Of a stretch of 64,000 nt of DNA, positions 1 to 64,000 are shown piece after piece. Location: the NCBI GenBank assembly GCA_030526515.1, contig JAUNCQ010000001.1, positions 1 through 64,000 of the forward strand, given 5' to 3'. Below the pieces are notes generated by a model. The model had not been told where the DNA came from. It saw nothing but the letters and a program-made list of their open reading frames with translations, and did not search any database. The stretch comes from Coriobacteriia bacterium (GTDB taxonomy: Bacteria; Actinomycetota; Coriobacteriia; Coriobacteriales; Eggerthellaceae). The position numbers and the translations under genes were made by a program. Position 1 is the stretch's first letter. Each line of letters starts with the position of its first letter.

Positions 1-437
1 GGAGAGGAGCCCCTGGCTCATTCCTTGTATTTACACCACTTTACGGACGCGACCGACGCTTGCCTCGAAATGGACATCGGTCTCTCTAAGCATGAAGTTT
101 TGTCCAGGGGCCCTCTCTAAACTCGTGATTCTGCCCCGAAGGCCATCATTGCCCACACCCGCCTGGCAGTCGGCCTGTTGCGCGGGCCTCGGTGCTGGAG
201 GGGCTGTCAATCCGGGCCGTCCTGGGAGGGTCGCAGCGCCCGGGCCTGAAAAGCCCGTCCGTGAATTTTCCGCGAACCGCGCTCAAATCGTGTATCCTAC
301 ACCCCGTCGCTTGCGGTGCTATGTCCGCGGCGACTGCCCATCACACGTAAATAAACAGAACGGGCGCGTGTGGACGAATGAACACGGGAACGCTGCGCAG
401 GCAAACGCGGCGCTCCTCCGGACCAAGGAGGTCAACC
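1..437. other. Non-coding region upstream of topA
   Basis: No gene can be supported here. A 124-codon open frame at 92-466 lacks a ribosome binding site, resembles nothing recognisable and runs into topA, so it is judged spurious. A small hairpin with arms CGGGC/GCCCG lies near 240-256. A minus-strand ATG at 19-21 preceded by AAGGA could be the first codons of a divergent gene leaving the window, but only seven codons are visible. The topA promoter must lie here; TATCCT near 291-296 is only a weak -10 candidate. Confidence 0.4.
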
Positions 438-3002
438 ATGAAGCTGGTCGTAACGGAAAAGCATGACGCCGCGCAGAAGATCGCGGCGCTCCTGGGCATT
501 GGCAAGCCCACCGCGGACAAGGTCTACTCCACGCCGATCTACCGGTTCACCGTGGACGGGGAGGAGTGGGTGACCATCGGCCTGCGCGGCCACATCCTTG
601 AGCCTGACTTCGTTCCGTCCCTGGTGTACAAGAAGCGCGGCGGCTGGCGCGGCGTCAACGCCGACGGCGAGGTGGTGGAGGCTCATGTCCCCACCAGCCT
701 GGCAAAGCCGCCGTACAAGACCAAGCGCAAGCCCTTCCTGGCAGACGGCGTCGAGCTCAAGGGCTGGAAGATGGACGCCCTGCCGTACCTGGCCTATGCG
801 CCTATCGAAAAGCTGCCCAAGGAGAAGGAAATCATCCGCTCCCTGAAGAACCTGGCCAAGAAGGCCGACTCCATCGTGATCGCGACGGACTTCGACCGCG
901 AGGGCGAGCTCATCGGCGCCGATGCCCTGTGGTGCATCCAGCAGGTGAACCCCACGGCTCCGGTGTCCCGCGCCCGCTACTCGTCCTTCACCAAGGCCGA
1001 GATCACCCACGCCTTCGAAAATCTGGTGGAGATGGACATGGACCTGGCAAGCGCCGGCGCGTCCCGTCAGGACATCGACCTGATCTGGGGCGCCGTCCTG
1101 ACCCGCTACCTGACGCTGGTCCGCTTCGCCGGCTACGGCAACGTGCGCAGCTCCGGCCGCGTGCAGACCCCCACGCTGGCGCTGGTGGTGGAGCGCGAGC
1201 GTGAGCGCCTGGCCTTCGTCCCTGAGGACTACTGGGTCATCAACGGCCAGTTCGGCGGGGACGAAGACGCCTTCGAGGCTCCCCATGCCCACGGCCGCTT
1301 CAAGCAGCAGGGCGAAGCAGATGCCGCCATGGCCAACGTGGACGGCGCCTCCGTGGCCCGCGTGGTGGACGTGGAGACCAAGGGCCGCAAGGTGGCCCCG
1401 CCCGCTCCCTTCAACACCACCAGCCTGCAGACCGCGGCAAGCGCCATCGGCCTGTCCCCGGCCCGCACCATGCGCATTGCGGAAAGCCTGTACATGGGCG
1501 GCTACATCAGCTACCCCCGCGTCGACAACACGGTGTATCCCAAGTCCCTGGACCTGGCCGAGGTCGTGAACGTCATTTCCGGCAACCCGGCCTACGCCCC
1601 GTATTGCAAGGAGCTGCTGGCCAAGGGCCCGCTGACCGCAACTCGCGGCAAGAAGGAAACCACCGACCATCCGCCCATCTATCCCACGGCCATGGCGACC
1701 CCGGACGACCTGCCCGCGGCTGACTACAAGCTGTACAACCTGATCGCCCGCCGCTTCCTGGCGACCCTGTCCGGTCCAGCCGAGGTGCAGGGCACCAAGG
1801 TCACCCTGGAGGTCCAGGGGCCCGCGGCCGCCGCGCCCGAGCGCTTTGCCGCCAAGGGCGACGTGCTGGTGGTGCCGGGCTTCCGCGCCATCTACCCCTT
1901 CGGCATGAAGAAGGACGAGCAGCTGCCCGCCCTGTCCCTGGGCCAGGAAGTCGCTTTCGGCGGCGCCACCTGCACCCAGAAGCAGACCGAGCCGCCCGCC
2001 CGCTACAGCCAGGCGCGCCTGATCCAGGAAATGGAGAAGCTGGGCCTGGGCACCAAGTCCACCCGCCACAGCATCATCGAGCGCCTGTACGCGGTGAAGT
2101 ACGTGCAGAACGATCCCATTGAGCCCAGCCAGCTGGGCATGGCCGTGTGCGATGCCCTGGGCAAGTTCGCCCCGCACATTACCGGCGCCCAGATGACGGC
2201 CCAGCTGGAGTCCGGCATGGACGCCATCGCCGCCGGCAAGTCCACCCGCAAGGACGTGGTGGACGAGTCCCGCAACCTGCTGGCCGAGCAGCTGGGCGTG
2301 CTGATCCCGCACTCCGAGGAGGTGGGCGAGGCCCTGGCCGACGCCGTGGCCGCCGACGCCTACGTGGGCCCCTGCCCCAAGTGCGGCAAGGACCTGCAGA
2401 TCCGCACCTCCAACAAGACCAAGTCCATGTTCATCGGCTGCGCCGGCTGGCCGGACTGCGACGTGACCTACCCGCTGCCCAAGGGCAAGATCGAATCCCA
2501 GCAGGAGCCCTGCGCCACCTGCGGCATGCCCCAGGTCAAGGTCACGGCCTTCCGCACCAAGCCCCAGGTGCTGTGCATAGACCCCAACTGCGCCACCAAC
2601 CAGGAACCCGACGTGGTGGTGGGCCAGTGCCCGACCTGCGCCGCCGCCGGCAAGGACTTTGCCCTGGTGGCCCGCAAGAACCCCCGCACGCTGAAGCGCT
2701 CCATCCGCTGCGCCAACTACGATGAGTGCCAGACCGGCTACCCGCTGCCGCCCAACGGCGCCATCACGGCCACGGAGGAGGTGTGCGAAAGCTGCGGCGC
2801 GCCCATGGTGATCATCACCACCCAGCGTGGCCCGTGGAAGCTGTGCCCCAACTTCGACTGCCCGTCCAAGGAGGAGCAGAAGGCCGCCAAGGAGGCCAAG
2901 GCCAAGGGCAAGGGGACGAAGGCAAAGTCTACCAAGTCCACCAAGGCCAAGACCGCTAAGGCGAAGACCACCAAGACTGCGGCCAAGAAGAAGTCTGAAT
3001 AG
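438..3002 (+). CDS. topA: DNA topoisomerase I, archaeal-like type IA
   Basis: Relaxes negatively supercoiled DNA by transient cleavage of one strand. The 854-residue protein starts at the ATG placed 6 bases after AAGGAGG. It opens directly with the Toprim fold (MKLVVTEKHDAAQ); the acidic metal-binding motif is D151-x-D153 with E156. The catalytic tyrosine is Y359 in GGYISYPRVDNT. That SYPRVDNTVYP form is typical of archaeal topoisomerase I rather than the TYMRTDS form of most bacterial TopA. The C-terminus has four Cys4 zinc-ribbon modules (about residues 645-815) and a Lys/Ala/Thr-rich tail likely to bind DNA non-specifically. It is apparently monocistronic and is followed by an inverted repeat at 3040-3073. 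Topoisomerase III is less likely because of the zinc-ribbon tail. The type IA assignment is very secure. Confidence 0.95.
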   Translation: MKLVVTEKHDAAQKIAALLGIGKPTADKVYSTPIYRFTVDGEEWVTIGLRGHILEPDFVPSLVYKKRGGWRGVNADGEVVEAHVPTSLAKPPYKTKRKPFLADGVELKGWKMDALPYLAYAPIEKLPKEKEIIRSLKNLAKKADSIVIATDFDREGELIGADALWCIQQVNPTAPVSRARYSSFTKAEITHAFENLVEMDMDLASAGASRQDIDLIWGAVLTRYLTLVRFAGYGNVRSSGRVQTPTLALVVERERERLAFVPEDYWVINGQFGGDEDAFEAPHAHGRFKQQGEADAAMANVDGASVARVVDVETKGRKVAPPAPFNTTSLQTAASAIGLSPARTMRIAESLYMGGYISYPRVDNTVYPKSLDLAEVVNVISGNPAYAPYCKELLAKGPLTATRGKKETTDHPPIYPTAMATPDDLPAADYKLYNLIARRFLATLSGPAEVQGTKVTLEVQGPAAAAPERFAAKGDVLVVPGFRAIYPFGMKKDEQLPALSLGQEVAFGGATCTQKQTEPPARYSQARLIQEMEKLGLGTKSTRHSIIERLYAVKYVQNDPIEPSQLGMAVCDALGKFAPHITGAQMTAQLESGMDAIAAGKSTRKDVVDESRNLLAEQLGVLIPHSEEVGEALADAVAADAYVGPCPKCGKDLQIRTSNKTKSMFIGCAGWPDCDVTYPLPKGKIESQQEPCATCGMPQVKVTAFRTKPQVLCIDPNCATNQEPDVVVGQCPTCAAAGKDFALVARKNPRTLKRSIRCANYDECQTGYPLPPNGAITATEEVCESCGAPMVIITTQRGPWKLCPNFDCPSKEEQKAAKEAKAKGKGTKAKSTKSTKAKTAKAKTTKTAAKKKSE

Positions 3003-3039
3003 GTCGCAGAGGAGTCTTTCGCCCCGCATATTGCCTGAC

Positions 3040-3073
3040 CAGGCCCCCGTTCGAACCGTCGGACGGGGGCCTG
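3040..3073 (+). terminator. Inverted repeat after topA
   Basis: The arms CAGGCCCCCGT (3040-3050) and ACGGGGGCCTG (3063-3073) are perfectly complementary with a 12-base loop. There is no T run after the stem, so termination is plausible rather than certain. A TATGAT -10-like box follows at 3076-3081 and could serve the next gene. TTTCGCCC, a copy of the window's dispersed octamer, lies just upstream at 3017-3024. Confidence 0.5.
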
Positions 3074-3146
3074 CCTATGATAGAGTGAACAAAACGGCAA
3101 AGCACTACGTGCCGGGCGGAACCCGGCAGCCGGAAAGGTCAAGCTT

Positions 3147-5963
3147 ATGAAGCAATACGACGCAGTCATAGTGGGCGCTGGCGTTGCCGGTGCCTGCACG
3201 GCGCGCGAATGCGCCCGCTATGCCCTGGACGTGCTGGTCCTGGAGGCGGGCCTGGACGTGGCCGAGGGCGCGACCCGCGCCAACAGCGGCATCGTCCATG
3301 CCGGATACGACCCCAAGCCGGGAAGCCTCAAAGCCAAGTACAACGTGGCCGGCTCGAAGATGTACCCCCAGTGGGCCGCCGAGCTGGGCTTCCCGTACAA
3401 GAACAACCAGTCGCTGGTCCTGGCGTTCACCGAAGAGGAGATGGAGTCCGTCCAGGCGCTGCATGACCGCGGCGTGGAAAACGGCGTGGAGCAGCTGCGG
3501 GTCATCGACTCCGCAGAGCTGCAGCGGCTGGAGCCCAACGTGTCCAAGGAGGCCCTGGGCGCGCTGCTGGTCCCCACGGGCGGCATTGCCGACCCCTACC
3601 AGGTGGCTTGGCGCTCGGCCGAAAACGCCGCCCAGAACGGCGTGGCCTTCCGCTTCGGCTGCAAGGTGCTGGACGTGGCCCCCGCCGAGGGCGGCTACCA
3701 GCTGACCGTCCAGACGGAGCAGGGCGCCGAGCAGATCCTGGCCCGCACCGTGGTCAACGCCGCCGGCGTCCATGCCGACGAGCTCAACAACATGGTGTCC
3801 GAGCGCAAGCTGAGCATCACCCCGCGTCGCGGCGACTACTGCCTGCTGGACAACACCGAAGGCCATCTGTTCCAGCGCACCATGTTCCAGGCGCCCACCA
3901 AGAACGGCAAGGGCGTGCTGGTGTCCCCAACGGTCCACGGCAACCTGCTGGTGGGCCCCAACGCGGTGGCGCAGCAGGACAAGGACGTCACCGCCACCAC
4001 CCGCGATGGCCTGGACGGCATCGTGTCCGCGGCCAAGCGCACCTTCCCGGAGCTGAGCATGCGCCAGCTCATCACGAACTTCGCCGGCATCCGCGCAACG
4101 GGCAACACCGGCGACTTCGTCATTGGCCAGCCGGACGACGCCCCGGGCTTCTTCAACATAGCCTGCTTCGAGTCCCCGGGCCTGACCTCCGCCCCCGCGG
4201 TGGCAGCGGACATTGCTTCCCAGATTGCCGAGCTGCTGGATGCGCCCGCCAACCCGGACTTCGACCCGGTCTTCGTCCTGCCCAAGACCTTCCATGCCAT
4301 GGACGAAAGCGAGCGCGCCGCCGCCATTGACGCCGACCCGCGCCACGGCCGAGTGCTCTGCCGCTGCCGCGAGGTGAGCGAGGCCGACGTGGTGAGCGTG
4401 GTCCACACCAACATCCCGGTGCTGTGCCTGGACGCCATCAAGTGGCGCACCGAGGCCATGATGGGCCGCTGCCACGGCGGCTTCTGCATGCCCGAGATCA
4501 CCAAGGCCATCACCCGCGAGCTGGGCGTGCGTCCGGAGGACCTGCCCAAGCGCTTTGCCGGCACCCAGATCCTGACCGGCTCCCCGGAGGAGTACGTGGA
4601 AACCGTCAAGGCCGAAACCGACGAGCGCGAGGCCGACTGGGCCGCAACCGCCCAGGCGCACCGCCAGGCGCCGGTGGACTTCGACGTGGCCGTCATCGGC
4701 GGCGGCGCGGCGGGCATCTCCGCCGCAGCGGCCGCTGCCCGCGAGGGCGCCCATGTTGCGCTGATCGACCGCGAGCCGCTGCAGGGCGGCATCCTGAAGC
4801 AGTGCATCCACAACGGCTTCGGCCTGCACCGCTTCGGCAAGGAGCTCACCGGCCCCGAGTACGCCACCGCCGAGCTGGCCAAGCTGGAGGGCCTGGACGT
4901 GACGGTGATTCCCCAGGCGACGGTCACCGAGGTGGCTGCCGCCTCCGACGCCGAGCAGGCCAAGGCCGGCATGCAGCACGTGAACGTGAGCTTCGTTTCG
5001 CCCCAGGTAGCCACCACGCTGCGGGTCCATTCCGCGGTCATGGCCACGGGATCCCGCGAGCGCGGAGCCGGTGCCCTGAACACCGCGGGCACCCGACCGG
5101 CAGGCGTGTTCAGCGCCGGCAGCGCCCAGAACTACATGAACCTGCAGGGCTGCCTGCCCGGCAAGGAGGTCGTGATCCTGGGCTCCGGCGACATCGGCCT
5201 GATCATGGCGCGCCGCCTGACCTTCGCCGGCGCCAAGGTGGTGGGCGTGTTCGAGATCAACCCGACCCCGTCGGGCCTGCGCCGCAACATCGTCCAGTGC
5301 CTGGACGACTTCGGCATTCCGCTGTACACCAGCCAGACCGTCACCGAGATCCACGGCGACGGCCGCATCGAGGCCGTGACCGTGAGCCGCGTGGACGAGC
5401 GCTACCAGGCCATCCCCGGCACCGAGCGCCGCATTGCCTGCGACACCCTGCTGCTTTCCGTGGGCCTGATCCCCGAAAACCAGCTGGCCGAGGAAACCGG
5501 CGTGATCCTGGACCGCATGACCGGCGGCGCCGTGGTGGACAGCAACTATGAAACCAACGTGCCCGGCGTGTTCGCCTGCGGCAATGCCCTGCACATCCAC
5601 GACCTGGTGGACTTCGTTTCCGACGAAGGCGACAAGGCCGGCCTGTGCGCCGCCCGCCATGCCCTGGGCGTGGAGTTCTCCCATGAGGAGGAGCGGGTGC
5701 CCGTGCAGCCCGCCGAGGGCGTGCGCTACGTGATCCCGCAGTACGCCTACGCCGGCGGCAAGCCCGTGACCCTGCGCTTCCGCACCTCGGGCTCCTTCGA
5801 AAAGGCCCGCCTGGTGGCCCAGGCCCTTGACGCGGACGGCAACGTGCTGGCGGAAAAGAAGCAGCGCGTCATGATAGCCGTTCCGGCGGAGATGCAGAGC
5901 ATTGAGGTTGACGGCGACTTCTTCAAGGGCGCCGCGTGCGTGAAGGTGAGGGTCCAGGCATGA
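3147..5963 (+). CDS. Fused FAD-dependent oxidoreductase (GlpA/LhgO-like, BFD and pyridine nucleotide-disulfide domains)
   Basis: A 938-residue fusion. Residues 1-380 form a DAO-type FAD oxidoreductase of the GlpA/LhgO (COG0579) kind, with the dinucleotide motif VIVGAGVAGACTARE. Residues 400-450 form a BFD-like [2Fe-2S] domain (C405-x-C407, then RCHGGFC). From about residue 510 a second FAD/NAD(P) domain begins (VAVIGGGAAGISAAAA) of the pyridine nucleotide-disulfide class. In many clostridia the two halves are separate genes next to a DUF1667 gene and glycerol kinase; here they are fused, and DUF1667 follows with a 4-base overlap. Probable role: FAD-dependent oxidation of glycerol 3-phosphate or a 2-hydroxyacid with electrons passed through Fe-S to NAD(P). 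The substrate is uncertain and no glpK is in view. The start follows GGAAAGG. Confidence 0.85.
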   Translation: MKQYDAVIVGAGVAGACTARECARYALDVLVLEAGLDVAEGATRANSGIVHAGYDPKPGSLKAKYNVAGSKMYPQWAAELGFPYKNNQSLVLAFTEEEMESVQALHDRGVENGVEQLRVIDSAELQRLEPNVSKEALGALLVPTGGIADPYQVAWRSAENAAQNGVAFRFGCKVLDVAPAEGGYQLTVQTEQGAEQILARTVVNAAGVHADELNNMVSERKLSITPRRGDYCLLDNTEGHLFQRTMFQAPTKNGKGVLVSPTVHGNLLVGPNAVAQQDKDVTATTRDGLDGIVSAAKRTFPELSMRQLITNFAGIRATGNTGDFVIGQPDDAPGFFNIACFESPGLTSAPAVAADIASQIAELLDAPANPDFDPVFVLPKTFHAMDESERAAAIDADPRHGRVLCRCREVSEADVVSVVHTNIPVLCLDAIKWRTEAMMGRCHGGFCMPEITKAITRELGVRPEDLPKRFAGTQILTGSPEEYVETVKAETDEREADWAATAQAHRQAPVDFDVAVIGGGAAGISAAAAAAREGAHVALIDREPLQGGILKQCIHNGFGLHRFGKELTGPEYATAELAKLEGLDVTVIPQATVTEVAAASDAEQAKAGMQHVNVSFVSPQVATTLRVHSAVMATGSRERGAGALNTAGTRPAGVFSAGSAQNYMNLQGCLPGKEVVILGSGDIGLIMARRLTFAGAKVVGVFEINPTPSGLRRNIVQCLDDFGIPLYTSQTVTEIHGDGRIEAVTVSRVDERYQAIPGTERRIACDTLLLSVGLIPENQLAEETGVILDRMTGGAVVDSNYETNVPGVFACGNALHIHDLVDFVSDEGDKAGLCAARHALGVEFSHEEERVPVQPAEGVRYVIPQYAYAGGKPVTLRFRTSGSFEKARLVAQALDADGNVLAEKKQRVMIAVPAEMQSIEVDGDFFKGAACVKVRVQA

Positions 5964-6421
5964 GCGACAACAAGAACGTGCAGGCCGTGCCTGCGAAGTG
6001 GGAGGGCGTGAACTCCCATCACGACGACGCCTGGGTGGGCGGCGTCACCAAGAGCTATGACGAAACCTACACGTGCATCTGCTGCCCCCTGGGCTGCCAG
6101 GTTTCGCTGACCATTTCCCAGGGCGTCAACGGCATGGACGTGAGCAACGTGCTGGGCCACGGCTGCGTCCGCGGCAAGAACTACGCCCGCCAGGAGGCGG
6201 TGCACCCGGTGCGCATGGTCACGGCCGCCGTGCCGGTGCAGGGCTGCCTGTGCCCGGTCAGCGTGAAGACGGCCGATGCGGTGCCGAAGAACCTGATCCG
6301 CGCGGTCCTGGCCGAGTTGTCCGACCTGAGCCTGGTGCCGCCGGTGCGGGAAGGCGACGTGCTGATCCCCGACGTGTGCGGGACCGGCGTGGACGTGATC
6401 GCCACCAAGACCGTGCAGTAG
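5960..6421 (+). CDS. DUF1667 protein
   Basis: This 153-residue protein belongs to the DUF1667 (COG3862) family, small cysteine-rich proteins encoded beside GlpA-like and pyridine nucleotide-disulfide oxidoreductases. Visible motifs are CICCPLGC (residues 38-45), GHGCVRGKNYA and a later GCLCPV, compatible with an Fe-S or other metal site. The ATG overlaps the stop of the upstream fused oxidoreductase (ATGA), so the two are translationally coupled and probably form one complex. The biochemical role of the family is not established; an electron-transfer subunit is the obvious inference. Confidence 0.85.
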   Translation: MSDNKNVQAVPAKWEGVNSHHDDAWVGGVTKSYDETYTCICCPLGCQVSLTISQGVNGMDVSNVLGHGCVRGKNYARQEAVHPVRMVTAAVPVQGCLCPVSVKTADAVPKNLIRAVLAELSDLSLVPPVREGDVLIPDVCGTGVDVIATKTVQ

Positions 6422-6476
6422 CGGACCCGTGCTCGCGGCAGCGTGTCGCGACGGGTCTTTCGCCCGTGTAAACAAC

Positions 6477-6509
6477 GGAGCCCCGACCTGGGATGAAGGT
6501 CGGGGCTCC
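6477..6509. terminator. Bidirectional terminator between convergent genes
   Basis: Perfect 12-base arms GGAGCCCCGACC (6477-6488) and GGTCGGGGCTCC (6498-6509) enclose a 9-base loop between the DUF1667 gene (+) and the fumarase operon (-). Copies of the dispersed octamer flank it on both sides, TTTCGCCC at 6458-6465 and GGGCGAAA at 6522-6529. The symmetry suits termination from both directions, although T runs are short. Confidence 0.75.
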
Positions 6510-6538
6510 TTGTGCGTTATGGGGCGAAAGTGCCGTTG

Positions 6539-7108
6539 CTAGACCTGCTGGCCGGCCTCGATGGCGCGGTAGAGGTCGCCGCCCTGGGTGTCGACCGCCA
6601 CGAAGACGGGGAAGTCCTCCAGCTGGATGCGGCGCAGGGCTTCGGTGCCCAGGTCCTCCCAGGCCACCAGCTCGGAGCTGGTCACGCACTTGGCCAGCAG
6701 CGCGGCAATGCCGCCCACGCAGGCGAAGTAGACGCTGCCGTTGCGCTTGCAGGCGTCTATGACCTCCTGGGAGCGCTTGCCCTTGCCCATGACTGCGGCC
6801 ACGCCCGCGTCCATGACGGCCGGGGTGGCGAAGTCCATGCGGCTGGCGGTGGTGGGGCCCACGGAGCCCAGCGGACGTCCGGCGGCGGCGGGGGTGGGGC
6901 CGGCGTAGAAGATGGTCTGGCCCTCCAGGCCGAAGGGCAGCTGGCCGGTCTGCTCCAGCGCCTCCATCATGCGCATGTGGCCGGCGTCGCGGCTGGTGTA
7001 GGCCGGGCCGGTCAGGCGGACCTCCTGGCCGATGCGCAGGGGCGCCAGGTCCTCCTTGGAAAGGGGCAGGGTCAGGCGGATGGGTTCGTTTGCGGTGCTC
7101 TGGCCCAT
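6539..7108 (-). CDS. Fumarate hydratase class I, beta subunit (C-terminal domain)
   Basis: This 189-residue protein matches the C-terminal (swivel) domain of class I fumarases and L-tartrate dehydratases, with the family hallmarks LTGPAYTSRDAGHMRM, FYAGPTPA, GSVGPTTASRMD and MGKGKRS. Together with the alpha subunit 3 bases upstream it should reversibly hydrate fumarate to malate in the cytoplasm. Class I enzymes carry an oxygen-labile [4Fe-4S] cluster, held by the alpha subunit. L-tartrate dehydratase is the main alternative and cannot be excluded from sequence alone; the malic enzyme gene nearby favours fumarase. Confidence 0.85.
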   Translation of the reverse strand: MGQSTANEPIRLTLPLSKEDLAPLRIGQEVRLTGPAYTSRDAGHMRMMEALEQTGQLPFGLEGQTIFYAGPTPAAAGRPLGSVGPTTASRMDFATPAVMDAGVAAVMGKGKRSQEVIDACKRNGSVYFACVGGIAALLAKCVTSSELVAWEDLGTEALRRIQLEDFPVFVAVDTQGGDLYRAIEAGQQV

Positions 7109-7111
7109 GGC

Positions 7112-7987
7112 TTACGCCTCCTTTGCGGTGTTGGGGATGATCTGGATGCTGGCGTAGCGCATGGCGGAGCAGCCCATGTTCACGGCCACCGGCAGGGCGG
7201 CAATGTGACAGGGGCCGGTCTCCACGTGCACGGCCAGGGCGGTGCAGCTGCCGCCCAGGGCGCCGGGGCCAATGCCCGTGCCGTTGACGGCCTCGAGCAG
7301 CTCGGCCTCGAAGGCCGCGGCCTCCGGGCTGGCGGCGGGGGAGCCCACGGGGCGCAGCAGCGCGTGCTTGGCCATGCCGGCCACGCGGTCGAAGGTTCCG
7401 CCCACGCCCACGCCCACGATCAGCGGCGGGCAGGCGTTTGCGGCCTTTTCCCGCACGCAGTCCAGGACCACCTTGCGCACGCCCTCCGGGCCGGCGCCGG
7501 GTGCCAGCATGACCACGCGGCTGGCGTTGTCGGAGCCGCCGCCCTTCAGCATGACGTGCAGGGTCACGCCGTTGCCGGGGACCAGGGCCACCTCGCTGAA
7601 GGCGGGGGTGTTGTTGGTGGTGTTGGTGCGGTCCAGCAGGGCGTCCCGCAGCACGCTCATGCGCAGCTTGCCGTCGGCGTAGGCGCGGGCCACGGCGTCG
7701 TCCACCAGGTCCAGGATGTTGCCGGGCACGCTCAGCTGACGGCCGACCTCCAGGCGCACCCAGGTGGTGCCGGTGTCCTGGCAGATGGGCACGCCGTCCT
7801 CGTGGCCGATGCGGGCGTTTTCCAGCAGCTGCTCAAGCACGGTGCAGCCGCGGGGTTGGTCTTCGTCCTGCAGCGCCTGCTCGAAGCCGGCAAGCACGTC
7901 GGCGCGGGGATGGGTGGCGCAGTGGCGGATGGCGTCGTAGACGGCGTCGGCCACGCCCTCGGGCGTGAACTCGTAGGTTTTGCTCAT
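7112..7987 (-). CDS. Fumarate hydratase class I, alpha subunit (N-terminal domain)
   Basis: The 291-residue catalytic subunit of a two-subunit Fe-S hydro-lyase. It shows PICQDTGT near residue 68, the ACPPLIVGVGVGGTFD motif and GGSCTALAVHVETGPCH, which supply cysteines for the [4Fe-4S] cluster. It is the first gene of a two-gene minus-strand operon with the beta subunit. Start is the ATG after GAAAGG. The window also holds a malic enzyme about 1 kb away, so fumarate could be converted via malate to pyruvate. L-tartrate dehydratase alpha subunit is the alternative. Confidence 0.85.
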   Translation of the reverse strand: MSKTYEFTPEGVADAVYDAIRHCATHPRADVLAGFEQALQDEDQPRGCTVLEQLLENARIGHEDGVPICQDTGTTWVRLEVGRQLSVPGNILDLVDDAVARAYADGKLRMSVLRDALLDRTNTTNNTPAFSEVALVPGNGVTLHVMLKGGGSDNASRVVMLAPGAGPEGVRKVVLDCVREKAANACPPLIVGVGVGGTFDRVAGMAKHALLRPVGSPAASPEAAAFEAELLEAVNGTGIGPGALGGSCTALAVHVETGPCHIAALPVAVNMGCSAMRYASIQIIPNTAKEA

Positions 7988-8066
7988 GTGGGGCCTTTCG
8001 TTCGGTTGTGCTCCCAGTGTAGCGGTTTTGCCCGTTGTGCGCCGCGGCCGGGGGCCGGCGGGGGAG

Positions 8067-8831
8067 CTAGAAGACGCCGGCCATTTCGCCCAGGGTCTTC
8101 ACCATGAATATGGCCAGCACCGTCAGCATGATGGGCTTGGTCACCGCCGCGCCCTTGCTGGTGAACAGGCTCACGCCCAGGTAGTTACCGGCCATGTTGC
8201 ACAGGCCGCAGCACACGCCCAGCAGCAGCCACACCTGGCCGTTCATGAGGAACACCATCAGCGCGGAGAAGTTGGTGGTCAGGTTGACCACTTTGGTGGT
8301 GCCGGCGGCCTGGCCCAGGGTCAGGTGGGCGAAAGTGGTGAACCCGATCATCAGGAACGTGCCGGTGCCGGGGCCGTAGACGCCGTCGTACAGGCCTATG
8401 CCCAGGGAGATGGCGGCGCACAGGGCCAGGGTGCGGCGGTCGCCGAAGGGGTCTCGCTCGGCGTCAAGGGAGCGGCCGCGCATCAGGTACAGCGCGGTCA
8501 GGGGGATGACCACCACCATGATGGCGCGGAACACGCCGTCGTCTATGAGCAGCGCCACGTGGGCGCCGGCCACGGAGCCGGCCAGGCCGCAGGCAGCGCA
8601 GGGGAGGGCGCGGCGCCACTGGATGAGCCCCTGCCGCCAGAAGCGGAAGGTGGCCAGGGCGGTGCCCATGCTGCTGCTCATCTTGTTGGTGCCCAGCACT
8701 AGGTGCATGGGCAGGCCCGCCATGATGAAGCCGGGCAGCGTGATCAGGCCGCCACCGCCTCCGATGGCGTCGACGACGCCCGCCAGGAAGGCCAGCGGGC
8801 AGGCGATTATGAAGGGCAGTAGAGATTCCAT
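8067..8831 (-). CDS. TauE/SafE (TSUP) family permease
   Basis: A 254-residue integral membrane protein of the TSUP family, with hydrophobic segments throughout and the family-type motifs GGGGGLITLPGFIMAGLP near the N-terminus and VYGPGTGTFLMIGF in the second half. The family exports or imports sulfur-containing or organic anions such as sulfite, sulfoacetate or 2-oxo acids; the substrate here is unknown. The preferred ATG gives a normal N-terminus; a TTG two codons upstream is possible. A TATAGT box 14 bases before the ATG suggests a very short leader. It stands between the fumarase operon and the divergent malic enzyme, so transport of an organic acid is an attractive but unproved idea. Confidence 0.85.
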   Translation of the reverse strand: MESLLPFIIACPLAFLAGVVDAIGGGGGLITLPGFIMAGLPMHLVLGTNKMSSSMGTALATFRFWRQGLIQWRRALPCAACGLAGSVAGAHVALLIDDGVFRAIMVVVIPLTALYLMRGRSLDAERDPFGDRRTLALCAAISLGIGLYDGVYGPGTGTFLMIGFTTFAHLTLGQAAGTTKVVNLTTNFSALMVFLMNGQVWLLLGVCCGLCNMAGNYLGVSLFTSKGAAVTKPIMLTVLAIFMVKTLGEMAGVF

Positions 8832-8884
8832 GGGCAAACACTATACCATCCCCGCTCGCGCCCGCAATTTGGCTTCAGGTGGAC

Positions 8885-8890
8885 TATAAT
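8885..8890 (+). promoter_or_regulatory. -10 box (TATAAT) for malic enzyme
   Basis: A perfect TATAAT lies 57 bases before the malic enzyme ATG. No TTGACA-like -35 sits at 16-18 bases. The leader would include the sequence AGACGAAAGG that supplies the ribosome binding site. Confidence 0.5.
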
Positions 8891-8946
8891 ATCTTGGTTA
8901 AACTAGCGGCTCTAACCGTACCACCCCAAGACGAAAGGCGTCATAC

Positions 8947-10110
8947 ATGAGCACCAGCGAAAAGGCCCTCCAGCTGCACGAGGAATGGCAGGGCAAGATC
9001 GACACCACCTCCAAGGTTCGCATTAACACCCGTGAGGCCCTGGCACTGGCCTACACCCCCGGCGTTGCCGAGCCCTGCAAGGTCATTGCAGAGGATCCCG
9101 AGGCTGCCTACAAGTACACCATCAAGCAGAACACCGTTGCCGTGGTCACTGACGGCTCCGCGGTCCTGGGCCTGGGCAACATCGGCGCCCTGGCAGGCCT
9201 GCCGGTCATGGAGGGCAAGTGCGCCCTGTTCAAGGAGTTCGGCGGCGTGAACGCCTTCCCCGTGTGCCTGGACACCCAGGACGTGGATGAGATCGTGGAG
9301 ACCGTCATCCGCATGGCCCCCGTGTTCGGCGGCATCAACCTGGAGGACATCAGCGCACCCCGCTGCTTCGAGATCGAGGAGCGCCTGAACGACGCCCTGG
9401 ACATTCCCGTCTTCCACGACGACCAGCACGGTACCGCCATCGTGGTGCTCTCCGGCGTGATCAACGCCCTGCGCCTGACCGGCAAGAAGAAGGAGGAGTG
9501 CAACGTGGTGGTGAACGGCGCCGGCTCCGCTGGCATCGCCATCGCCAAGCTCATGCTGTCCTACGGCTTCAAGAACCTGATCCTGTGCGACACCCGCGGC
9601 ATCGTCTGGTCCGGCTCCGAGCGCCTGAACGACGCCAAGCGCGAGATGCTCAAGGTCACCAACCTGCAGGACAAGTCCGGCACCCTGGCCGACGCCATGG
9701 TCGGCGCTGACATCGTCATCGGCGTGTCCGCCCCCGGCGTGATCACCGAGGACATGGTGAAGTCCATGAACCAGGACGCCATCATCTTCGCCTGCGCCAA
9801 CCCCGTGCCGGAGATCTACCCCGACGTGGCCAAGGCCGCCGGCGCCCGCGTGGTCGGCACCGGTCGCTCCGACTTCCCGAACCAGGTCAACAACGTGGTC
9901 GCCTTCCCGGGCATCTTCAAGGGCGCCCTTGAGGCCCGCGCCGAGCGCATCACCAACGACATGAAGCTGGCCGCCGCCGAGGCCCTGGCCGGCCTGGTGT
10001 CCGACGAGCAGCTGTCCGAGGACTTCATCATGCCCGAGCCCTTCGACCCCCGCGCTGCCGAGGTCGTGGCCAAGGCCGTCCGCGACTGCTGGAACGCTTC
10101 CCAGGCATAG
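8947..10110 (+). CDS. Malic enzyme (NAD(P)-dependent malate dehydrogenase, decarboxylating)
   Basis: Oxidative decarboxylation of malate to pyruvate and CO2. The 387-residue length is that of the short bacterial malic enzymes without the phosphotransacetylase domain. Visible residues are Y36 (LAYTPGVAEP), K91 (LPVMEGK) as the catalytic pair, the metal-binding DDQHGTAI at 158-165, and the dinucleotide-binding NGAGSAGIA at 190-198. It is preceded by a strong TATAAT and followed after 18 bases by tmk, which has its own ribosome binding region. NAD versus NADP preference cannot be read. Its neighbours (fumarase, TSUP permease) fit C4-dicarboxylate metabolism. Confidence 0.93.
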   Translation: MSTSEKALQLHEEWQGKIDTTSKVRINTREALALAYTPGVAEPCKVIAEDPEAAYKYTIKQNTVAVVTDGSAVLGLGNIGALAGLPVMEGKCALFKEFGGVNAFPVCLDTQDVDEIVETVIRMAPVFGGINLEDISAPRCFEIEERLNDALDIPVFHDDQHGTAIVVLSGVINALRLTGKKKEECNVVVNGAGSAGIAIAKLMLSYGFKNLILCDTRGIVWSGSERLNDAKREMLKVTNLQDKSGTLADAMVGADIVIGVSAPGVITEDMVKSMNQDAIIFACANPVPEIYPDVAKAAGARVVGTGRSDFPNQVNNVVAFPGIFKGALEARAERITNDMKLAAAEALAGLVSDEQLSEDFIMPEPFDPRAAEVVAKAVRDCWNASQA

Positions 10111-10128
10111 GTCAGTAGGACGAAAGGC

Positions 10129-10881
10129 ATGGTAGACGGCACCATTCTGGAGCAGCTTGCACCCACCGAGCCCGTGGAGCGCGCCTCCGCGGGCGAAGGC
10201 GGCGTGTTCATCACCTTCGAGGGCGGCGAGGGCACCGGCAAGTCCACCCACATCCGCTTCCTGTCCGAGGCCCTGCGCAAGCGGGGGCTCGAGGTGGTGT
10301 GCGTCCGCGAGCCGGGCGGCACCTCCATCGGCGAGGAGCTGCGCCAGGTGGTCCTGAACTGCAACAACCGCAACATGGCCGACGACTGCGAGCTGCTGAT
10401 CTACGAGGCGGCTCGTGCCCAGATCGTGCAGGAGACCATCCGCCCCGCCCTTTCCCGCGGCGCGGTGGTCCTGTGCGACCGCTTCGCCGACTCCACCGTG
10501 GCCTACCAGGCCTACGGCCGCGGCCTTTCCCTGGACCTGGTCCGGGCCTGCAACCACATTGCCTGCCGCGGCCTGAAGCCGGACCGCACCATCCTGATGG
10601 TGGCGCCCGGCGGCGCGGAGCAGGGGCTCGAGCGGGCCACCCGCCGTTTCGGTGCCGACCGCCTGGAAATGGAGGACCTGAGCTTCCACGAGCGCGTGGT
10701 GGAGGGCTTCGCCCGCATCCAGGAGCAGGAGCCCGAGCGGGTGCGCAAGGTGGTGTCCGACGACCAGCGCTCCGTCACCGCCCGCGGCGTGTTCGCAGCG
10801 CTGGCGGACCTGTTCCCGTGGATGCAGGAGCTGCTGGACGACTCGTCCTCCTTCGACTCCCTGGACAGGGGACGACCGTAG
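10129..10881 (+). CDS. tmk: Thymidylate kinase
   Basis: Phosphorylates dTMP to dTDP with ATP. The P-loop is GGEGTGKST with K38, followed by the REPGGT motif and the CDRFADSTVAYQ segment that binds nucleotide and metal. The protein is 250 residues, longer than the usual 205-215, because of an N-terminal extension of about 24 residues before FITFEGGEG and a low-similarity C-terminus. The ATG follows GGACGAAAGG with tight spacing. holB begins 2 bases downstream and a PSP1 gene follows, the same tmk-holB-yaaT order known from Bacillus, so one operon is likely. Confidence 0.93.
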   Translation: MVDGTILEQLAPTEPVERASAGEGGVFITFEGGEGTGKSTHIRFLSEALRKRGLEVVCVREPGGTSIGEELRQVVLNCNNRNMADDCELLIYEAARAQIVQETIRPALSRGAVVLCDRFADSTVAYQAYGRGLSLDLVRACNHIACRGLKPDRTILMVAPGGAEQGLERATRRFGADRLEMEDLSFHERVVEGFARIQEQEPERVRKVVSDDQRSVTARGVFAALADLFPWMQELLDDSSSFDSLDRGRP

Positions 10882-10883
10882 CC

Positions 10884-12026
10884 ATGGCGAACCTGCTCAG
10901 CACCATAACCGGCCAGCCCAAGGTCCGCGACTACCTGCGCACCCTCGTGAGCTCGGGCGCGGTCAGCCACGCGTACCTGTTTTGCGGCCCCACCGGCTCC
11001 GGCAAGCTGGCCGCAGCCTACGCGCTGGCCCAGACCCAGGTCTGCGAGCAGGGCGGCTGCGGTGAGTGCGATGCCTGCCGCCGCGTGGCGCGGCATACCC
11101 ACCCGGACGTGCACGTGTACCGGCCGGCGGGTGCGGCGGGCTACCTGGTGGAGCAGGTCCGCGAGCTGGTGGCGGACGTGAGCCTGGCTCCCATCCAGGC
11201 CAAGCGCAAGGTGTACGTGTTGGACCAGGTGGACCAGCTGGGCACCAGCGCGGCCAACGCCTTCCTGAAGACGCTGGAGGAGCCGCCGGCGGGAACGCTG
11301 CTGATCCTGCTGGCACGCACCCGGGAAAGCGTTCTTCCCACCATCCTGTCCCGCTGCCAGGTGGTGCCCTTCCGGCACGTGCCCGCGGCGGAGGCGGCGG
11401 GAATCGTGGCCCAGCGCGCGGGGGTGGGCGCCGACCAGGCGGCCATCGCGCTGCAGGCGTGCCAGGGCTCCATCGACCGCGCGGTGGAGTTCTGTCAGTC
11501 CTCCGAGCAGCGGGAGCTGCGCCAGAAGGTGCTGTCCACCCTGGCCCGCATCCGCCGGGCGGACGACTGGGACCTGCTCCAGGCGGCCTCCGAGCTGACC
11601 CTGGCGGCCAAGGCGCCGCTGGCGGACATGGAGGCGCGCATGGAGGCGCAGATGGAGGAGAACGCGGACTTCCTGGCAAAGTCCGCTCTGCGTCAGATCA
11701 AGGACCAGAACAAGCGCCAGCTTTCGGCCCGCGCGGCCGAATGCCTGCGCCAGGTGAGCGGCGTGGTCCGCTCCTGGCTGCGGGACTGCATGATGATCTG
11801 CGCGGGGAGCCCGCAGCTGGTCGTCAACAAGGACGCCCTGGGCGCCCTGCAAGACAGCGCGGCGGCAACCACGGAGGCACGCTGCGCCGCGGCGTGCGCC
11901 TGCGTCGACCGCTGCGAACAGGCATGGGCCTGCAATGTATCCCCTCAGACGTGCCTGGAGGCGCTTCTGATTGACATAAGGACGGTGCTGTATGACCCGG
12001 ATCGCTCCGGTAAACCTGCCCTATAA
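10884..12026 (+). CDS. holB: DNA polymerase III delta prime subunit
   Basis: The 380-residue clamp-loader subunit. It has the AAA+ core with GPTGSGK (K41), a Cys4-type zinc module (CEQGGCGECDACRR, about residues 55-68), the LEEPPAGTLLILLA segment and the LSRCQVVPF arginine-finger motif. The ATG was chosen because homology begins at MANLLSTITGQPKV; upstream in the same frame is only antisense-like sequence inside tmk. The gene overlaps the next one by 35 bases, strongly implying co-translation. The role in loading the sliding clamp is inferred from family knowledge. Confidence 0.9.
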   Translation: MANLLSTITGQPKVRDYLRTLVSSGAVSHAYLFCGPTGSGKLAAAYALAQTQVCEQGGCGECDACRRVARHTHPDVHVYRPAGAAGYLVEQVRELVADVSLAPIQAKRKVYVLDQVDQLGTSAANAFLKTLEEPPAGTLLILLARTRESVLPTILSRCQVVPFRHVPAAEAAGIVAQRAGVGADQAAIALQACQGSIDRAVEFCQSSEQRELRQKVLSTLARIRRADDWDLLQAASELTLAAKAPLADMEARMEAQMEENADFLAKSALRQIKDQNKRQLSARAAECLRQVSGVVRSWLRDCMMICAGSPQLVVNKDALGALQDSAAATTEARCAAACACVDRCEQAWACNVSPQTCLEALLIDIRTVLYDPDRSGKPAL

Positions 12027-13602
12027 CCCCAAGACCCTGTGGTTCGATGCCCGCGACCTCGAGCTGGCCGAAGGCGACCACGTGGTGGTCCTGACCGCCC
12101 GCGGCCTCGAGTACGGCCGCCTGTCGGGCTCCGTGTTCCAGGCCAGCCCCGAGCAGCTGAGTCGCTTGAAGAGCTCCCTGAAGCCGGTGAAGCGAAAGGC
12201 CACGGAGGAAGACGACCAGCACGCTGCCGAGATGGAGCGCCTGAGCCGCGAGGCCCTGCCGCTGTTCAAGGAGATGGCGGCCGAGTCCGAGGTGGACATG
12301 CGCCCGGTGTCCGTCGAGTACCTGTTCGACGGCGACAAGGCCATCTTCTACTTCGAGGCCGAGGACCGCGTGGACTTCCGCGAGCTGGTGCGCAAGCTGG
12401 CCGCCGAGCTGCACGTGCGTATCGACATGCGCCAGATCGGCGTCCGCGACGAGGCCCGCATGGTCGGCGGCATCGGTCACTGCGGCCAGCAGCTGTGCTG
12501 CGCCCGCCTGGGCGGCGAGTTCTGCCCGGTGTCCATTCGCATGGCCAAGGAGCAGGACCTTTCCCTGAACCCCCAGAAGATCAGCGGCGTGTGCGGCCGC
12601 CTCATGTGCTGCCTGCGCTACGAGTACGACGCCTACAAGGACTTCAAGAGCCGTGCCCCCAAGCAGAACGGCACCGTCCAGACGCCGGCGGGCCCGGCCA
12701 AGGTCGTGGACCTGGACATGCCCCGCGAGATCGTGTCCCTTCGCGTGACCGTGAACGACAAGCCCAAGGTCGTGAAGGTGCCCCTGGCTGACTTCGACCC
12801 GCCGCAGGAGGAGGGCACCCGCCCCAAGACCGTGGGCGAGGAAGCCTGGCAGCGCGCCACCGAGCCGGAGGAGTCCAAGCTCAACTTCGACATCTCCTTC
12901 ATGACCAGCCAGTTCACCGGCTCCGACAAGCTGGGCGCGGCCAAGGCCGTGCGCCGCAACAACGCCAACGTGAAGAACGCCACGGGCAGCATGTCCATGG
13001 ACGGTACCCCTGCAAGCGGACGAAAGCGCCGCTCCCGCGGTGGTCGCGGCCAGCAGGCCGCGGCAGCCTCCGCAACGCCGCCGGAGCACAAGCAGCGCCG
13101 CCGCCGCTCCACCCGCATCTCCGCCGAGGGCTCCATGGCCGAGGCCGTGGTGGATGAGTCCCTGGCAGCCAAGCACCGCAAGCCCATGGAGTTCGCCAAC
13201 GGCGAAGCCGGGGCCAAGGACGCCGCCAAGCCCAAGAAGGAATCCTCCAGCTCCCGCAGGCGCCGTCGTCGCCGTCGCGGCGGGGGAGGCTCCGGGGCGG
13301 AGGGCGCCAACGCAGCGGCCGCTTCGCCCAACGCGGAAGCAAAGGGCGGCAGGTCCCGTTCCTGCCAGCAGGCCGAGCGCAAGGACGCCAAGGCGGCCCG
13401 TCCCGGCCAGCGCTCCTCCGGCCTGCGCAACGGCGCCGGCTCCGGCGCGGCTGCGGGCAACGCGGCCGGCAAGCAGGAGGGCGCTCCCAAGGAGGGGTCG
13501 TCGTCCGGGCGCCGCAGGCGTCGTCGTCGCGGCGGCTCCGGCAAGCCTGGTTCCGGCGCAGGCGCCAACGGGGGAGGCCAGGTGAAGCCCAATGCGGATT
13601 AA
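11992..13602 (+). CDS. PSP1 domain protein (RicT/YaaT-like)
   Basis: The first 280 residues are a PSP1/YaaT protein, as in the Bacillus RicT subunit of the Y-complex that promotes RNA processing and carries Fe-S clusters. Conserved cysteines are in GHCGQQLCCARLGGEFCPVS and VCGRLMCCLRYEY. The remaining 250 residues are an unusual low-complexity, very basic tail with several Arg blocks (RRRRRRR and RRRRRRR-GG near the end) separated by Ala/Gly/Ser stretches, likely disordered and RNA-binding. Bacillus YaaT is about 275 residues, so the tail is an addition. It sits in the tmk-holB-yaaT order and overlaps pncB by 11 bases. Confidence 0.88.
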   Translation: MTRIAPVNLPYNPKTLWFDARDLELAEGDHVVVLTARGLEYGRLSGSVFQASPEQLSRLKSSLKPVKRKATEEDDQHAAEMERLSREALPLFKEMAAESEVDMRPVSVEYLFDGDKAIFYFEAEDRVDFRELVRKLAAELHVRIDMRQIGVRDEARMVGGIGHCGQQLCCARLGGEFCPVSIRMAKEQDLSLNPQKISGVCGRLMCCLRYEYDAYKDFKSRAPKQNGTVQTPAGPAKVVDLDMPREIVSLRVTVNDKPKVVKVPLADFDPPQEEGTRPKTVGEEAWQRATEPEESKLNFDISFMTSQFTGSDKLGAAKAVRRNNANVKNATGSMSMDGTPASGRKRRSRGGRGQQAAAASATPPEHKQRRRRSTRISAEGSMAEAVVDESLAAKHRKPMEFANGEAGAKDAAKPKKESSSSRRRRRRRRGGGGSGAEGANAAAASPNAEAKGGRSRSCQQAERKDAKAARPGQRSSGLRNGAGSGAAAGNAAGKQEGAPKEGSSSGRRRRRRRGGSGKPGSGAGANGGGQVKPNAD

Positions 13603-15043
13603 CCAGCCCCTGCTGAACGACCTGTACCAGCTGACCATGGCCCAGGGCTACTGGGAGCACGGCAAGCTGGACACCCAGGCCTGCTTCCACATGTACTTCA
13701 GGGACTATCCCTTCAAGGGCGGCTATGCCGTTGCCTGCGGCATGGCGCAGCTGGCTGAGCTGGTGGAGGGCTTCGCCTTCGACGATGACGACATTGCCTA
13801 CCTGGCCGAGCTGCCCGCCCCGGGCGGCGGCCTGCTGTTCAAGCCGGAGTTCCTGGAGTACCTGCGCACCATGGAGATGGAGGTCACCATCGATGCCGTG
13901 CCGGAGGGCACCATCGTGTTCCCCCGGGAGCCCATGATCCGCGTGACCGGCCCCATCATGCAGTGCCAGCTGCTGGAGACCCCGCTGCTGAACTGCGTGA
14001 GCTTCCAGACGCTGCTGGCCACCAAGGCGGCCCGCGTCTGCGCTGCGGCCCAGGGGCCCGTGGCCGAGTTCGGCTTGCGTCGTGCCCAGGGCGCCGTGGG
14101 CGGCGTGTGGGCAAGCCGCGCGGCGGTGGTGGGCGGCTGCTCCAGCACCTCCAACACCCTGGCCGGCAAGGAGTTCGGCCTGCCCGTTTCCGGCACCCAT
14201 GCCCACTCCTGGGTCATGAGCTTCCCGGACGAGCTGACGGCCTTCCGCGCCTATGCCGAGTCCTTCCCGCACAACTGCATCCTGCTGGTGGACACCTACG
14301 ACGTGGAGCAGGGCGTGCGCAACGCCATCACCGTGGGCCTGGAGATGCGCCAGCGCGGCCAGCGCCTGATGGGCGTGCGCATTGACTCCGGCGACCTGGC
14401 CTGGCTTGCCAAGATGGCCCGTGCCATGCTGGACGAAGCCGGCCTGACCGACTGCGGCGTGGTGCTGTCCAACGACCTGGACGAGTTCACCATCAAGTCC
14501 ATCCGCGACCAGGGCGCGCCGGTCATGAGCTGGGGCGTGGGCACCAAGCTGGCCACGGCCTTCGACCAGCCCACCCTGGGTGGCGTCTACAAGCTTTCCG
14601 CCACCCGCCAGCCCGGCGGGGAATGGGTGGACAGCCTGAAGATCAGCGGCACCCTGGCCAAGCTGACCATCCCCGGCGTGCTGGACGTGCGCCGTTACTA
14701 CCACGAGTCCGGCAAGCTGGCGGGCGATATGATCTTCGACTGCAACGCCCCCGTGGGCGAAGGCCAGGTCATCGTGGACCCCTGCGACGACCTGCGCCAG
14801 AAGAAGCTGGCCGGCCTGCGCTACCGCACCCTGCTGGAACCCCTGGCCCAGGACGGAAAGGTGGTCTTGCCGCCGGAGTACCGCGACGCCATGGCGGCTC
14901 AGGAGCGCACCCGCGCCGGTCTGGAGGAGCTGGACGAGTCCCAGAAGCGCATGTTCAATCCCCATACCTATCCGGTGGGAATGGAGTCGGGCCTGAACGA
15001 CCGCAGGCGCGTCCTGGTCCGCAAGCTCAAGGGAATCGAGTAA
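13592..15043 (+). CDS. pncB: Nicotinate phosphoribosyltransferase
   Basis: Converts nicotinate and PRPP to nicotinate mononucleotide in NAD salvage. The 483-residue protein begins with the family N-terminus LLNDLYQLTMAQGYW and shows the FGLRRAQG segment, the GTHAHSWVMSF motif with the catalytic-region histidine, and GVRIDSGDLAWLAK. The ATG follows AGGTGA by 6 bases and overlaps the end of the PSP1 gene. No other NAD-salvage gene is in view. Confidence 0.93.
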   Translation: MRINQPLLNDLYQLTMAQGYWEHGKLDTQACFHMYFRDYPFKGGYAVACGMAQLAELVEGFAFDDDDIAYLAELPAPGGGLLFKPEFLEYLRTMEMEVTIDAVPEGTIVFPREPMIRVTGPIMQCQLLETPLLNCVSFQTLLATKAARVCAAAQGPVAEFGLRRAQGAVGGVWASRAAVVGGCSSTSNTLAGKEFGLPVSGTHAHSWVMSFPDELTAFRAYAESFPHNCILLVDTYDVEQGVRNAITVGLEMRQRGQRLMGVRIDSGDLAWLAKMARAMLDEAGLTDCGVVLSNDLDEFTIKSIRDQGAPVMSWGVGTKLATAFDQPTLGGVYKLSATRQPGGEWVDSLKISGTLAKLTIPGVLDVRRYYHESGKLAGDMIFDCNAPVGEGQVIVDPCDDLRQKKLAGLRYRTLLEPLAQDGKVVLPPEYRDAMAAQERTRAGLEELDESQKRMFNPHTYPVGMESGLNDRRRVLVRKLKGIE

Positions 15044-15087
15044 CCCTATACGAAGAGGACGAAATATAAGAAAGAAGGCGTACTTCC

Positions 15088-15996
15088 TTGATTCGAGTCA
15101 TCACGGACTCGACCTCGTCCATCTCGGCCCAGCGGGCCGAGGAGCTGGGCGTTCAGGTCGTGTCCCTGTTCGTAAACCATAACGGCGTTGAGTACCAGGA
15201 CGCTACCATGGACCTGGATGCTTTCTACGCCGAAATCCACACCATGCTGGACAACATCCCCCGTTCCAGCCAGCCGTCCCAGCTGGCCCTGGAGACGGTG
15301 TTCGAAGACGCTGCCAAGGCGGGCGACCAGGTCCTGGGCCTGTTCATGAGCAGCGGTCTTTCCGGTACCTTCGAAGGCGCCCTTCGTGCTGCCCGCAGCG
15401 TGAAGGCCCGCAACGCGGACTTCACTTTCGCCCTGGTGGATACCCAGAGCTGCGGCTACGACGAGGGTTGGCCGGTGGAAGCCGGCGCCACGGCCCGCAA
15501 CAACGGCGCCTCCTTGGAGGAATGCGTGGACGCGGTGGTCCGCAGCGTCGAGTCCACCCGCTTCCTGTTCTGCCCCGAGTCTCTGACCTTCCTGCAGAAG
15601 GGCGGCCGCATAGGCCGTGCCTCCGCGCTGCTGGGCAACCTGATCAAGCTGACCCCGGTGCTGACCGTCCGCGACGGCACGGTTCTGACGGCGGCCAAGG
15701 TGCGCACCCAGAAGAAGGCCATGGACGCCATCTTGGACCTGATGCAGGCCGATGCCCAGGCCCATGGCCTGAGGAACATCAAGGCCCATTACATCGGCGA
15801 CAAGACGCCGGCGGTCAAATGGGCGGAAAAGAAGATCGGCCCGCTGGTGGGTCATGACGTGGACGTGGTCCCCGTGAGCCCCGTGGTGGGCCTGCACGTG
15901 GGCCCGGCCGTGGGCATTGCCTACGAATGCGACGAGCCCATTGAGGGAAAAATGGTGGAAGCCCAGGTCCCCGTGGTTTTTTCCGCCAGCTGTTAG
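15088..15996 (+). CDS. DegV family fatty-acid-binding protein (first copy)
   Basis: DegV/FakB-type proteins bind a fatty acid between two domains and present it to the FakA kinase. The 302-residue protein starts with VITDSTSSIS and has the SSGLSGTFEGA, VDTQSCG and FLQKGGRIGRASALLG motifs of the family. Initiation appears to be at TTG, 8-9 bases after AGAAGG, because the family N-terminus begins exactly there. A second DegV gene follows 59 bases downstream. No fakA is visible in the window. Confidence 0.88.
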   Translation: MIRVITDSTSSISAQRAEELGVQVVSLFVNHNGVEYQDATMDLDAFYAEIHTMLDNIPRSSQPSQLALETVFEDAAKAGDQVLGLFMSSGLSGTFEGALRAARSVKARNADFTFALVDTQSCGYDEGWPVEAGATARNNGASLEECVDAVVRSVESTRFLFCPESLTFLQKGGRIGRASALLGNLIKLTPVLTVRDGTVLTAAKVRTQKKAMDAILDLMQADAQAHGLRNIKAHYIGDKTPAVKWAEKKIGPLVGHDVDVVPVSPVVGLHVGPAVGIAYECDEPIEGKMVEAQVPVVFSASC

Positions 15997-16055
15997 ATAC
16001 AATTCAATCAACCCCGGCGGGAACGTACCCGCCGCCGTAGAAGAAGAGGAGACCG

Positions 16056-16988
16056 ATGAGCCGACGCTGCAACCTGATCTTGGATTCATGCTGCGACCTT
16101 CCGTATCGCATCATCGATCATGAGGGAATGAGCTTCATTCCGTTCCCGTACGTCATGTCCGACGGCGACCATCTGGACGATATGTACCAGAGCATCACCC
16201 CGGAGCAGTTCTACGGGAAGCTGCGGGCGGGCGAAGCGTCCTCCACGTCGCAGATTTCCCTGCCCACGCTCATGGAGCTGTTCGAGGACGCCGCCAAGAA
16301 GGGCGAGCCCACCGTGTACCTGTGCTTTTCGTCCAACATGAGCGGATCCTACGACGTGGCCTGCATGGCCGTGGACAACGTCAAGCAGTCCTACCCGGAC
16401 GCCGAGCTGTACGTGGCCGACTCCGGCCTGGCATCCTTCGCCGAGGGCTTGCTGGCCCATGAGGCCATCCGCCAATGGAACAACGGCCTGACCGCTCGCG
16501 AGCTGAAGGACTGGGCGGAGGAGGCCCGCTACTACGTGAACTGCCGCTTCGTGGTGGAGGACCTGGAGGCCCTGGCCCGCGGCGGCCGCCTGCCGGCCGT
16601 GGGTGCCTACCTGGGCTCCAAGCTGGACATCAAGCCGCTGGTGTCCTTCGACCAGGAGGGCAAGCTGACCCTGGTGGGCGTGGTGCGCGGCCGCAAGAAG
16701 GCCATGAAGCAGATGGTGGAGTTCTTCCAGAAGAACTTCGACCCCAGCCAGGGCGAGCACACCTGCGTCATCGGCCATGCCGACTGCGCCGACGACCTGC
16801 AGAAGCTGCGCGAAAAGCTGGAGGGCACCGAAAACGGCGACCAGGCCCAGTTCATCGAGGGCGTGGTGGGTCCGGTCATCGGCTCCCACGTTGGCCCCGG
16901 CATGATGGCCGTGTGCTTCTGGGGCCCCGACCGCCGCAGCAGCGTGTCCCTGACCGACCGCATCGCCCGTCGCGTGAAGAGCGAATAG
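16056..16988 (+). CDS. DegV family fatty-acid-binding protein (second copy)
   Basis: A 310-residue relative of the preceding DegV protein with LILDSCCDLPYRII at the N-terminus, CFSSNMSGSYDVA, VADSGLAS and ALARGGRLPAVGAYLGSKL. The tandem arrangement suggests binding proteins with different fatty-acid preferences, as known for FakB1 and FakB2. It is followed after 9 bases by the dehydrogenase-like gene and probably shares its transcript. The ATG is preceded by AAGAGGAG. Confidence 0.88.
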   Translation: MSRRCNLILDSCCDLPYRIIDHEGMSFIPFPYVMSDGDHLDDMYQSITPEQFYGKLRAGEASSTSQISLPTLMELFEDAAKKGEPTVYLCFSSNMSGSYDVACMAVDNVKQSYPDAELYVADSGLASFAEGLLAHEAIRQWNNGLTARELKDWAEEARYYVNCRFVVEDLEALARGGRLPAVGAYLGSKLDIKPLVSFDQEGKLTLVGVVRGRKKAMKQMVEFFQKNFDPSQGEHTCVIGHADCADDLQKLREKLEGTENGDQAQFIEGVVGPVIGSHVGPGMMAVCFWGPDRRSSVSLTDRIARRVKSE

Positions 16989-16997
16989 GGGGCAGAC

Positions 16998-18050
16998 GTG
17001 GCACAGGGATTCTTCTATTCCGGATATGACTTCTTCGGCGACCTGGTCGCCGAGCGCCTGGCCCCCGCGGGCTGGGAGCGCACCGACGACGTGGCCGGCG
17101 CCAAGCTGGTGGTCACCTACTGCCAGGGCCTGCAGGCCCATGAGGACGCCTACTACGAGGAGGGCGGCATCATGACCGCCATCCGCCCGGGCACCCTGCT
17201 GGTGGACCTGACCCCGACTTCGCCCCGCATGGCCCGTGACCTGGCGGTCATTGCCAAGAGCAGCGGCGTGGTTGCCGTGGAGGCGCCCCTGGTGGTGGCC
17301 GACCCGGCTGCCAAGGAGCCTTTCGTCCACCGTGGCCTTGCGTGCTTCGCAGCGGGCGAAAAGGACGCCCTGGAGCAGACCCGCCCGGTGCTGGACCTGC
17401 TGGTGGGCACCGTGTACCAGGCTGGCTCCGAGCCCGGCTCCGCCTGCCTGGCCCGCGCCACCTACACCGTGCAGTCCACGGCTCAGATCGTGGCCATGGC
17501 CGAGGCCCACGCCTTGGTCCAGGGCGTGGTGGAGCAGCTGGGCTCCTCCGTTTCCCCGCAGGGGACCGCGGGCGCCATCACCCCGCTGGGCACCGCGGTG
17601 TCCAATGCCATCGCCGATGAGCGCTTCAGCAACGGCTACACCGTCCAGATGCTGGCCACCGAGGTGGCCGCTGCCCTGGACGCCGCCGAGGAGGGCGGCG
17701 TGGTGCTGCCCCTGATGGAGTCCTGCCTGCAGGTGCTGGAGCTGCTGGTGCTGGCCGACGCCGGCTCCATGAGCCCGGCGGCGGTATCGCTGGTGTACGC
17801 GGAGCAGGAGGTTGCCGCCAAGCACGGCGTTGACTGGAACGCTGCCGAGCGCGCCCTGTCCGAAAAGGGCGGCTGCGGCTGCGGCCACGACGACTGCGAC
17901 TGCGACGGCGACTGCGGCGACGACTGCACCTGCGACCACCATGGCCGTGGCGCCGACGATGACGACGAGGACGATGACGACTCGCCGTTCCGCAACGACT
18001 ACGACGGCTGGGACACCCTGCGCTTCGACGATGACGACGACTGGAACTAG
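16998..18050 (+). CDS. Hydroxyisobutyrate dehydrogenase-like protein with Cys/Asp-rich tail
   Basis: Residues 1-285 resemble NAD-binding beta-hydroxyacid dehydrogenases: a segment like LVVTYCQGLQAHEDAYY, then GTLLVDLTPTSP and VEAPLVVADPAAK where the family has its substrate and dinucleotide elements. The usual GxGxxG at the N-terminus is not evident (GFFYSGYDFFGDL), so cofactor binding may be altered. The last 65 residues are peculiar: GGCGCGHDDCDCDGDCGDDC followed by CDHH and long Asp/Glu runs, ending in aromatic-acidic repeats. This tail looks metal-binding and acidic. The start is GTG at 16998 after AGGGGGC. The enzymatic function is not certain, and an inactive metal-handling relative is possible. 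Confidence 0.7.
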   Translation: MAQGFFYSGYDFFGDLVAERLAPAGWERTDDVAGAKLVVTYCQGLQAHEDAYYEEGGIMTAIRPGTLLVDLTPTSPRMARDLAVIAKSSGVVAVEAPLVVADPAAKEPFVHRGLACFAAGEKDALEQTRPVLDLLVGTVYQAGSEPGSACLARATYTVQSTAQIVAMAEAHALVQGVVEQLGSSVSPQGTAGAITPLGTAVSNAIADERFSNGYTVQMLATEVAAALDAAEEGGVVLPLMESCLQVLELLVLADAGSMSPAAVSLVYAEQEVAAKHGVDWNAAERALSEKGGCGCGHDDCDCDGDCGDDCTCDHHGRGADDDDEDDDDSPFRNDYDGWDTLRFDDDDDWN

Positions 18051-18053
18051 GGC

Positions 18054-19034
18054 GTGCTGGAGTCAACTGAAACCCACACGAATCCGGAGGGCGTGGACGA
18101 TCAGGTCCGCGCCCTCCTTCCTCATGCCTGCGACTGGTGCCCCCGCGCCTGCGGGGCGGACCGCGCGGCGAGGGAGCGGGGCGTATGCGGCGCTGCCGAC
18201 CAGCTGCGCATTGCCCGTGCGGCCCTGCACCACTGGGAGGAGCCTCCCATCAGCGGCGACTCCGGCAGCGGCACGGTGTTCTTCAGCTACTGCCCGCTGC
18301 GCTGCGTCTACTGCCAGAACCACTCCATTGCCCTGGGCAGCACCGGCGCCAACGTGTCCCTGGAGCGGCTGGTCCAGATCTTCCTGGAGCAGCAGGACCG
18401 GGGCGCCCTGAACCTGAACATGGTCACGCCCACCCACTTCGCCCCGATCATTTCCGAGGCGCTGCGATTGGCGCGGGCCCGGGGCCTGCATCTGCCGGTG
18501 GTCTGGAACACCGCCGGCTACGAAACCGTTTCCTCGGTCCGTTCCCTGCAGGGCGTGGCGGACGTGTTCCTGACCGACTTCAAGTACGCCAGCGCGGAAA
18601 CGGCGGCGGCGTACTCCCATGCGCCGGACTACGTGCCCGTGGCCTTGGCCGCCCTGGATCAGATGGTTGCTCAGTCGGGCGAAATGGCCTTCGACGAATA
18701 CCGCGGCCAGTCCCGTATGACCCGGGGCGTCATAGTACGCCACCTGCTGCTGCCCGGCCGGGTGGAGGAGTCTAAGCGGCTGGTGGAGCTGCTGTGGGAC
18801 CGCTACGGCGACCGGGTCCTGTACTCCATCATGAACCAGTACACCCCGGTGATCGACCCCGCGGGTCCCGTGGCCAAGCGCCATCCGGAGCTGTTGGTCA
18901 GACCTACCTCCCAGGAATACGAGGAGCTGCTGGACCACGTGGACTCCCTGGGGCTGGAGGACTACTTCTGGCAGGACGGCGAGGCTGCCCGGGAAAGCTT
19001 CATCCCCACCTTCGACCTGGAGGGCGTGCTGTAG
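18054..19034 (+). CDS. Radical SAM protein, PflA-like (COG1313)
   Basis: A 326-residue radical SAM protein with the cluster motif CPLRCVYCQN at about residues 83-92, which binds [4Fe-4S] and S-adenosylmethionine. An N-terminal HACDWCPRACG cysteine pair precedes it. Overall layout matches COG1313, uncharacterised relatives of pyruvate formate-lyase activating enzyme. The proposed start is GTG, 3 bases after the preceding stop; there is no good ribosome binding site, so translational coupling is likely. No glycyl-radical enzyme lies in the window, and the target is unknown. Confidence 0.85.
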   Translation: MLESTETHTNPEGVDDQVRALLPHACDWCPRACGADRAARERGVCGAADQLRIARAALHHWEEPPISGDSGSGTVFFSYCPLRCVYCQNHSIALGSTGANVSLERLVQIFLEQQDRGALNLNMVTPTHFAPIISEALRLARARGLHLPVVWNTAGYETVSSVRSLQGVADVFLTDFKYASAETAAAYSHAPDYVPVALAALDQMVAQSGEMAFDEYRGQSRMTRGVIVRHLLLPGRVEESKRLVELLWDRYGDRVLYSIMNQYTPVIDPAGPVAKRHPELLVRPTSQEYEELLDHVDSLGLEDYFWQDGEAARESFIPTFDLEGVL

Positions 19035-19227
19035 GGGACCGAATCTTTCGCCCTGAGCTTCCAAACGATGCAAATACAATGGCCAAGCAGATTACATGTT
19101 GGCTCTACCTGCGAAAATACCGTCGCGTCTGGTAGTATCAATGGCAGATGGAACAACGTTGCCGCGCCGGCTTCCGCCTGGAGGCCCGCGTTATTTTGCA
19201 GCACGTTGCGACGGAAGGGATCAACGC

Positions 19228-20772
19228 ATGAGCGCTACGGACAAGAACGCCCCCGTTGAGCCGGTGGTCAAGGCAAGCAACATGCCCGGCGGCTACAACT
19301 GCGTGCTGGACGCCCCGGAGAAGGGGTATCCGTTCCTGTACGTCAACGACCAGTTCTGCCGCATCCTGGGGTGGACCCGGGAGGAGATCGCCCGGGAGTT
19401 CGACGACTGCTTCACCAACATGCTCCACCCGGATGACATGGAGCAGGGCCTGAAATACCACCATGACGACGCCTCCTTCGATCCCGAGTCCGACGACCGT
19501 GTGTTCCGCATGCGCGGCAAGGACGGTTGGCGCTGGGTGGCCGGCACCGCCAACCGGGTCGTGGTGGACGGCGTGCCCTGCGTGCAGGGCGTCATCTCGG
19601 ACATCGACCGGTTCATGAACGCAGCCCAGGCGGCCAGCAAGGCCAAGACCGACTTCCTGTTCAACATGAGTCATGATATCCGTACGCCCATGAACGCCAT
19701 CGTGGGCTTCACGGACCTGCTGGAGCAGCACCTGGACGACCGGGAGGCCGCCCTGGGGTACCTGCAGAAGATCAAGTCGTCCAACGCGTTCCTGCTGTCG
19801 CTCATCAACAACGTGCTGGAGATGGCCCGCATCGAAAGCGGCCAGGAGCATCTGGACGAGTCTCCGGTGAACGTGGGCGACTTCTTCGCCCCCATGATGC
19901 CTCTGTTCCAGGAGCAGATGGCCCGTAAGGGCGTGACCCTGGACTGGACCATCCAGGTTGAGCATATGGACGTGTTCGTGGACGAAACGAAGATCCGCGA
20001 GGTGCTGCTGAACCTGCTCTCCAACGCGGAAAAGTACACGCCCGCCGGCGGCCGAGTGACCCTGACCCTGACTGAGCTGCCCGGGCAGCAGGAGGGGACT
20101 GTGCTGTTCAAGACGGTGGTGGAGGACACGGGCATTGGCATGTCCGCCGAGTTCCTGGAGTGCATCTTCGACGAGTTCAGCCGCGAGCGCACCAGTACGG
20201 AAAGCCGCGTCATCGGCACCGGATTGGGCATGCCCATAGTGAAGCGCCTGGTGGACCTGATGCACGGCACCATCCAGGTGGAGTCGGAGCTGGGTGCGGG
20301 CACGAAGATCACCTTGCTGGTGCCTCACCGCGTTGCCGAGTCCGCGCCGCGACGGGACGGTGGGCAGCAGGGCCGCACGCTGGAGGAGTTTGCAGGAACC
20401 CGGGTGCTGCTGGCAGAGGACAACGACCTCAACGCCGAGATAGCCCTGACCTTCCTGGGCGACGCTGGGCTGCTGGTTGAGCGAGTTGCCGACGGCATTG
20501 CCTGCGTGGACGCGGTGGAGCACTCCGACGAAGGCTACGACGTGATCCTGATGGACGTGCAGATGCCCCAGATGGACGGCTACAAGGCGACTCAGGCCAT
20601 CCGACGGATTCCCGACCGGGCCAAGGCCGGCGTGCCCATTGTGGCCATGACGGCCAACGCGTTCGACGAGGACCGGGAACGCGCCCTGGAGATGGGCATG
20701 GACGCCCATGTGCCCAAGCCCATCGACCTGGACGTGCTTGCCCAGGCCCTGGCGCAGGTGCTGGGCCGGTAG
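19228..20772 (+). CDS. Hybrid sensor histidine kinase with PAS and receiver domains
   Basis: A 514-residue soluble hybrid kinase. Order of domains: PAS (about 15-125, with FLYVNDQFCRILGWTREEI), HisKA (H149 in NMSHDIRTPMNAIVGF), HATPase (NLLSNAEKYTPAGG, VEDTGIGMS and GTGLGMPIVKRL), and a C-terminal receiver with phospho-acceptor D443 in LMDVQMPQMDG. No membrane segments, so it senses a cytoplasmic signal. There is no HPt domain and no separate response regulator nearby, so the output partner is elsewhere or the receiver is autoregulatory. The ATG was chosen for AAGGGA 8 bases upstream; upstream codons in frame look non-coding. Confidence 0.92.
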   Translation: MSATDKNAPVEPVVKASNMPGGYNCVLDAPEKGYPFLYVNDQFCRILGWTREEIAREFDDCFTNMLHPDDMEQGLKYHHDDASFDPESDDRVFRMRGKDGWRWVAGTANRVVVDGVPCVQGVISDIDRFMNAAQAASKAKTDFLFNMSHDIRTPMNAIVGFTDLLEQHLDDREAALGYLQKIKSSNAFLLSLINNVLEMARIESGQEHLDESPVNVGDFFAPMMPLFQEQMARKGVTLDWTIQVEHMDVFVDETKIREVLLNLLSNAEKYTPAGGRVTLTLTELPGQQEGTVLFKTVVEDTGIGMSAEFLECIFDEFSRERTSTESRVIGTGLGMPIVKRLVDLMHGTIQVESELGAGTKITLLVPHRVAESAPRRDGGQQGRTLEEFAGTRVLLAEDNDLNAEIALTFLGDAGLLVERVADGIACVDAVEHSDEGYDVILMDVQMPQMDGYKATQAIRRIPDRAKAGVPIVAMTANAFDEDRERALEMGMDAHVPKPIDLDVLAQALAQVLGR

Positions 20773-20801
20773 GGCAGCGGGGATTTCGTCCTGGGGAATC
20801 G

Positions 20802-21728
20802 CTAGTATGCGGCGGTGACCAGGCCGCTTTCGGTGATGATCTTCTCCAGCTTGGAGATGTACTCCAGCACCAGCGGGGAGGGCTTGCGCTCGTTGTGCAT
20901 GATGTAGCCCACGCGCATGACCTCGTCCACGTCCAGGGGGATGGCCACGATGCCCGAGTGCATTTCCGCGGACAGGACGCCGGTGGACAGCGTGTAGCCC
21001 GGGCCGTGGGTCAGCAGGTTGGTCAGGGTGCCGCGGTCGGAGTAGGTGATGTTCTTGGCGTGGGGGACGGACGCCAGCGGCTCCTCCGCGAAGTGGAAGG
21101 AGTTGGCCGAGCCCTGCTCGAAGGAGTAGCGGGGGTAGTCCTTCAGATCTTCCGGATGGATGATGGAGCGGTTGGCCAGCGGATGGTGGGCGCCCATGAA
21201 CACGTGGGCCGATGCCTCGAACAGCAGGGTGAAGGACAGGTTGGCCTCGTCCAGGGCGCGGACCAGGACCCGTTCGTTGAAGTCGTTCAGGTAGATGATG
21301 CCCAGCTCGCTGCGGAACTCGCGGACGTCCTCGATGATGTCGCCGGTGCGGGTTTCGCGCAGGGTGAAGTCGTACTGGTCGCCCTGGAACTCGTTCACCA
21401 GCTCGAGGAACGCCTGGACCGTGAAGGCGTAGTGCTGGGTGGAGATGCTCAGGCGGTTGTGGTGGGACGTCTTGCGGCTGGCGTAGCGGGTCTTCAGCAG
21501 GTCCGCCTGCTCGATCATCTGGCGGGCGTAGCCCAGCAGCTCGGTGCCGTCGTTGGTCAGGGTCAAGCCGCGGTTGGAGCGGATGAACACCTGGATGCCC
21601 AGCTCGTTTTCCAGGTCCTTGATGGCCATGGACAGGGTCGACTGGGAAACGTAGAGCTTCTGGGCGGCGGAGTTGAAGGAGCCGTAGCGGGCTACCTCGA
21701 TCAGGTACTTCAGCTGCTGCAGGGTCAT
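20802..21728 (-). CDS. LysR family transcriptional regulator
   Basis: A 308-residue regulator: winged helix-turn-helix at residues 1-60 (MTLQQLKYLIEVARYGSFNS, then SQSTLSMAIKDLENELG), a linker, and an effector-binding domain from about 90. It is divergent from the phenylacetate-CoA ligase gene, the usual arrangement for a LysR protein and its target. Its effector domain is clearly related to the separate small protein at 23341-23994. Inverted repeats in the 261-base intergenic region are candidate operators. The effector is unknown. Confidence 0.92.
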   Translation of the reverse strand: MTLQQLKYLIEVARYGSFNSAAQKLYVSQSTLSMAIKDLENELGIQVFIRSNRGLTLTNDGTELLGYARQMIEQADLLKTRYASRKTSHHNRLSISTQHYAFTVQAFLELVNEFQGDQYDFTLRETRTGDIIEDVREFRSELGIIYLNDFNERVLVRALDEANLSFTLLFEASAHVFMGAHHPLANRSIIHPEDLKDYPRYSFEQGSANSFHFAEEPLASVPHAKNITYSDRGTLTNLLTHGPGYTLSTGVLSAEMHSGIVAIPLDVDEVMRVGYIMHNERKPSPLVLEYISKLEKIITESGLVTAAY

Positions 21729-21756
21729 GTGGCGTCCTTTGCGTGTTTTCGGGAGT

Positions 21757-21805
21757 TGGATTTCGTCCCCATGGGCCTGAACGGGCGTTTTTGGGACGAA
21801 ATCCA
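21757..21805 (-). repeat. Long inverted repeat in the lysR leader
   Basis: Perfect 13-base arms TGGATTTCGTCCC (21757-21769) and GGGACGAAATCCA (21793-21805) with a 23-base spacer lie just upstream of the lysR start. Each arm contains GGACGAAA, the G-to-A variant of the dispersed GGGCGAAA octamer. On the lysR transcript it would form a stable hairpin 28 bases before the start codon. Confidence 0.7.
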
Positions 21806-21855
21806 GCTTATTGAAAAATGCATTACGATTCGGTGAAATGTTATCAGAAATTCCG

Positions 21856-21876
21856 ATAGTTGACTGACGGAACTAT
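21856..21876. promoter_or_regulatory. Candidate LysR-type operator
   Basis: ATAGTT (21856-21861) and AACTAT (21871-21876) form a perfect dyad with a 9-base spacer, containing the T-N11-A pattern of LysR-type sites. It lies in the divergent region between the LysR gene and the phenylacetate-CoA ligase gene. A second inverted repeat, GAATGGTCC at 21877-21885 and GGACCATTC at 21922-21930, follows directly. Assignment to this LysR protein is inference. Confidence 0.4.
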
Positions 21877-21989
21877 GAATGGTCCAGCTCATTGATTCGA
21901 GGGTGCCGCAGTGGTTTCATAGGACCATTCGATTGAGCACATGAGCCTTGGTGCCCGTACGCGGGGCCAAGTGAGCGAAAGGACGACCG

Positions 21990-23321
21990 ATGGCGAAGAA
22001 GAACCTGCCGTACGATCAGAAGTACTACGACCCGGAAATCGAGTGCATGCCCCGCGAGGAGCTGGAGAAGATGCAGCTGGAGCGCCTGAAGGAGATGGTG
22101 GTGTTCGCCTACGAGAACGCCCCCTACTACAAGCGCGAGTGGGACAAGGCCGGCGTTGACCCGTACGGCATCACCAGCCTGAAGGACATCGAGAAGTTCC
22201 CCTTCATCGACAAGAAGACCGAGCGCGACACCCAGGGCGTGGGCAGCTTCTTCGGCGAGCTGTGCGCCGTGCCCGAGGAGGACGTGGTGTTCATGGCCAC
22301 CAGCTCCGGCTCCACCGGCGTGCCCACCATGAGCCCCTTCACCCAGGAGGACTTCGACCTGTGGCAGGACACCGAGGCCCGTCTGTTCTGGCAGGCTGGC
22401 ATGCGCCCCACCGACCGCTACGTCCATGGCCTGAACTTCGCCCTGTACGTGGGCGGCCCCGACGTCATCGGCGCGCAGAACCTGGGCGCAACCGCCATCT
22501 GGGTGGGCGCCGTTCCCTCTGACCGCCTGCTGTTCGTGCTGAAGCAGTACCAGCCCACCGTCATCTGGACCAGCCCGTCCTACGCATGGCAGCTGGGCAA
22601 CAAGGCCATCGAGAAGGGCTATGACCCCAAGAAGGACTTCGCCATCCACACCATCATCGTGGCGGGCGAGCCCGGCGGCTCCATCCAGTCCACCCGCGAG
22701 TCCATCGAGAACCTGTGGGGCGCCAAGGTCGTTGACTTCTTCGGCCTGTCCGACATCTACGGCGCCTGCGCCGCCATGTGCGAGGCCAAGGACGGCCTGC
22801 ACATCGTGGAGGACCAGATTCTGGTTGAGACCGTGGACCCGCAGACCGGCGAGGTACTGGAGCCCGGCTCCCAGGGCGAGCTGGTCTACACCACGCTGAC
22901 CAAGAAGGCCCGTCCCATGATCCGCTTCCGTACCGGCGACATCGGCTACGTTTCCAACGAGAAGTGCGAGTGCGGCCGCACCTTGGGCCGCATCCACATC
23001 CAGGGCCGCAAGGACGAGATGTTCATCGTGGGCGCCGTGAACGTGTTCCCGACCGACGTCGAGTACGTGGTCCGCGCCGAGGAGGGCCTGACCGGCGAGT
23101 ACGTGATCCGCGTCTACACGGAAAACTTCACCACCCGCTACGAGGTGTCCGTTGAGCGCTCCGCCGGCTCCGAAGAGCCCTACGATGCCGTGTCCCGTCG
23201 CGTCGAGGCCGCGCTGAAGGCCCATTGCGGCGTGCGCCCGGCCAAGGTGAAGGTGTACGATGCAGGTAAGCTCGGCGCAGAGTCCGAGCACAAGGCTTCC
23301 CGCTTCATCGACGAGCGCTAA
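21990..23321 (+). CDS. Phenylacetate-CoA ligase family protein
   Basis: A 443-residue AMP-forming acyl-CoA ligase of the PaaK family. Seen: YENAPYYKREWDKAGVDP near the N-terminus, the P-loop-like MATSSGSTGVPT, the adenylate-region IVAGEPGGSIQSTRE, and a C-terminal domain with GRTLGRIHIQGRKDEMFIVG. The ATG follows GAAAGGACG. The gene is divergent from a LysR regulator and precedes a LysR-effector-domain protein by 19 bases and a 2-oxoacid:ferredoxin oxidoreductase operon further on. PaaK-like ligases often accompany aryl-pyruvate oxidoreductases in archaea and anaerobes, so an aryl-acid substrate is plausible; the true substrate is unknown. Confidence 0.88.
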   Translation: MAKKNLPYDQKYYDPEIECMPREELEKMQLERLKEMVVFAYENAPYYKREWDKAGVDPYGITSLKDIEKFPFIDKKTERDTQGVGSFFGELCAVPEEDVVFMATSSGSTGVPTMSPFTQEDFDLWQDTEARLFWQAGMRPTDRYVHGLNFALYVGGPDVIGAQNLGATAIWVGAVPSDRLLFVLKQYQPTVIWTSPSYAWQLGNKAIEKGYDPKKDFAIHTIIVAGEPGGSIQSTRESIENLWGAKVVDFFGLSDIYGACAAMCEAKDGLHIVEDQILVETVDPQTGEVLEPGSQGELVYTTLTKKARPMIRFRTGDIGYVSNEKCECGRTLGRIHIQGRKDEMFIVGAVNVFPTDVEYVVRAEEGLTGEYVIRVYTENFTTRYEVSVERSAGSEEPYDAVSRRVEAALKAHCGVRPAKVKVYDAGKLGAESEHKASRFIDER

Positions 23322-23340
23322 GCGGATAGGAGGAATACCC

Positions 23341-23994
23341 ATGGCTAAGACGTTTGCCGTTTCCGGACAGCACTATCTGTTCGATGTTCAGGCTTTTGCC
23401 CACACCATCCTTGCGCTGGGCGGTGACTCCTACGAGTACGCGCTGCGCGACCGCACCACCCAGGGCGTCATCGACGACGTGGCCGCTGGTGCCGCCGACA
23501 TCGGCGTGCTCATGGTGACCGACCAGACCCAGGGCGAAGTATTCGCTGCGCTCGAGGCAGCCGGTCTGGAGTTCACGGAGCTGGCCGAGTCCACCCCGCG
23601 CATTGCCCTGGGTGCCAGCCATCCGCTGTCCAATGCCAAGAAGCTGACCCTGGAGGACCTGGCCGACTGGCCGTACCTGTACTTCGACCAGGGCGCTGAT
23701 GCTCCCGCCGCCTTCGCAGAGGAGGCCCTGGGCGACGTGCCCCGTGCCAAGAGCATTGCCTGCACCGACCGTGCGTCCCTGTCCGAGCTGGCCACGGCCA
23801 TGAACGGCTACACGGTGACCAGCGGCATCCTGGTGGGCATCACCGACGGCGGCTCCCTGACCACGGTGGAGCTGGACACCCCGGTGAAGCTGCACCTGGG
23901 CTACGTGACCAAGAAGGGCCAGGAGATCTCTGAGATCGGCCAGCGCTTCGTGGTCAACCTGCAGAAGAGCCTGAAGCTGTACGCACGCTTCTAG
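23341..23994 (+). CDS. Stand-alone LysR-type effector-binding domain protein (no HTH)
   Basis: The 217-residue protein begins with FAVSGQHYLFDVQAFAHTI, which aligns with the STQHYAFTVQAFLELV segment in the middle of the LysR protein encoded at 20802-21728. Similarity continues through the whole effector domain: RTTQGVIDDV against RTGDIIEDV, ALGASHPL against FMGAHHPL, and DRASLSELATAMNGYTVTSG against DRGTLTNLLTHGPGYTLSTG. The DNA-binding region is absent, and the start is a normal ATG after ATAGGAGG, so it is not a truncated LysR gene. Co-transcription with the ligase gene is likely. A small-molecule sensor, a binding partner of the LysR protein, or a scavenger are all possible. Confidence 0.8.
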   Translation: MAKTFAVSGQHYLFDVQAFAHTILALGGDSYEYALRDRTTQGVIDDVAAGAADIGVLMVTDQTQGEVFAALEAAGLEFTELAESTPRIALGASHPLSNAKKLTLEDLADWPYLYFDQGADAPAAFAEEALGDVPRAKSIACTDRASLSELATAMNGYTVTSGILVGITDGGSLTTVELDTPVKLHLGYVTKKGQEISEIGQRFVVNLQKSLKLYARF

Positions 23995-24023
23995 CATTCG
24001 GCCCCATACTTACCGAATAACGC

Positions 24024-24053
24024 AAGGGGGAGCGGCATGGTCCGTTCCCCCTT
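24024..24053 (+). terminator. Terminator after the effector-domain gene
   Basis: AAGGGGGAGCGG (24024-24035) pairs with CCGTTCCCCCTT (24042-24053), with one G-T wobble and a 6-base loop. The T run is short. A TATACT -10 box at 24058-24063 directly afterwards would start the oxidoreductase operon, so that operon is probably a separate transcript. Confidence 0.65.
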
Positions 24054-24096
24054 TGCCTATACTGGAGCAATTGCAACTCCTAGGTTAGGAGACTTC

Positions 24097-25062
24097 ATGA
24101 TCGAGGTTCTGTGGCACGGCCGCGGCGGCCAGGGCGCCTTCACGGCGGCCCGCCTGCTGGGCGCGGCGTGCTCCTTCGCGGACGGTCGCTACGCGCTGGC
24201 GTTCCCGTCCTTCGGCCCCGAGCGCCGTGGTGCGCCCATGCGGGCCTTCACCAAGTTCGGCACCGCGCCCATCGGCGACCGCAGCGCGGTGGAGCAGGCC
24301 GACTACGTTATCTACCTGGACGAAACCCTCCTGGCACCCGGCTGGGAGCAGGAGCTCAAGCCCGGCGGCCGAGTGCTGGTGAACACCAAGCGCGTGTTCG
24401 CCGACGAGCGCCTGGTGGGCATTGATGCCGACGGCATTGCCTCCGAGCTCCTGGGCCGTCCCATTCCCAACACCGTGTTCCTGGGCGCCCTGGCAGCCCT
24501 GTGCCCCCAGGTCAGCGCCGATGACGCCAAGGAGGCGGTGCGCCAGTACATGGCCCCGAAGCTCCACGAGCGCAACGTGGCGGTCATCGACCACGTGGTT
24601 GCCACGGCAGGGGAGTGGGCCCAGGCCCGCGGCGCCGACGTGGTGGAGGAGCCGGAGGCATCCGGAGCGGACCTTTCGCCCCAGGACGCCTGCCCTGATG
24701 CGCCCGAGCGGCGCATACCCACCCTGCGCTCCGGGGACCTGGACCCCGCCGTGTACGCCCGCACCACCTGCTGGGACGGCGGGTACCTGGTGTCTCGCAA
24801 CGCGGGATGGCGACAGGTCCGCCCCGTGGTGGACGCTGCCGCATGCACCGGCTGCCTGGTGTGCTACATGCAATGCCCGGACGGCACCGTGTACAAGCGG
24901 CGTGATGCTCAGGCGGGCGAAAGTCCCGTCGGCATTGACCTGGACTTCTGCAAGGGCTGCGGCATCTGCGCCCGCTGTTGCAAGTTCGGGGCCATCCGCA
25001 TGGTGAACGAGGTGGCGGCGCTGGCCGAAGAGCGCGCCGCGCAGGAAGGAGCCGGCCGATGA
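24097..25062 (+). CDS. 2-oxoacid:ferredoxin oxidoreductase, fused gamma-delta subunit
   Basis: The N-terminal 180 residues are the gamma domain (EVLWHGRGGQGAFTAARLL and ALAFPSFGPERRGAPMRAF). The C-terminal part is the ferredoxin-like delta domain with two [4Fe-4S] motifs, CTGCLVCYMQCP and CKGCGICARCCKFGAI. In archaeal-type pyruvate or 2-oxoacid oxidoreductases these are often separate genes; here they are joined by a roughly 40-residue linker that itself carries one copy of the dispersed octamer. The ATG at 24097 follows AGGAGA. The stop overlaps the alpha gene (ATGA). Electrons go to ferredoxin. Confidence 0.9.
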   Translation: MIEVLWHGRGGQGAFTAARLLGAACSFADGRYALAFPSFGPERRGAPMRAFTKFGTAPIGDRSAVEQADYVIYLDETLLAPGWEQELKPGGRVLVNTKRVFADERLVGIDADGIASELLGRPIPNTVFLGALAALCPQVSADDAKEAVRQYMAPKLHERNVAVIDHVVATAGEWAQARGADVVEEPEASGADLSPQDACPDAPERRIPTLRSGDLDPAVYARTTCWDGGYLVSRNAGWRQVRPVVDAAACTGCLVCYMQCPDGTVYKRRDAQAGESPVGIDLDFCKGCGICARCCKFGAIRMVNEVAALAEERAAQEGAGR

Positions 25063-26312
25063 AGCGCTTTCTTTCTGGTGACGAGGCCTTTGCCGAGGGC
25101 GTGAGGCTGGCTCGTCCCCAGGTCATATCGGCGTATCCCATCACCCCGCAGACCGTGGTGGTGGAGCGCCTTTCGGAAATGGTGGAGGACGGCAGCCTGG
25201 ATGCGGAGTACCTGCACGTGGAAAGCGAGCACACCGCCCTTTCCGCTGCCATGGGCGCCAGCGCCACGGGCGTGCGCACCTTCACGGCCACGAGCAGCCA
25301 GGGCCTGCTGTACATGGCCGAGGTGCTGACCTACGCCGCCGGCGGCAGGTTCCCCATTGTCATGATGAACGCCAACCGCGCCACGGCGCTGCCCTGGAAC
25401 ATCTACGGCGACCAGCGGGACAGCCTGGCGCTGCTGGACCACGGCTGGATCCAGGCCTATGCGGAGGACAACCAGGAGGCCCTTGACCTGGCGCTCATGT
25501 CCTTTGCCATTGCCGAGGACCCGCGGGTCAGCACGCCCTTCATGGTGAACCTTGACGGCTTTGCCCTGACCCATACCTACGAGGCAATCGACGTTCCCAC
25601 CCAGGAGCAGGCCGACGCCTTCCTGCCGCCGTACGTGACCACCAACAAGTTCGACTTCCAGAACCCGGTGAACATGGGCTATTCGGCGGGCCCCGAGTTC
25701 AACCCCTACTACAAGTACTACGAGCACTTGGACATGAATGCCGCGGCTGAGGTCATCGACCAGGCCGAAACCGCCTTCGCCCAGGTCATGGGCCGCAGCT
25801 ATCCCGGCATGATCGAGGCCGTGGACTGCGACGACGCCGACGTGGTGCTGGTCACCCTGGGCTCCATCACCGGCTTGGCCCGCTTCGTGGCTGCCGACCT
25901 GCGGGAGCGGGGCGCCAAGGTGGGCGTGCTGAAGATCCGCTACATGCGGCCTTTCCCCGGTGACATGATCGCCTCCGCCCTGGAGGGCGCCAAGGCCGTG
26001 GGCGTGCTGGAGAAGGACGTTTCCTTCGGCGCCGAGGGCACCGTGTTCACCAACGTCTGCTCGGCCCTGCAGCAGGCGGGCCTGGCCGTTCCCGCGGTGA
26101 ACTTCGTGGGCGGCCTGGGCGGTAGCAACATTTCCGCCGCGCAGATGCACGGCATGTTCGCGGCCCTGCAGGAGCGTGCGGACGGGCAGGACATGAAGCG
26201 GGTCCAGTTCCTGGGCATCGACTCCGTGGCGGATGAGCTGGGCGGGGATTTCGCCCAGGAAGATGCTGGCTCTGCTCCAGGGGACGCGGACTCCGAAGGG
26301 GAGGTGAGGTAG
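25059..26312 (+). CDS. 2-oxoacid:ferredoxin oxidoreductase, alpha subunit
   Basis: A 417-residue alpha subunit with the N-terminal FLSGDEAFAEGVRLARPQVISAYPITPQT, the VESEHTALSAAMGASATGVRTFTATSSQGL segment (given in parts) and the later GGLGGSNISA motif. It forms the active-site complex with the TPP-binding beta subunit. Length and motifs match pyruvate oxidoreductase PorA, but related enzymes for branched, aryl or other 2-oxoacids share them. The last 20 residues are an acidic tail coded across a TTTCGCCC octamer. It overlaps the upstream gene by 4 bases and abuts the beta gene directly. Confidence 0.9.
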   Translation: MKRFLSGDEAFAEGVRLARPQVISAYPITPQTVVVERLSEMVEDGSLDAEYLHVESEHTALSAAMGASATGVRTFTATSSQGLLYMAEVLTYAAGGRFPIVMMNANRATALPWNIYGDQRDSLALLDHGWIQAYAEDNQEALDLALMSFAIAEDPRVSTPFMVNLDGFALTHTYEAIDVPTQEQADAFLPPYVTTNKFDFQNPVNMGYSAGPEFNPYYKYYEHLDMNAAAEVIDQAETAFAQVMGRSYPGMIEAVDCDDADVVLVTLGSITGLARFVAADLRERGAKVGVLKIRYMRPFPGDMIASALEGAKAVGVLEKDVSFGAEGTVFTNVCSALQQAGLAVPAVNFVGGLGGSNISAAQMHGMFAALQERADGQDMKRVQFLGIDSVADELGGDFAQEDAGSAPGDADSEGEVR

Positions 26313-27230
26313 ATGGCCGTGAACGCCAAGAACATCACGAACGACGAGTTCTTCTACGGGCACAAGGCCTGTGCCGGCTGCGGCGGCTCCCTGGTGGTGC
26401 GCCAGGCCCTGAAGGTGCTGGGCCCCAAGACCGTGTGTGCCCTCCCGGCGGGCTGCATGAGCGCCGTGGGCTTCAACTTCCCGCAGCTGTGCTTTGCCAA
26501 CAACGCCATGATCACTCCCTTCGCCGCAACGGCGGCGGTGCTGGGCGGCATCCGCGCGGGCCTGCGGGCCCAGGGGCTCGACCCGGCCGAGTACCAGGTG
26601 GTGGGCTTCGCAGGCGACGGCGGCACGGCGGACATCGGTCTGCAGGCCCTGTCCGGCGCCATCGACCGCAACGATGACATCATCTACATCTGCTACGACA
26701 ACGAAGCCTACATGAACACCGGCATCCAGAAGTCCAGCCTGACGCCCTTCGGTGCCAAGACCACCACCACGCCTGCGGGTCGCAACGCCCATGGCTGCCT
26801 GACGAACAAGAAGAGCCTGTTCGAGGTGGTGGCGGCCCATGGCATCCCGTATGCGGCCACGGCCAGCATCGGCTACCTGAACGACTTCATCCGCAAGGTG
26901 GAGAGGGCGTCCCAGATCCGGGGCACCAAGTACATCCATGTCATCGCACCGTGCCCCACGGGCTGGGGCCATGGCGTCGACGCTACCGTGGATATTGCCA
27001 AGGACGTGGTGGACTGCGGCCTGTGGTACTTGGCGGAGTACGAGGGCGAGCAGGTGTGCGGCCGCACCGGCGGCAAGTTCACCCTGAACCGCAATCCGAA
27101 GGAATTCACCAGCGTCGAGCGGTACCTGCGCAGCCAGGGTCGCTTCCGTGCCCTGACCGACGAAGAGGTTGCCTTGGTCCAGGCGGGCCGCGACGCTAAG
27201 TGGGAGCAGATGCGCCGCGACTGGGCATAG
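26313..27230 (+). CDS. 2-oxoacid:ferredoxin oxidoreductase, beta subunit
   Basis: A 305-residue TPP-binding subunit. Visible: HKACAGCGGSL near the N-terminus (cluster cysteines), the TPP/Mg motif GDGGTADIGLQAL, CYDNEAYMNTGIQ, and APCPTGWG. It would catalyse decarboxylation of the 2-oxoacid to acyl-CoA with the alpha subunit. The start codon directly follows the alpha stop. A terminator hairpin at 27325-27355 closes the operon. Pyruvate is the default substrate; the phenylacetate-CoA ligase and LysR pair upstream keep an aryl-pyruvate substrate open. Confidence 0.9.
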   Translation: MAVNAKNITNDEFFYGHKACAGCGGSLVVRQALKVLGPKTVCALPAGCMSAVGFNFPQLCFANNAMITPFAATAAVLGGIRAGLRAQGLDPAEYQVVGFAGDGGTADIGLQALSGAIDRNDDIIYICYDNEAYMNTGIQKSSLTPFGAKTTTTPAGRNAHGCLTNKKSLFEVVAAHGIPYAATASIGYLNDFIRKVERASQIRGTKYIHVIAPCPTGWGHGVDATVDIAKDVVDCGLWYLAEYEGEQVCGRTGGKFTLNRNPKEFTSVERYLRSQGRFRALTDEEVALVQAGRDAKWEQMRRDWA

Positions 27231-27324
27231 CTTTTCAGGGCGAAAGCGCCGGTAGGCCAAAGCGCTTCGCTTTATCTGGGCGGGGCTTAGGCCCTCGTTT
27301 TTGAAATAGCGACCTGAAGAACAA

Positions 27325-27355
27325 AGGGACTGCGACGGAATTCGTCGCAGTCCCT
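27325..27355. terminator. Bidirectional terminator
   Basis: Perfect 13-base arms AGGGACTGCGACG and CGTCGCAGTCCCT with a 5-base loop separate the oxidoreductase operon (+) from the NlpC/P60 locus (-). A GGGCGAAA copy lies upstream at 27238-27245. Confidence 0.8.
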
Positions 27356-27376
27356 CGTGCTATCTGGAGGTTCTTG

Positions 27377-29360
27377 CTAGCGCACGCGGATGGTGAACGT
27401 GCGGCTTACGGTCTTGGCCTTGTAGTTCTTGGTGGCGGCCAGGGAAGCCGTGACCTTGATCTTGTAGGACCCCTTCTTGATTCCCTTCTTCACGTACAGC
27501 GTTCCGGTCTTTCCGACGGTCAGGTAGGAGGAGCCGCTGGCTTTCTTCCAGGTCACCGGGGCCTTGCCCTTTACGCCAGATGCCTTCAAGGTCAGCTTCT
27601 TGGTGGTGGTCAGCTTGCCCGTGCGGCTGCTGCAGCCCGTGACGGTTGTGCCGGAGGTTCCCAGCGTTGCCCCCGTCTGGCTTGCCTTGGCAATGGTGAA
27701 GCGCTTGGTGACGACGCCGGAGACGCTGGCTGAGTCGAACTGCACGGTCACGTCATAGGTACCCGCATTGGTACCGCCGTTGTTGGCGATGCGGTATCCG
27801 GTGGGGCTCAGGGTCATTCCAGCTTCGCTGGATACGGACACCTTGGGCGCCTGCGCCTTGCCGTTGTAGGTGGCGGTGGCGGGAGACAGCTTCACCGAGA
27901 CCTCGGCCTGGGAGGGGTTGACCGGCTGGGCCAGGACCACGGCTTCGTTCAGATGGGTCAGCCAACGGCGCGACGTGGTCTCTCCGCTGGTGGCGGTGCC
28001 GCCGCGGCGCATGGTCAGAGGGGTGATGGCCACGTCGTAGACGGAGGACATGCCTGCGTCGTCATCGCCCGCAGGATACAGGTTGCCCACGTCGCTGATG
28101 ACGTAGCCCACGCCGTCGACGCTGCCCAGGTAGACCACGACGTGGCCGGAGAAGTAGGGGAGCGTGCCGGCGGGGAAGGTTTCGATCAGGGCCTGCTTGT
28201 CAGGATCCGAAAGGCCTGCCAGCTCGACGCGGACTCCGGGAACCTTCGGCTGCCCCGTGGTGTTGCGGGGCAGGTTGAAGCCGAAGCAGCGGTAGATTGC
28301 CGCGGCGTACAGCGTGCAGTCCATGGCGTCCTGGCAACCGCCCCAACCGTAGCGGTCTCCCTGGCAGCTCAGCGCCACGTCGAGTACGTTCCTCTGGGTC
28401 AGGGGCAGGAAGCCCTCGCTCAGGGATGCGCGCTCGGGAACCAGCGCCATGCGGCGCACGTAGCTGCCGTCATCGTTGCGGGTAGGCAGGTACACCACGT
28501 AGTTGTGCCAGGTGGCGCGGCCGCCCACGGTGGTGGGAATCTGGTCGTCCGGCACCAGCTTCAGGATGGTGCCCAGCTGCAGCTCCACCTTGCTGATGGA
28601 GGGCGCGGTGGCGGACGCCTGGGTCTGGACCATGCTCTCCGTCACCACCACGAAGTCCTTGTCCTTCAGGCCCACCTGCCAGGCATCCAGCCATTCCTGC
28701 TTGCTGGAGCACAGGGCCACGTCGTTGCCGTCCACCCATCCGGAGCAGTTGGTGCTGTTGGCGTAGTAGAAGGGATGGCCGTCCACCAGAATCATCTGGC
28801 GCAGCTGCAGCGGTTCGTTGGGCAGGGCTGCGCTGCTCTGGTACTCGTTGTCCTGGTCGGTGGCGGAGTAACCTATGAAGTCCGTGGTTGGCCAGTCGCA
28901 CAGGGCGGTACGTCGCACGCAGACGCCCCAGCGGGACTCCGCGCCGTTATTCTTCCCACTGGTTGGTGTTGATGGCCTCCACCAGGGGAGTGAAGTACTC
29001 CGTGTTGTCCACCAGCTGGCCGTTCGCGTACAGCGCGCGGGTGGGAATGTCCGACAACGGACGGCTGGTTTTGCGGATCTTGTAGTCATGGGTGATGTCT
29101 ATGACGGCTGTGCCCGATCCGTCGATGGCCGCTTGGTTCACCGCCGCAACATGCTCGGCGCCGCCCATGAGCGCATCGGCTGATGCGTACGTGCGCTTTG
29201 CCCAATAGTCGGTGGTGGTCATCTCCGTGGTAACGCTGGCTTCGTAGCCTCCGTTTGCCAAGGGCGAAAGATCCGCTAGCGCGGTGGCGGTGCTTCCCAG
29301 GGCCAAGGCGCTGGAGAGGGCTGCGATTCCAAGTGCGCGGGAAAGGATGCGGTGTCTCAC
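27377..29360 (-). pseudogene. Secreted NlpC/P60-like SH3 and Ig-like surface protein, split by a frameshift
   Basis: Two overlapping reading frames encode one protein. The first (28947-29360) starts at GTG after GAAAGGA, has a signal peptide (RHRILSRALGIAALSSALAL then ALA) and ends at a TAA at 28947-28949. The second, one base out of phase, continues with SH3-like sequence, an NlpC/P60-like papain fold (RYGWGGCQDAMDCTLYAAA with the candidate Cys, and SGHVVVYLG with the candidate His), and two C-terminal Ig/MBG-like domains. Skipping one base at GAATAACG would join them as QWEE then NGAESRWGV. This may be a recent mutation, a sequencing error, or +1 recoding at UAA. If intact, the protein would be a peptidoglycan hydrolase about 650 residues long. 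Confidence 0.75.
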
Positions 29361-29439
29361 GGGCGTTGTCCTTTCGAACGTGGTTTGAGTACGTGTCCAG
29401 CATAGACCCATTGGCGCCCAAGCGGACCCAGGTCCTTCG

Positions 29440-30252
29440 CTAGCGTCGGGAAACCAGCGACGGCAGCTCCTCCTGGACCTCGGTGAGGTTCTTCCAGAAC
29501 CGCTTCGGCATCCAACGGGTGCGCAGCTCGGGGTTGTAGCGGGCGTCGATGCTGACGCTGCGGTAGAACAGCTTCCATGCCTGCTGCATGCGCGCTTCGT
29601 TGCGGGACTGCGGCGGAAGCCGCTCCAGGAACTCATCCTGGTCCACCGAGGCCAGGTACCACTCTGTTCCGTCGTAGATGCCGGCTATGTGATGCACCTC
29701 GTCGTAGATGATGAAGGACTGGGTGTTGAATCGGTCGCTGAAGTGGTCCATGACGAAGGGGACCAGGTTCGCCTTGGGATTGCAGGTGGCGAACCACAGG
29801 CCGCCTTCCAGCTCCTTGAAGCGGATGAACTGCAGCAGCCGCTCCTTTTCGTACCCCAATGAACGCCGTATGGCCAACATGGGCTCAACGGCCGGGTCCA
29901 TGACCTGTCGCGACCACGCTTTGCCCGTCTTCATGGCAAAGCGGACGAAACGGTACACCAGGGTGCCGGCGTCAGGGCGATCGGATACGCCTACGGTGCG
30001 GCACAGCTCGAAGGCATCGCGTCCGGCTTTCAGGTGCAGGCCCTTCTTCACCCGCTCCGCCAAGGCGAAGTCGGTCTGGATCTCCCGCACCATCTGCCCC
30101 AGCCGAGGCTGCACCTGTCCCGCAGGCAACACGTCCCGGGGGTCCTCGTGCAGGGCGTAGGCCTGGAACACGGCGGTCAGCAAGCCCTCCAGGGTGCCAT
30201 CGTAGCAGTAGGCAAGGTCCAGGCATGCCTCATGGTCTAGCGGATCCCTCAT
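29440..30252 (-). CDS. Putative DNA metabolism protein, TIGR03915 family
   Basis: A 270-residue protein matching the TIGR03915 family, found next to the radical SAM family TIGR03916 and often near uracil-DNA glycosylase genes. Recognisable features are CYDGTLEGLLTAVFQAY near the start, a GHLKAGRDAFELCRTV-like helix region, and RFKELEGGLWFATCNPKANLVP. Its ATG overlaps the stop of the upstream radical SAM gene by 4 bases, so the two are coupled. The family is uncharacterised; a DNA modification or repair role is inferred from association and from the LexA-like operator at the operon's promoter. Confidence 0.88.
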   Translation of the reverse strand: MRDPLDHEACLDLAYCYDGTLEGLLTAVFQAYALHEDPRDVLPAGQVQPRLGQMVREIQTDFALAERVKKGLHLKAGRDAFELCRTVGVSDRPDAGTLVYRFVRFAMKTGKAWSRQVMDPAVEPMLAIRRSLGYEKERLLQFIRFKELEGGLWFATCNPKANLVPFVMDHFSDRFNTQSFIIYDEVHHIAGIYDGTEWYLASVDQDEFLERLPPQSRNEARMQQAWKLFYRSVSIDARYNPELRTRWMPKRFWKNLTEVQEELPSLVSRR

Positions 30253-31610
30253 GCCAGCGCCTCCTGGAGCTCCTTCTTCCAGCCGAAGGACTGGGACGAA
30301 ACAGAATCGAACAGGCTCATCTGGCCAGGCAGCGGCTTGTCGGCCCGTCGCCCGTGGCGACCGCCGTCGATGGGCGCTGCCAGGTAGGGCCTGATGTCCT
30401 CCGGCCTCATGCGCACCCCGGCGCCCTGGTGCTTTCCCGCGCAGGTGATGAAGAACCGCGCCCGCTTGTAGGCAATGCCCAGCTTCCTCAGCTCGTCTTC
30501 ATGCAGGCAGCAGGTCTTTCGCGCCTTCATGATCTTCTTGGCTCCGGTCACGCCGATGCCCGGGACCCGCAGCAGCATTTCGTAGGGCGCCTTGTTCACC
30601 TCGATGGGGAACAGGTCCAGGTTGTTGAGGGCCCAGTTGGCCTTCGGGTCCACTGTGGTGTCCAGGAAGGGGTGGTCCTGGTCGATGATCTCAGCCACGT
30701 CGAACTCGTGGAACCTCATTAACCAGTCTGCCTGGTAGAGTCGGTGCTCGCGGTTCAGCTGGATGGCATCGTTCTGGGGCAGGCGCACGTCGTGGTTGAC
30801 GGGCAGGTACGCGCTGAAGAACACGCGCTTCAGGGAGAAGGAGCGGTACAGCGCTGCGGACAGGTTCAGAATCTGGAAGTCGCTTTCCGGCGTTGCCCCT
30901 ATGATCATCTGGGTGCTCTGGCCTGCGGGCACGAAGGCGCGGTCCTTGCGCATGGGGCGGGTGGGGGTCATGTAGGTGGTCTTCTTACGCACCAGAGCCC
31001 GGGTGTCCCTGTCCACGGCAATGTTGTCCCGGATTTGGCGCATGGGCGCCAGCACGTTGGTGCGGTTCTTCTGGGGAGCCAGCAGCTCCAGGCTGTCGGA
31101 GCTGGGCAGCTCCAGGTTGACGCTCATGCGGTCTGCCAGCAAGCCCAGCTCCTGCACTAGCTCGGGGGAGGTGCCGGGCACCGCCTTGGCGTGGATGTAC
31201 CCGCGGAAGCCATGCTGGTCTCGTAACAGCGACAGGGTCTTGATCATGAGCTCGGTGGTGTAGTCGGGGCTTCCAATGACCCCGGAGCTCAGGAACAGGC
31301 CCTCGATGTAGTTGCGTCGGTAGAACGCCATGGTCAGGTCCGCCAGCTCCTGCGGTGTGAAGGCGGCTCGCTTCACCTGGTTGCTGCAGCGGTTGATGCA
31401 ATAGGCGCAGTCGAACACGCAGGCATTGGTCATGAGGACCTTCAGCAGGGTGACGCAGCGGCCGTCCGGGGTGAAGCTGTGGCAGATGCCTGCGCCCAGG
31501 GTGCTGCCCGTCAGTCCCTTGGTGGCCTTGCGGTCGATGCCCGACGACGTGCAGGCTACGTCGTATTTGGCCGCGTCCGCCAGCACCTCGAGCTTTTCCA
31601 GAAGATCCAT
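30249..31610 (-). CDS. Putative DNA modification/repair radical SAM protein, TIGR03916 family
   Basis: A 453-residue protein. The N-terminal half is a radical SAM domain with CVFDCAYCINRCSNQ, and the C-terminal part has a helix-hairpin-helix DNA-binding motif, LLRVPGIGVTGAKKIMKAR. This combination is typical of TIGR03916, linked by gene neighbourhood to uracil-DNA glycosylase. The ATG at 31610 is favoured; an in-frame GTG three codons upstream (31619) is possible. The promoter has -35 TTGATT and -10 TATGAT on the minus strand with a LexA-type box exactly in the spacer. It probably acts on damaged or modified DNA; the reaction is unknown. Confidence 0.9.
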   Translation of the reverse strand: MDLLEKLEVLADAAKYDVACTSSGIDRKATKGLTGSTLGAGICHSFTPDGRCVTLLKVLMTNACVFDCAYCINRCSNQVKRAAFTPQELADLTMAFYRRNYIEGLFLSSGVIGSPDYTTELMIKTLSLLRDQHGFRGYIHAKAVPGTSPELVQELGLLADRMSVNLELPSSDSLELLAPQKNRTNVLAPMRQIRDNIAVDRDTRALVRKKTTYMTPTRPMRKDRAFVPAGQSTQMIIGATPESDFQILNLSAALYRSFSLKRVFFSAYLPVNHDVRLPQNDAIQLNREHRLYQADWLMRFHEFDVAEIIDQDHPFLDTTVDPKANWALNNLDLFPIEVNKAPYEMLLRVPGIGVTGAKKIMKARKTCCLHEDELRKLGIAYKRARFFITCAGKHQGAGVRMRPEDIRPYLAAPIDGGRHGRRADKPLPGQMSLFDSVSSQSFGWKKELQEALA

Positions 31611-31642
31611 TTCCACCACCGCAATGCGTACAACAGTTCGTG

Positions 31643-31656
31643 CGAATATCTGTTCG
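31643..31656 (-). promoter_or_regulatory. Second candidate LexA (SOS) box
   Basis: CGAATATCTGTTCG differs from CGAAC-N4-GTTCG at one arm base. It lies just downstream of the -10 box of the radical SAM operon and is centred 24 bases (a little over two helical turns) from the perfect box. Confidence 0.55.
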
Positions 31657-31657
31657 C

Positions 31658-31686
31658 ATCATAGCGCGAACTTTCGTTCGAATCAA
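31658..31686 (-). promoter_or_regulatory. Promoter of the radical SAM DNA-repair operon
   Basis: On the minus strand, TTGATT (31681-31686) and TATGAT (31658-31663) are separated by exactly 17 bases. The spacer contains the perfect LexA-like palindrome, so a bound repressor would block RNA polymerase directly. Confidence 0.7.
31667..31680 (-). promoter_or_regulatory. Candidate LexA (SOS) operator
   Basis: CGAACTTTCGTTCG is a perfect match to the CGAAC-N4-GTTCG SOS box of Gram-positive bacteria and Actinobacteria. It is 57 bases before the radical SAM start. A third degenerate site, CGAACAGCTGTAC, starts at 31695. Confidence 0.75.
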
Positions 31687-31716
31687 GAACAAAACGAACA
31701 GCTGTACTAATTATTA

Positions 31717-31757
31717 AGGGCGAAACACCGCTGGTTTCCCAGCCTGTGTTTCGCCCT
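31717..31757 (-). terminator. Hairpin formed by an inverted pair of the GGGCGAAA octamer
   Basis: AGGGCGAAACA (31717-31727) and TGTTTCGCCCT (31747-31757) are perfect complements, with a second inner pairing (CTGG/CCAG). On the minus strand the stem is followed by TTAATAATTAG, so it should terminate the GGDEF gene. The same strand pair also faces the divergent SOS promoter region. Confidence 0.75.
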
Positions 31758-31799
31758 AAGAATGCGAATGGTATGTGGGGGTGGGGTCGGACCCTGTGG

Positions 31800-32705
31800 C
31801 TATGCTCCCTGGGCAGCGGCCTGCACGACGCCGGCGGCCTGCTTGTTTTCCCAGAGCGCGCGGTCGGCCATCTTCAGCAGGTCGTCGATGGAGCGGTCGG
31901 CGTTGCTGCCGCCCAGCTCGACCACGCCGAAGCTGAAGCTGGAGGGGTAGGGGGACTCGGCCGTGGTGGAGAAGCGCTCCAGCAGAGACTCCATCTTGCT
32001 GTTGGCGACGGCGGTGGCGCAGTTGGGCAGGATCAGGCAGAACTCGTCGTCGCCGTAGCGGGCCAGCGTGTCGGAGCCGCGGATGCTGCGCTGCAGCAGG
32101 TCCACCAGACGCTTCAGGTACTCGTCGCCCTCCTTGTGGCTGTACTCGTGGTTCACGCGGCCCAGGCCGTCCAGGTCCAGCATGCACAGGGAGCCCGGCC
32201 AGCCGGCCAGGTGGAAGGTGCGCAGGTGGTCCATCAGGTAGCGGCGGTTGTAGGTGCCGGTCAGGGAGTCGTGGTTGTTCATCTCGATCCCGGCGCGCTT
32301 GGCGCTGTCAGAGGATTGCTTCACGCGCTCGTTCAGCTCCTCGATCTGGCGCAGGATGCTGTTGAAGGCATCGCTGAAGTCCGGCAGCCAGTCCATGGTC
32401 TGGGCGTAGTCGCCGCGGGCGGCCAGCTGGGCCTTCTTGGTGATGTCACGCAGCTTGTCCTCAAGCTCGATGAGGCTGTGGGTCAGCGCGTTGTCCTCCA
32501 GGGGCTTGGCACCGCTCAAGTTGCCGGCGGCAAGGTCGGCGGCATAGGTGCGCATCTCCTGGATGGAGGAGTCAAGGAACTGCAGGGCGCGGCCGAACTT
32601 CGTGTACTCCGGATCCAGCTCGGACAGGTTGATCGGCTGGGGGTTTTCGTCGTACAGGATGCTTCGAAGATATTCGTATAGAACGTCACGGTCGCGCAAG
32701 CTCAT
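31800..32705 (-). CDS. GGDEF-domain protein with degenerate signature
   Basis: A 301-residue cytoplasmic protein. The N-terminal 130 residues are helical with a HAMP-like/coiled segment (LIELEDKLRDITKKAQLAARG). The C-terminal domain is GGDEF-type, with the substrate-region motifs NNHDSLTGTYNRRYLMDHL and CMLDLDGLGRVNHEYSHKEG. The signature reads RYGDDEF instead of RYGGDEF: the second glycine is Asp. That change usually weakens or abolishes cyclic di-GMP synthesis, so it may be a GTP or c-di-GMP sensor. The start at 32705 was chosen for AAAAGGAG 7 bases upstream. No EAL domain is visible. Confidence 0.85.
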   Translation of the reverse strand: MSLRDRDVLYEYLRSILYDENPQPINLSELDPEYTKFGRALQFLDSSIQEMRTYAADLAAGNLSGAKPLEDNALTHSLIELEDKLRDITKKAQLAARGDYAQTMDWLPDFSDAFNSILRQIEELNERVKQSSDSAKRAGIEMNNHDSLTGTYNRRYLMDHLRTFHLAGWPGSLCMLDLDGLGRVNHEYSHKEGDEYLKRLVDLLQRSIRGSDTLARYGDDEFCLILPNCATAVANSKMESLLERFSTTAESPYPSSFSFGVVELGGSNADRSIDDLLKMADRALWENKQAAGVVQAAAQGA

Positions 32706-32873
32706 CTGCGTACTCCTTTTGCATGAATACATATAGATAACTGAAGGATACCACACCCTAGAAATCCGTGCATGAACTGGGATGCTGTAAATTTCAACCA
32801 GTATTGGAAGTGGCCTGAGCGGACGGATTCTGTTGCTCAGGGGCTGCGGTTGGGCCTGCGACGGACCTGGGAC

Positions 32874-33263
32874 CTAGGAAACCGTCGGAGCGGAAAGCAG
32901 CGCTCGGGCCGCGGCCTTGCCCGCCATGACGCCTGCCAGGCACACGGCCAGGCTGCCGAAGGCATAGGCGCCGCCCAGGGCGAAGCGGCCCTTCTCCAAC
33001 AGGGTCAGGGTTTCCAGGGAAAAGGTGCTGAAGGTGGTGAAGCCGCCGCACAGGCCGGTCTTCAGGAACAGGATCAGCTGGGGATTGACCTGGTCGACGC
33101 GCTGGAAGGCGACTTCGGCCACCACGCCGATCAGGAAGGAACCGGCGAAGTTGATGCAGAAGGTGATCAGGGGAAAATCCCCCTGCCAGGGCAGCAGGCC
33201 CAGCAGGTATCGCAGCAGCGCGCCCACGAAGCCGCCAGCGCCGACGCAGAGTGCAGAGAGCAT
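32874..33263 (-). CDS. crcB: Fluoride ion channel CrcB/Fluc
   Basis: A 129-residue four-helix membrane protein that exports fluoride as a dual-topology dimer. It shows GGFVGALLRYLLG at the N-terminus, CINFAGSFLIGVV with the conserved Asn, and the GGFTTFSTF signature of the Phe box. The ATG follows AAAGGA by 8 bases. The upstream region does not contain a recognisable fluoride riboswitch. Only one crcB copy is present, so a homodimer is expected. Confidence 0.93.
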   Translation of the reverse strand: MLSALCVGAGGFVGALLRYLLGLLPWQGDFPLITFCINFAGSFLIGVVAEVAFQRVDQVNPQLILFLKTGLCGGFTTFSTFSLETLTLLEKGRFALGGAYAFGSLAVCLAGVMAGKAAARALLSAPTVS

Positions 33264-33305
33264 GGGGGAGTCCTTTCCTGAGAGGCCGACCGATCAAGGG
33301 CCATG

Positions 33306-33331
33306 GGACGAAAGAGAGCTCCGTTTCGCCC
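33306..33331. repeat. Imperfect inverted pair of the octamer
   Basis: GGACGAAA (33306-33313) faces TTTCGCCC (33324-33331) across 10 bases, in the leader of crcB on the minus strand. It would form a short hairpin with a G-T wobble. Confidence 0.5.
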
Positions 33332-33350
33332 TGGTCCTCACCTAATGAAA

Positions 33351-33374
33351 GGGGCCCGCGTCTTCGCGGGCCCC
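33351..33374 (-). terminator. Terminator of tRNA-Thr
   Basis: GGGGCCCGCG and CGCGGGCCCC enclose a 4-base loop (33361-33364). On the minus strand the stem is followed by TTTCATT. It lies 10 bases beyond the tRNA 3' end. Confidence 0.8.
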
Positions 33375-33383
33375 GATAGCTCG

Positions 33384-33458
33384 TGGTGCCGGCTATAGGA
33401 ATCGAACCCACAACCCACTGATTACAAATCAGTTGCTCTACCGTTGAGCCAAGCCGGC
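33384..33458 (-). tRNA. tRNA-Thr (anticodon TGT)
   Basis: On the minus strand the acceptor arms GCCGGCT and AGCCGGC pair perfectly, with discriminator A and an encoded CCA tail. The D arm is GCTC/GAGC, the anticodon stem ACTGA/TCAGT holds the loop TTTGTAA (anticodon TGT, reading ACA), and the T loop is TTCGATT. It is transcribed alone from a promoter at 33484-33511. Confidence 0.97.
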
Positions 33459-33483
33459 ACGTGGCGCAATTATGCGCAACGCA

Positions 33484-33511
33484 ATTGTACAGTAACAGAC
33501 CCGCGGGTCAA
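33484..33511 (-). promoter_or_regulatory. Promoter of tRNA-Thr
   Basis: On the minus strand TTGACC (33506-33511) and TACAAT (33484-33489) are separated by 16 bases, about 25 bases upstream of the mature tRNA 5' end. It is the best -35/-10 match in the window. Confidence 0.75.
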
Positions 33512-33518
33512 ACAGGGA

Positions 33519-34199
33519 TTATTCCTTGGCGCCCCACTGCTCGTAGTAGGCGTCGATGGCGGCCTTCATGTCGTCGTCGATGACCACGCGGCCCTGGCAC
33601 TCGCGGTTGTGCAGGTACTCGGTGACCTCGGCCATGTTGACGATGCATGCGGTGGGGAAGCCGTACTTTTCGCTCACCTCGTCGCAGGCGCACTTGACGC
33701 CGCCCTTGCCGACCTCCATGCGGTTCAGGGACACCATCAGGCCCTTGATCTGGATGTCAGCCGCAGCGGTGATGATCGGGTGGGTCTCGTCGATGGACTT
33801 GCCGCTGGTGGTCACGTCCTCGACCATGACCACGCGATCGCCGTCCTGCAGGTTCCAGCCCAGCAGGTTGCCGCCCTCGCCATGGTCCTTGGCCTCCTTG
33901 CGGTTGGAGCAGTACTTGACCTCCTTGCCGTAGAGCTCCTGGTAGGCCATGGCGGTGATCACGCTCAGGGGGATGCCCTTGTAGGCGGGGCCGAAGACCA
34001 CGTCGAAGTCGTCGCCGAAGTTCTCGTGGATGGCCTTGGCGTAGTAGATGCCCAGGCGATGCAGCTGGTCGCCGGTGACGTAGGCGCCGGCGTTCATGAA
34101 GAAGGGGCTCTTGCGGCCGCTCTTCAGGGTGAAGTCGCCGAACTTCAGCACGTTGCTTTCCACCATGAACTCGATGAACTCGCGCTTGTAATCTTCCAT
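33519..34199 (-). CDS. pyrE: Orotate phosphoribosyltransferase
   Basis: Transfers ribose phosphate from PRPP to orotate in pyrimidine synthesis. The 226-residue protein has LKSGRKSPFFMNAG, FGPAYKGIPL and the PRPP-binding motif VVMVEDVTTSGKS. The ATG is preceded by GGAAAGG-type sequence. It is monocistronic here; no other pyr gene is in the window. The C-terminus is about ten residues longer than in short bacterial PyrE proteins. Confidence 0.95.
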   Translation of the reverse strand: MEDYKREFIEFMVESNVLKFGDFTLKSGRKSPFFMNAGAYVTGDQLHRLGIYYAKAIHENFGDDFDVVFGPAYKGIPLSVITAMAYQELYGKEVKYCSNRKEAKDHGEGGNLLGWNLQDGDRVVMVEDVTTSGKSIDETHPIITAAADIQIKGLMVSLNRMEVGKGGVKCACDEVSEKYGFPTACIVNMAEVTEYLHNRECQGRVVIDDDMKAAIDAYYEQWGAKE

Positions 34200-34513
34200 T
34201 CCCGTACCTTTCCGTGAAGATTTCCCGTGTGCGCTCCATTGTAAACCACCTGCGGCGGGGGAGGAGCCGTTGAGGGCGAAAGGAAGCCCGGCGAATGGGT
34301 GCTTGGCTTGGGGCCCGCGCCGTTTGCCCAGGTTTCGCCCTATGACTGCTATTTGCCTACTAATCCACTAGACGATGGGGGCGAGCGTGGTACTATGCCT
34401 ATCAAGAACTATTGATCGGTATCACGTCAGCAGCGCGGAAAGCAACTCCCTGATTCCCTTTGCGCGCAACCCACTGGGGGGTGGGGCTGGTGTGGTCGAG
34501 GAAAGTAGGAATC
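34200..34513. other. Divergent intergenic region, pyrE to sufC
   Basis: These 314 bases hold the promoters of pyrE and of the suf operon. An inverted pair of the dispersed octamer is the only clear structure: GGGCGAAA at 34274-34281 and TTTCGCCC at 34333-34340. TACTAT at 34391-34396 could be the suf -10 box, without a good -35. No small gene is apparent. Confidence 0.6.
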
Positions 34514-35284
34514 ATGCTCGAACTCAAGAACCTGTGCTTTGCTGTGCCCGCTGAGGACGGCCGGCCGGCAAAGACCATCATCGACGACCTGTCGCTGACC
34601 ATCCCCGATGACCGCTTCACCGTCATCACCGGTCCCAACGGCGGCGGCAAGTCCACCCTGGCCAAGCTGATCATGGGCATGGAGAAGCCCACCAGCGGCC
34701 AGATCGTCTTGAATGGGGAAGACATCACTGACCTGGACATCTCCGAGCGCGCCAAGCGCGGCATCGGCTACGGCTTCCAGCAGCCCGCCCGCTTCAAGGG
34801 CATGAAGGTCAAGAAGCTGCTGGACATTGCCGCCGGCCGCAAGCTGCCCATGCTAGCCTGCAACGAGTACCTGTCCAAGGTGGGCCTGTGCTCCGCCACG
34901 TGGCTGAGCCGCGAAGTCGACAAGAGCCTGTCCGGTGGCGAGGTCAAGCGCATCGAGATTGCCACGCTGCTGGCCCGCGACCCGAAGCTGGCCATCTACG
35001 ACGAGCCCGAGGCTGGCATCGACCTGTGGAGCTTCGACCGTCTGACCGAGACCTTCCGTGACATCCACGAGGCTCGCGACGGCCGCTCCATCGTGATCAT
35101 CAGCCACCAGGAGCGCATCATCCAGCTGGCGGACGAGGTCATCGTCCTGCGCGACGGCAAGATCAGCACCACCGGCACGCCCGACCAGATTATGCCTCAG
35201 CTGGGCTTTTCCCAGAAGGGGACCGGCTGCCCGCTGAGCACGCCCACTGAACTGCACAACACCGTTATTCCCACGACCTGCTAG
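34514..35284 (+). CDS. sufC: SufC-type ATPase of a minimal Suf (SMS-like) system
   Basis: A 256-residue ABC-type ATPase for Fe-S cluster assembly. Walker A is TGPNGGGKST with K46, the signature is LSGGEVKRIEIA, and Walker B ends in AIYDEPEAGID, the GID form typical of SufC. The ATG at 34514 follows AGTAGGA. Only one SufB-like gene follows, with no SufD, SufS or SufU, the layout of the two-gene minimal system (SmsCB) reported from anaerobes and archaea. Confidence 0.93.
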   Translation: MLELKNLCFAVPAEDGRPAKTIIDDLSLTIPDDRFTVITGPNGGGKSTLAKLIMGMEKPTSGQIVLNGEDITDLDISERAKRGIGYGFQQPARFKGMKVKKLLDIAAGRKLPMLACNEYLSKVGLCSATWLSREVDKSLSGGEVKRIEIATLLARDPKLAIYDEPEAGIDLWSFDRLTETFRDIHEARDGRSIVIISHQERIIQLADEVIVLRDGKISTTGTPDQIMPQLGFSQKGTGCPLSTPTELHNTVIPTTC

Positions 35285-35293
35285 GAGGCAATC

Positions 35294-36223
35294 ATGGCAG
35301 TCGATCTTTCCCCTATTGACGAAAACATGCTCAAGGAGCTCATGGGGCTCCACGGCATGCCGGCCGGCGCATTCAACATCCGCAAGGACGGCCAGCTGGT
35401 GCGCCGCAGCTCCTCTGCGTTCATCGACATCGAGACCAAGACCGACAACCCCGGCATCGACATCAAGATCAAGCCGGGCACCAAGGGCGAAAAGGTCTAC
35501 ATCCCGGTGATCGTGACCCAGTCCGGACTGACTGACGTGGTCTACAACACCTTCTACATCGGCGACGACTGCGACGTGGAGATCATCGCCGGCTGCGGCA
35601 TCCACAACGACGCCCACGACCCCGCCGAGCACGACGGCATCCATACCTTCTACATTGGCAAGAACAGCCGCGTGAGGTATGTGGAAAAGCACTTCGGCGA
35701 AGGCGATGGCGACGGCGTGCGCATCCTGAACCCCGTCACCAACGTGGAGATGGAGGAGAACTCATTCTGCGAGATGGAGCTGAGCCAGATCCGCGGCGTC
35801 ACCTCCACCGTGCGCGACACCAACGCCAAGCTCGAGGCCGGTGCCAAGCTGGTGCTGATCGAGAAGCTGCTGACCCACGGCGACCAGAAGGCCGAGTCCA
35901 ACATGAAGGTCGAGCTCAACGGCGACGACTCCAGCGTCCAGGTGATCAGCCGCAGCGTTGCCCAGGACAACTCCTACCAGGTGTTCAACCCGCTGGTCAT
36001 TGGCAACTGCGCCTGCCGCGGCCACGTCCAGTGCGACGCCATCCTCATGGGCAAGGCCCGCGTGACCGCCATCCCCGGCATCGAGGCCGCGCATGAGGAC
36101 GCCCAGCTGGTGCACGAGGCCGCCATCGGCAAGATCGCCGGCGACCAGATCATCAAGCTCATGACCCTGGGCCTGACCGAGGAAGAGGCCGAGCAGGAGA
36201 TCCTGGAGGACTTCCTGTCCTAG
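35294..36223 (+). CDS. sufB: SufB/SufD-like scaffold protein
   Basis: A 309-residue beta-helix protein, shorter than the usual SufB (about 470). It retains the C-terminal hallmark AAHEDAQLVHEAAIGKIAGDQ and cysteines in NCACRGHVQC that could ligate a cluster. Nine bases separate it from sufC, after the ribosome binding site CTAGGAGG. A strong intrinsic terminator at 36245-36280 closes the operon. It should act with the ATPase as a homodimeric scaffold. Confidence 0.9.
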   Translation: MAVDLSPIDENMLKELMGLHGMPAGAFNIRKDGQLVRRSSSAFIDIETKTDNPGIDIKIKPGTKGEKVYIPVIVTQSGLTDVVYNTFYIGDDCDVEIIAGCGIHNDAHDPAEHDGIHTFYIGKNSRVRYVEKHFGEGDGDGVRILNPVTNVEMEENSFCEMELSQIRGVTSTVRDTNAKLEAGAKLVLIEKLLTHGDQKAESNMKVELNGDDSSVQVISRSVAQDNSYQVFNPLVIGNCACRGHVQCDAILMGKARVTAIPGIEAAHEDAQLVHEAAIGKIAGDQIIKLMTLGLTEEEAEQEILEDFLS

Positions 36224-36244
36224 CCGAAGCCTACGTAGCAGAAG

Positions 36245-36286
36245 GCCCCGTGACTTGGACCAGGTTCCGAGTCACGGGGCTTTTTT
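36245..36286 (+). terminator. Intrinsic terminator of the suf operon
   Basis: GCCCCGTGACT and AGTCACGGGGC are perfect arms (36245-36255 and 36270-36280), followed by TTTTTT. This is the most canonical terminator in the window. Confidence 0.92.
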
Positions 36287-36340
36287 GTTCCCGAGCTCAG
36301 TCAATCTGCCTTTGGGCGAAAAAGCCTTCGGGTGAAAAAG

Positions 36341-36364
36341 AAGGGCCCGCAGCTGCGGGCCCTT
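36341..36364 (-). terminator. Terminator of ahcY
   Basis: The palindrome AAGGGCCCGCAG/CTGCGGGCCCTT (36341-36364) is followed on the minus strand by CTTTTTC. A GGGCGAAA copy lies at 36314-36321 beyond it. Confidence 0.8.
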
Positions 36365-36388
36365 CGTCGCGTCTATGGTGTCCAAGGA

Positions 36389-37636
36389 TTAGAAGTTCCA
36401 GGAGTTCATGTAGGCGATCTGCTCCTCGGTGAGCTCGTCAATGGTCACGCCCAGGGTCTCCAGCTTCACGCGGGCAACGCCGTCGTCGATGGCGGAGGGC
36501 ACGTCGTAGACCTTGTTCTCCAGCTCGTCGGCATGCTTGTACAGGTACTCGGCTGCCAGCGCCTGGTTGGCGAAGGACATGTCCATGACGGATGCCGGAT
36601 GGCCCTCGGCGCAGGCCAGGTTCACCAGGCGGCCCTGAGCCAGGACCACGATCTTGCGGCCGTCGGCCAGGGTGTACTCGTCCACCAGCGGCTTCAGCTC
36701 GACCTTGCTGACGGCGTTTTCCTCCAGCCAGACCAGGTTGATCTCGGAGTCGAAGTGACCGGAGTTGCACAGGATTGCGCCGTCCTTCATGTTCTCGAAG
36801 GCAGGGGCGTCGACGACCTTGCAGTTGCCGGTGACGGTGACCCACACGTCGGCCTGCTTGGCAGCCTCGGCTGCGGGCAGGACCTCGTAGCCCTCCATGT
36901 AGGCCTCCAGGGCAGCCAGCGGGTCGACCTCGCACACGATGACCTTCATGCCCATGCCCTTGGCGCGCAGTGCCAGGCCGGAGCCGCAGTGGCCGTAGCC
37001 GCTGATGACGATGGTGCGGCCGCACAGCAGGCGGTTGGTGGCGCGGACGATGCCGTCCAGGGTGGACTGGCCGGTGCCGTAGTGGTTGTCGAAGAAGTGC
37101 TTGGTGTTGGCGTCGTTGATGTTGAACACCGGGTAGCCAAGGGAGCCGTCAGCCTCCATGGCCTGCAGGCGCACCACGCCGGTGGTGGTTTCCTCGGTGC
37201 CGCCGATGACGCCGGCCAGCTTGTCGGTGAAGCGGGTGTGCAGGGCGGTGTCCAGGTCGGCGCCGTCGTCCATGACGATCTGCGGGTCGGTGCCTACCAC
37301 GGCGTCGATGTGCTTCATGTAGGTTTCCGTGTCCTCGCCGGTGATGGCGTACACGTCGACGCCGTAGTACTTGACCAGCGCGGCGGCGGTGTCGTCCTGG
37401 GTGGACAGGGGGTTGCTGGCGCACAGGGTGACCTTGGCGCCGGATGCCACCAGGGCGCGCATCAGGTTCGCGGTCTCGGTGGTCACGTGCATGCAGGCGC
37501 CGATGCGGACGCCCTCCAGGGGCTTCTCGGCCTCGAAGCGCTCGCGGATGCGCTCGAGCACCGGCATGTCGCGGGCCGCCCACTCGATACGGGCCTTGCC
37601 GGCTTCTGCCAGCTCGATGTTGCGAATGTCGCTCAT
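36389..37636 (-). CDS. ahcY: Adenosylhomocysteinase
   Basis: Hydrolyses S-adenosylhomocysteine to adenosine and homocysteine, removing the by-product of methylation. The 415-residue protein has [28 protein letters not shown], the NAD-binding [19 protein letters not shown] and [12 protein letters not shown]. It lacks the roughly 40-residue insertion of eukaryotic and many proteobacterial enzymes, as in archaeal and thermophile forms. It is monocistronic with its own terminator. No SAH riboswitch is evident in its leader. Confidence 0.94.
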
Positions 37637-37937
37637 GTGTTCTCCTGTTACGTTCGTTTTCTTTCGCCCGAAGAAAAATGAGGTTCGGACGGGTTTTCAC
37701 ATAGACCAGCAGATTCTAGCACGCGAACGGGGGAATCACAGGCATCGGTTCGGTTGCGCAGCATATTCTTAGGCGGTCGCCGAAGGCTGGCTGCTCGCTG
37801 ACGGGAATACACGAAATCGCTAGAACTATTCAGAGGGGCAGGCCGTATAATTTCAGAACCTACGTGCATTCACGTGAGCGTCGTCGTGCCCTGAGGACTG
37901 CGACGACATTAATAATTAGAGCAAGGAGCGAAATACG
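37637..37937. other. Divergent intergenic region, ahcY to glycosyltransferase
   Basis: This 301-base region carries both promoters. TTTCGCCC is at 37662-37669 in the ahcY leader. A perfect TATAAT is at 37846-37851 for the + gene, 87 bases before its start. The leader then has a hairpin GTCGTCG (37880-37886) with CGACGAC (37901-37907), followed by the A/T-rich ATTAATAATTAG. A role as an attenuator is possible but unproved. Confidence 0.5.
37846..37851 (+). promoter_or_regulatory. -10 box (TATAAT) for the glycosyltransferase gene
   Basis: A perfect -10 hexamer without a recognisable -35, about 87 bases before the GTG start. Confidence 0.5.
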
Positions 37938-39281
37938 GTGATTGGGCAGATCCTGTCTCAGATGACCTTCGTGGACATCTTCAACATCTGCGTGTTTCTG
38001 ATTTTTACGCTGTGCTACTTCTATCAGATCGTGTACGTGCTGGTGTCGCTGACCCGCAAGCCGCCGGCGGTCGAGGCCAAGACGAACCATCGCTACGCGG
38101 TGCTGATCTCCGCCCGCAACGAAAGCGCGGTCATTGCGGACCTGATCCGGAGCATCCGCTCCCAGAACTACCCGCAGGAGCTCATCGACATCTTTCTGGT
38201 GGCCGACAACTGCACCGACAACACCGCCGAGGTTGCCCGCAACGCCGGCGCCGTGGTGTACGAGCGCCACAACAAGCAGAAGGTGGGCAAGGGCTACGGC
38301 CTGGAGTTCCTGATCGAGCACATCTGGCGGGACTATCCGGATGCCGGCCACGAGGCCTACTTCGTGTTCGACGCCGATAACGTGCTGGACGTGAACTACT
38401 TCCGCGAGATGAACAAGACCTTCGACTCCGGCGCCGTGGCGTCCACCAGCTACCGCAACTCCAAGAACTACGAGTCCAACTGGATCTCCGCGGGCTACGC
38501 CACCTGGTTCCTGCGTGAGGCCAAGTTCCTGTCCCAGGCCCGCTACACCCTGAACACCAGCTGCGTGATCAGCGGCACCGGCTTCTTCATCTCCGCCGAC
38601 GTTATCAAGCGCGAGGGCGGCTGGAAGTGGCACCTGCTGACGGAGGACATCGAGTTCTCCGCCAACACCATCATCCGCGGCGAGCGCATTGCCTACTGTC
38701 CCACCGCTATTCTGTACGACGAGCAGCCGGTGACCTTCCGCGACGCCTGGAACCAGCGCTTCCGCTGGGCCAAGGGCTTCTACCAGGTGTTCTGGCACTA
38801 CGGCCCCCGCCTGCTGAAGGGCGCGCTGTTCGGCAAGAAGGGCACCCGCTTCGCCTGCTATGACATGCTCATGACGGTTTCGCCCGCCATGCTCCTGACC
38901 GTGATCACCGTGGTGTTCAACGCCATGATCCTGATCATGGGCGCCATGGGCCTGCTGACCGTGGGCACGGCGTTGACGTCGTCGGCATCGTCCATCTTCT
39001 TCTGCTTCTTCAACTACTCGCTGTTCATGTTCTTCTTCGGCGTGCTGACCACGTACACCGAGTGGGACTCCATCCACGCGAAGAAGTCCAAGAAGATCGC
39101 GTACCTGTTCACCTTCCCGCTGTTCATGCTGACCTACATCCCCATTGCCCTGGTGGCGCTGGTCAAGAAGGCCGAGTGGAAGCAGATCAAGCACAGCATC
39201 TCCGTGGACGTGGACCGCTTCGCCAACGCGGCCGAGCGTCCCTCGGAGGGCATGCTGCAGGAGCGGGGCAAGGCCGAGTAG
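37938..39281 (+). CDS. Membrane glycosyltransferase family 2 (processive type)
   Basis: A 447-residue membrane protein. One helix precedes the catalytic domain (CVFLIFTLCYFYQIVYVLV), and three or more follow it. The GT-A domain has ADNCTDNT, DADN as the DxD motif, TEDIEFS and QRFRWAKGF (QxxRW). This set marks processive beta-glycosyltransferases such as cellulose, poly-GlcNAc or hyaluronan synthases. GTG is used as start, after AAGGAG. No export or modification gene accompanies it, so the polymer is unknown. Confidence 0.87.
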   Translation: MIGQILSQMTFVDIFNICVFLIFTLCYFYQIVYVLVSLTRKPPAVEAKTNHRYAVLISARNESAVIADLIRSIRSQNYPQELIDIFLVADNCTDNTAEVARNAGAVVYERHNKQKVGKGYGLEFLIEHIWRDYPDAGHEAYFVFDADNVLDVNYFREMNKTFDSGAVASTSYRNSKNYESNWISAGYATWFLREAKFLSQARYTLNTSCVISGTGFFISADVIKREGGWKWHLLTEDIEFSANTIIRGERIAYCPTAILYDEQPVTFRDAWNQRFRWAKGFYQVFWHYGPRLLKGALFGKKGTRFACYDMLMTVSPAMLLTVITVVFNAMILIMGAMGLLTVGTALTSSASSIFFCFFNYSLFMFFFGVLTTYTEWDSIHAKKSKKIAYLFTFPLFMLTYIPIALVALVKKAEWKQIKHSISVDVDRFANAAERPSEGMLQERGKAE

Positions 39282-39308
39282 CCCGCTCGTACAATCCAAT
39301 GGCATCGG

Positions 39309-39335
39309 AGCGCCGTCCCTTGGGGCGGCGCTTTT
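39309..39335. terminator. Terminator between convergent genes
   Basis: AGCGCCG (39309-39315) and CGGCGCT (39326-39332) form a hairpin followed by TTTT on the + strand. It ends the glycosyltransferase transcript and may also act on comFC. Confidence 0.75.
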
Positions 39336-39339
39336 GCGT

Positions 39340-40116
39340 TCAGACCCGCAGGAAGGTCACGCAGCGGACCCGCTCCACCCCTTGGGCCCGTAGGGCGCTG
39401 GCGGCGGCGAACAGGGTGGCCCCGGTGGTCATGACGTCGTCCATCAGCAGCACTTCCTGCAAGGGGGCGAAAGAATCCTCCTGCATCTTGCCGGCGGGCC
39501 CGCGCCCTGAGCCCCGCCCCTGCTCCTGGAAGACGCGGCGCATGTTGGCAAAGCGCTCCGAACGGGACAGGCCGCGTTGGTCGGTGCTGCGGGGGCGGGC
39601 CAGCAGGGGAGCAATGGGCAGCCCGCAGCGGGCGGAGAGCTCCTGGGCCAGCTCCTGGGTGTGGTCGAAGCCGCGGCGGCGCACGGCGGCCTTCGTGGCG
39701 GGGACGAAGGTGAGGGCCTGGCAGGACTCCTTCCACTCCGGCATCAGGGCGTCGTCCATGAGCTGGGCCATGATAGGGGCCAAAGCCTTGACCCCGTGGT
39801 CCTTGTAGGCGCGGGGGATGCGTGCGGTGGAGGCGTCGAACATGAGGGCGCTGGTGCAGCTGGCGAAGGGCAGCTCGGAAAGGCCGCCCGCCGCCATCAT
39901 GACCGGGTTGCACTCGGTGCACTGGACCCGGCCGAACGCCGCCCCGCAGCGGGGGCAGGCGCGCCAAGGATCAAGATAGGGCAGCAGGCGGAGGCAGCGC
40001 GTGCAGAGCACGGTCCCCGGGTGATCGCACATGACGCAGCGCGTGGGCCAGAGCGCTTCCAGCAATGGTTCCTTGATATGTGATGCTGAAATGCGTTTTC
40101 CGCCGCTGCTGCCCAT
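39340..40116 (-). CDS. comFC: ComF family phosphoribosyltransferase-like competence protein
   Basis: A 258-residue protein. N-terminal zinc cysteines are CVMCDHPGTVLCTRC, CPRCG and CTEC; the C-terminal part is a PRTase fold with VLLMDDVMTTGATL. In naturally competent bacteria ComFC assists uptake of transforming DNA, although the family is also found outside competence. A 25-residue Gly/Arg-rich insert precedes the PRTase motif and overlaps a GGGCGAAA copy at 39465-39472. In Firmicutes the usual order is comFC-hpf(raiA)-secA-prfB; here no hpf is present. Confidence 0.9.
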   Translation of the reverse strand: MGSSGGKRISASHIKEPLLEALWPTRCVMCDHPGTVLCTRCLRLLPYLDPWRACPRCGAAFGRVQCTECNPVMMAAGGLSELPFASCTSALMFDASTARIPRAYKDHGVKALAPIMAQLMDDALMPEWKESCQALTFVPATKAAVRRRGFDHTQELAQELSARCGLPIAPLLARPRSTDQRGLSRSERFANMRRVFQEQGRGSGRGPAGKMQEDSFAPLQEVLLMDDVMTTGATLFAAASALRAQGVERVRCVTFLRV

Positions 40117-40362
40117 GGTCTAATCATAGCGAGAGAACCTTGGGCGAAACTCACGCAGACCTGCTGCCAAACTGGGGCGGATTCCACTTGGGTTCCCTGC
40201 GAATTCCCGTTGGATTCAGGTTCCGTTCCGATCCGGGCTTGGTGCGCCTCAGGCGCTCGAAACGCATCTTTCGTCCCTTTGGATGCGGAGCGTGCGAGCT
40301 GGGGGATATTGAATTATCCGTGGGGTTTGCCTTGCGTATTGGCGGCGTCTGGTATAATTGCA
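40117..40362. other. Non-coding region between comFC and the candidate RNA
   Basis: No gene is supportable. It holds GGGCGAAA at 40142-40149, TTTCGTCC at 40269-40276 and a small dyad GGATA/TATCC around 40304-40319, just upstream of the -10 box TATAAT at 40353. The open frame at 40080-40490 is judged spurious. Confidence 0.5.
40353..40358 (+). promoter_or_regulatory. -10 box (TATAAT) of the candidate RNA gene
   Basis: TATAAT preceded by TGG (an extended -10 form), about 7 bases before the first base of the closing stem. No convincing -35. Confidence 0.6.
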
Positions 40363-40619
40363 GGGCTTTCCTTGGGTCTGTAGTTGCGAGGAGGCCTGAA
40401 AACGGCCTTCTTCAGTCCATGACAGACGCGGTCAAAGGGATCCACGTAAGCCGGCGGACTTGTCCGTCGCGCGATCATGGCGCGTCCTAGAGGTAAGTCG
40501 CACCGCTCGATTACCTTACTCTACGCGGTCAAATGCCGCGCGGGCGAGAGGGTACCAGGTTCACGCTTGGCCCCAGTGCGCGAGTGTGGGGGCAAAGACT
40601 AGGTCAGCCAGGGAAAGCC
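40363..40619 (+). ncRNA. Candidate structured RNA, possibly the raiA motif
   Basis: The first 12-13 bases (GGCTTTCCTTGG) pair with the last ones (CCAGGGAAAGCC) to close a 257-nucleotide domain. Inside are several hairpins: GAGGAGGCC with GGCCTTCTTC, GGCGGA with TCCGTC, GCGC with GCGC, TAGAGGTAA with TTACCTTACTCTA (bulged), and CGCGG with CCGCG. A TATAAT box precedes it and the ribosome binding site CGGAGG of the next gene follows 16 bases after it. It sits between comFC and secA-prfB, where raiA/hpf normally lies; the raiA-motif RNA is known to be linked to raiA or comFC. No match to lysine, cobalamin, T-box, SRP or RNase P RNA was seen. The identity is inferred, not proved. Confidence 0.5.
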
Positions 40620-40647
40620 ATGAAGCGAATGAAACGGAGGCTTGCAA

Positions 40648-41472
40648 ATGAAGCGTTGGGGAGTGGCTGTTGCCGTAGCAATGGCGTCTCTGTTCGCGCT
40701 GTTCGCCCTGGCGGGCTGCAGCGCTGAGGAGGAGTACGTTCCGTCGTCCAAGGACCCGGTCGTGACCACGCCGGTCATCGGGCAGGAAGGCGTCTTGCGC
40801 GTGGGCGTGAACACCGGCAACCCCCCGCTGGCAGGCCAGACCTCTGAGATCGTGGGCATTGACGTTGACGTGGCCTCTGCCCTTGCGGACGAAATGGGCC
40901 TGAAGGTCGAGGTCGTGGACGTTGCCGCCAGCCCCGTGGAGGCCCTGACCAAGGGCACCGTGGACGTGGTGCTGGGCGTGGCATCCACCACTTCCGACAA
41001 GAGCATGTGGAAGTCCGCCACCTACCTGCCCACTGCCGTGGCGCTGTTCGCCACCTCTCCTGACGCGGGCATGCCCACCAAGGGCGATGGCAAGAAGATC
41101 GCCAGCCAGGCATCGTCCATGAGCGCCTACTCCGCCACCGAGGCCTTCGGCAAGAGCGCGGTTCGCTCCTCCGCTGACCTGCAGAGCGCCTTCAACGAGC
41201 TGTCCGCCGGCACCGTGGACTACGTGGCTGCCGACGCCATCATCGGCCACTACGCCGCCAACACCTCCGGCCTGGACGTGACCGTGGTGGGCCTGATCGG
41301 CAAGCCCTCCGGCTACAAGGCCGGCGTGCTGGCCAGCAACAAGGAGCTGTGCAGCCAGGTCAAGAAGAACCTGAAGGCACTGAGCGACGGCGGCGTCATC
41401 TCCGCCATCGAGAAGAAGTGGCTGGGCTCCTCCCTGAACCTGTCCCAGGTCCAGACCGTGAAGGCCTCCTAG
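40648..41472 (+). CDS. Amino-acid ABC transporter substrate-binding lipoprotein
   Basis: A 274-residue lipoprotein: signal peptide MKRWGVAVAVAMASLFALFA, lipobox LAGC, then a family 3 solute-binding domain (VLRVGVNTGNPPLAG, IDVDVASALADEMG). No permease or ATPase gene adjoins it, so it may serve a transporter elsewhere or act as a sensor. The ATG follows CGGAGG 7 bases upstream, immediately after the closed RNA domain. A terminator at 41500-41538 follows. Which amino acid it binds is unknown. Confidence 0.88.
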   Translation: MKRWGVAVAVAMASLFALFALAGCSAEEEYVPSSKDPVVTTPVIGQEGVLRVGVNTGNPPLAGQTSEIVGIDVDVASALADEMGLKVEVVDVAASPVEALTKGTVDVVLGVASTTSDKSMWKSATYLPTAVALFATSPDAGMPTKGDGKKIASQASSMSAYSATEAFGKSAVRSSADLQSAFNELSAGTVDYVAADAIIGHYAANTSGLDVTVVGLIGKPSGYKAGVLASNKELCSQVKKNLKALSDGGVISAIEKKWLGSSLNLSQVQTVKAS

Positions 41473-41499
41473 CCGCGGTTCCTCCGCCATAGAATCCGA

Positions 41500-41538
41500 A
41501 AGGCCCTCCCGGCGCGTCAGCTGCCGGGCGGGCCTTTT
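41500..41538 (+). terminator. Terminator of the solute-binding protein gene
   Basis: AAGGCCC and GGCGGGCCTT with an inner CCCGGC/GCCGGG stem, followed by TTTT. Confidence 0.8.
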
Positions 41539-41558
41539 GCATGCAGGGCGAAAGAAAA

Positions 41559-41587
41559 GCCCGCCCGGGCCGAGGCCGCGGGCGGGC
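41559..41587 (-). terminator. Terminator of the M16C peptidase gene
   Basis: GCCCGCCCG and CGGGCGGGC arms. On the minus strand the stem is followed by TTTTCTTTC, and a GGGCGAAA copy (41546-41553) forms part of that tail. Confidence 0.75.
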
Positions 41588-41595
41588 TAGGGACG

Positions 41596-44541
41596 CTATT
41601 CGTCGGAGCCGCCCAGCAGCTCCACGATCTCCCAGTCCATCTTGCTGGCGCGGATCACGTCGGCGTTTCCCACCACGCAGCGGGGACGGTCGACGGTGCA
41701 CTTCACGATGGTGCCTGCCAGGTCGCGGACCTGCTCCGGGGTGGAGTCTATGATCTGCTGGCGGGTGACCAAGCGCTCCTGCATATCCAGGCCGGCCAGG
41801 TGCCAGCCTGCCTGGGTGTGGGCTACGCTGCGGGGCTTGACCGGGGCGTCCATGCGGGCGACGGTGCTGACCACGTAGCCTTCGAACTCGTTTTGGTCCA
41901 GCTCCAGGGAGCCCAGCCAGGTGCCGGACTGCTCGAAGCGCTCGATGGTCTGGTCCAGGTGCGGGTCGCGGTAGGAGTAGTAGCGCACACCGCCCAGGCG
42001 GTTGGCGGTGAAGCCGGTTCCGTAGGCGCCGCCCTTGACGCGGACCTCGTTCCACAGGAAGTCGTAGGACAGGATGCGGCTTGCCAGCAGCCAGCTGCCG
42101 GAGTAGGGGGCCGCGTCGTCGACCAGGCTGCGGTCGTAGCCCACGGCGGCGTAGGTCACGTTGGAGGGGATCACGAAGGCTTCGTTCAGGGCCTGCGGCT
42201 CGGGAACGACCAGGGCCTTCTGCGGAGCGGGCGCGTCCTTGGCCTGGGGTGCGAACTCGGTCAGGGCTTGGTCGAGCGCCGCGTTGAAGCGGGTCAGGGA
42301 CTCCTCGGAGCCGGTGTAGCTCAGCAGCACGCAGTTGGCGGGGCGGAAGATCAGCTCCTGGAGCTCCTGGAGCTTGGCCACCAGCTGGTCGGCGCGGGCG
42401 TCGAAGTCGGCCAGCAGCTCCTTCAGGAACAAGTAGAAGCCAACGCCGCCCTTCTTCTGCCTGATCACGCCGGCGGGATCGTGGTAGGACGTCACGCGGT
42501 CTGCGGCAATGCTGTGGCCGTTGTTGAGCAGGGTCTGGTCCATGCCGGCCTTCTTCTGGGCAAGGATGCTGCGGATCTTGGCCACGTCGTCGAACTTGGT
42601 GGTGCGCAGCACCTCCTGGGACAGGCTGGCAAGGTGCTCCACCTTGCTTTCCAGGGCCGACGCGCTGACGGTCAGCGTGGGGAGCGGATGCTCGCGGTCG
42701 TCCTTGCGGCGGTGGACCTCGACGGTTTCGCCCAGGTTGCCCAGCTTGCTCTGGAGGATGGTGTCCAGCTCGGAGGCGGTGTGCTTGGCGGTGTCCAGCT
42801 TGCCCAGCAGGGACTTCATGATGGTCACGTAGGGCAGGTCCTCGAAGTCAACGCACTCCAGGCCGTAGAACTGGTACGTGTACGCGATGCCGTGGGAGGG
42901 GACGTGGTGGTACAGGCAGCCCAGGGGACCGTCGGTGCGGACCTCGGTGGGATGCAGGACGGGGGCGGGCCCGATGTCGGCCACGCCCAGGCGCGGCAGG
43001 GCGGCCTGCGCCTCGGGGGAGTCCGGCTGCTCCTGGGCCTGGCGCAGCTCGGCCACGGCCTGGTCAATGCGGGCGAAATCTTCGTCCCCCATCTCCTGCT
43101 CCATGCGGGCCAGGCGGGCGGCAGCCGCGCTTTCGGGAGCCTGGTCGGCGGATACCGGCACCAGCTCCACGCCGGCGGCATGGTCGTTGGTCAGGAAGAT
43201 CTGCTCCAGCAGCTGCTCGAAGTAGCCGGTGGTCAGCTGGGTGCGCAGGAAGGCGAACACGTCCTCGAAGCGCAGGTAGTCGTAGGCCATCTGGTCGTCA
43301 TGGAGCCAGCTGGTCATGGCGGCAATGCCGAAGGCCACGCCGTCGGAGATGCCGAAGTTGCGCTCCCTCATGACGAACTCGGCGTGGGACAGGGCGGCCT
43401 CCACCAGCTCCGGGTCCAGGCCCTGCTCGATGATGCTGCGGACCGCATTGTCCAGAGCCGGCTTGACGCGCTCGGCGGCGCCTTCGTGCAGTCCCTTGAC
43501 CGCAACGTACACGTAGGGCTGGAGCACGGAGTCGTCCAGGTTGGCGCGGACGTCGGCGCCCAGGTCGGCGTCCAGCAGCATGCGCTTCAGGGGCGCTTCG
43601 TTGGAGCCGGCCACCGCGTCAAGCAGGATGTCCGTGGCAATGAGCCTGGTGCGGTCGCGAACGTCGCCCACCACGTAGCCCAGCAGCATGCGGGCGTTTT
43701 CCGGGGTGGTCTCCATGGTCACCTGGCCGCCGAAGCTGGTGACGGGCTCCTGCATGTCCAGCGGGTTGGGTGCGCCGGCGTTGGCGTGGAGCTGGGCGAA
43801 GGGAGTCAGGTACTCCTGGTCCAGGAACCTCAGGAAGCGGTCCAGGTCCAGGTCGCCGTACAGGGTCAGGTAGCTGTTGTCCAGCCGGTAGTGGCGGGCG
43901 TGGTTGTCCAGGAACTGCTCGTAGGTCAGCTCGGGGATGGCCTCCGGGTCGCCGCCGGACTCGAAGCGATAGGCGGTCTGGGGGAATAGCGCCTGGCTCA
44001 GGGCGTTGTGCAGCACGGAGCCGGGGTCGGACAGGGCGCCCTTCATTTCGTTATAGACCACGCCGTTATAGGACAGATGGCCGTCCTCATGCTCCAGGTG
44101 CCAGCCCTCCTGCTGGAAGATCTGCTCCTTCTGGTAGATGGCCGGGTTCAGCACGGCGTCCAGGTACACGTCCATCAGGTTCAGCAGGTCGGTTTCGTTG
44201 GTGCTGGCCACGGGGTAGACCGTCTTGTCCGAAAAGGTCATGGCGTTCAGGAACGTCTGCATGCTGGTCTTGATCAGGTCCACGAAGGGTTCCTTCACGG
44301 GGAACTTGGCGCTGCCGCACAGCACCGAGTGCTCCAGGATGTGGAAGACGCCGGTGTCGTCGGACGGGGGAGTCTTGAAGCCAATGCTGAAGGCCTTGTT
44401 GTTGTCGTCGTTGCGCATGTAGAGCAGGCGGGCGCCGCTGGCCTGGTGGCGCAGCACGTGGGCGCTGCCGTCGATCTCAGGCACGTCCGCGTTCTGCTCA
44501 ACCATGAACCCGTGGATGAGCATGCCGGTTTGAAGTTCCAT
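41596..44541 (-). CDS. M16C family zinc metalloprotease (presequence protease-like)
   Basis: A 981-residue inverzincin. The inverted zinc motif is HILEH (H67, E70, H71) with the third ligand in GVVYNEMKGA. The rest follows the M16C layout of PreP and falcilysin, which degrade peptides up to about 65 residues. There is no signal peptide, so it is cytoplasmic. The ATG at 44541 was chosen for GGAG 9 bases upstream; an in-frame ATG 12 codons earlier (44577) is less likely. It appears monocistronic and may recycle signal or other peptides. Confidence 0.92.
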   Translation of the reverse strand: MELQTGMLIHGFMVEQNADVPEIDGSAHVLRHQASGARLLYMRNDDNNKAFSIGFKTPPSDDTGVFHILEHSVLCGSAKFPVKEPFVDLIKTSMQTFLNAMTFSDKTVYPVASTNETDLLNLMDVYLDAVLNPAIYQKEQIFQQEGWHLEHEDGHLSYNGVVYNEMKGALSDPGSVLHNALSQALFPQTAYRFESGGDPEAIPELTYEQFLDNHARHYRLDNSYLTLYGDLDLDRFLRFLDQEYLTPFAQLHANAGAPNPLDMQEPVTSFGGQVTMETTPENARMLLGYVVGDVRDRTRLIATDILLDAVAGSNEAPLKRMLLDADLGADVRANLDDSVLQPYVYVAVKGLHEGAAERVKPALDNAVRSIIEQGLDPELVEAALSHAEFVMRERNFGISDGVAFGIAAMTSWLHDDQMAYDYLRFEDVFAFLRTQLTTGYFEQLLEQIFLTNDHAAGVELVPVSADQAPESAAAARLARMEQEMGDEDFARIDQAVAELRQAQEQPDSPEAQAALPRLGVADIGPAPVLHPTEVRTDGPLGCLYHHVPSHGIAYTYQFYGLECVDFEDLPYVTIMKSLLGKLDTAKHTASELDTILQSKLGNLGETVEVHRRKDDREHPLPTLTVSASALESKVEHLASLSQEVLRTTKFDDVAKIRSILAQKKAGMDQTLLNNGHSIAADRVTSYHDPAGVIRQKKGGVGFYLFLKELLADFDARADQLVAKLQELQELIFRPANCVLLSYTGSEESLTRFNAALDQALTEFAPQAKDAPAPQKALVVPEPQALNEAFVIPSNVTYAAVGYDRSLVDDAAPYSGSWLLASRILSYDFLWNEVRVKGGAYGTGFTANRLGGVRYYSYRDPHLDQTIERFEQSGTWLGSLELDQNEFEGYVVSTVARMDAPVKPRSVAHTQAGWHLAGLDMQERLVTRQQIIDSTPEQVRDLAGTIVKCTVDRPRCVVGNADVIRASKMDWEIVELLGGSDE

Positions 44542-44623
44542 GTGGTCTCCGTTCCTGATGAGCGTGGGATTCTGCATTCGTGCTATTTTCCCACAACGGC
44601 GCGTCGGCAGGGCCCGCGTGCCC

Positions 44624-44629
44624 TATAAT
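44624..44629 (+). promoter_or_regulatory. -10 box (TATAAT) for the 128-residue protein
   Basis: A perfect -10 hexamer about 94 bases before the ATG, divergent from the protease gene, with no clear -35. Confidence 0.5.
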
Positions 44630-44722
44630 CAGGGGATTAATGTGACCGATGCGTCCCCCAAGGCGGGACGCGGGAGCCTGGCTGGACCAGGGTTCCCTCA
44701 TCAGGGCGAAAGGAAGGGCGGC

Positions 44723-45109
44723 ATGGCCGAGAAGCGCACGTACTCCCACATCAGCGTGGGGCAGGAAGACCAGGACCAGGTCATCTACGCGGGCGTGCGG
44801 CCCCAGGCGGCCCCGGAGTCGGGGCCCGCGGTGGCCGTGGGCGCTGCCGTGGTGGCGGAGCCCGAGGGTGCGGCGGCCGTGGTGGCCGAGCCGGAGCCTG
44901 CGGCTGAGCCCGAGGCCCCGGCGGCTGTTTCGCCCAAGGCTGCCGCCAAGCCTGCGGTCCCCAAGAAGGAGCGGTTCCAGGAGCAGACCCTGGAGGACCT
45001 GGAGGCGGAGCCCATGTCCGGCCTGCAGAAGGGCGTGCTTGCCGCGGCCGCGTTGTTCGTGGTGGCCTTTGCGGTCTACTGGTTCGTGCTCCGACCCATG
45101 GGAGCCTAG
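44723..45109 (+). CDS. Small single-helix membrane protein
   Basis: A 128-residue protein of unknown function. It starts with a soluble segment (EKRTYSHISVGQEDQDQ), has a 55-residue Ala/Pro/Glu-rich linker, a charged patch (KKERFQEQTLEDLEAE) and one C-terminal helix (GVLAAAALFVVAFAVYWFV). The N-terminus is probably cytoplasmic, with the helix as a tail anchor. Its ribosome binding site, AGGAAGGG, directly continues a GGGCGAAA copy at 44704-44711. No function is suggested by the neighbours. Confidence 0.75.
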   Translation: MAEKRTYSHISVGQEDQDQVIYAGVRPQAAPESGPAVAVGAAVVAEPEGAAAVVAEPEPAAEPEAPAAVSPKAAAKPAVPKKERFQEQTLEDLEAEPMSGLQKGVLAAAALFVVAFAVYWFVLRPMGA

Positions 45110-45224
45110 CGTTTTCCAAGGTCACAGGGCCGTTTAATTTACAATTTGTATTGAAATAATCCGTAAGGTGGGATAAAGTCAGGTCAAGCCTGCAATGGTT
45201 CCTTGTTTGATGAAAGGAGCCACT

Positions 45225-47777
45225 GTGGCCGATTTTCTTACTGCCTCGCTCTGCCGAGGCCGTCGAATCCGACTGATCGAATCCCTTCACGTGAGGCCCC
45301 GCGCCCATCTGGTGGCTCGTCTGATGCATGAGCGCTCGGTGCCGCGCTTCATCGTTGCGCCCACCGGCTTCGGAAAGACCCATCTTGCCCTTGAGTACGC
45401 CCAGACCGTGTTCGGCCTTGAGCACGTGAGCTGGGTCGACGGCAAGAGCCCCTGCTTCCTGCGCGACCTGGACGGCGGCCATCTTGCCGAGCGCCTCCAG
45501 GAGCTGGACCCCGACCTTGCCCTGGCGGTCTTCGACGACCTGCCGCGGCTGAGCGGGTCCCGCGCTGACGAGTTCTCCCGCGTCATCGACGAGCTGCTGC
45601 TGGCATCTTGCGAGGTGCTGGTGGCCACCACTCCTTCCTGCGATGCCTACTCCCGCCGCCAAAGCGACCGCATACGCGTTGGCTTCGACCAGTTGCTGGT
45701 CTGCGAGCGCGACCAGGACTGGTCCGAGGGCCTGGGCAAGCGCCCTGCCCACGCCCGCATTCCGCTGCTGGCCTGGGGTCCCGCCGATGCGGCGGATCAG
45801 CTGGTGCGGGGCATGGTGCAGGAGGACCTACCCGACCAGGTGAGCCTGGCGCTGTTCGTGTTGTTGGCGGTCCAGTCCGGCCGCATCGAGGACGTGCGCT
45901 ACCGCGTGCAGCAGCTCAGCGAGGACGCCCTGCGGGTGCTGGAGCGTGAGTACCTGGCGCTGGGCCTTTCGCCCGACCGCGAGACCTTCGAGGCCGTGGA
46001 CGTTTCCGTGGACACCCTGCGGCGGGTGTTCTCCAGCCGGCTGGACGGCATGGTGGCCCATGCGCAGGTGGCCGACCGCAGCGAGCTGGCGGCCATCGTG
46101 GCCCAGGTCCTGCTGGATGCCGGCGACCGGGCCCGGGCCTGCGACCTGATTCGCGCCTTTGCCCTGCGTCGCCCCTCCGCCGACTGGCTGGCCCTGCATG
46201 AGGCGGAGCTGATCAGCATGGACTCCCTGGCCTCCGTGTGCCTGCTGGCCGAGGCATCCGCTGCTCCCAAGGGCGTGGAGGGCCAGCGGATGGCCCTGGC
46301 CCAGGCCTGGCGGTTCCACCTGATGGGCATGGACGAGCTTGCCCGGGAGCGCCTGGCGCCCCTTTCCGGCCGGGCCCACGTGATCCGCTCGGTGCGGGGC
46401 TGGGCCCTGTGCCTGGGCATCCTCATCTCCGACGTGGAGCGGGCCGTGGCCCTGTCCAGCGACCTGACAGCCCTGTTTTCCCAGGGCGAAGGCGAAGCCG
46501 ACCAGTCGTCGGTGGACAAGGACCAGCTCATGCCCGGGTTCCCGGCGGCATGGGGCGAATGGGTCGCCGTGGCCCGGGTGCTGTGCTCGCTGGTGCGGGA
46601 AAACGCCGACCCCGACCTGCTGTGGGAGGGGGTGTCCGCCGACGACCTGACCGAGGCCTGCCGCGACCTGCTGGCCACCATCTTGCTGGGGCAGGGGAGC
46701 GCTGCCGCCGCGGCCTTCGTCTGCCGACGGGTAGAGACCTTGGCGGACCGCTATGACCTGGGACGCCGACCGGCGCTGATGCTGGCGTCCGTCCGCTGCC
46801 TGGGCTCCACGGATCCCAACGTGCGCGCTTTCGCCCTGGGCATGAACCCCGCCGCGCTGGACTCCGTCATCTGGGCCGATGCCGAGGTGAGCAACCAGGC
46901 GTGGCTCTTCCGCAAGAGCATCCAGGTGGTCACCACCGGCTTCGGCACCCAGGTCAAGCGCAAGGTGTCCGTCCGTCGTCCCGGTGCGGCGGAGCGTCGG
47001 CCGGAGGCGACCCACGTCCCGCAGCTGCACATCCGCCTGATCGGCGGCCTGGTGGTGCTCATGGACGGCCGCGACGTGTCCAGCGACTTCCTGCGCCGCC
47101 GCAAGGTCTGCAGCCTGCTGTGCCTGCTTGCCCTGAACGTGGGCCGGGAGGTGCCCCGCGACCGGGTGGTGCAGACCCTGTGGCCGGAAAAGGATGCGGT
47201 TTCGTCCGTGAAGAACCTGTACAGCGTGTGGTCGTCACTGCGGGCGCTGCTGAAGGTGGGGCAGGCCTGTCCCTACCTGGAGCGCACCCAGGGCGGATTC
47301 AGGCTGGAGGCGGCCAACGTGACCGTGGACGTGAGCCAGGTCCGCGACCTGTGCCGGACCCTGCGCCTGGAGATCCCCGATCCTGCCACGTGGCGCTCCC
47401 TGCTGGCCGACTTCGACGACCTGGTGTCCGGCGTGCTGCTTCCGTCCGAGACCGTCAACCCGGTGGTGCTCCACGAGAGGGAGGCCCTGGCGACCCGTCT
47501 GGTGGATGCGCTGCTCTCGTCCGCGGAAAAGCTGCTTGACATGGGCGAAATAGAGCTTGCCCGCGAGTTCGCCGGCCGTGCCCTGGAACAGGGGCAGGAG
47601 CGGGAGGACGCCTACTACCTGAACATGCGCTGCCTGCTGGCCTGCGGCCATCGGGAGGCGGCCATAAGCATGTACTTCCGCAACCGCACCTTCCTGGCGG
47701 AAACGCTGGGAATTGACCCCTCGGCCAAGGTCATAGAGCTGTATCGGAGCATCCTGGAGGACGAGGAGCCGTTCTAG
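45225..47777 (+). CDS. Large ATPase regulator with C-terminal SARP-like DNA-binding and BTAD domains
   Basis: An 850-residue regulator. N-terminal ATPase of the MalT/STAND type: P-loop APTGFGKTHLA and Walker B ALAVFDDLPR. A helical, TPR-like middle follows. From about residue 600 comes an OmpR-like winged helix (LHIRLIGGLVVLMDGRDVSS) and then a bacterial transcriptional activation domain ending in LGIDPSAKVIELYRSIL. In LuxR-family LAL regulators the DNA-binding domain is different, and in AfsR it is N-terminal, so the order here is distinctive. GTG at 45225 was chosen since AAAGGAG lies 5 bases upstream. The target genes are unknown. Confidence 0.85.
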   Translation: MADFLTASLCRGRRIRLIESLHVRPRAHLVARLMHERSVPRFIVAPTGFGKTHLALEYAQTVFGLEHVSWVDGKSPCFLRDLDGGHLAERLQELDPDLALAVFDDLPRLSGSRADEFSRVIDELLLASCEVLVATTPSCDAYSRRQSDRIRVGFDQLLVCERDQDWSEGLGKRPAHARIPLLAWGPADAADQLVRGMVQEDLPDQVSLALFVLLAVQSGRIEDVRYRVQQLSEDALRVLEREYLALGLSPDRETFEAVDVSVDTLRRVFSSRLDGMVAHAQVADRSELAAIVAQVLLDAGDRARACDLIRAFALRRPSADWLALHEAELISMDSLASVCLLAEASAAPKGVEGQRMALAQAWRFHLMGMDELARERLAPLSGRAHVIRSVRGWALCLGILISDVERAVALSSDLTALFSQGEGEADQSSVDKDQLMPGFPAAWGEWVAVARVLCSLVRENADPDLLWEGVSADDLTEACRDLLATILLGQGSAAAAAFVCRRVETLADRYDLGRRPALMLASVRCLGSTDPNVRAFALGMNPAALDSVIWADAEVSNQAWLFRKSIQVVTTGFGTQVKRKVSVRRPGAAERRPEATHVPQLHIRLIGGLVVLMDGRDVSSDFLRRRKVCSLLCLLALNVGREVPRDRVVQTLWPEKDAVSSVKNLYSVWSSLRALLKVGQACPYLERTQGGFRLEAANVTVDVSQVRDLCRTLRLEIPDPATWRSLLADFDDLVSGVLLPSETVNPVVLHEREALATRLVDALLSSAEKLLDMGEIELAREFAGRALEQGQEREDAYYLNMRCLLACGHREAAISMYFRNRTFLAETLGIDPSAKVIELYRSILEDEEPF

Positions 47778-47796
47778 GCGCTGATTCCCCGGTTTT

Positions 47797-47823
47797 GCCC
47801 TGTCGCTTGGCGGGCGGCAGGGC
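47797..47823 (+). terminator. Terminator of the regulator gene
   Basis: GCCCTGTCGC and GCGGCAGGGC with a 7-base loop and one G-T pair. The tail is CTTTCGCCC, so the octamer at 47825-47832 overlaps it. Confidence 0.7.
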
Positions 47824-47946
47824 CTTTCGCCCTCCTGTAAGGGAACTGTGTAGACCGCCGTCCGAAACCTCTGGTGTGATACAGTAAATCGTTATAAAGT
47901 GAGTACTACTATCACTATGCATATATCCTAGAGAAAGAATAGGCAA

Positions 47947-50751
<2,805 letters not shown>

Positions 50752-50790
50752 GGTCGGGCCTGAGAACTGACTGACATATGAGTAATCCGA

Positions 50791-50818
50791 GGAGGCTGGG
50801 TGCGCTGCGCCCGGCCTC
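50791..50818 (+). promoter_or_regulatory. Hairpin between secA and prfB
   Basis: GAGGAGGC and GCCTCCTC pair around a GC-rich loop, 20 bases before the prfB ATG. No T run follows, so it is more likely a processing or translational control structure than a terminator. Confidence 0.4.
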
Positions 50819-50837
50819 CTCCGACCATGAGGTAACG

Positions 50838-51944
50838 ATGAGCGAGCGAGACCTGAAGACCATCGACGAGCTGGCGGAGCGCGTCAAGGACGCCCACGCC
50901 TTCCTGCATATTGACCAGAAGACCATTCGCCTGGCCGACCTGGATCGCGAGTGCGCCGCCCCGGGGTTCTGGGACGACGCCGCCCATGCCACTGCCGTGT
51001 CCAAGGACGCCTCTATCCTGCGCGACGTCATTGCCCAGTACGACCGTGCCGTGGGCCTGCTCGACGACGCCCGCGCCGCGCTGGAGCTGGCGGGGGAGGA
51101 CCCGGACTTCGCCGAGGAGGCGGAGGCCGAGGCGGCCGAGCTGCTGGATGCGCTGGAGCCGCTGCTGGACGAGCTGGAGATCTCCAGCTGGTTCACGGGT
51201 GAGTTCGACGAAGGCGACGCCATCGTGTCCATCAACCCCGGCCAGGGCGGCCTGGAGGCCCAGGACTGGGCGGAGATGCTGTTCAAGATGCTGACCCGCT
51301 ACTGCGAGTCCAAGGGCTGGAAGGTCCACGTGCTGGAGACCGTGGCGGGCGAGGGCATAGGCCTGGACCGTGCCAGCTTCCAGGTGGAGGGCCACAACGC
51401 CTATGGCATGCTCCGCAGCGAAAACGGCGTGCATCGCCTGGTGCGCATCAGCCCCACCGACCTGAAGGGCCGTCGCCAGACCACCTTCGGCGCCGTGGAG
51501 GTGCTGCCCGTGCTGCCGGACACCGTGGAGGTTGACCTGGACCCCAACGACATCCGCGTGGACGTGTATCGCTCCAGCGGCCCCGGCGGCCAGTGCGTCA
51601 ACACCACCGACAGCGCCGTGCGGCTGACCCACCTGCCCACCGGCATCGTGGTTACCTGCCAGAACCAGAAGTCCCAGCTGCAGAACAAGGACGCCGCCAT
51701 GCGCGTGCTGCGCGCCCGCCTGTACGAGCTGGAGGAAAAGAAGCGCGCCGCCCAGGTGGACGAGCTCCGCGGCGACCAGATGGCCAACTCCTTCGGCAGC
51801 CAGATCCGCAACTACGTGCTGTATCCGTACCAGATGGTCAAGGACGTTCGCAGCGGCGTGGAGACCAGCAACGTGGACGCTGTCCTGGGCGGTGACCTGG
51901 AGCAGTTCGTCATCGGCTACCACAAGTGGCACGTGTCCCAGTAG
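50838..51944 (+). CDS. prfB: Peptide chain release factor 2
   Basis: Recognises UGA and UAA stops. The 368-residue protein has the catalytic GGQ at 250-252 ([10 protein letters not shown]). The stop-recognition tripeptide, SPF in most RF2, reads SPT at 205-207 ([12 protein letters not shown]). No +1 programmed frameshift is needed: the frame is open from the ATG at 50838 (after GAGGT), whereas most bacterial prfB genes have an in-frame UGA near codon 25. The in-frame ATG at 50778 lies ahead of a hairpin and is less likely as start. Confidence 0.93.
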
Positions 51945-52010
51945 CGCGCTAGCCGCGCCCGCGGCGGCGCGCGGCGCAGGCCGCGACGCCGACCTTGCGT
52001 TCGGACTCGA

Positions 52011-52038
52011 CGGGCGCCCGGGTTTTCCCGGGCGCCCG
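52011..52038 (+). terminator. Terminator of prfB
   Basis: Perfect arms CGGGCGCCCGGG and CCCGGGCGCCCG enclose a TTTT loop. The tail is TTCTGCTTT. Confidence 0.85.
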
Positions 52039-52094
52039 TTCTGCTTTCGGGCGTCGCTCGTTCGCGGGTTCGTTCCGGCTGTCGGCTCCCGTAA

Positions 52095-52508
52095 TGTGCG
52101 AACGATTCGTGGTCGTTCACGATTTGGGGTCCTGCAATGTGGGAACGGAATTTCGTTCCCAAGATGAGGGCGGCCGGAGTGCGAATGCTTCTGGGGCGTT
52201 CGCACATGGGGGAGGGACAGTGTGCGCACGATTATCCGTGCACACAATGAGCGCGGCGATTATGGGAATGGATTTCGGGCCGAAAAAGCGTTCCCACAGT
52301 ATGCGCCGTCGAAGTGCGAATGACTTGGGAGGGAGAATCCGTTCGCACATTGGGGGTCCGGGCGGGTTTGGGCCACTTACCCCCGTTGTGCGAACGAGGT
52401 CGGCGTTCCCACAACGCGAGTGCTCGGAGTGCGAATGGATTTCGGGGCCTGATTTCGTGCGCACGGCGAGGGGCTGCGATGTGCGCACGACTTGGTCGGC
52501 CGCGTGCA
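52095..52508. repeat. Array of about nine short palindromic units
   Basis: Each unit has a left arm like TGTGCGAACG and a right arm like CGTTCGCACA. Left arms start at 52095, 52138, 52178, 52221, 52261, 52313, 52387, 52428 and 52480; right arms at 52114, 52154, 52197, 52237, 52289, 52340, 52404, 52456 and 52503. The first and last right arms are degenerate. The distance from a right arm to the next left arm is exactly 24 bases in 7 of 8 cases and 47 in the other, whereas left-to-right distance varies from 16 to 28. Arms of one unit usually change together (GTGGGAACG with CGTTCCCA; GTGCGCACG with CGTGCACAC), so the dyad is kept. The spacers are not repeats. Confidence 0.85.
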
Positions 52509-52650
52509 GGGGAGCGTGGCCGCAGCTACGGAGCGCCCGCGTCCGTAGGGCACCCGACCTGCGGCGGGATCAGCTGTTCTGCCTGATTCTTGGCAAATTG
52601 CGCTATCATGTACCCCGTATGTGTAAAATCACCGCACGGGAGGCAGGGAA

Positions 52651-53472
52651 ATGGATCAATCCCAACTTCAATCGACGGCAGCCGAGATGCGCCGTGACAT
52701 CGTTCGAATGATCGCTGAGGCAGGTAGCGGACACCCCGGCGGGTCCCTGTCCTGCATCGATATCCTGACGGCACTGTACTTCGGTGACGTGCTCAACCAT
52801 GATCCCGCCGATCCCAAGAAGGCGGACCGCGACTACTTCTTCCTGGCCAAGGGCCATGCCGCGCCGGCGCTGTACGCCACGCTGGCCCATGCCGGCTACT
52901 TCCCGGTCGAGGAGCTCATGACCCTTCGCAAGCTGGGCACCCGCCTGCAGGGCCATCCGGACTCCAACCAGCTGCCGGGCGTCGAGGTTTCCACCGGCTC
53001 CCTGGGCCAGGGCCTGTCCATCGCCGCCGGCACCGCCTGCGGCCTGAAGCTGCAGGACCTGCCGGGCACCGTCTTCACCGTTCTGGGCGACGGCGAGTGC
53101 GAGGAGGGCCAGGTCTGGGAGGCGGCGATGTTCGCCGCCCACCGCAAGCTGGGCAACCTGGTGGCCATCGTGGACCACAACGGCCTTCAGATCGACGGCA
53201 ACATTACCGACGTGTGCAATCCGGAGGACTTCACCGCCAAGTTCGAGGCCTTCGGCTGGGACGTGACCACCGTTGACGGCCATGACATCCCCGCGCTGAT
53301 CAAGGTGCTGGGCGAAGCCAAGGCCGCAGGTGGCGAAAAGCCCCATGCCATCATCGCCGAGACCGTCAAGGGCAAGGGCGTCTCCTTCATGGAGAACCAG
53401 GCCGGCTGGCACGGCAAGGCACCGAACGCTGAGCAACTGGAAGCCGCTCTTTCCGAGCTGGCGGGCGAATAG
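52651..53472 (+). CDS. Transketolase, N-terminal subunit
   Basis: A 273-residue TPP-binding half of a split transketolase. Seen: GSGHPGGSLSCIDILTALYF near the start, GHAAPALYATLA, GSLGQGLSIA and GDGECEEGQVWEA with the TPP motif ending at DHNGLQ. The ATG follows GGGAGG. The C-terminal half is the next gene, 11 bases on. Split transketolases are common in Actinobacteria, Firmicutes and archaea. Role: non-oxidative pentose phosphate exchange of two-carbon units. Confidence 0.94.
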   Translation: MDQSQLQSTAAEMRRDIVRMIAEAGSGHPGGSLSCIDILTALYFGDVLNHDPADPKKADRDYFFLAKGHAAPALYATLAHAGYFPVEELMTLRKLGTRLQGHPDSNQLPGVEVSTGSLGQGLSIAAGTACGLKLQDLPGTVFTVLGDGECEEGQVWEAAMFAAHRKLGNLVAIVDHNGLQIDGNITDVCNPEDFTAKFEAFGWDVTTVDGHDIPALIKVLGEAKAAGGEKPHAIIAETVKGKGVSFMENQAGWHGKAPNAEQLEAALSELAGE

Positions 53473-53483
53473 GAGGATCCACC

Positions 53484-54449
53484 ATGGTAAAGCTTGCATC
53501 TGCTGAGGAAGCAGCCCAGAAGAAGGCAACCCGCGCCGCGTTCGGCGTGACCCTGGCCGAGCTGGCCCAGGAGGGTCTGCCCGTGGTGGCCGTCGACGCT
53601 GACCTGACCGGCTCCACCACCACCAAGAAATTTGCCGACGCCGGCTATGCCGACCGCCTGTTCAACGCCGGCATCGCCGAGCAGAACATGATCGACGTGG
53701 CCGCCGGCCTGAGCCTGACCGGCCAGATCGCCTTCACCGGCTCCTTTGCCGTGTTCGGCACCGGCCGTGCCTACGACCAGATCCGCAACACCGTGTGCTA
53801 CTCCAACCTGGACGTGAAGATCGCCCCCACCCATGCGGGCATCTCCGTTGGCCCGGACGGCGGCAGCCACCAGATGCTGGAGGACGTGTCCCTCATGCGC
53901 GGCCTGCCCAACATGCGCGTCCTGGTTCCGGCCGACTACCCGGCAGCCGTCGCCGCGCTGAAGCTGGCCGCCAAGACCCCGGGCCCGGTGTACGTGCGCA
54001 TGGGCCGTGCCTCCGTTCCGACCATCTACGCATCTGACGTGGAGCTGGAGCTGGGCAAGGCCTACGTGCTGCGTGAGGGCACTGACGTGACCATCGTCGC
54101 CAACGGCGTTGAGATCCGCGAGGCCCTGGCCGCCGCTGACATGCTGGCTGAAAAGGGCATCTCCGCCGAGGTTATCGACGCCTTCAGCGTGAAGCCCCTG
54201 GACGAGGACACCATCGTGGCCTCCGTCGCCAAGACCGGTCGTTGCGTGGTCGCCGAGGAGCACTCCATCTACGGTGGCCTGTGCTCCGCCGTGGCCGAGG
54301 TGCTGGCTCGCCGCAACCCCGCTCCTGTGGAGTTCGTGGCCGTTCAGGACCGCTTCGGCAAGTCCGGCGAGTTCGATGAGCTGCTGGAGTACTTCGGCCT
54401 GGACGCAGCGTCCATTGTTGATGCTGTGGAGAAGGTAGCCCAGCGATAG
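53484..54449 (+). CDS. Transketolase, C-terminal subunit
   Basis: The 321-residue partner of the gene above, with pyrimidine-binding and C-terminal domains. It shows VAVDADLTGSTTT, NAGIAEQNMIDVAAGLSL, the HAGISVGPDGGSHQ segment and VIDAFSVKPLDE. DXS and pyruvate dehydrogenase E1 beta share this fold, but the pairing with the N-terminal subunit makes transketolase the clear call. The ATG follows AGGAGG. Strong codon bias suggests high expression. Confidence 0.94.
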   Translation: MVKLASAEEAAQKKATRAAFGVTLAELAQEGLPVVAVDADLTGSTTTKKFADAGYADRLFNAGIAEQNMIDVAAGLSLTGQIAFTGSFAVFGTGRAYDQIRNTVCYSNLDVKIAPTHAGISVGPDGGSHQMLEDVSLMRGLPNMRVLVPADYPAAVAALKLAAKTPGPVYVRMGRASVPTIYASDVELELGKAYVLREGTDVTIVANGVEIREALAAADMLAEKGISAEVIDAFSVKPLDEDTIVASVAKTGRCVVAEEHSIYGGLCSAVAEVLARRNPAPVEFVAVQDRFGKSGEFDELLEYFGLDAASIVDAVEKVAQR

Positions 54450-54504
54450 CCGACCTGATAGAATCACTACGTCTCAGCAAACTACAATTTGATCGGAGCA
54501 TTCT

Positions 54505-55362
54505 GTGACGAATGATAACGTCGAGCGGGACGTCCTGCGTCCCGTGGATGATATGAGCGCAGCGGCCCCCCAGCGGGGCCGCCACTCCGCGCCTAACATG
54601 ACGGCCCAGCTCTCCGTGGCCCTGCCGAAGGTGGATCTGCCCAATACTCCGCGTAAGACGGACAAGCCCATCATCGTGTTCGACCATGTGAGCAAGGTCT
54701 ACGATGCCCAGCCGAACCGCCCTGCGCTGAACGACATCAGCCTGCAGATCTATCCTGGCGAGTTCGTGTTCCTGGTCGGTCATTCCGGCTCGGGCAAGTC
54801 CACGTTCATCCGCACCATCAACCGCGAGATCAAGGTCTCCAGCGGTCACATCTACGTGGCCAACGAGGACCTGGCATCCCTGCGCAACAGCCGCGTCCCG
54901 TACCTGCGCCGCAACATCGGCTGCGTGTTCCAGGACTTCAAGCTGCTGCCCAACAAGACGGTCTATGAAAACGTGGCCTTTGCCCTGGCGGTAATCGGCA
55001 AGAGCCGCAAGGCTGCCAAGAAGCAGGTCCCCGAGGTCCTGCGCCTGGTCGGCCTGCATGAGAAGCTGGACAAGTACCCCGACCAGCTTTCCGGCGGCGA
55101 GCAGCAGCGCGTGTCCATCGCCCGCGCCATCGTGAACCACCCGCCGGTACTGATCTGCGACGAGCCCACGGGCAACCTGGACCCGCAGACGTCCCGTGGC
55201 ATCATGGAGGTCCTGGAGCGCATCAACCGCACCGGCACCACCATCCTGATGGCCACCCATGACCGCGAGATGGTCGACAACATGCGTCGTCGCGTCATCA
55301 CGCTGGATCATGGCAACCTTGTCGGCGACAGGGAGCGAGGAGTGTACGGTCTCAATGTCTAG
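54505..55362 (+). CDS. ftsE: Cell division ATP-binding protein FtsE
   Basis: A 285-residue ATPase of the FtsEX complex. Walker A is GHSGSGKST with K98, the signature [14 protein letters not shown], Walker [13 protein letters not shown]. Typical FtsE has about 225-230 residues; this one carries a 55-residue N-terminal extension rich in Arg/Pro/Ser/Ala before [14 protein letters not shown]. The start is GTG at 54505, after CGGAG; an internal start at MTAQLSVAL (54598) would shorten the extension. It overlaps ftsX by 8 bases. Confidence 0.94.
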
Positions 55363-56269
55363 TCTTTTCTACTTCATCAAGGAATCCCTGGTGGGCTTCA
55401 CCCGCAACCTGTCCACCACCCTGGGTTCCATCATCACCATCTTCCTTTCGCTGCTCATCATCGGCGTGTTCCTGATGGGCGGCGTCGTGGTGGGCAACGT
55501 GGTGGCCTCCGTCGAGGACGAGGTCTCCATCACCGCCTACCTGGCTGACAAGGCCAGCGAGGCCGAGGTCGTGAGCCTGGAAAACTACGTGAAGGGCCTG
55601 GATGGCGTGTCCTCCGTGGAGTACACCTCCAAGGAGCAGGCGCTGACCAACTTCAAGGAGTCCATGAGCTCCAACCCGGACATCATCGAGCAGATGGGCA
55701 ACGACAACCCGCTTCCGGCGTCGCTGACTATCCAGCTGTCCGAGCCCGAGCGCGTGGCTGACGTGGCCAAGCAGATCGAGAAGAGCGAGGCCTTCACCTC
55801 CATCTGCGACAACAAGGAGGATCCGGGCGAGTCCCTGAAGTACGGCCAGAAGACGGTGGAGAAGCTGTTCTCCGTCACCTCTTCCATCCGTAACGTGGGC
55901 GTGGCCATCATCGCGCTGCTGATCTTCATCGCGCTGGTGTTCATCAACAACACCATCCGCCTGGCCATCCTGTCCCGCCGCAAGGAAATCAGCATCATGC
56001 GCCTGGTGGGCGCCTCCAACGGCTTCATCCGCGGACCCTTCCTGATGGAGGCCATCCTGCATGCCGTGATCGGCTCCGTGCTGGCAATCGGCGTGGTCGA
56101 GCTGCTGCGTCGCTTCGCCCTGCCGCAGCTGTCCTCCGCCCTGGCATGGCTGCCGCTGACCGTGTCCGGCCACACCATGCTGGTCATCTACGTGGGCCTG
56201 CTGGCTGCTGGCCTGGTCATTGCCCTTCTGGGCTCGGCCTTCGCCATGCGCCGCTACCTTAAGGCATAA
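55355..56269 (+). CDS. ftsX: Cell division protein FtsX
   Basis: A 304-residue membrane protein: N-terminal helix ([20 protein letters not shown]), an extracellular domain of about 130 residues, then three helices ([20 protein letters not shown] and the C-terminal pair). With FtsE it transmits ATP hydrolysis to extracellular peptidoglycan hydrolases or their regulators. It overlaps ftsE by 8 bases and is followed after 33 bases by a CtpA-like gene, as in the ftsEX-ctp order of other Gram-positives. GGGCGAAA follows the stop at 56272-56279. Confidence 0.95.
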
Positions 56270-56302
56270 GCGGGCGAAACAGAGTCGGACGCTGGAGAGC
56301 GC

Positions 56303-57643
56303 GTGCTTCAGAACCCCGCAAACCAAACGACTGACAACGCGAGCGGCCGCCAGCAGGCGGGCGCTCGCGCCATGTCCAGGAACGACCGCACGGTCGAGAA
56401 GCGCCGCATGATGGCGCACCAGCGCAAGGAGCAGGAACGCAAGTCGCGCATGGCGCAGCTGTTCGTGTTCGTGATCGCGGTGGCCGCGGCCTTCGTCCTG
56501 GGCGTGCTGGCTCGCAGCAACATGGACCTGATGGCGTGGCTGGGCATCGAAACCGAGGCCACCGCCACCCAGCAGGCGGCGGGCACGGCGGTTTCGTCCA
56601 GCACCTATGACTCCTTCTCCGCCCGCCTGGCCGAGGTGGAGTCCATCCTGAACAACGACAGCCTCGACTCCTTCAACCTGGACGCCACCACCAACGCGCT
56701 CATGCGCTCCCTGGCCGAGTCGACGGAGGACCCCTACTTCCGCTACTTCGACGAGCAGCGCTACGAGCTGTACGTGAAGGAGAACACCTCCAAGAAGTAC
56801 AGCGGCGTGGGCGTGCTCTTCGGCGAGTCCGACGGCCGCGCCTACGTGGCCGAGGTGTTTGCCGGCTCCGAGGCAGAGAGCAAGGGCGTGCTGGTAGGCG
56901 ACGTGGTGTCCGCCGTTGACGGTGACAGCACCAGTGCCTGGACCAACACCGAGGTGAACTCCGTCATCAGCTCTAAGCAGGGCGAGGACGTGAACATCAC
57001 CTGGGAGCGTCCCGGCGCCGCCGACAAGAAGACCTTCTCCACCACTCTGAAGTGCCTGGACTACAAGGAAACCAACGTCACGTATCGCATGAAGGAAAAC
57101 AACGTGGGCTACGTGAAGGTGTCCCAGTTCACCCAGAACGCCGCCACCCTGGTGTCCGGCGCCCTGAAGAAGCTGGACGAAAAGGGCGCCCGCTCCTTCG
57201 TCCTTGACCTGCGCAACTGCCCGGGCGGCTTCCTGTCCCAGGCGGTGGACATTGCCAGCCTGTTCGTGAAGAGCGGCAACGTGGTCCAGGTGAAGACCCG
57301 CACCGGCTTGTCCGAGCGCACCGTTTCCGGCAGCACCGCCACCGATGCTCCCCTGGTGGTGCTGGTCAACGGTCGCACCGCTGCTGCCGCCGAGGTGCTG
57401 GCGGCCTGCCTGAGCGACAACTCCCGTGCAACCCTGGTGGGCACCAAGACCATGGGCAAGGGCTCCGTGCAGATCGTGCAGACCCTGTCCTTCGGCGGTG
57501 CCGTGCGCTACACCGCCGCCTTCTACCTGAGCCCCACCGGCCATGACATCAACTCCCAGGGCGTTTCGCCCGACTATACCGTCAGCGGTGACGACATCCA
57601 GCTGAGCTACGCCTGCCAGACTGCTGCGTCCCTGGTCAAGTAG
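56303..57643 (+). CDS. S41 (CtpA/CtpB-like) PDZ protein lacking the catalytic serine
   Basis: A 446-residue membrane-anchored protein: basic N-terminus, one helix (LFVFVIAVAAAFVLGVLA), PDZ domain (YSGVGVLFGE, GVLVGDVVSAVDGD) and an S41 peptidase domain. The catalytic segment reads VNGRTAAAAEVL where active proteases have a Ser in an N-x-x-(S/T)-A-S-A-x-E pattern; the position that should be Ser is Ala361, 25 residues before the conserved Lys386 (TMGKGSVQ), matching the Ser-Lys spacing of CtpB. It is therefore predicted to be proteolytically dead. It follows ftsX directly and may act as an extracellular adaptor. Start GTG after GGAGAG; ATG at 56372 is an alternative. Confidence 0.88.
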   Translation: MLQNPANQTTDNASGRQQAGARAMSRNDRTVEKRRMMAHQRKEQERKSRMAQLFVFVIAVAAAFVLGVLARSNMDLMAWLGIETEATATQQAAGTAVSSSTYDSFSARLAEVESILNNDSLDSFNLDATTNALMRSLAESTEDPYFRYFDEQRYELYVKENTSKKYSGVGVLFGESDGRAYVAEVFAGSEAESKGVLVGDVVSAVDGDSTSAWTNTEVNSVISSKQGEDVNITWERPGAADKKTFSTTLKCLDYKETNVTYRMKENNVGYVKVSQFTQNAATLVSGALKKLDEKGARSFVLDLRNCPGGFLSQAVDIASLFVKSGNVVQVKTRTGLSERTVSGSTATDAPLVVLVNGRTAAAAEVLAACLSDNSRATLVGTKTMGKGSVQIVQTLSFGGAVRYTAAFYLSPTGHDINSQGVSPDYTVSGDDIQLSYACQTAASLVK

Positions 57644-57651
57644 GTCGCCCC

Positions 57652-59733
57652 TTGGCGCGTAGGAGGACCCATACGCGGCGCACGCCGCGCAGCAACCCCG
57701 TCGGCACCATCTCCGTCCATCCCGACGGCCACGGATTCGTGGTCACCGCGGAGGGCGACTTCTTCGTGCCCGCGTCCAAGATGAACGGCGCCTTCGACGG
57801 CGACAGCGTGGAGGTGGCGCCGCTTCCGTACAAGGGCAATTCGCCCACCGCCCGGGTGGTGCGGGTGCTTGACCGCGCCTATCAGAGCATCATCGGTCGC
57901 TACGAGGTGGCGGAGCCCTTCGGCGTGGTGGTTCCCGAGGACCCGCATCTGCACCACGACGTGTTCACCATGCGGGCCGACAATCCGAACATCCCCGACG
58001 GCGCCCTGGTACGGGTGCGCCTGGTGAACTTTCCCAGCCGCGGCACCGCGGCCACCGGCGTGATCGAGGAGGTCATTGCCGAGCAGGAGCATGGCTCCGT
58101 GCTGGTGGACCTGCTGGTGGAGCGCCATAAGCTGGAGACCCGCTTCTCCGACGCGTCCCAGGAGCAGGCCCGCGCGGCCACGCTGGACGTTCCGGCGGCG
58201 CTGGCCCAGGGCTACGTGGACTTGCGGGAGCGGGTGGTATTCACCATCGACCCCGCGGACGCCAAGGACTTCGACGACGCCGTGTCCCTTGAACCTGCTG
58301 CGGACTTGCGGCTCAGCGACGGCAGCCCTGCGCCGTCCGCCGCTGCCTGGCGCCTGGGCGTGCACATAGCCGACGTCAGCGCCTACGTGCCCTGGGACTC
58401 CGCCATTGACCTGGACGCCCGCCGCCGCGCTACCAGCACCTACCTGGTGGACCGCGTCATCCCCATGCTCCCCGAGGAACTCAGCAACGACCTGTGCTCC
58501 CTGCGGCCCGAGCAGGACCGCCTGTCCATGACGGCCGACCTGTACCTGGACGCCGGCGCCAACCTGGTGGGCGCGGACCTGTATCCGGCCGTCATCCGCT
58601 CCTGCGCCCGGCTGACCTACGGCCAGGTGCAGCAGGTGCTGGACTGGCAGTCCGCCCGGCCTGCGGCCCGGGAAGGGGAGGGCGAAACCCCCGCGGGCCT
58701 TTCGCCCCATGAGGCACCTGAGCTTGCAGGGAACCCCGCCGCTGCGGAGCCCGTGGCCCGTCGCGTGGCGCAGCTGAGCCGCCTGGCCAAGCGCCGCGCC
58801 GCCATGCGTACTCGCAAGGGCGGCATCGACTTCAACAACCCCGAGGCTCGGGTCACCCTGGACGAGCAGGGGGTGCCCACCGGCATCGAGCTGCGTCGCA
58901 AGACCGACGCCACCGAGCTCATCGAGGAGGCCATGATCCTGGCCAACGAGGCGGTGGCGGAGCACCTGAGCCGCTTGAGCTTCCCCTGCGCGTACCGCGT
59001 GCATGAGAAGCCGGCCCTGGACAGCCTGGTTTCGCTGGCGGCAACGCTGGAGGAGTTCCCCTGGTTCAACCTGGACCTGGAGGGCCGCTTCGTCACCGGC
59101 GATCCCTTTGCCATCCAGGAGGTGCTGGAGCTTGCCCAGGACCGTCCGGAGCAGGAGCTGGTGAGCTCCCTGGTGCTGCGCTCCATGAAGCGCGCCCTGT
59201 ACCGTCCGGACTGCGACGGCCACTTCGGCCTGGCGTCCGCGGCCTACTGCCACTTCACCAGTCCCATCCGCCGCTACCCGGACCTGGTGGTCCATCGCAT
59301 GCTGAAGGCTCAGATAGCCGGTCGCCAGGGCCGCAAGGTGCCGGGCTTCCGGCAGCAGGCGGATTCCCTGCGCTGGATCTGCGAGCATTCGTCGGAGATG
59401 GAGCGGGTGGCGGAAAAGGCCGCCCGCGAGTCCCAGGAATGCAAGATGGCCGAGTACCTGCAGCAGTTCGTGGGCCAGTCCTTCTCCGGCGTAGTGTCCG
59501 GCGTGGCCACCTACGGCGTGTACGTGCGGCTGGAGAACACGGCCGAGGGCCTGGTGCCCATCCGCTCCCTGGGCAGCGAGTACTTTTCCCTGGACGCCGC
59601 CCACCACTGCCTGGTGGGGCAGGAGAGCGGTACCATGTACTACCTGGGCCAACGCCTGCCGGTGACCCTGGTGGCCGCCGACCCGCGGACCCGCAACATC
59701 GACTTCAAGATCACCCAGGGCCGTCAGCTCTAG
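57652..59733 (+). CDS. rnr: Ribonuclease R
   Basis: A 693-residue 3'-to-5' exoribonuclease. The RNB domain has TIDPADAKDFDDAVSLE with the catalytic aspartates, GVHIADVSAYV and SLRPEQDRLSM; the C-terminal S1 domain reads SFSGVVSGVATYGVYVRLENT. A 30-residue low-complexity insert (about residues 340-370) interrupts RNB and is encoded by an inverted pair of the dispersed octamer. The start is TTG at 57652, 8 bases after the previous stop, the only start codon in frame before conserved sequence. It lacks one of the N-terminal cold-shock domains and the basic tail of E. coli RNase R. Confidence 0.92.
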   Translation: MARRRTHTRRTPRSNPVGTISVHPDGHGFVVTAEGDFFVPASKMNGAFDGDSVEVAPLPYKGNSPTARVVRVLDRAYQSIIGRYEVAEPFGVVVPEDPHLHHDVFTMRADNPNIPDGALVRVRLVNFPSRGTAATGVIEEVIAEQEHGSVLVDLLVERHKLETRFSDASQEQARAATLDVPAALAQGYVDLRERVVFTIDPADAKDFDDAVSLEPAADLRLSDGSPAPSAAAWRLGVHIADVSAYVPWDSAIDLDARRRATSTYLVDRVIPMLPEELSNDLCSLRPEQDRLSMTADLYLDAGANLVGADLYPAVIRSCARLTYGQVQQVLDWQSARPAAREGEGETPAGLSPHEAPELAGNPAAAEPVARRVAQLSRLAKRRAAMRTRKGGIDFNNPEARVTLDEQGVPTGIELRRKTDATELIEEAMILANEAVAEHLSRLSFPCAYRVHEKPALDSLVSLAATLEEFPWFNLDLEGRFVTGDPFAIQEVLELAQDRPEQELVSSLVLRSMKRALYRPDCDGHFGLASAAYCHFTSPIRRYPDLVVHRMLKAQIAGRQGRKVPGFRQQADSLRWICEHSSEMERVAEKAARESQECKMAEYLQQFVGQSFSGVVSGVATYGVYVRLENTAEGLVPIRSLGSEYFSLDAAHHCLVGQESGTMYYLGQRLPVTLVAADPRTRNIDFKITQGRQL
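58680..58707. repeat. Inverted octamer pair inside rnr
   Basis: GGGCGAAA (58680-58687) and TTTCGCCC (58700-58707) with a 12-base loop. They lie in a stretch coding for a non-conserved Glu/Gly/Pro insert. Confidence 0.8.
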
Positions 59734-59792
59734 CGGCGGCGCCGCATTGGGGCGAAAGCCCCGCTGAGGTCGCGGTTTTCGTCCTGTAGGGT

Positions 59793-59798
59793 TATAAT
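59793..59798 (+). promoter_or_regulatory. -10 box (TATAAT) before the WecA-like gene
   Basis: A perfect -10 hexamer 73 bases before the ATG. An octamer pair (GGGCGAAA at 59750, TTTCGTCC at 59777) lies directly upstream, perhaps terminating rnr. Confidence 0.5.
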
Positions 59799-59870
59799 GT
59801 CTGCTTACGAGTGCCCATGCGGCACCGCCCCTGAGCGGGGCGCGAATGTTGTCAGACTGAAGAAGGATGC

Positions 59871-61016
59871 ATGGACGTAGCCATCCATATAGGAATCGTG
59901 TTCGCCGTGGCGTTCGTCGTCACGTACCTGATGGTTCCTGTATCGAAGAAGATCGCCGAGCGCATCGGCGCCATAGACTACCCCAGCAACCGCCGCGTCA
60001 ACACGCGGGCCATTCCCCGCTGCGGCGGCATTGCCCTGTACGTGGGCTTCCTGGCGGGCTGCGCCGCGCTGGCTGCCGGCGTGAACGTGTTCGGCTGGGA
60101 GCTGCTGGACTTCTACACCCTTGCCAACCTGAACTACCCGCTGCTGTTCCTGGGCGTGACCGCCATGTTCGCCCTGGGCCTGGTGGACGACGCCATCCAG
60201 CTGCCGGCGGGCAGGAAGTTCCTGGGCCAGATCGTGGCCGCCCTGCTGGTGGCCCTGTCCGGCGTGTCCATTGGCTGCGTGCGCCTGTTCGGCGATGGCT
60301 TCACCTACCTGGGACCCCTGGACGTGCCCCTGACCGTGGCCTACCTGGTGGTCTTCGTCAACGTGATCAACCTGATCGACGGCCTGGACGGCCTGGCCGC
60401 GGGCATCGTGGCTATTAGCTGCGTGGCCTTCGGCTTCCTGGTCCTGAGCCGCGGCAGCATGACGCTGTTCGTGGTGTGCGTGGCCCTGCTGGCCGCCTGC
60501 CTGGCGTTCCTGCGCTTCAACTTCAATCCCGCATCGGTGTTCATGGGCGATTCCGGCGCCCTGTTCCTGGGCCTGATGGTGGGCATCATCTCCCTGACCG
60601 GCGTGGTCCGCATGCAGTCCGCCGTGGTCATGCTGGTGCCCCTGACCATCGCCGGCGTGCCGGTGATCGACACCACCGCCGCAATCGTCCGCCGCAAGCA
60701 CCAGCACAAGTCCATCGGCGCTCCGGACATGGGCCACGTCCACCATCAGCTGCTGGCTGCGGGCCTGTCCCAGCGCGCCACGGTGCTGGTCCTGTACGCC
60801 GTGACCATCTGCATGTGCGCGGTGGCGCTGCTGCTGAGCACCCTTTCCGGCGACGCCCGCATTATCATGACCATCGTGCTGGTCATCTGCGGCCTGGCGC
60901 TGATCTGGCTGCTGGGCATTGCCGCCCCGGTCCTGCGCCATCACTACGAAAACAAGGGAAAGAGCGGCCCCCGCAAGCCTCGGGAGCCCGTCGAGTACCA
61001 GAAGAAGATCAAATAG
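59871..61016 (+). CDS. Undecaprenyl-phosphate sugar-1-phosphate transferase (WecA/TagO/MraY family)
   Basis: A 381-residue protein with about ten or eleven membrane helices. Family motifs: LGLVDDAIQLPAGRKFLGQ (catalytic DD), NVINLIDGLDGLAAG, VFMGDSGALFLG, and HHQLLAAGLSQR. It would attach a GlcNAc- or similar sugar-phosphate to undecaprenyl phosphate to begin a wall polymer such as a teichoic acid-like or rhamnose-type glycan. The HHQLL form is closer to WecA/TagO than to MraY. It is followed by a GH25 lysozyme and a glycosyltransferase gene. Confidence 0.9.
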   Translation: MDVAIHIGIVFAVAFVVTYLMVPVSKKIAERIGAIDYPSNRRVNTRAIPRCGGIALYVGFLAGCAALAAGVNVFGWELLDFYTLANLNYPLLFLGVTAMFALGLVDDAIQLPAGRKFLGQIVAALLVALSGVSIGCVRLFGDGFTYLGPLDVPLTVAYLVVFVNVINLIDGLDGLAAGIVAISCVAFGFLVLSRGSMTLFVVCVALLAACLAFLRFNFNPASVFMGDSGALFLGLMVGIISLTGVVRMQSAVVMLVPLTIAGVPVIDTTAAIVRRKHQHKSIGAPDMGHVHHQLLAAGLSQRATVLVLYAVTICMCAVALLLSTLSGDARIIMTIVLVICGLALIWLLGIAAPVLRHHYENKGKSGPRKPREPVEYQKKIK

Positions 61017-61036
61017 ACACGAATAGGACTACGATC

Positions 61037-62698
61037 ATGACGTTGATCAAACGCCTGACCCTGGCCGCCGCTGGTGCGGCCTTTGCCCTTTGCTGCGGTC
61101 CCGCTCTGGCCCTTGCCGCGCCCTCGGCCGTGGAGTCCCAGGACCTGGCCAACAGCTGGCGCTACGCGGACGGCCAGCCCATTGCCGTCGAAGCTCAGCA
61201 GGAAGGGGGCGAAAACGCCGCCGGCTCCTTCGCCCCGCAGTCCGTGACCTTGCAGCCCCTGGCCACCCGCACCTCCTGGAAGCCCAGCTACGGGCTGTCC
61301 TGCTTCTACTACGACGGCGTCCGCTACAGCACCTCGGCGGTGAGCACCGGCGTGAAGGCCGTCTGCATTGACGTGTCCGAGCACAACGGCGTCATCGACT
61401 GGCACAAGGTGCGGGCCTCCGGCGTCAAGTACGCTATCATCCGCTGCGGCTACGGCGGCAACTTCCGCGACCAGGACGACTACCGGTGGCTGTACAACAT
61501 CCGCAACGCCCGCAAGGCCGGCATCACCTGCGGCGTGTACCTGTACTCCTACGCATACAACACCGCCATGGCCAAGAGCGAGGCCGACCATGCGCTGCGC
61601 TGCCTGAGGGAGGCGGGCCTGACCCCGTCCAAGCTGGGGCTGCCGGTCTTCTACGACCTGGAGGAAACCCGCAACGGCAAGGCCTACACCCAGGGCCACT
61701 ACATTTCCAAGAAGACCCTGGGGCAGATGGCCCAGGTGTTCAACGGCCGCCTGAAGGCCGCCGGATACAAGGTGGGCGTGTACGCCAACACCCACTGGTG
61801 GAAGAACCTGCTGACCAGCAGCGCCTTCGACAACCCGTCCTGGTGGCGGTGGGTTGCCCAGTACAACAAGCGCTGCGAGCTGCCTGCGTCCCGCAACTAC
61901 GGTCGCTACCTGGACGCCTGGCAGTTCACCAGCACCGGCCGGGTGGACGGCATCTCCGGCGCCGCGGTGGACGTGAGCTTCCTGTACAAGGTGCCCAAGC
62001 CCTCCAGCTACGCTGTGACCTACAAGCTGGGCGGCGGCACCAACAGCTCCGCCAACCCCAAGCGCTACTACAGCAGCAAGTCCGTGACCCTGAAGAGCCC
62101 CACCCGCCGCGGCTATTCCTTCAAGGGCTGGTACACCAGCTCCAAGTTCAAGTCCACCACCCGGGTGAAGGTGCTGGGCAACGGCATGAAGGGCAGCAAG
62201 ACGCTGTACGCCAAGTGGAGCAAGAAGGTCTACACGATCACGTTCAAGCCCAACGGCGGCAAGCTGTACGCAAGCCAGCGCACCAAGTTCACGGTGACCA
62301 GCAGCAAGCTGAAGCTGCATGCGCCCACCCGCGCCGGCTATGTGTTCCGCGGCTGGTACGCCAAGGCCGACTTCAGTGGCTCCGCCCGCACCTACCTGAA
62401 CACGGGCTCCGCGGGCAATCGGACCTTCTATGCCAAGTGGGACCGCGAGCCCTACCAGGCCACCGTCACCAACCCCGAGGGCACCACGGTGTACGCCAGC
62501 GCCACCTCCGATGAGCCCGCCGGCGACGTCCTGGCCTATGGCACGGTGGTGACCGTGGTCAGCAAGCAGGGCGACCGCGTCAAGCTGGACGACGGCACCT
62601 GGGTCCTTGCCGCCGACCTGACCGAGGGCGTGCCCGATGAGCCCCAGGACCAGGCGGGGGACGTGACCCCGGACCAGCCCCAGGACCCGACCGAATAG
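61037..62698 (+). CDS. Secreted GH25 lysozyme with InlB-type repeats
   Basis: A 553-residue exported protein. Signal peptide: LTLAAAGAAFALCCGPALAL, ending about residue 28. The GH25 muramidase domain spans about 110-310 with catalytic D112 (CIDVSEHNG) and the D207-x-E209 pair (VFYDLEE). Two InlB B-repeat-like (Flg_new) modules follow, each with GYxFxGWY and TLYAKW or TFYAKW, then an SH3-like segment and an acidic Pro tail. It should cut peptidoglycan glycan strands and bind the surface. The ATG follows AGGAC; the linker after the signal peptide carries a GGGCGAAA copy (61207-61214). Confidence 0.92.
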   Translation: MTLIKRLTLAAAGAAFALCCGPALALAAPSAVESQDLANSWRYADGQPIAVEAQQEGGENAAGSFAPQSVTLQPLATRTSWKPSYGLSCFYYDGVRYSTSAVSTGVKAVCIDVSEHNGVIDWHKVRASGVKYAIIRCGYGGNFRDQDDYRWLYNIRNARKAGITCGVYLYSYAYNTAMAKSEADHALRCLREAGLTPSKLGLPVFYDLEETRNGKAYTQGHYISKKTLGQMAQVFNGRLKAAGYKVGVYANTHWWKNLLTSSAFDNPSWWRWVAQYNKRCELPASRNYGRYLDAWQFTSTGRVDGISGAAVDVSFLYKVPKPSSYAVTYKLGGGTNSSANPKRYYSSKSVTLKSPTRRGYSFKGWYTSSKFKSTTRVKVLGNGMKGSKTLYAKWSKKVYTITFKPNGGKLYASQRTKFTVTSSKLKLHAPTRAGYVFRGWYAKADFSGSARTYLNTGSAGNRTFYAKWDREPYQATVTNPEGTTVYASATSDEPAGDVLAYGTVVTVVSKQGDRVKLDDGTWVLAADLTEGVPDEPQDQAGDVTPDQPQDPTE

Positions 62699-62708
62699 AC
62701 CCATCAGC

Positions 62709-62747
62709 GGGGCGAAAGGGAAGGCAGCCGCCCGAGCCTTTCGCCCC
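62709..62747 (+). terminator. Hairpin formed by an inverted octamer pair
   Basis: GGGGCGAAAGG (62709-62719) and CCTTTCGCCCC (62737-62747) pair perfectly around a 17-base loop directly after the lysozyme gene. A short CTT follows. It looks like a terminator built from the octamer. Confidence 0.75.
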
Positions 62748-62782
62748 CTTGGAATGAAACGCTTCCCGAAGGAGACGCTCCC

Positions 62783-64000
62783 ATGCCCCAAGTCAGTGTG
62801 GTAATGCCTGCCTACAACACCAGCGCCTACCTGCGCAAATGCCTGGACAGCGTGCTGGCGCAGACGCTGGACGACTTCGAGCTGATCGTGGTGGACGACG
62901 GGTCCACGGACAGCACGGTGGACATCGTGCGCGAGTACGCCGCCCGCGACGGGCGCATCCGCCTGGTGCAGCAGCAGAACCAGGGCGCCGGCGTGGCCCG
63001 CAACACCGGATTGGCCCAGGCCCAGGGCGAGTACCTGATCTTCTGGGACTCCGACGACTGGTTCGACAAGCGCGCCCTGGAGAAGCTGTACGCCCGCGCC
63101 AAGCGTGACGACGCCGACCTGTGCCTGTGCGACGCCCGGGCCTACCTGGTGGACAAGGGCGTGGAGCATCCTCTGGGCTATCTGTACAAGGACGCCCTGC
63201 CCAAGCCCGATGAGCGGCCGTTTTCCGCCAAGAGCCATCCGGACACCATCCTGAACATGACCACCAGCGTGGTGTGGAACAAGCTCATGCGCGTGGCGTT
63301 TCTGCGGGACGCCGGCCTGTGCTTCGCGGCGCAGCACAACGGAGAAACCGTGCAGTTCGTCATGAGCGCCCTGTGCCTGGCCGAGCGCATCACCTACGTG
63401 GACGAGGAGCTGATCACGTACCGCCAGGGCCGCGAGGGCTCCATTGTGACCCAGGTGAACAAGAACGTCATGGAGACCATCCAGGGCTGGATCGCCACCC
63501 GCGAGCTGCTGGAGGAGCGGGGCTGCCTGCCCGAGCGCAGCTACGACAACAAGGCCCTGGACAGCATCATCTACCAGCTGCGCCTGGTCACCGACTACGA
63601 CGTGTACGTGCACGCGGTGACCTACCTGAAGGAGGAGGGCCTGGAGCGCATGGGCCTGCGTCCGCGTCCGGCGGGGTACTACCATCACCCCGGCTCGGCG
63701 GACACCCTGCAGCACCTCATCGACGACGACGTGAACCACTTCCTCATGTACCAGTCCACCAAGGCCTACAAGCTGTATAGGGAGGGCGTCTTTGCCCGCC
63801 GCACCCTGCGCGACCAGGTCAAGGATCTGAAGAAGCAGAACAAGCGGCTGCGCAACACGCTGCCCCGCAAGGTGGCCCGCAAGGTCAAGGGCCTGCTGGG
63901 CGGCGGTTCCAAGAACGGGGCGAAGAAGAGCTCCGGCGCGGCCAAGCTGCCCGCGCCCCAGGACCGCCTGCTGGCCCGCATGGAGAAGCTGTACGCGGAG
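62783..64000 (+). CDS. Glycosyltransferase family 2 (partial, runs off the window)
   Basis: The frame is open for 406 codons to the end of the window, without a stop. The first 200 residues are a GT-A domain: SVVMPAYNTSAYLRKCLDSV, VDDGSTDST, NQGAGVARNTGL and the DxD-containing FWDSDDWF. The later part has a coiled basic segment (RRTLRDQVKDLKKQNKRLRN) and a low-complexity Lys/Gly stretch. The ATG follows GAAGGAG. It likely adds a sugar to a wall or surface glycan; specificity is unknown. Confidence 0.88.
   Translation, partial: MPQVSVVMPAYNTSAYLRKCLDSVLAQTLDDFELIVVDDGSTDSTVDIVREYAARDGRIRLVQQQNQGAGVARNTGLAQAQGEYLIFWDSDDWFDKRALEKLYARAKRDDADLCLCDARAYLVDKGVEHPLGYLYKDALPKPDERPFSAKSHPDTILNMTTSVVWNKLMRVAFLRDAGLCFAAQHNGETVQFVMSALCLAERITYVDEELITYRQGREGSIVTQVNKNVMETIQGWIATRELLEERGCLPERSYDNKALDSIIYQLRLVTDYDVYVHAVTYLKEEGLERMGLRPRPAGYYHHPGSADTLQHLIDDDVNHFLMYQSTKAYKLYREGVFARRTLRDQVKDLKKQNKRLRNTLPRKVARKVKGLLGGGSKNGAKKSSGAAKLPAPQDRLLARMEKLYAE

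Follow-up and report, generated by a model that had tools for sequence, protein, structure and literature searches.

Organization of the array between prfB and the transketolase genes

The intergenic region between prfB and the transketolase genes in the window (the whole 64,000-nucleotide stretch of DNA analysed) carries a long run of palindromic arms, and the question raised by this locus is what kind of element it represents. Dispersed bacterial palindromes are usually short and loosely clustered, and they are often linked to RAYT transposases. The initial annotation, made from the sequence of the window, had described alternating left and right arms at 52095–52508 and offered three readings, namely a cooperative protein-binding array, a REP/BIME-like element and a tandem-hairpin RNA. 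The search for the array pattern that it proposed, carried out in the genome of the window and in its relatives, uncovered a dispersed family present in two genera.

The array is located on contig C33 of G000, an Eggerthellales-type draft genome of 2.42 Mb. Parsing with spacing rules recovered the alternation of left (L) and right (R) arms, and shifted the limits of the intergenic array to 52071–52489, with prfB upstream and the gene for the transketolase N subunit downstream. It is opened by a lone right half-site (R0) and closed by a lone left half-site (L9), and a degenerate last right arm, previously placed near 52499, falls outside the order and spacing rule (Table 1). The half-sites are 10 nt long, being of the TGTGCGAACG type (L) or the CGTTCGCACA type (R), and follow each other with the start-to-start distances R-24-L-19-R-24-L-16-R-24-L-19-R-24-L-16-R-24-L-28-R-24-L-27-R-47-L-17-R-24-L-28-R-24-L. 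As described before, the distance from a right arm to the next left arm is 24 except at one linker, which measures 47 in the array of the window. This longer gap had been explained by a lost half-site; instead, it holds a conserved stem-loop (GGGGGT...ACCCCC), and its length is 47–48 in every other copy. Sixteen of the 46 matches to GTGNGAACG in the window (at most one mismatch) lie inside the array, i.e., in 0.42 kb of the 64 kb, and the strict two-arm pattern was found 24 times in the G000 genome and not once in the control, in which the pattern was read backwards.

Table 1. Parts of the array and neighbouring features in the window (d, start-to-start distance between the two arms of a hairpin).
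Feature	Position	Strand	Remarks
prfB, peptide chain release factor 2, upstream neighbour	50778..51944	+	protein 90% identical in the same-genus genome, 68-74% in six family genomes
Perfect 13-bp stem-loop, terminator-like, between prfB and array	52010..52039	+	inverted repeat I7
R0, lone opening right half-site, degenerate, CGTTCCGGCT	52071..52080	-	24 before L1; opening R in every full copy
Hairpin H1	52095..52123; L 52095-52104, R 52114-52123	.	d=19
Hairpin H2	52138..52163; L 52138-52147, R 52154-52163	.	d=16
Hairpin H3	52178..52206; L 52178-52187, R 52197-52206	.	d=19
Hairpin H4	52221..52246; L 52221-52230, R 52237-52246	.	d=16
Hairpin H5	52261..52298; L 52261-52270, R 52289-52298	.	d=28; inner TTTCGGGCCGAAA
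Hairpin H6	52313..52349; L 52313-52322, R 52340-52349	.	d=27
Central stem-loop (47/48 linker), abuts R6 and L7	52350..52386; arms 52352-52357 / 52379-52384	.	in 19/19 aligned copies, two species
Hairpin H7	52387..52413; L 52387-52396, R 52404-52413	.	d=17
Hairpin H8	52428..52465; L 52428-52437, R 52456-52465	.	d=28; 17 in two other copies (-11 bp)
L9, lone closing left half-site, TGTGCGCACG	52480..52489	+	closing L in every full copy
Transketolase N-terminal subunit, downstream neighbour	52651..53472	+	C-terminal subunit at 53484; orthologues adjoin prfB in three other genomes

Copies of the array in the same genome

In total, at least ten arrays were detected in G000, comprising the copy in the window and those on contigs C14, C31, C34, C45, C46, C63, C77, C80, and C81. 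The element is approximately 420 bp long, non-coding, and composed of eighteen half-sites. Seven full copies (including that of the window) share an identical 18-part order with a central linker of 47–48, from which they depart only by single bases and by one 11-bp loss (C31). The array on C80 lacks one 40+43 block (83 bp), those on C34 and C45 are cut off by contig ends, and those on C14 and C46 do not stop at L9 but run on with the variant half-site GGTGAACG, following nearly the same 24/28 rules. Within these extensions (L005 652–790, and L009 on C46 beyond L9), the outer ends of the variant half-site GGTGAACG/CGTTCACC differ in a compensatory manner (CGG/CCG vs. CAG/CTG). Regarding gene context, C80 and C81 are flanked by convergent genes, C77 by divergent genes, and the array of the window and C46 by codirectional ones.

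Distribution among related genomes

The same-genus genome, Eggerthellales MAG SUG1186 (G001), contains 12 or more arrays built from the same half-site, with distances of nearly always 27 within and 24–25 between hairpins, and a central linker of 47–48. About nine further arrays in this genome belong to a variant type with TACGCGAACG/CGTTCGTGTA arms (L097–L104), and the same G.T wobble was left in most hairpins of this type. In a third type, represented by one array in G001, the half-sites are repeated directly every 41 bp, and neighbouring arms are unable to pair. On contig C182 of G001 (L099 2506–3012), 41-bp direct repeats are followed about 180 bp on by an inverted set, with inner GGGGTCC/GGACC hairpins.

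In a second genus, represented by G101, approximately 14 arrays are built from a related, nearly invariant 15-mer half-site, TGTGTGAACGACGAA, for which 63 exact and 18 one-mismatch copies (81 near-exact copies in all) were counted, compared to none in the control. Their layout is L24R39L64L117R64R39L24R, accompanied by shortened forms that keep the fixed distances 24/39/64/117.

A covariance model of the central part of the array, applied to 138 genomes of the family, detected arrays in G000, G001, and G101 and none in the 135 others. Likewise, when 397 genomes of the order were searched with the half-site pair pattern, only G001 and G101 yielded over two matches, the approximately 394 other genomes being without arrays. 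Single-hairpin matches in family f4 (G216, G228) and elsewhere proved, on reading, to be lone palindromes and not arrays. The sister MAG SUG1186 was the sole match in a pattern scan of the genome collection, no match was obtained on the viral contigs scanned for the array, and arrays of this kind are not described for Eggerthella relatives in the literature searched. Among the 397 genomes of the order, the arrays are confined to two genera of one gut-bacterial family.

Half of the arrays in G000 are located within about 1 kb of contig ends, and their true number is therefore probably higher. Arrays lie unusually often at or near contig ends in G000 (C14, C31, C34, C45, C63) and in G101 (C1, C10, C21, C69, C91, C92); short-read assembly is probably interrupted by them, which leads to undercounting.

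In another genus, a 46-bp perfect palindrome, CATAGTGCGAACGAATGTTTCACGTGAAACATTCGTTCGCACTATG, was observed on contig C1 of G096 near position 2041100 (L090, approximately 1575–1620). In it, the same GTGCGAACG arms flank a parS core, TGTTTCACGTGAAACA, an arrangement that is possibly due to chance or possibly a hint at the binder.

Conservation of half-sites, spacers and arm pairing

The consensus of the half-sites is GTGnGAAYG; within the 10-mer, G6 is invariant, A8 and G10 are nearly invariant, and position 5 is free. Between the seven full copies in G000, identity amounts to 79% for corresponding arms and 52% for spacers (about 50% for most copy pairs), and spacer lengths differ in only 48 of 357 comparisons. 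Non-corresponding arms taken from different copies reach 76% identity and are thus nearly as alike as corresponding ones, indicating that the arms are held to one consensus. In all 19 aligned copies of two species, the central 47–48 linker shows runs of G to the left and runs of C to the right.

The initial annotation had also claimed that the two arms of a unit change together. This covariation is real and only modest: the arms of a hairpin gave 574 Watson-Crick cells, compared to 540.6 ± 6.5 after shuffling, whereby the parser gives a small bonus for within-hairpin pairing, the copies are related, and this and the following comparisons do not represent strict probabilities. The example then put forward, GTGCGCACG with CGTGCACAC, contains a C.A mismatch. 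Across the linkers, from a right arm to the next left arm, no covariation was detected (610 vs. 607.3 ± 6.1). The free position 5 covaries in long-loop hairpins (16 of 25 vs. 8.1 expected) and not across the 14-nt linkers (22 of 70 vs. 23.0 expected). A purely double-stranded binding site needs no covariation at this position, and the result, which counts against the reading as a protein-binding array, is indicative of either palindrome-correcting mutation or a hairpin or cruciform state.

Helical phasing of the half-sites

Intervals between neighbouring half-sites of the same orientation amount to 40–43, 51–53, 63–65, and 74 bp in three species and several array types. They fit best to a period near 10.5 bp (mean cosine of 0.77; p of 0.003 under a cluster-level null), as determined by a test that covers four interval classes only and was devised post hoc, after the intervals had been seen. 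Changes in length are also near whole helical turns (11 bp in H8 and 83 bp in C80), the loop lengths in G000 are either 6–9 or 17–18 with none in between, and the sister species G001 has different spacer lengths, whole turns being kept.

In summary, the copies form a family with invariant order and spacing, half-sites conserved above the level of the spacers, and dispersal to non-orthologous gaps. Conserved half-sites, drifting spacers, lengths near whole turns, the 15-mer of G101, and direct-repeat arrays that are unable to pair point to a DNA-binding protein acting on one face of the helix. Of the three initial readings, the cooperative protein-binding array is accordingly the best supported. 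The array in the window would then be one copy of a lineage-restricted, non-coding, dispersed and phased DNA element bound by a sequence-specific protein, an interpretation that we consider to have an even chance of being correct. The putative protein would bind the half-sites as L-R dimers along one helix face, and each array may serve as a multivalent nucleoprotein hub that bends, loops, or condenses DNA at scattered intergenic places. New arrays would arise when the element is copied into other gaps.

Mobile element, RNA or mutational origin

The best-surviving alternative, possible and clearly less probable, is a non-autonomous, MITE-like mobile element without host function, whose half-sites bind a transposase encoded elsewhere and whose order and spacing are kept because this transposase needs them. 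Dispersal in unrelated intergenic gaps is consistent with such an origin, as is an empty orthologous site in G001, where the prfB-transketolase gap measures about 150 bp and carries no array; conversely, G001 has an array behind polA, where none is present in G000. Every full copy has its outermost half-sites in inverted orientation, in the manner of terminal inverted repeats, and arrays occur in all three gene-orientation contexts. In G101, the copies are sharply bounded by an inverted TGTGTG...CACACA pair, outside of which the flanks are unrelated. However, no target-site duplication was visible by eye in seven G101 copies, and no transposase was found among the array-flanking proteins examined. 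The genome-wide search, which addressed Y1/RAYT transposases (PF01797) only, showed these to be absent from G000 and G001 and present in three of five other family genomes searched. Moreover, copies that are old, as judged from their spacers, have conserved arms, unlike inert, decaying MITEs. Bacterial MITEs and REPINs (PMC3116915) resemble the arrays in being short, dispersed and non-coding, in having empty sites at orthologous positions and, in the second genus, inverted ends; they differ in that neither a target-site duplication nor, in the Y1 search and among the flanking proteins examined, an autonomous partner was seen here, the end motif has many internal copies, and the geometry is kept in old copies. 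That such copies retain both arms and geometry suggests, from conservation, that they have a use at their sites in addition to spreading.

A structured RNA of tandem hairpins (a terminator, an mRNA-stability element, or an sRNA) appears improbable. The array folds better than shuffled sequences on both strands (z of -4.9 and -6.2), as any palindrome-rich DNA does, and the hairpin arms covary as described above. G.U and A.C pairs are unevenly split in some arrays (1 to 10 in C81, 5 to 0 in C80), but these skews could not be tied to transcription, since several arrays are located between convergent or divergent genes. In total, G.U and A.C are equal, with 32 vs. 32 in G000 and 14 vs. 14 in G001, whereas G.U pairs should prevail on the strand of an RNA stem. 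Furthermore, the loops are not conserved, an Rfam scan of the region gave no match above the gathering score, copies reside among convergent, divergent, and codirectional genes alike, and conservation of stem identity exceeds that of pairing. The tandem-hairpin RNA of the initial annotation was therefore not upheld.

Assignment to a REP/BIME-type family (RAYT/IS200-type), in which short palindromes are clustered into mosaics, is very doubtful. The arrays share with REP clusters and BIMEs their dispersal as intergenic, lineage-restricted clusters of alternating inverted palindromes, and to this extent the earlier comparison holds. In contrast, the RAYT feature fails, as PF01797 is found in neither of the two genus genomes, and one fixed order of 18 half-sites per copy is set against variable mosaics. 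The sizes also disagree, with 10-bp stems and loops of 6–18 in the arrays compared to stems of 8–9 bp and loops of 4–5 in CGTC-REP (PMC3733652).

The least probable explanation, that arm pairing is kept not by selection but by mutation through template switching within quasi-palindromes, would account for the covariation at free position 5, as expected if one arm is copied onto the other, but it leaves the fixed spacing and the conserved motif unexplained, and covariation in hairpins with loops of 17–18 together with its absence across the 14-nt linkers speaks against a purely mutational cause.

With CRISPR, the arrays have partly palindromic repeats and regular spacing in common. They were rightly distinguished from it at the outset, since their repeats vary and alternate in orientation, and their spacers (6–18 and 14 nt) are homologous between arrays.

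Possible role in chromosome organization

For the protein-bound element favoured here, iteron- or centromere-like arrays (parS, parC, plasmid iterons) offer a parallel, as they likewise contain multiple conserved, helically phased half-sites with variable spacers. The present arrays differ from these in having at least ten dispersed chromosomal copies and alternately inverted half-sites, and their binder is so far putative. A further-reaching proposal, which we regard as rather unlikely, is that the arrays are docking stations of an undescribed chromosome-organising protein of a few Eggerthellaceae genera, with eighteen or more phased half-sites per locus; these would be comparable to a centromere or macrodomain system, spread by transposition and then selected.

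The significance of the family lies in the fact that, without a RAYT enzyme, its copies retain a single order of 18 parts spaced at nearly whole turns, with the intervening sequence drifting by half. It leads to a concrete prediction for gut bacteria whose chromosome organization has hardly been studied: a protein that recognizes GTGnGAAYG from one face of the helix would be expected to occupy ten or more scattered sites.
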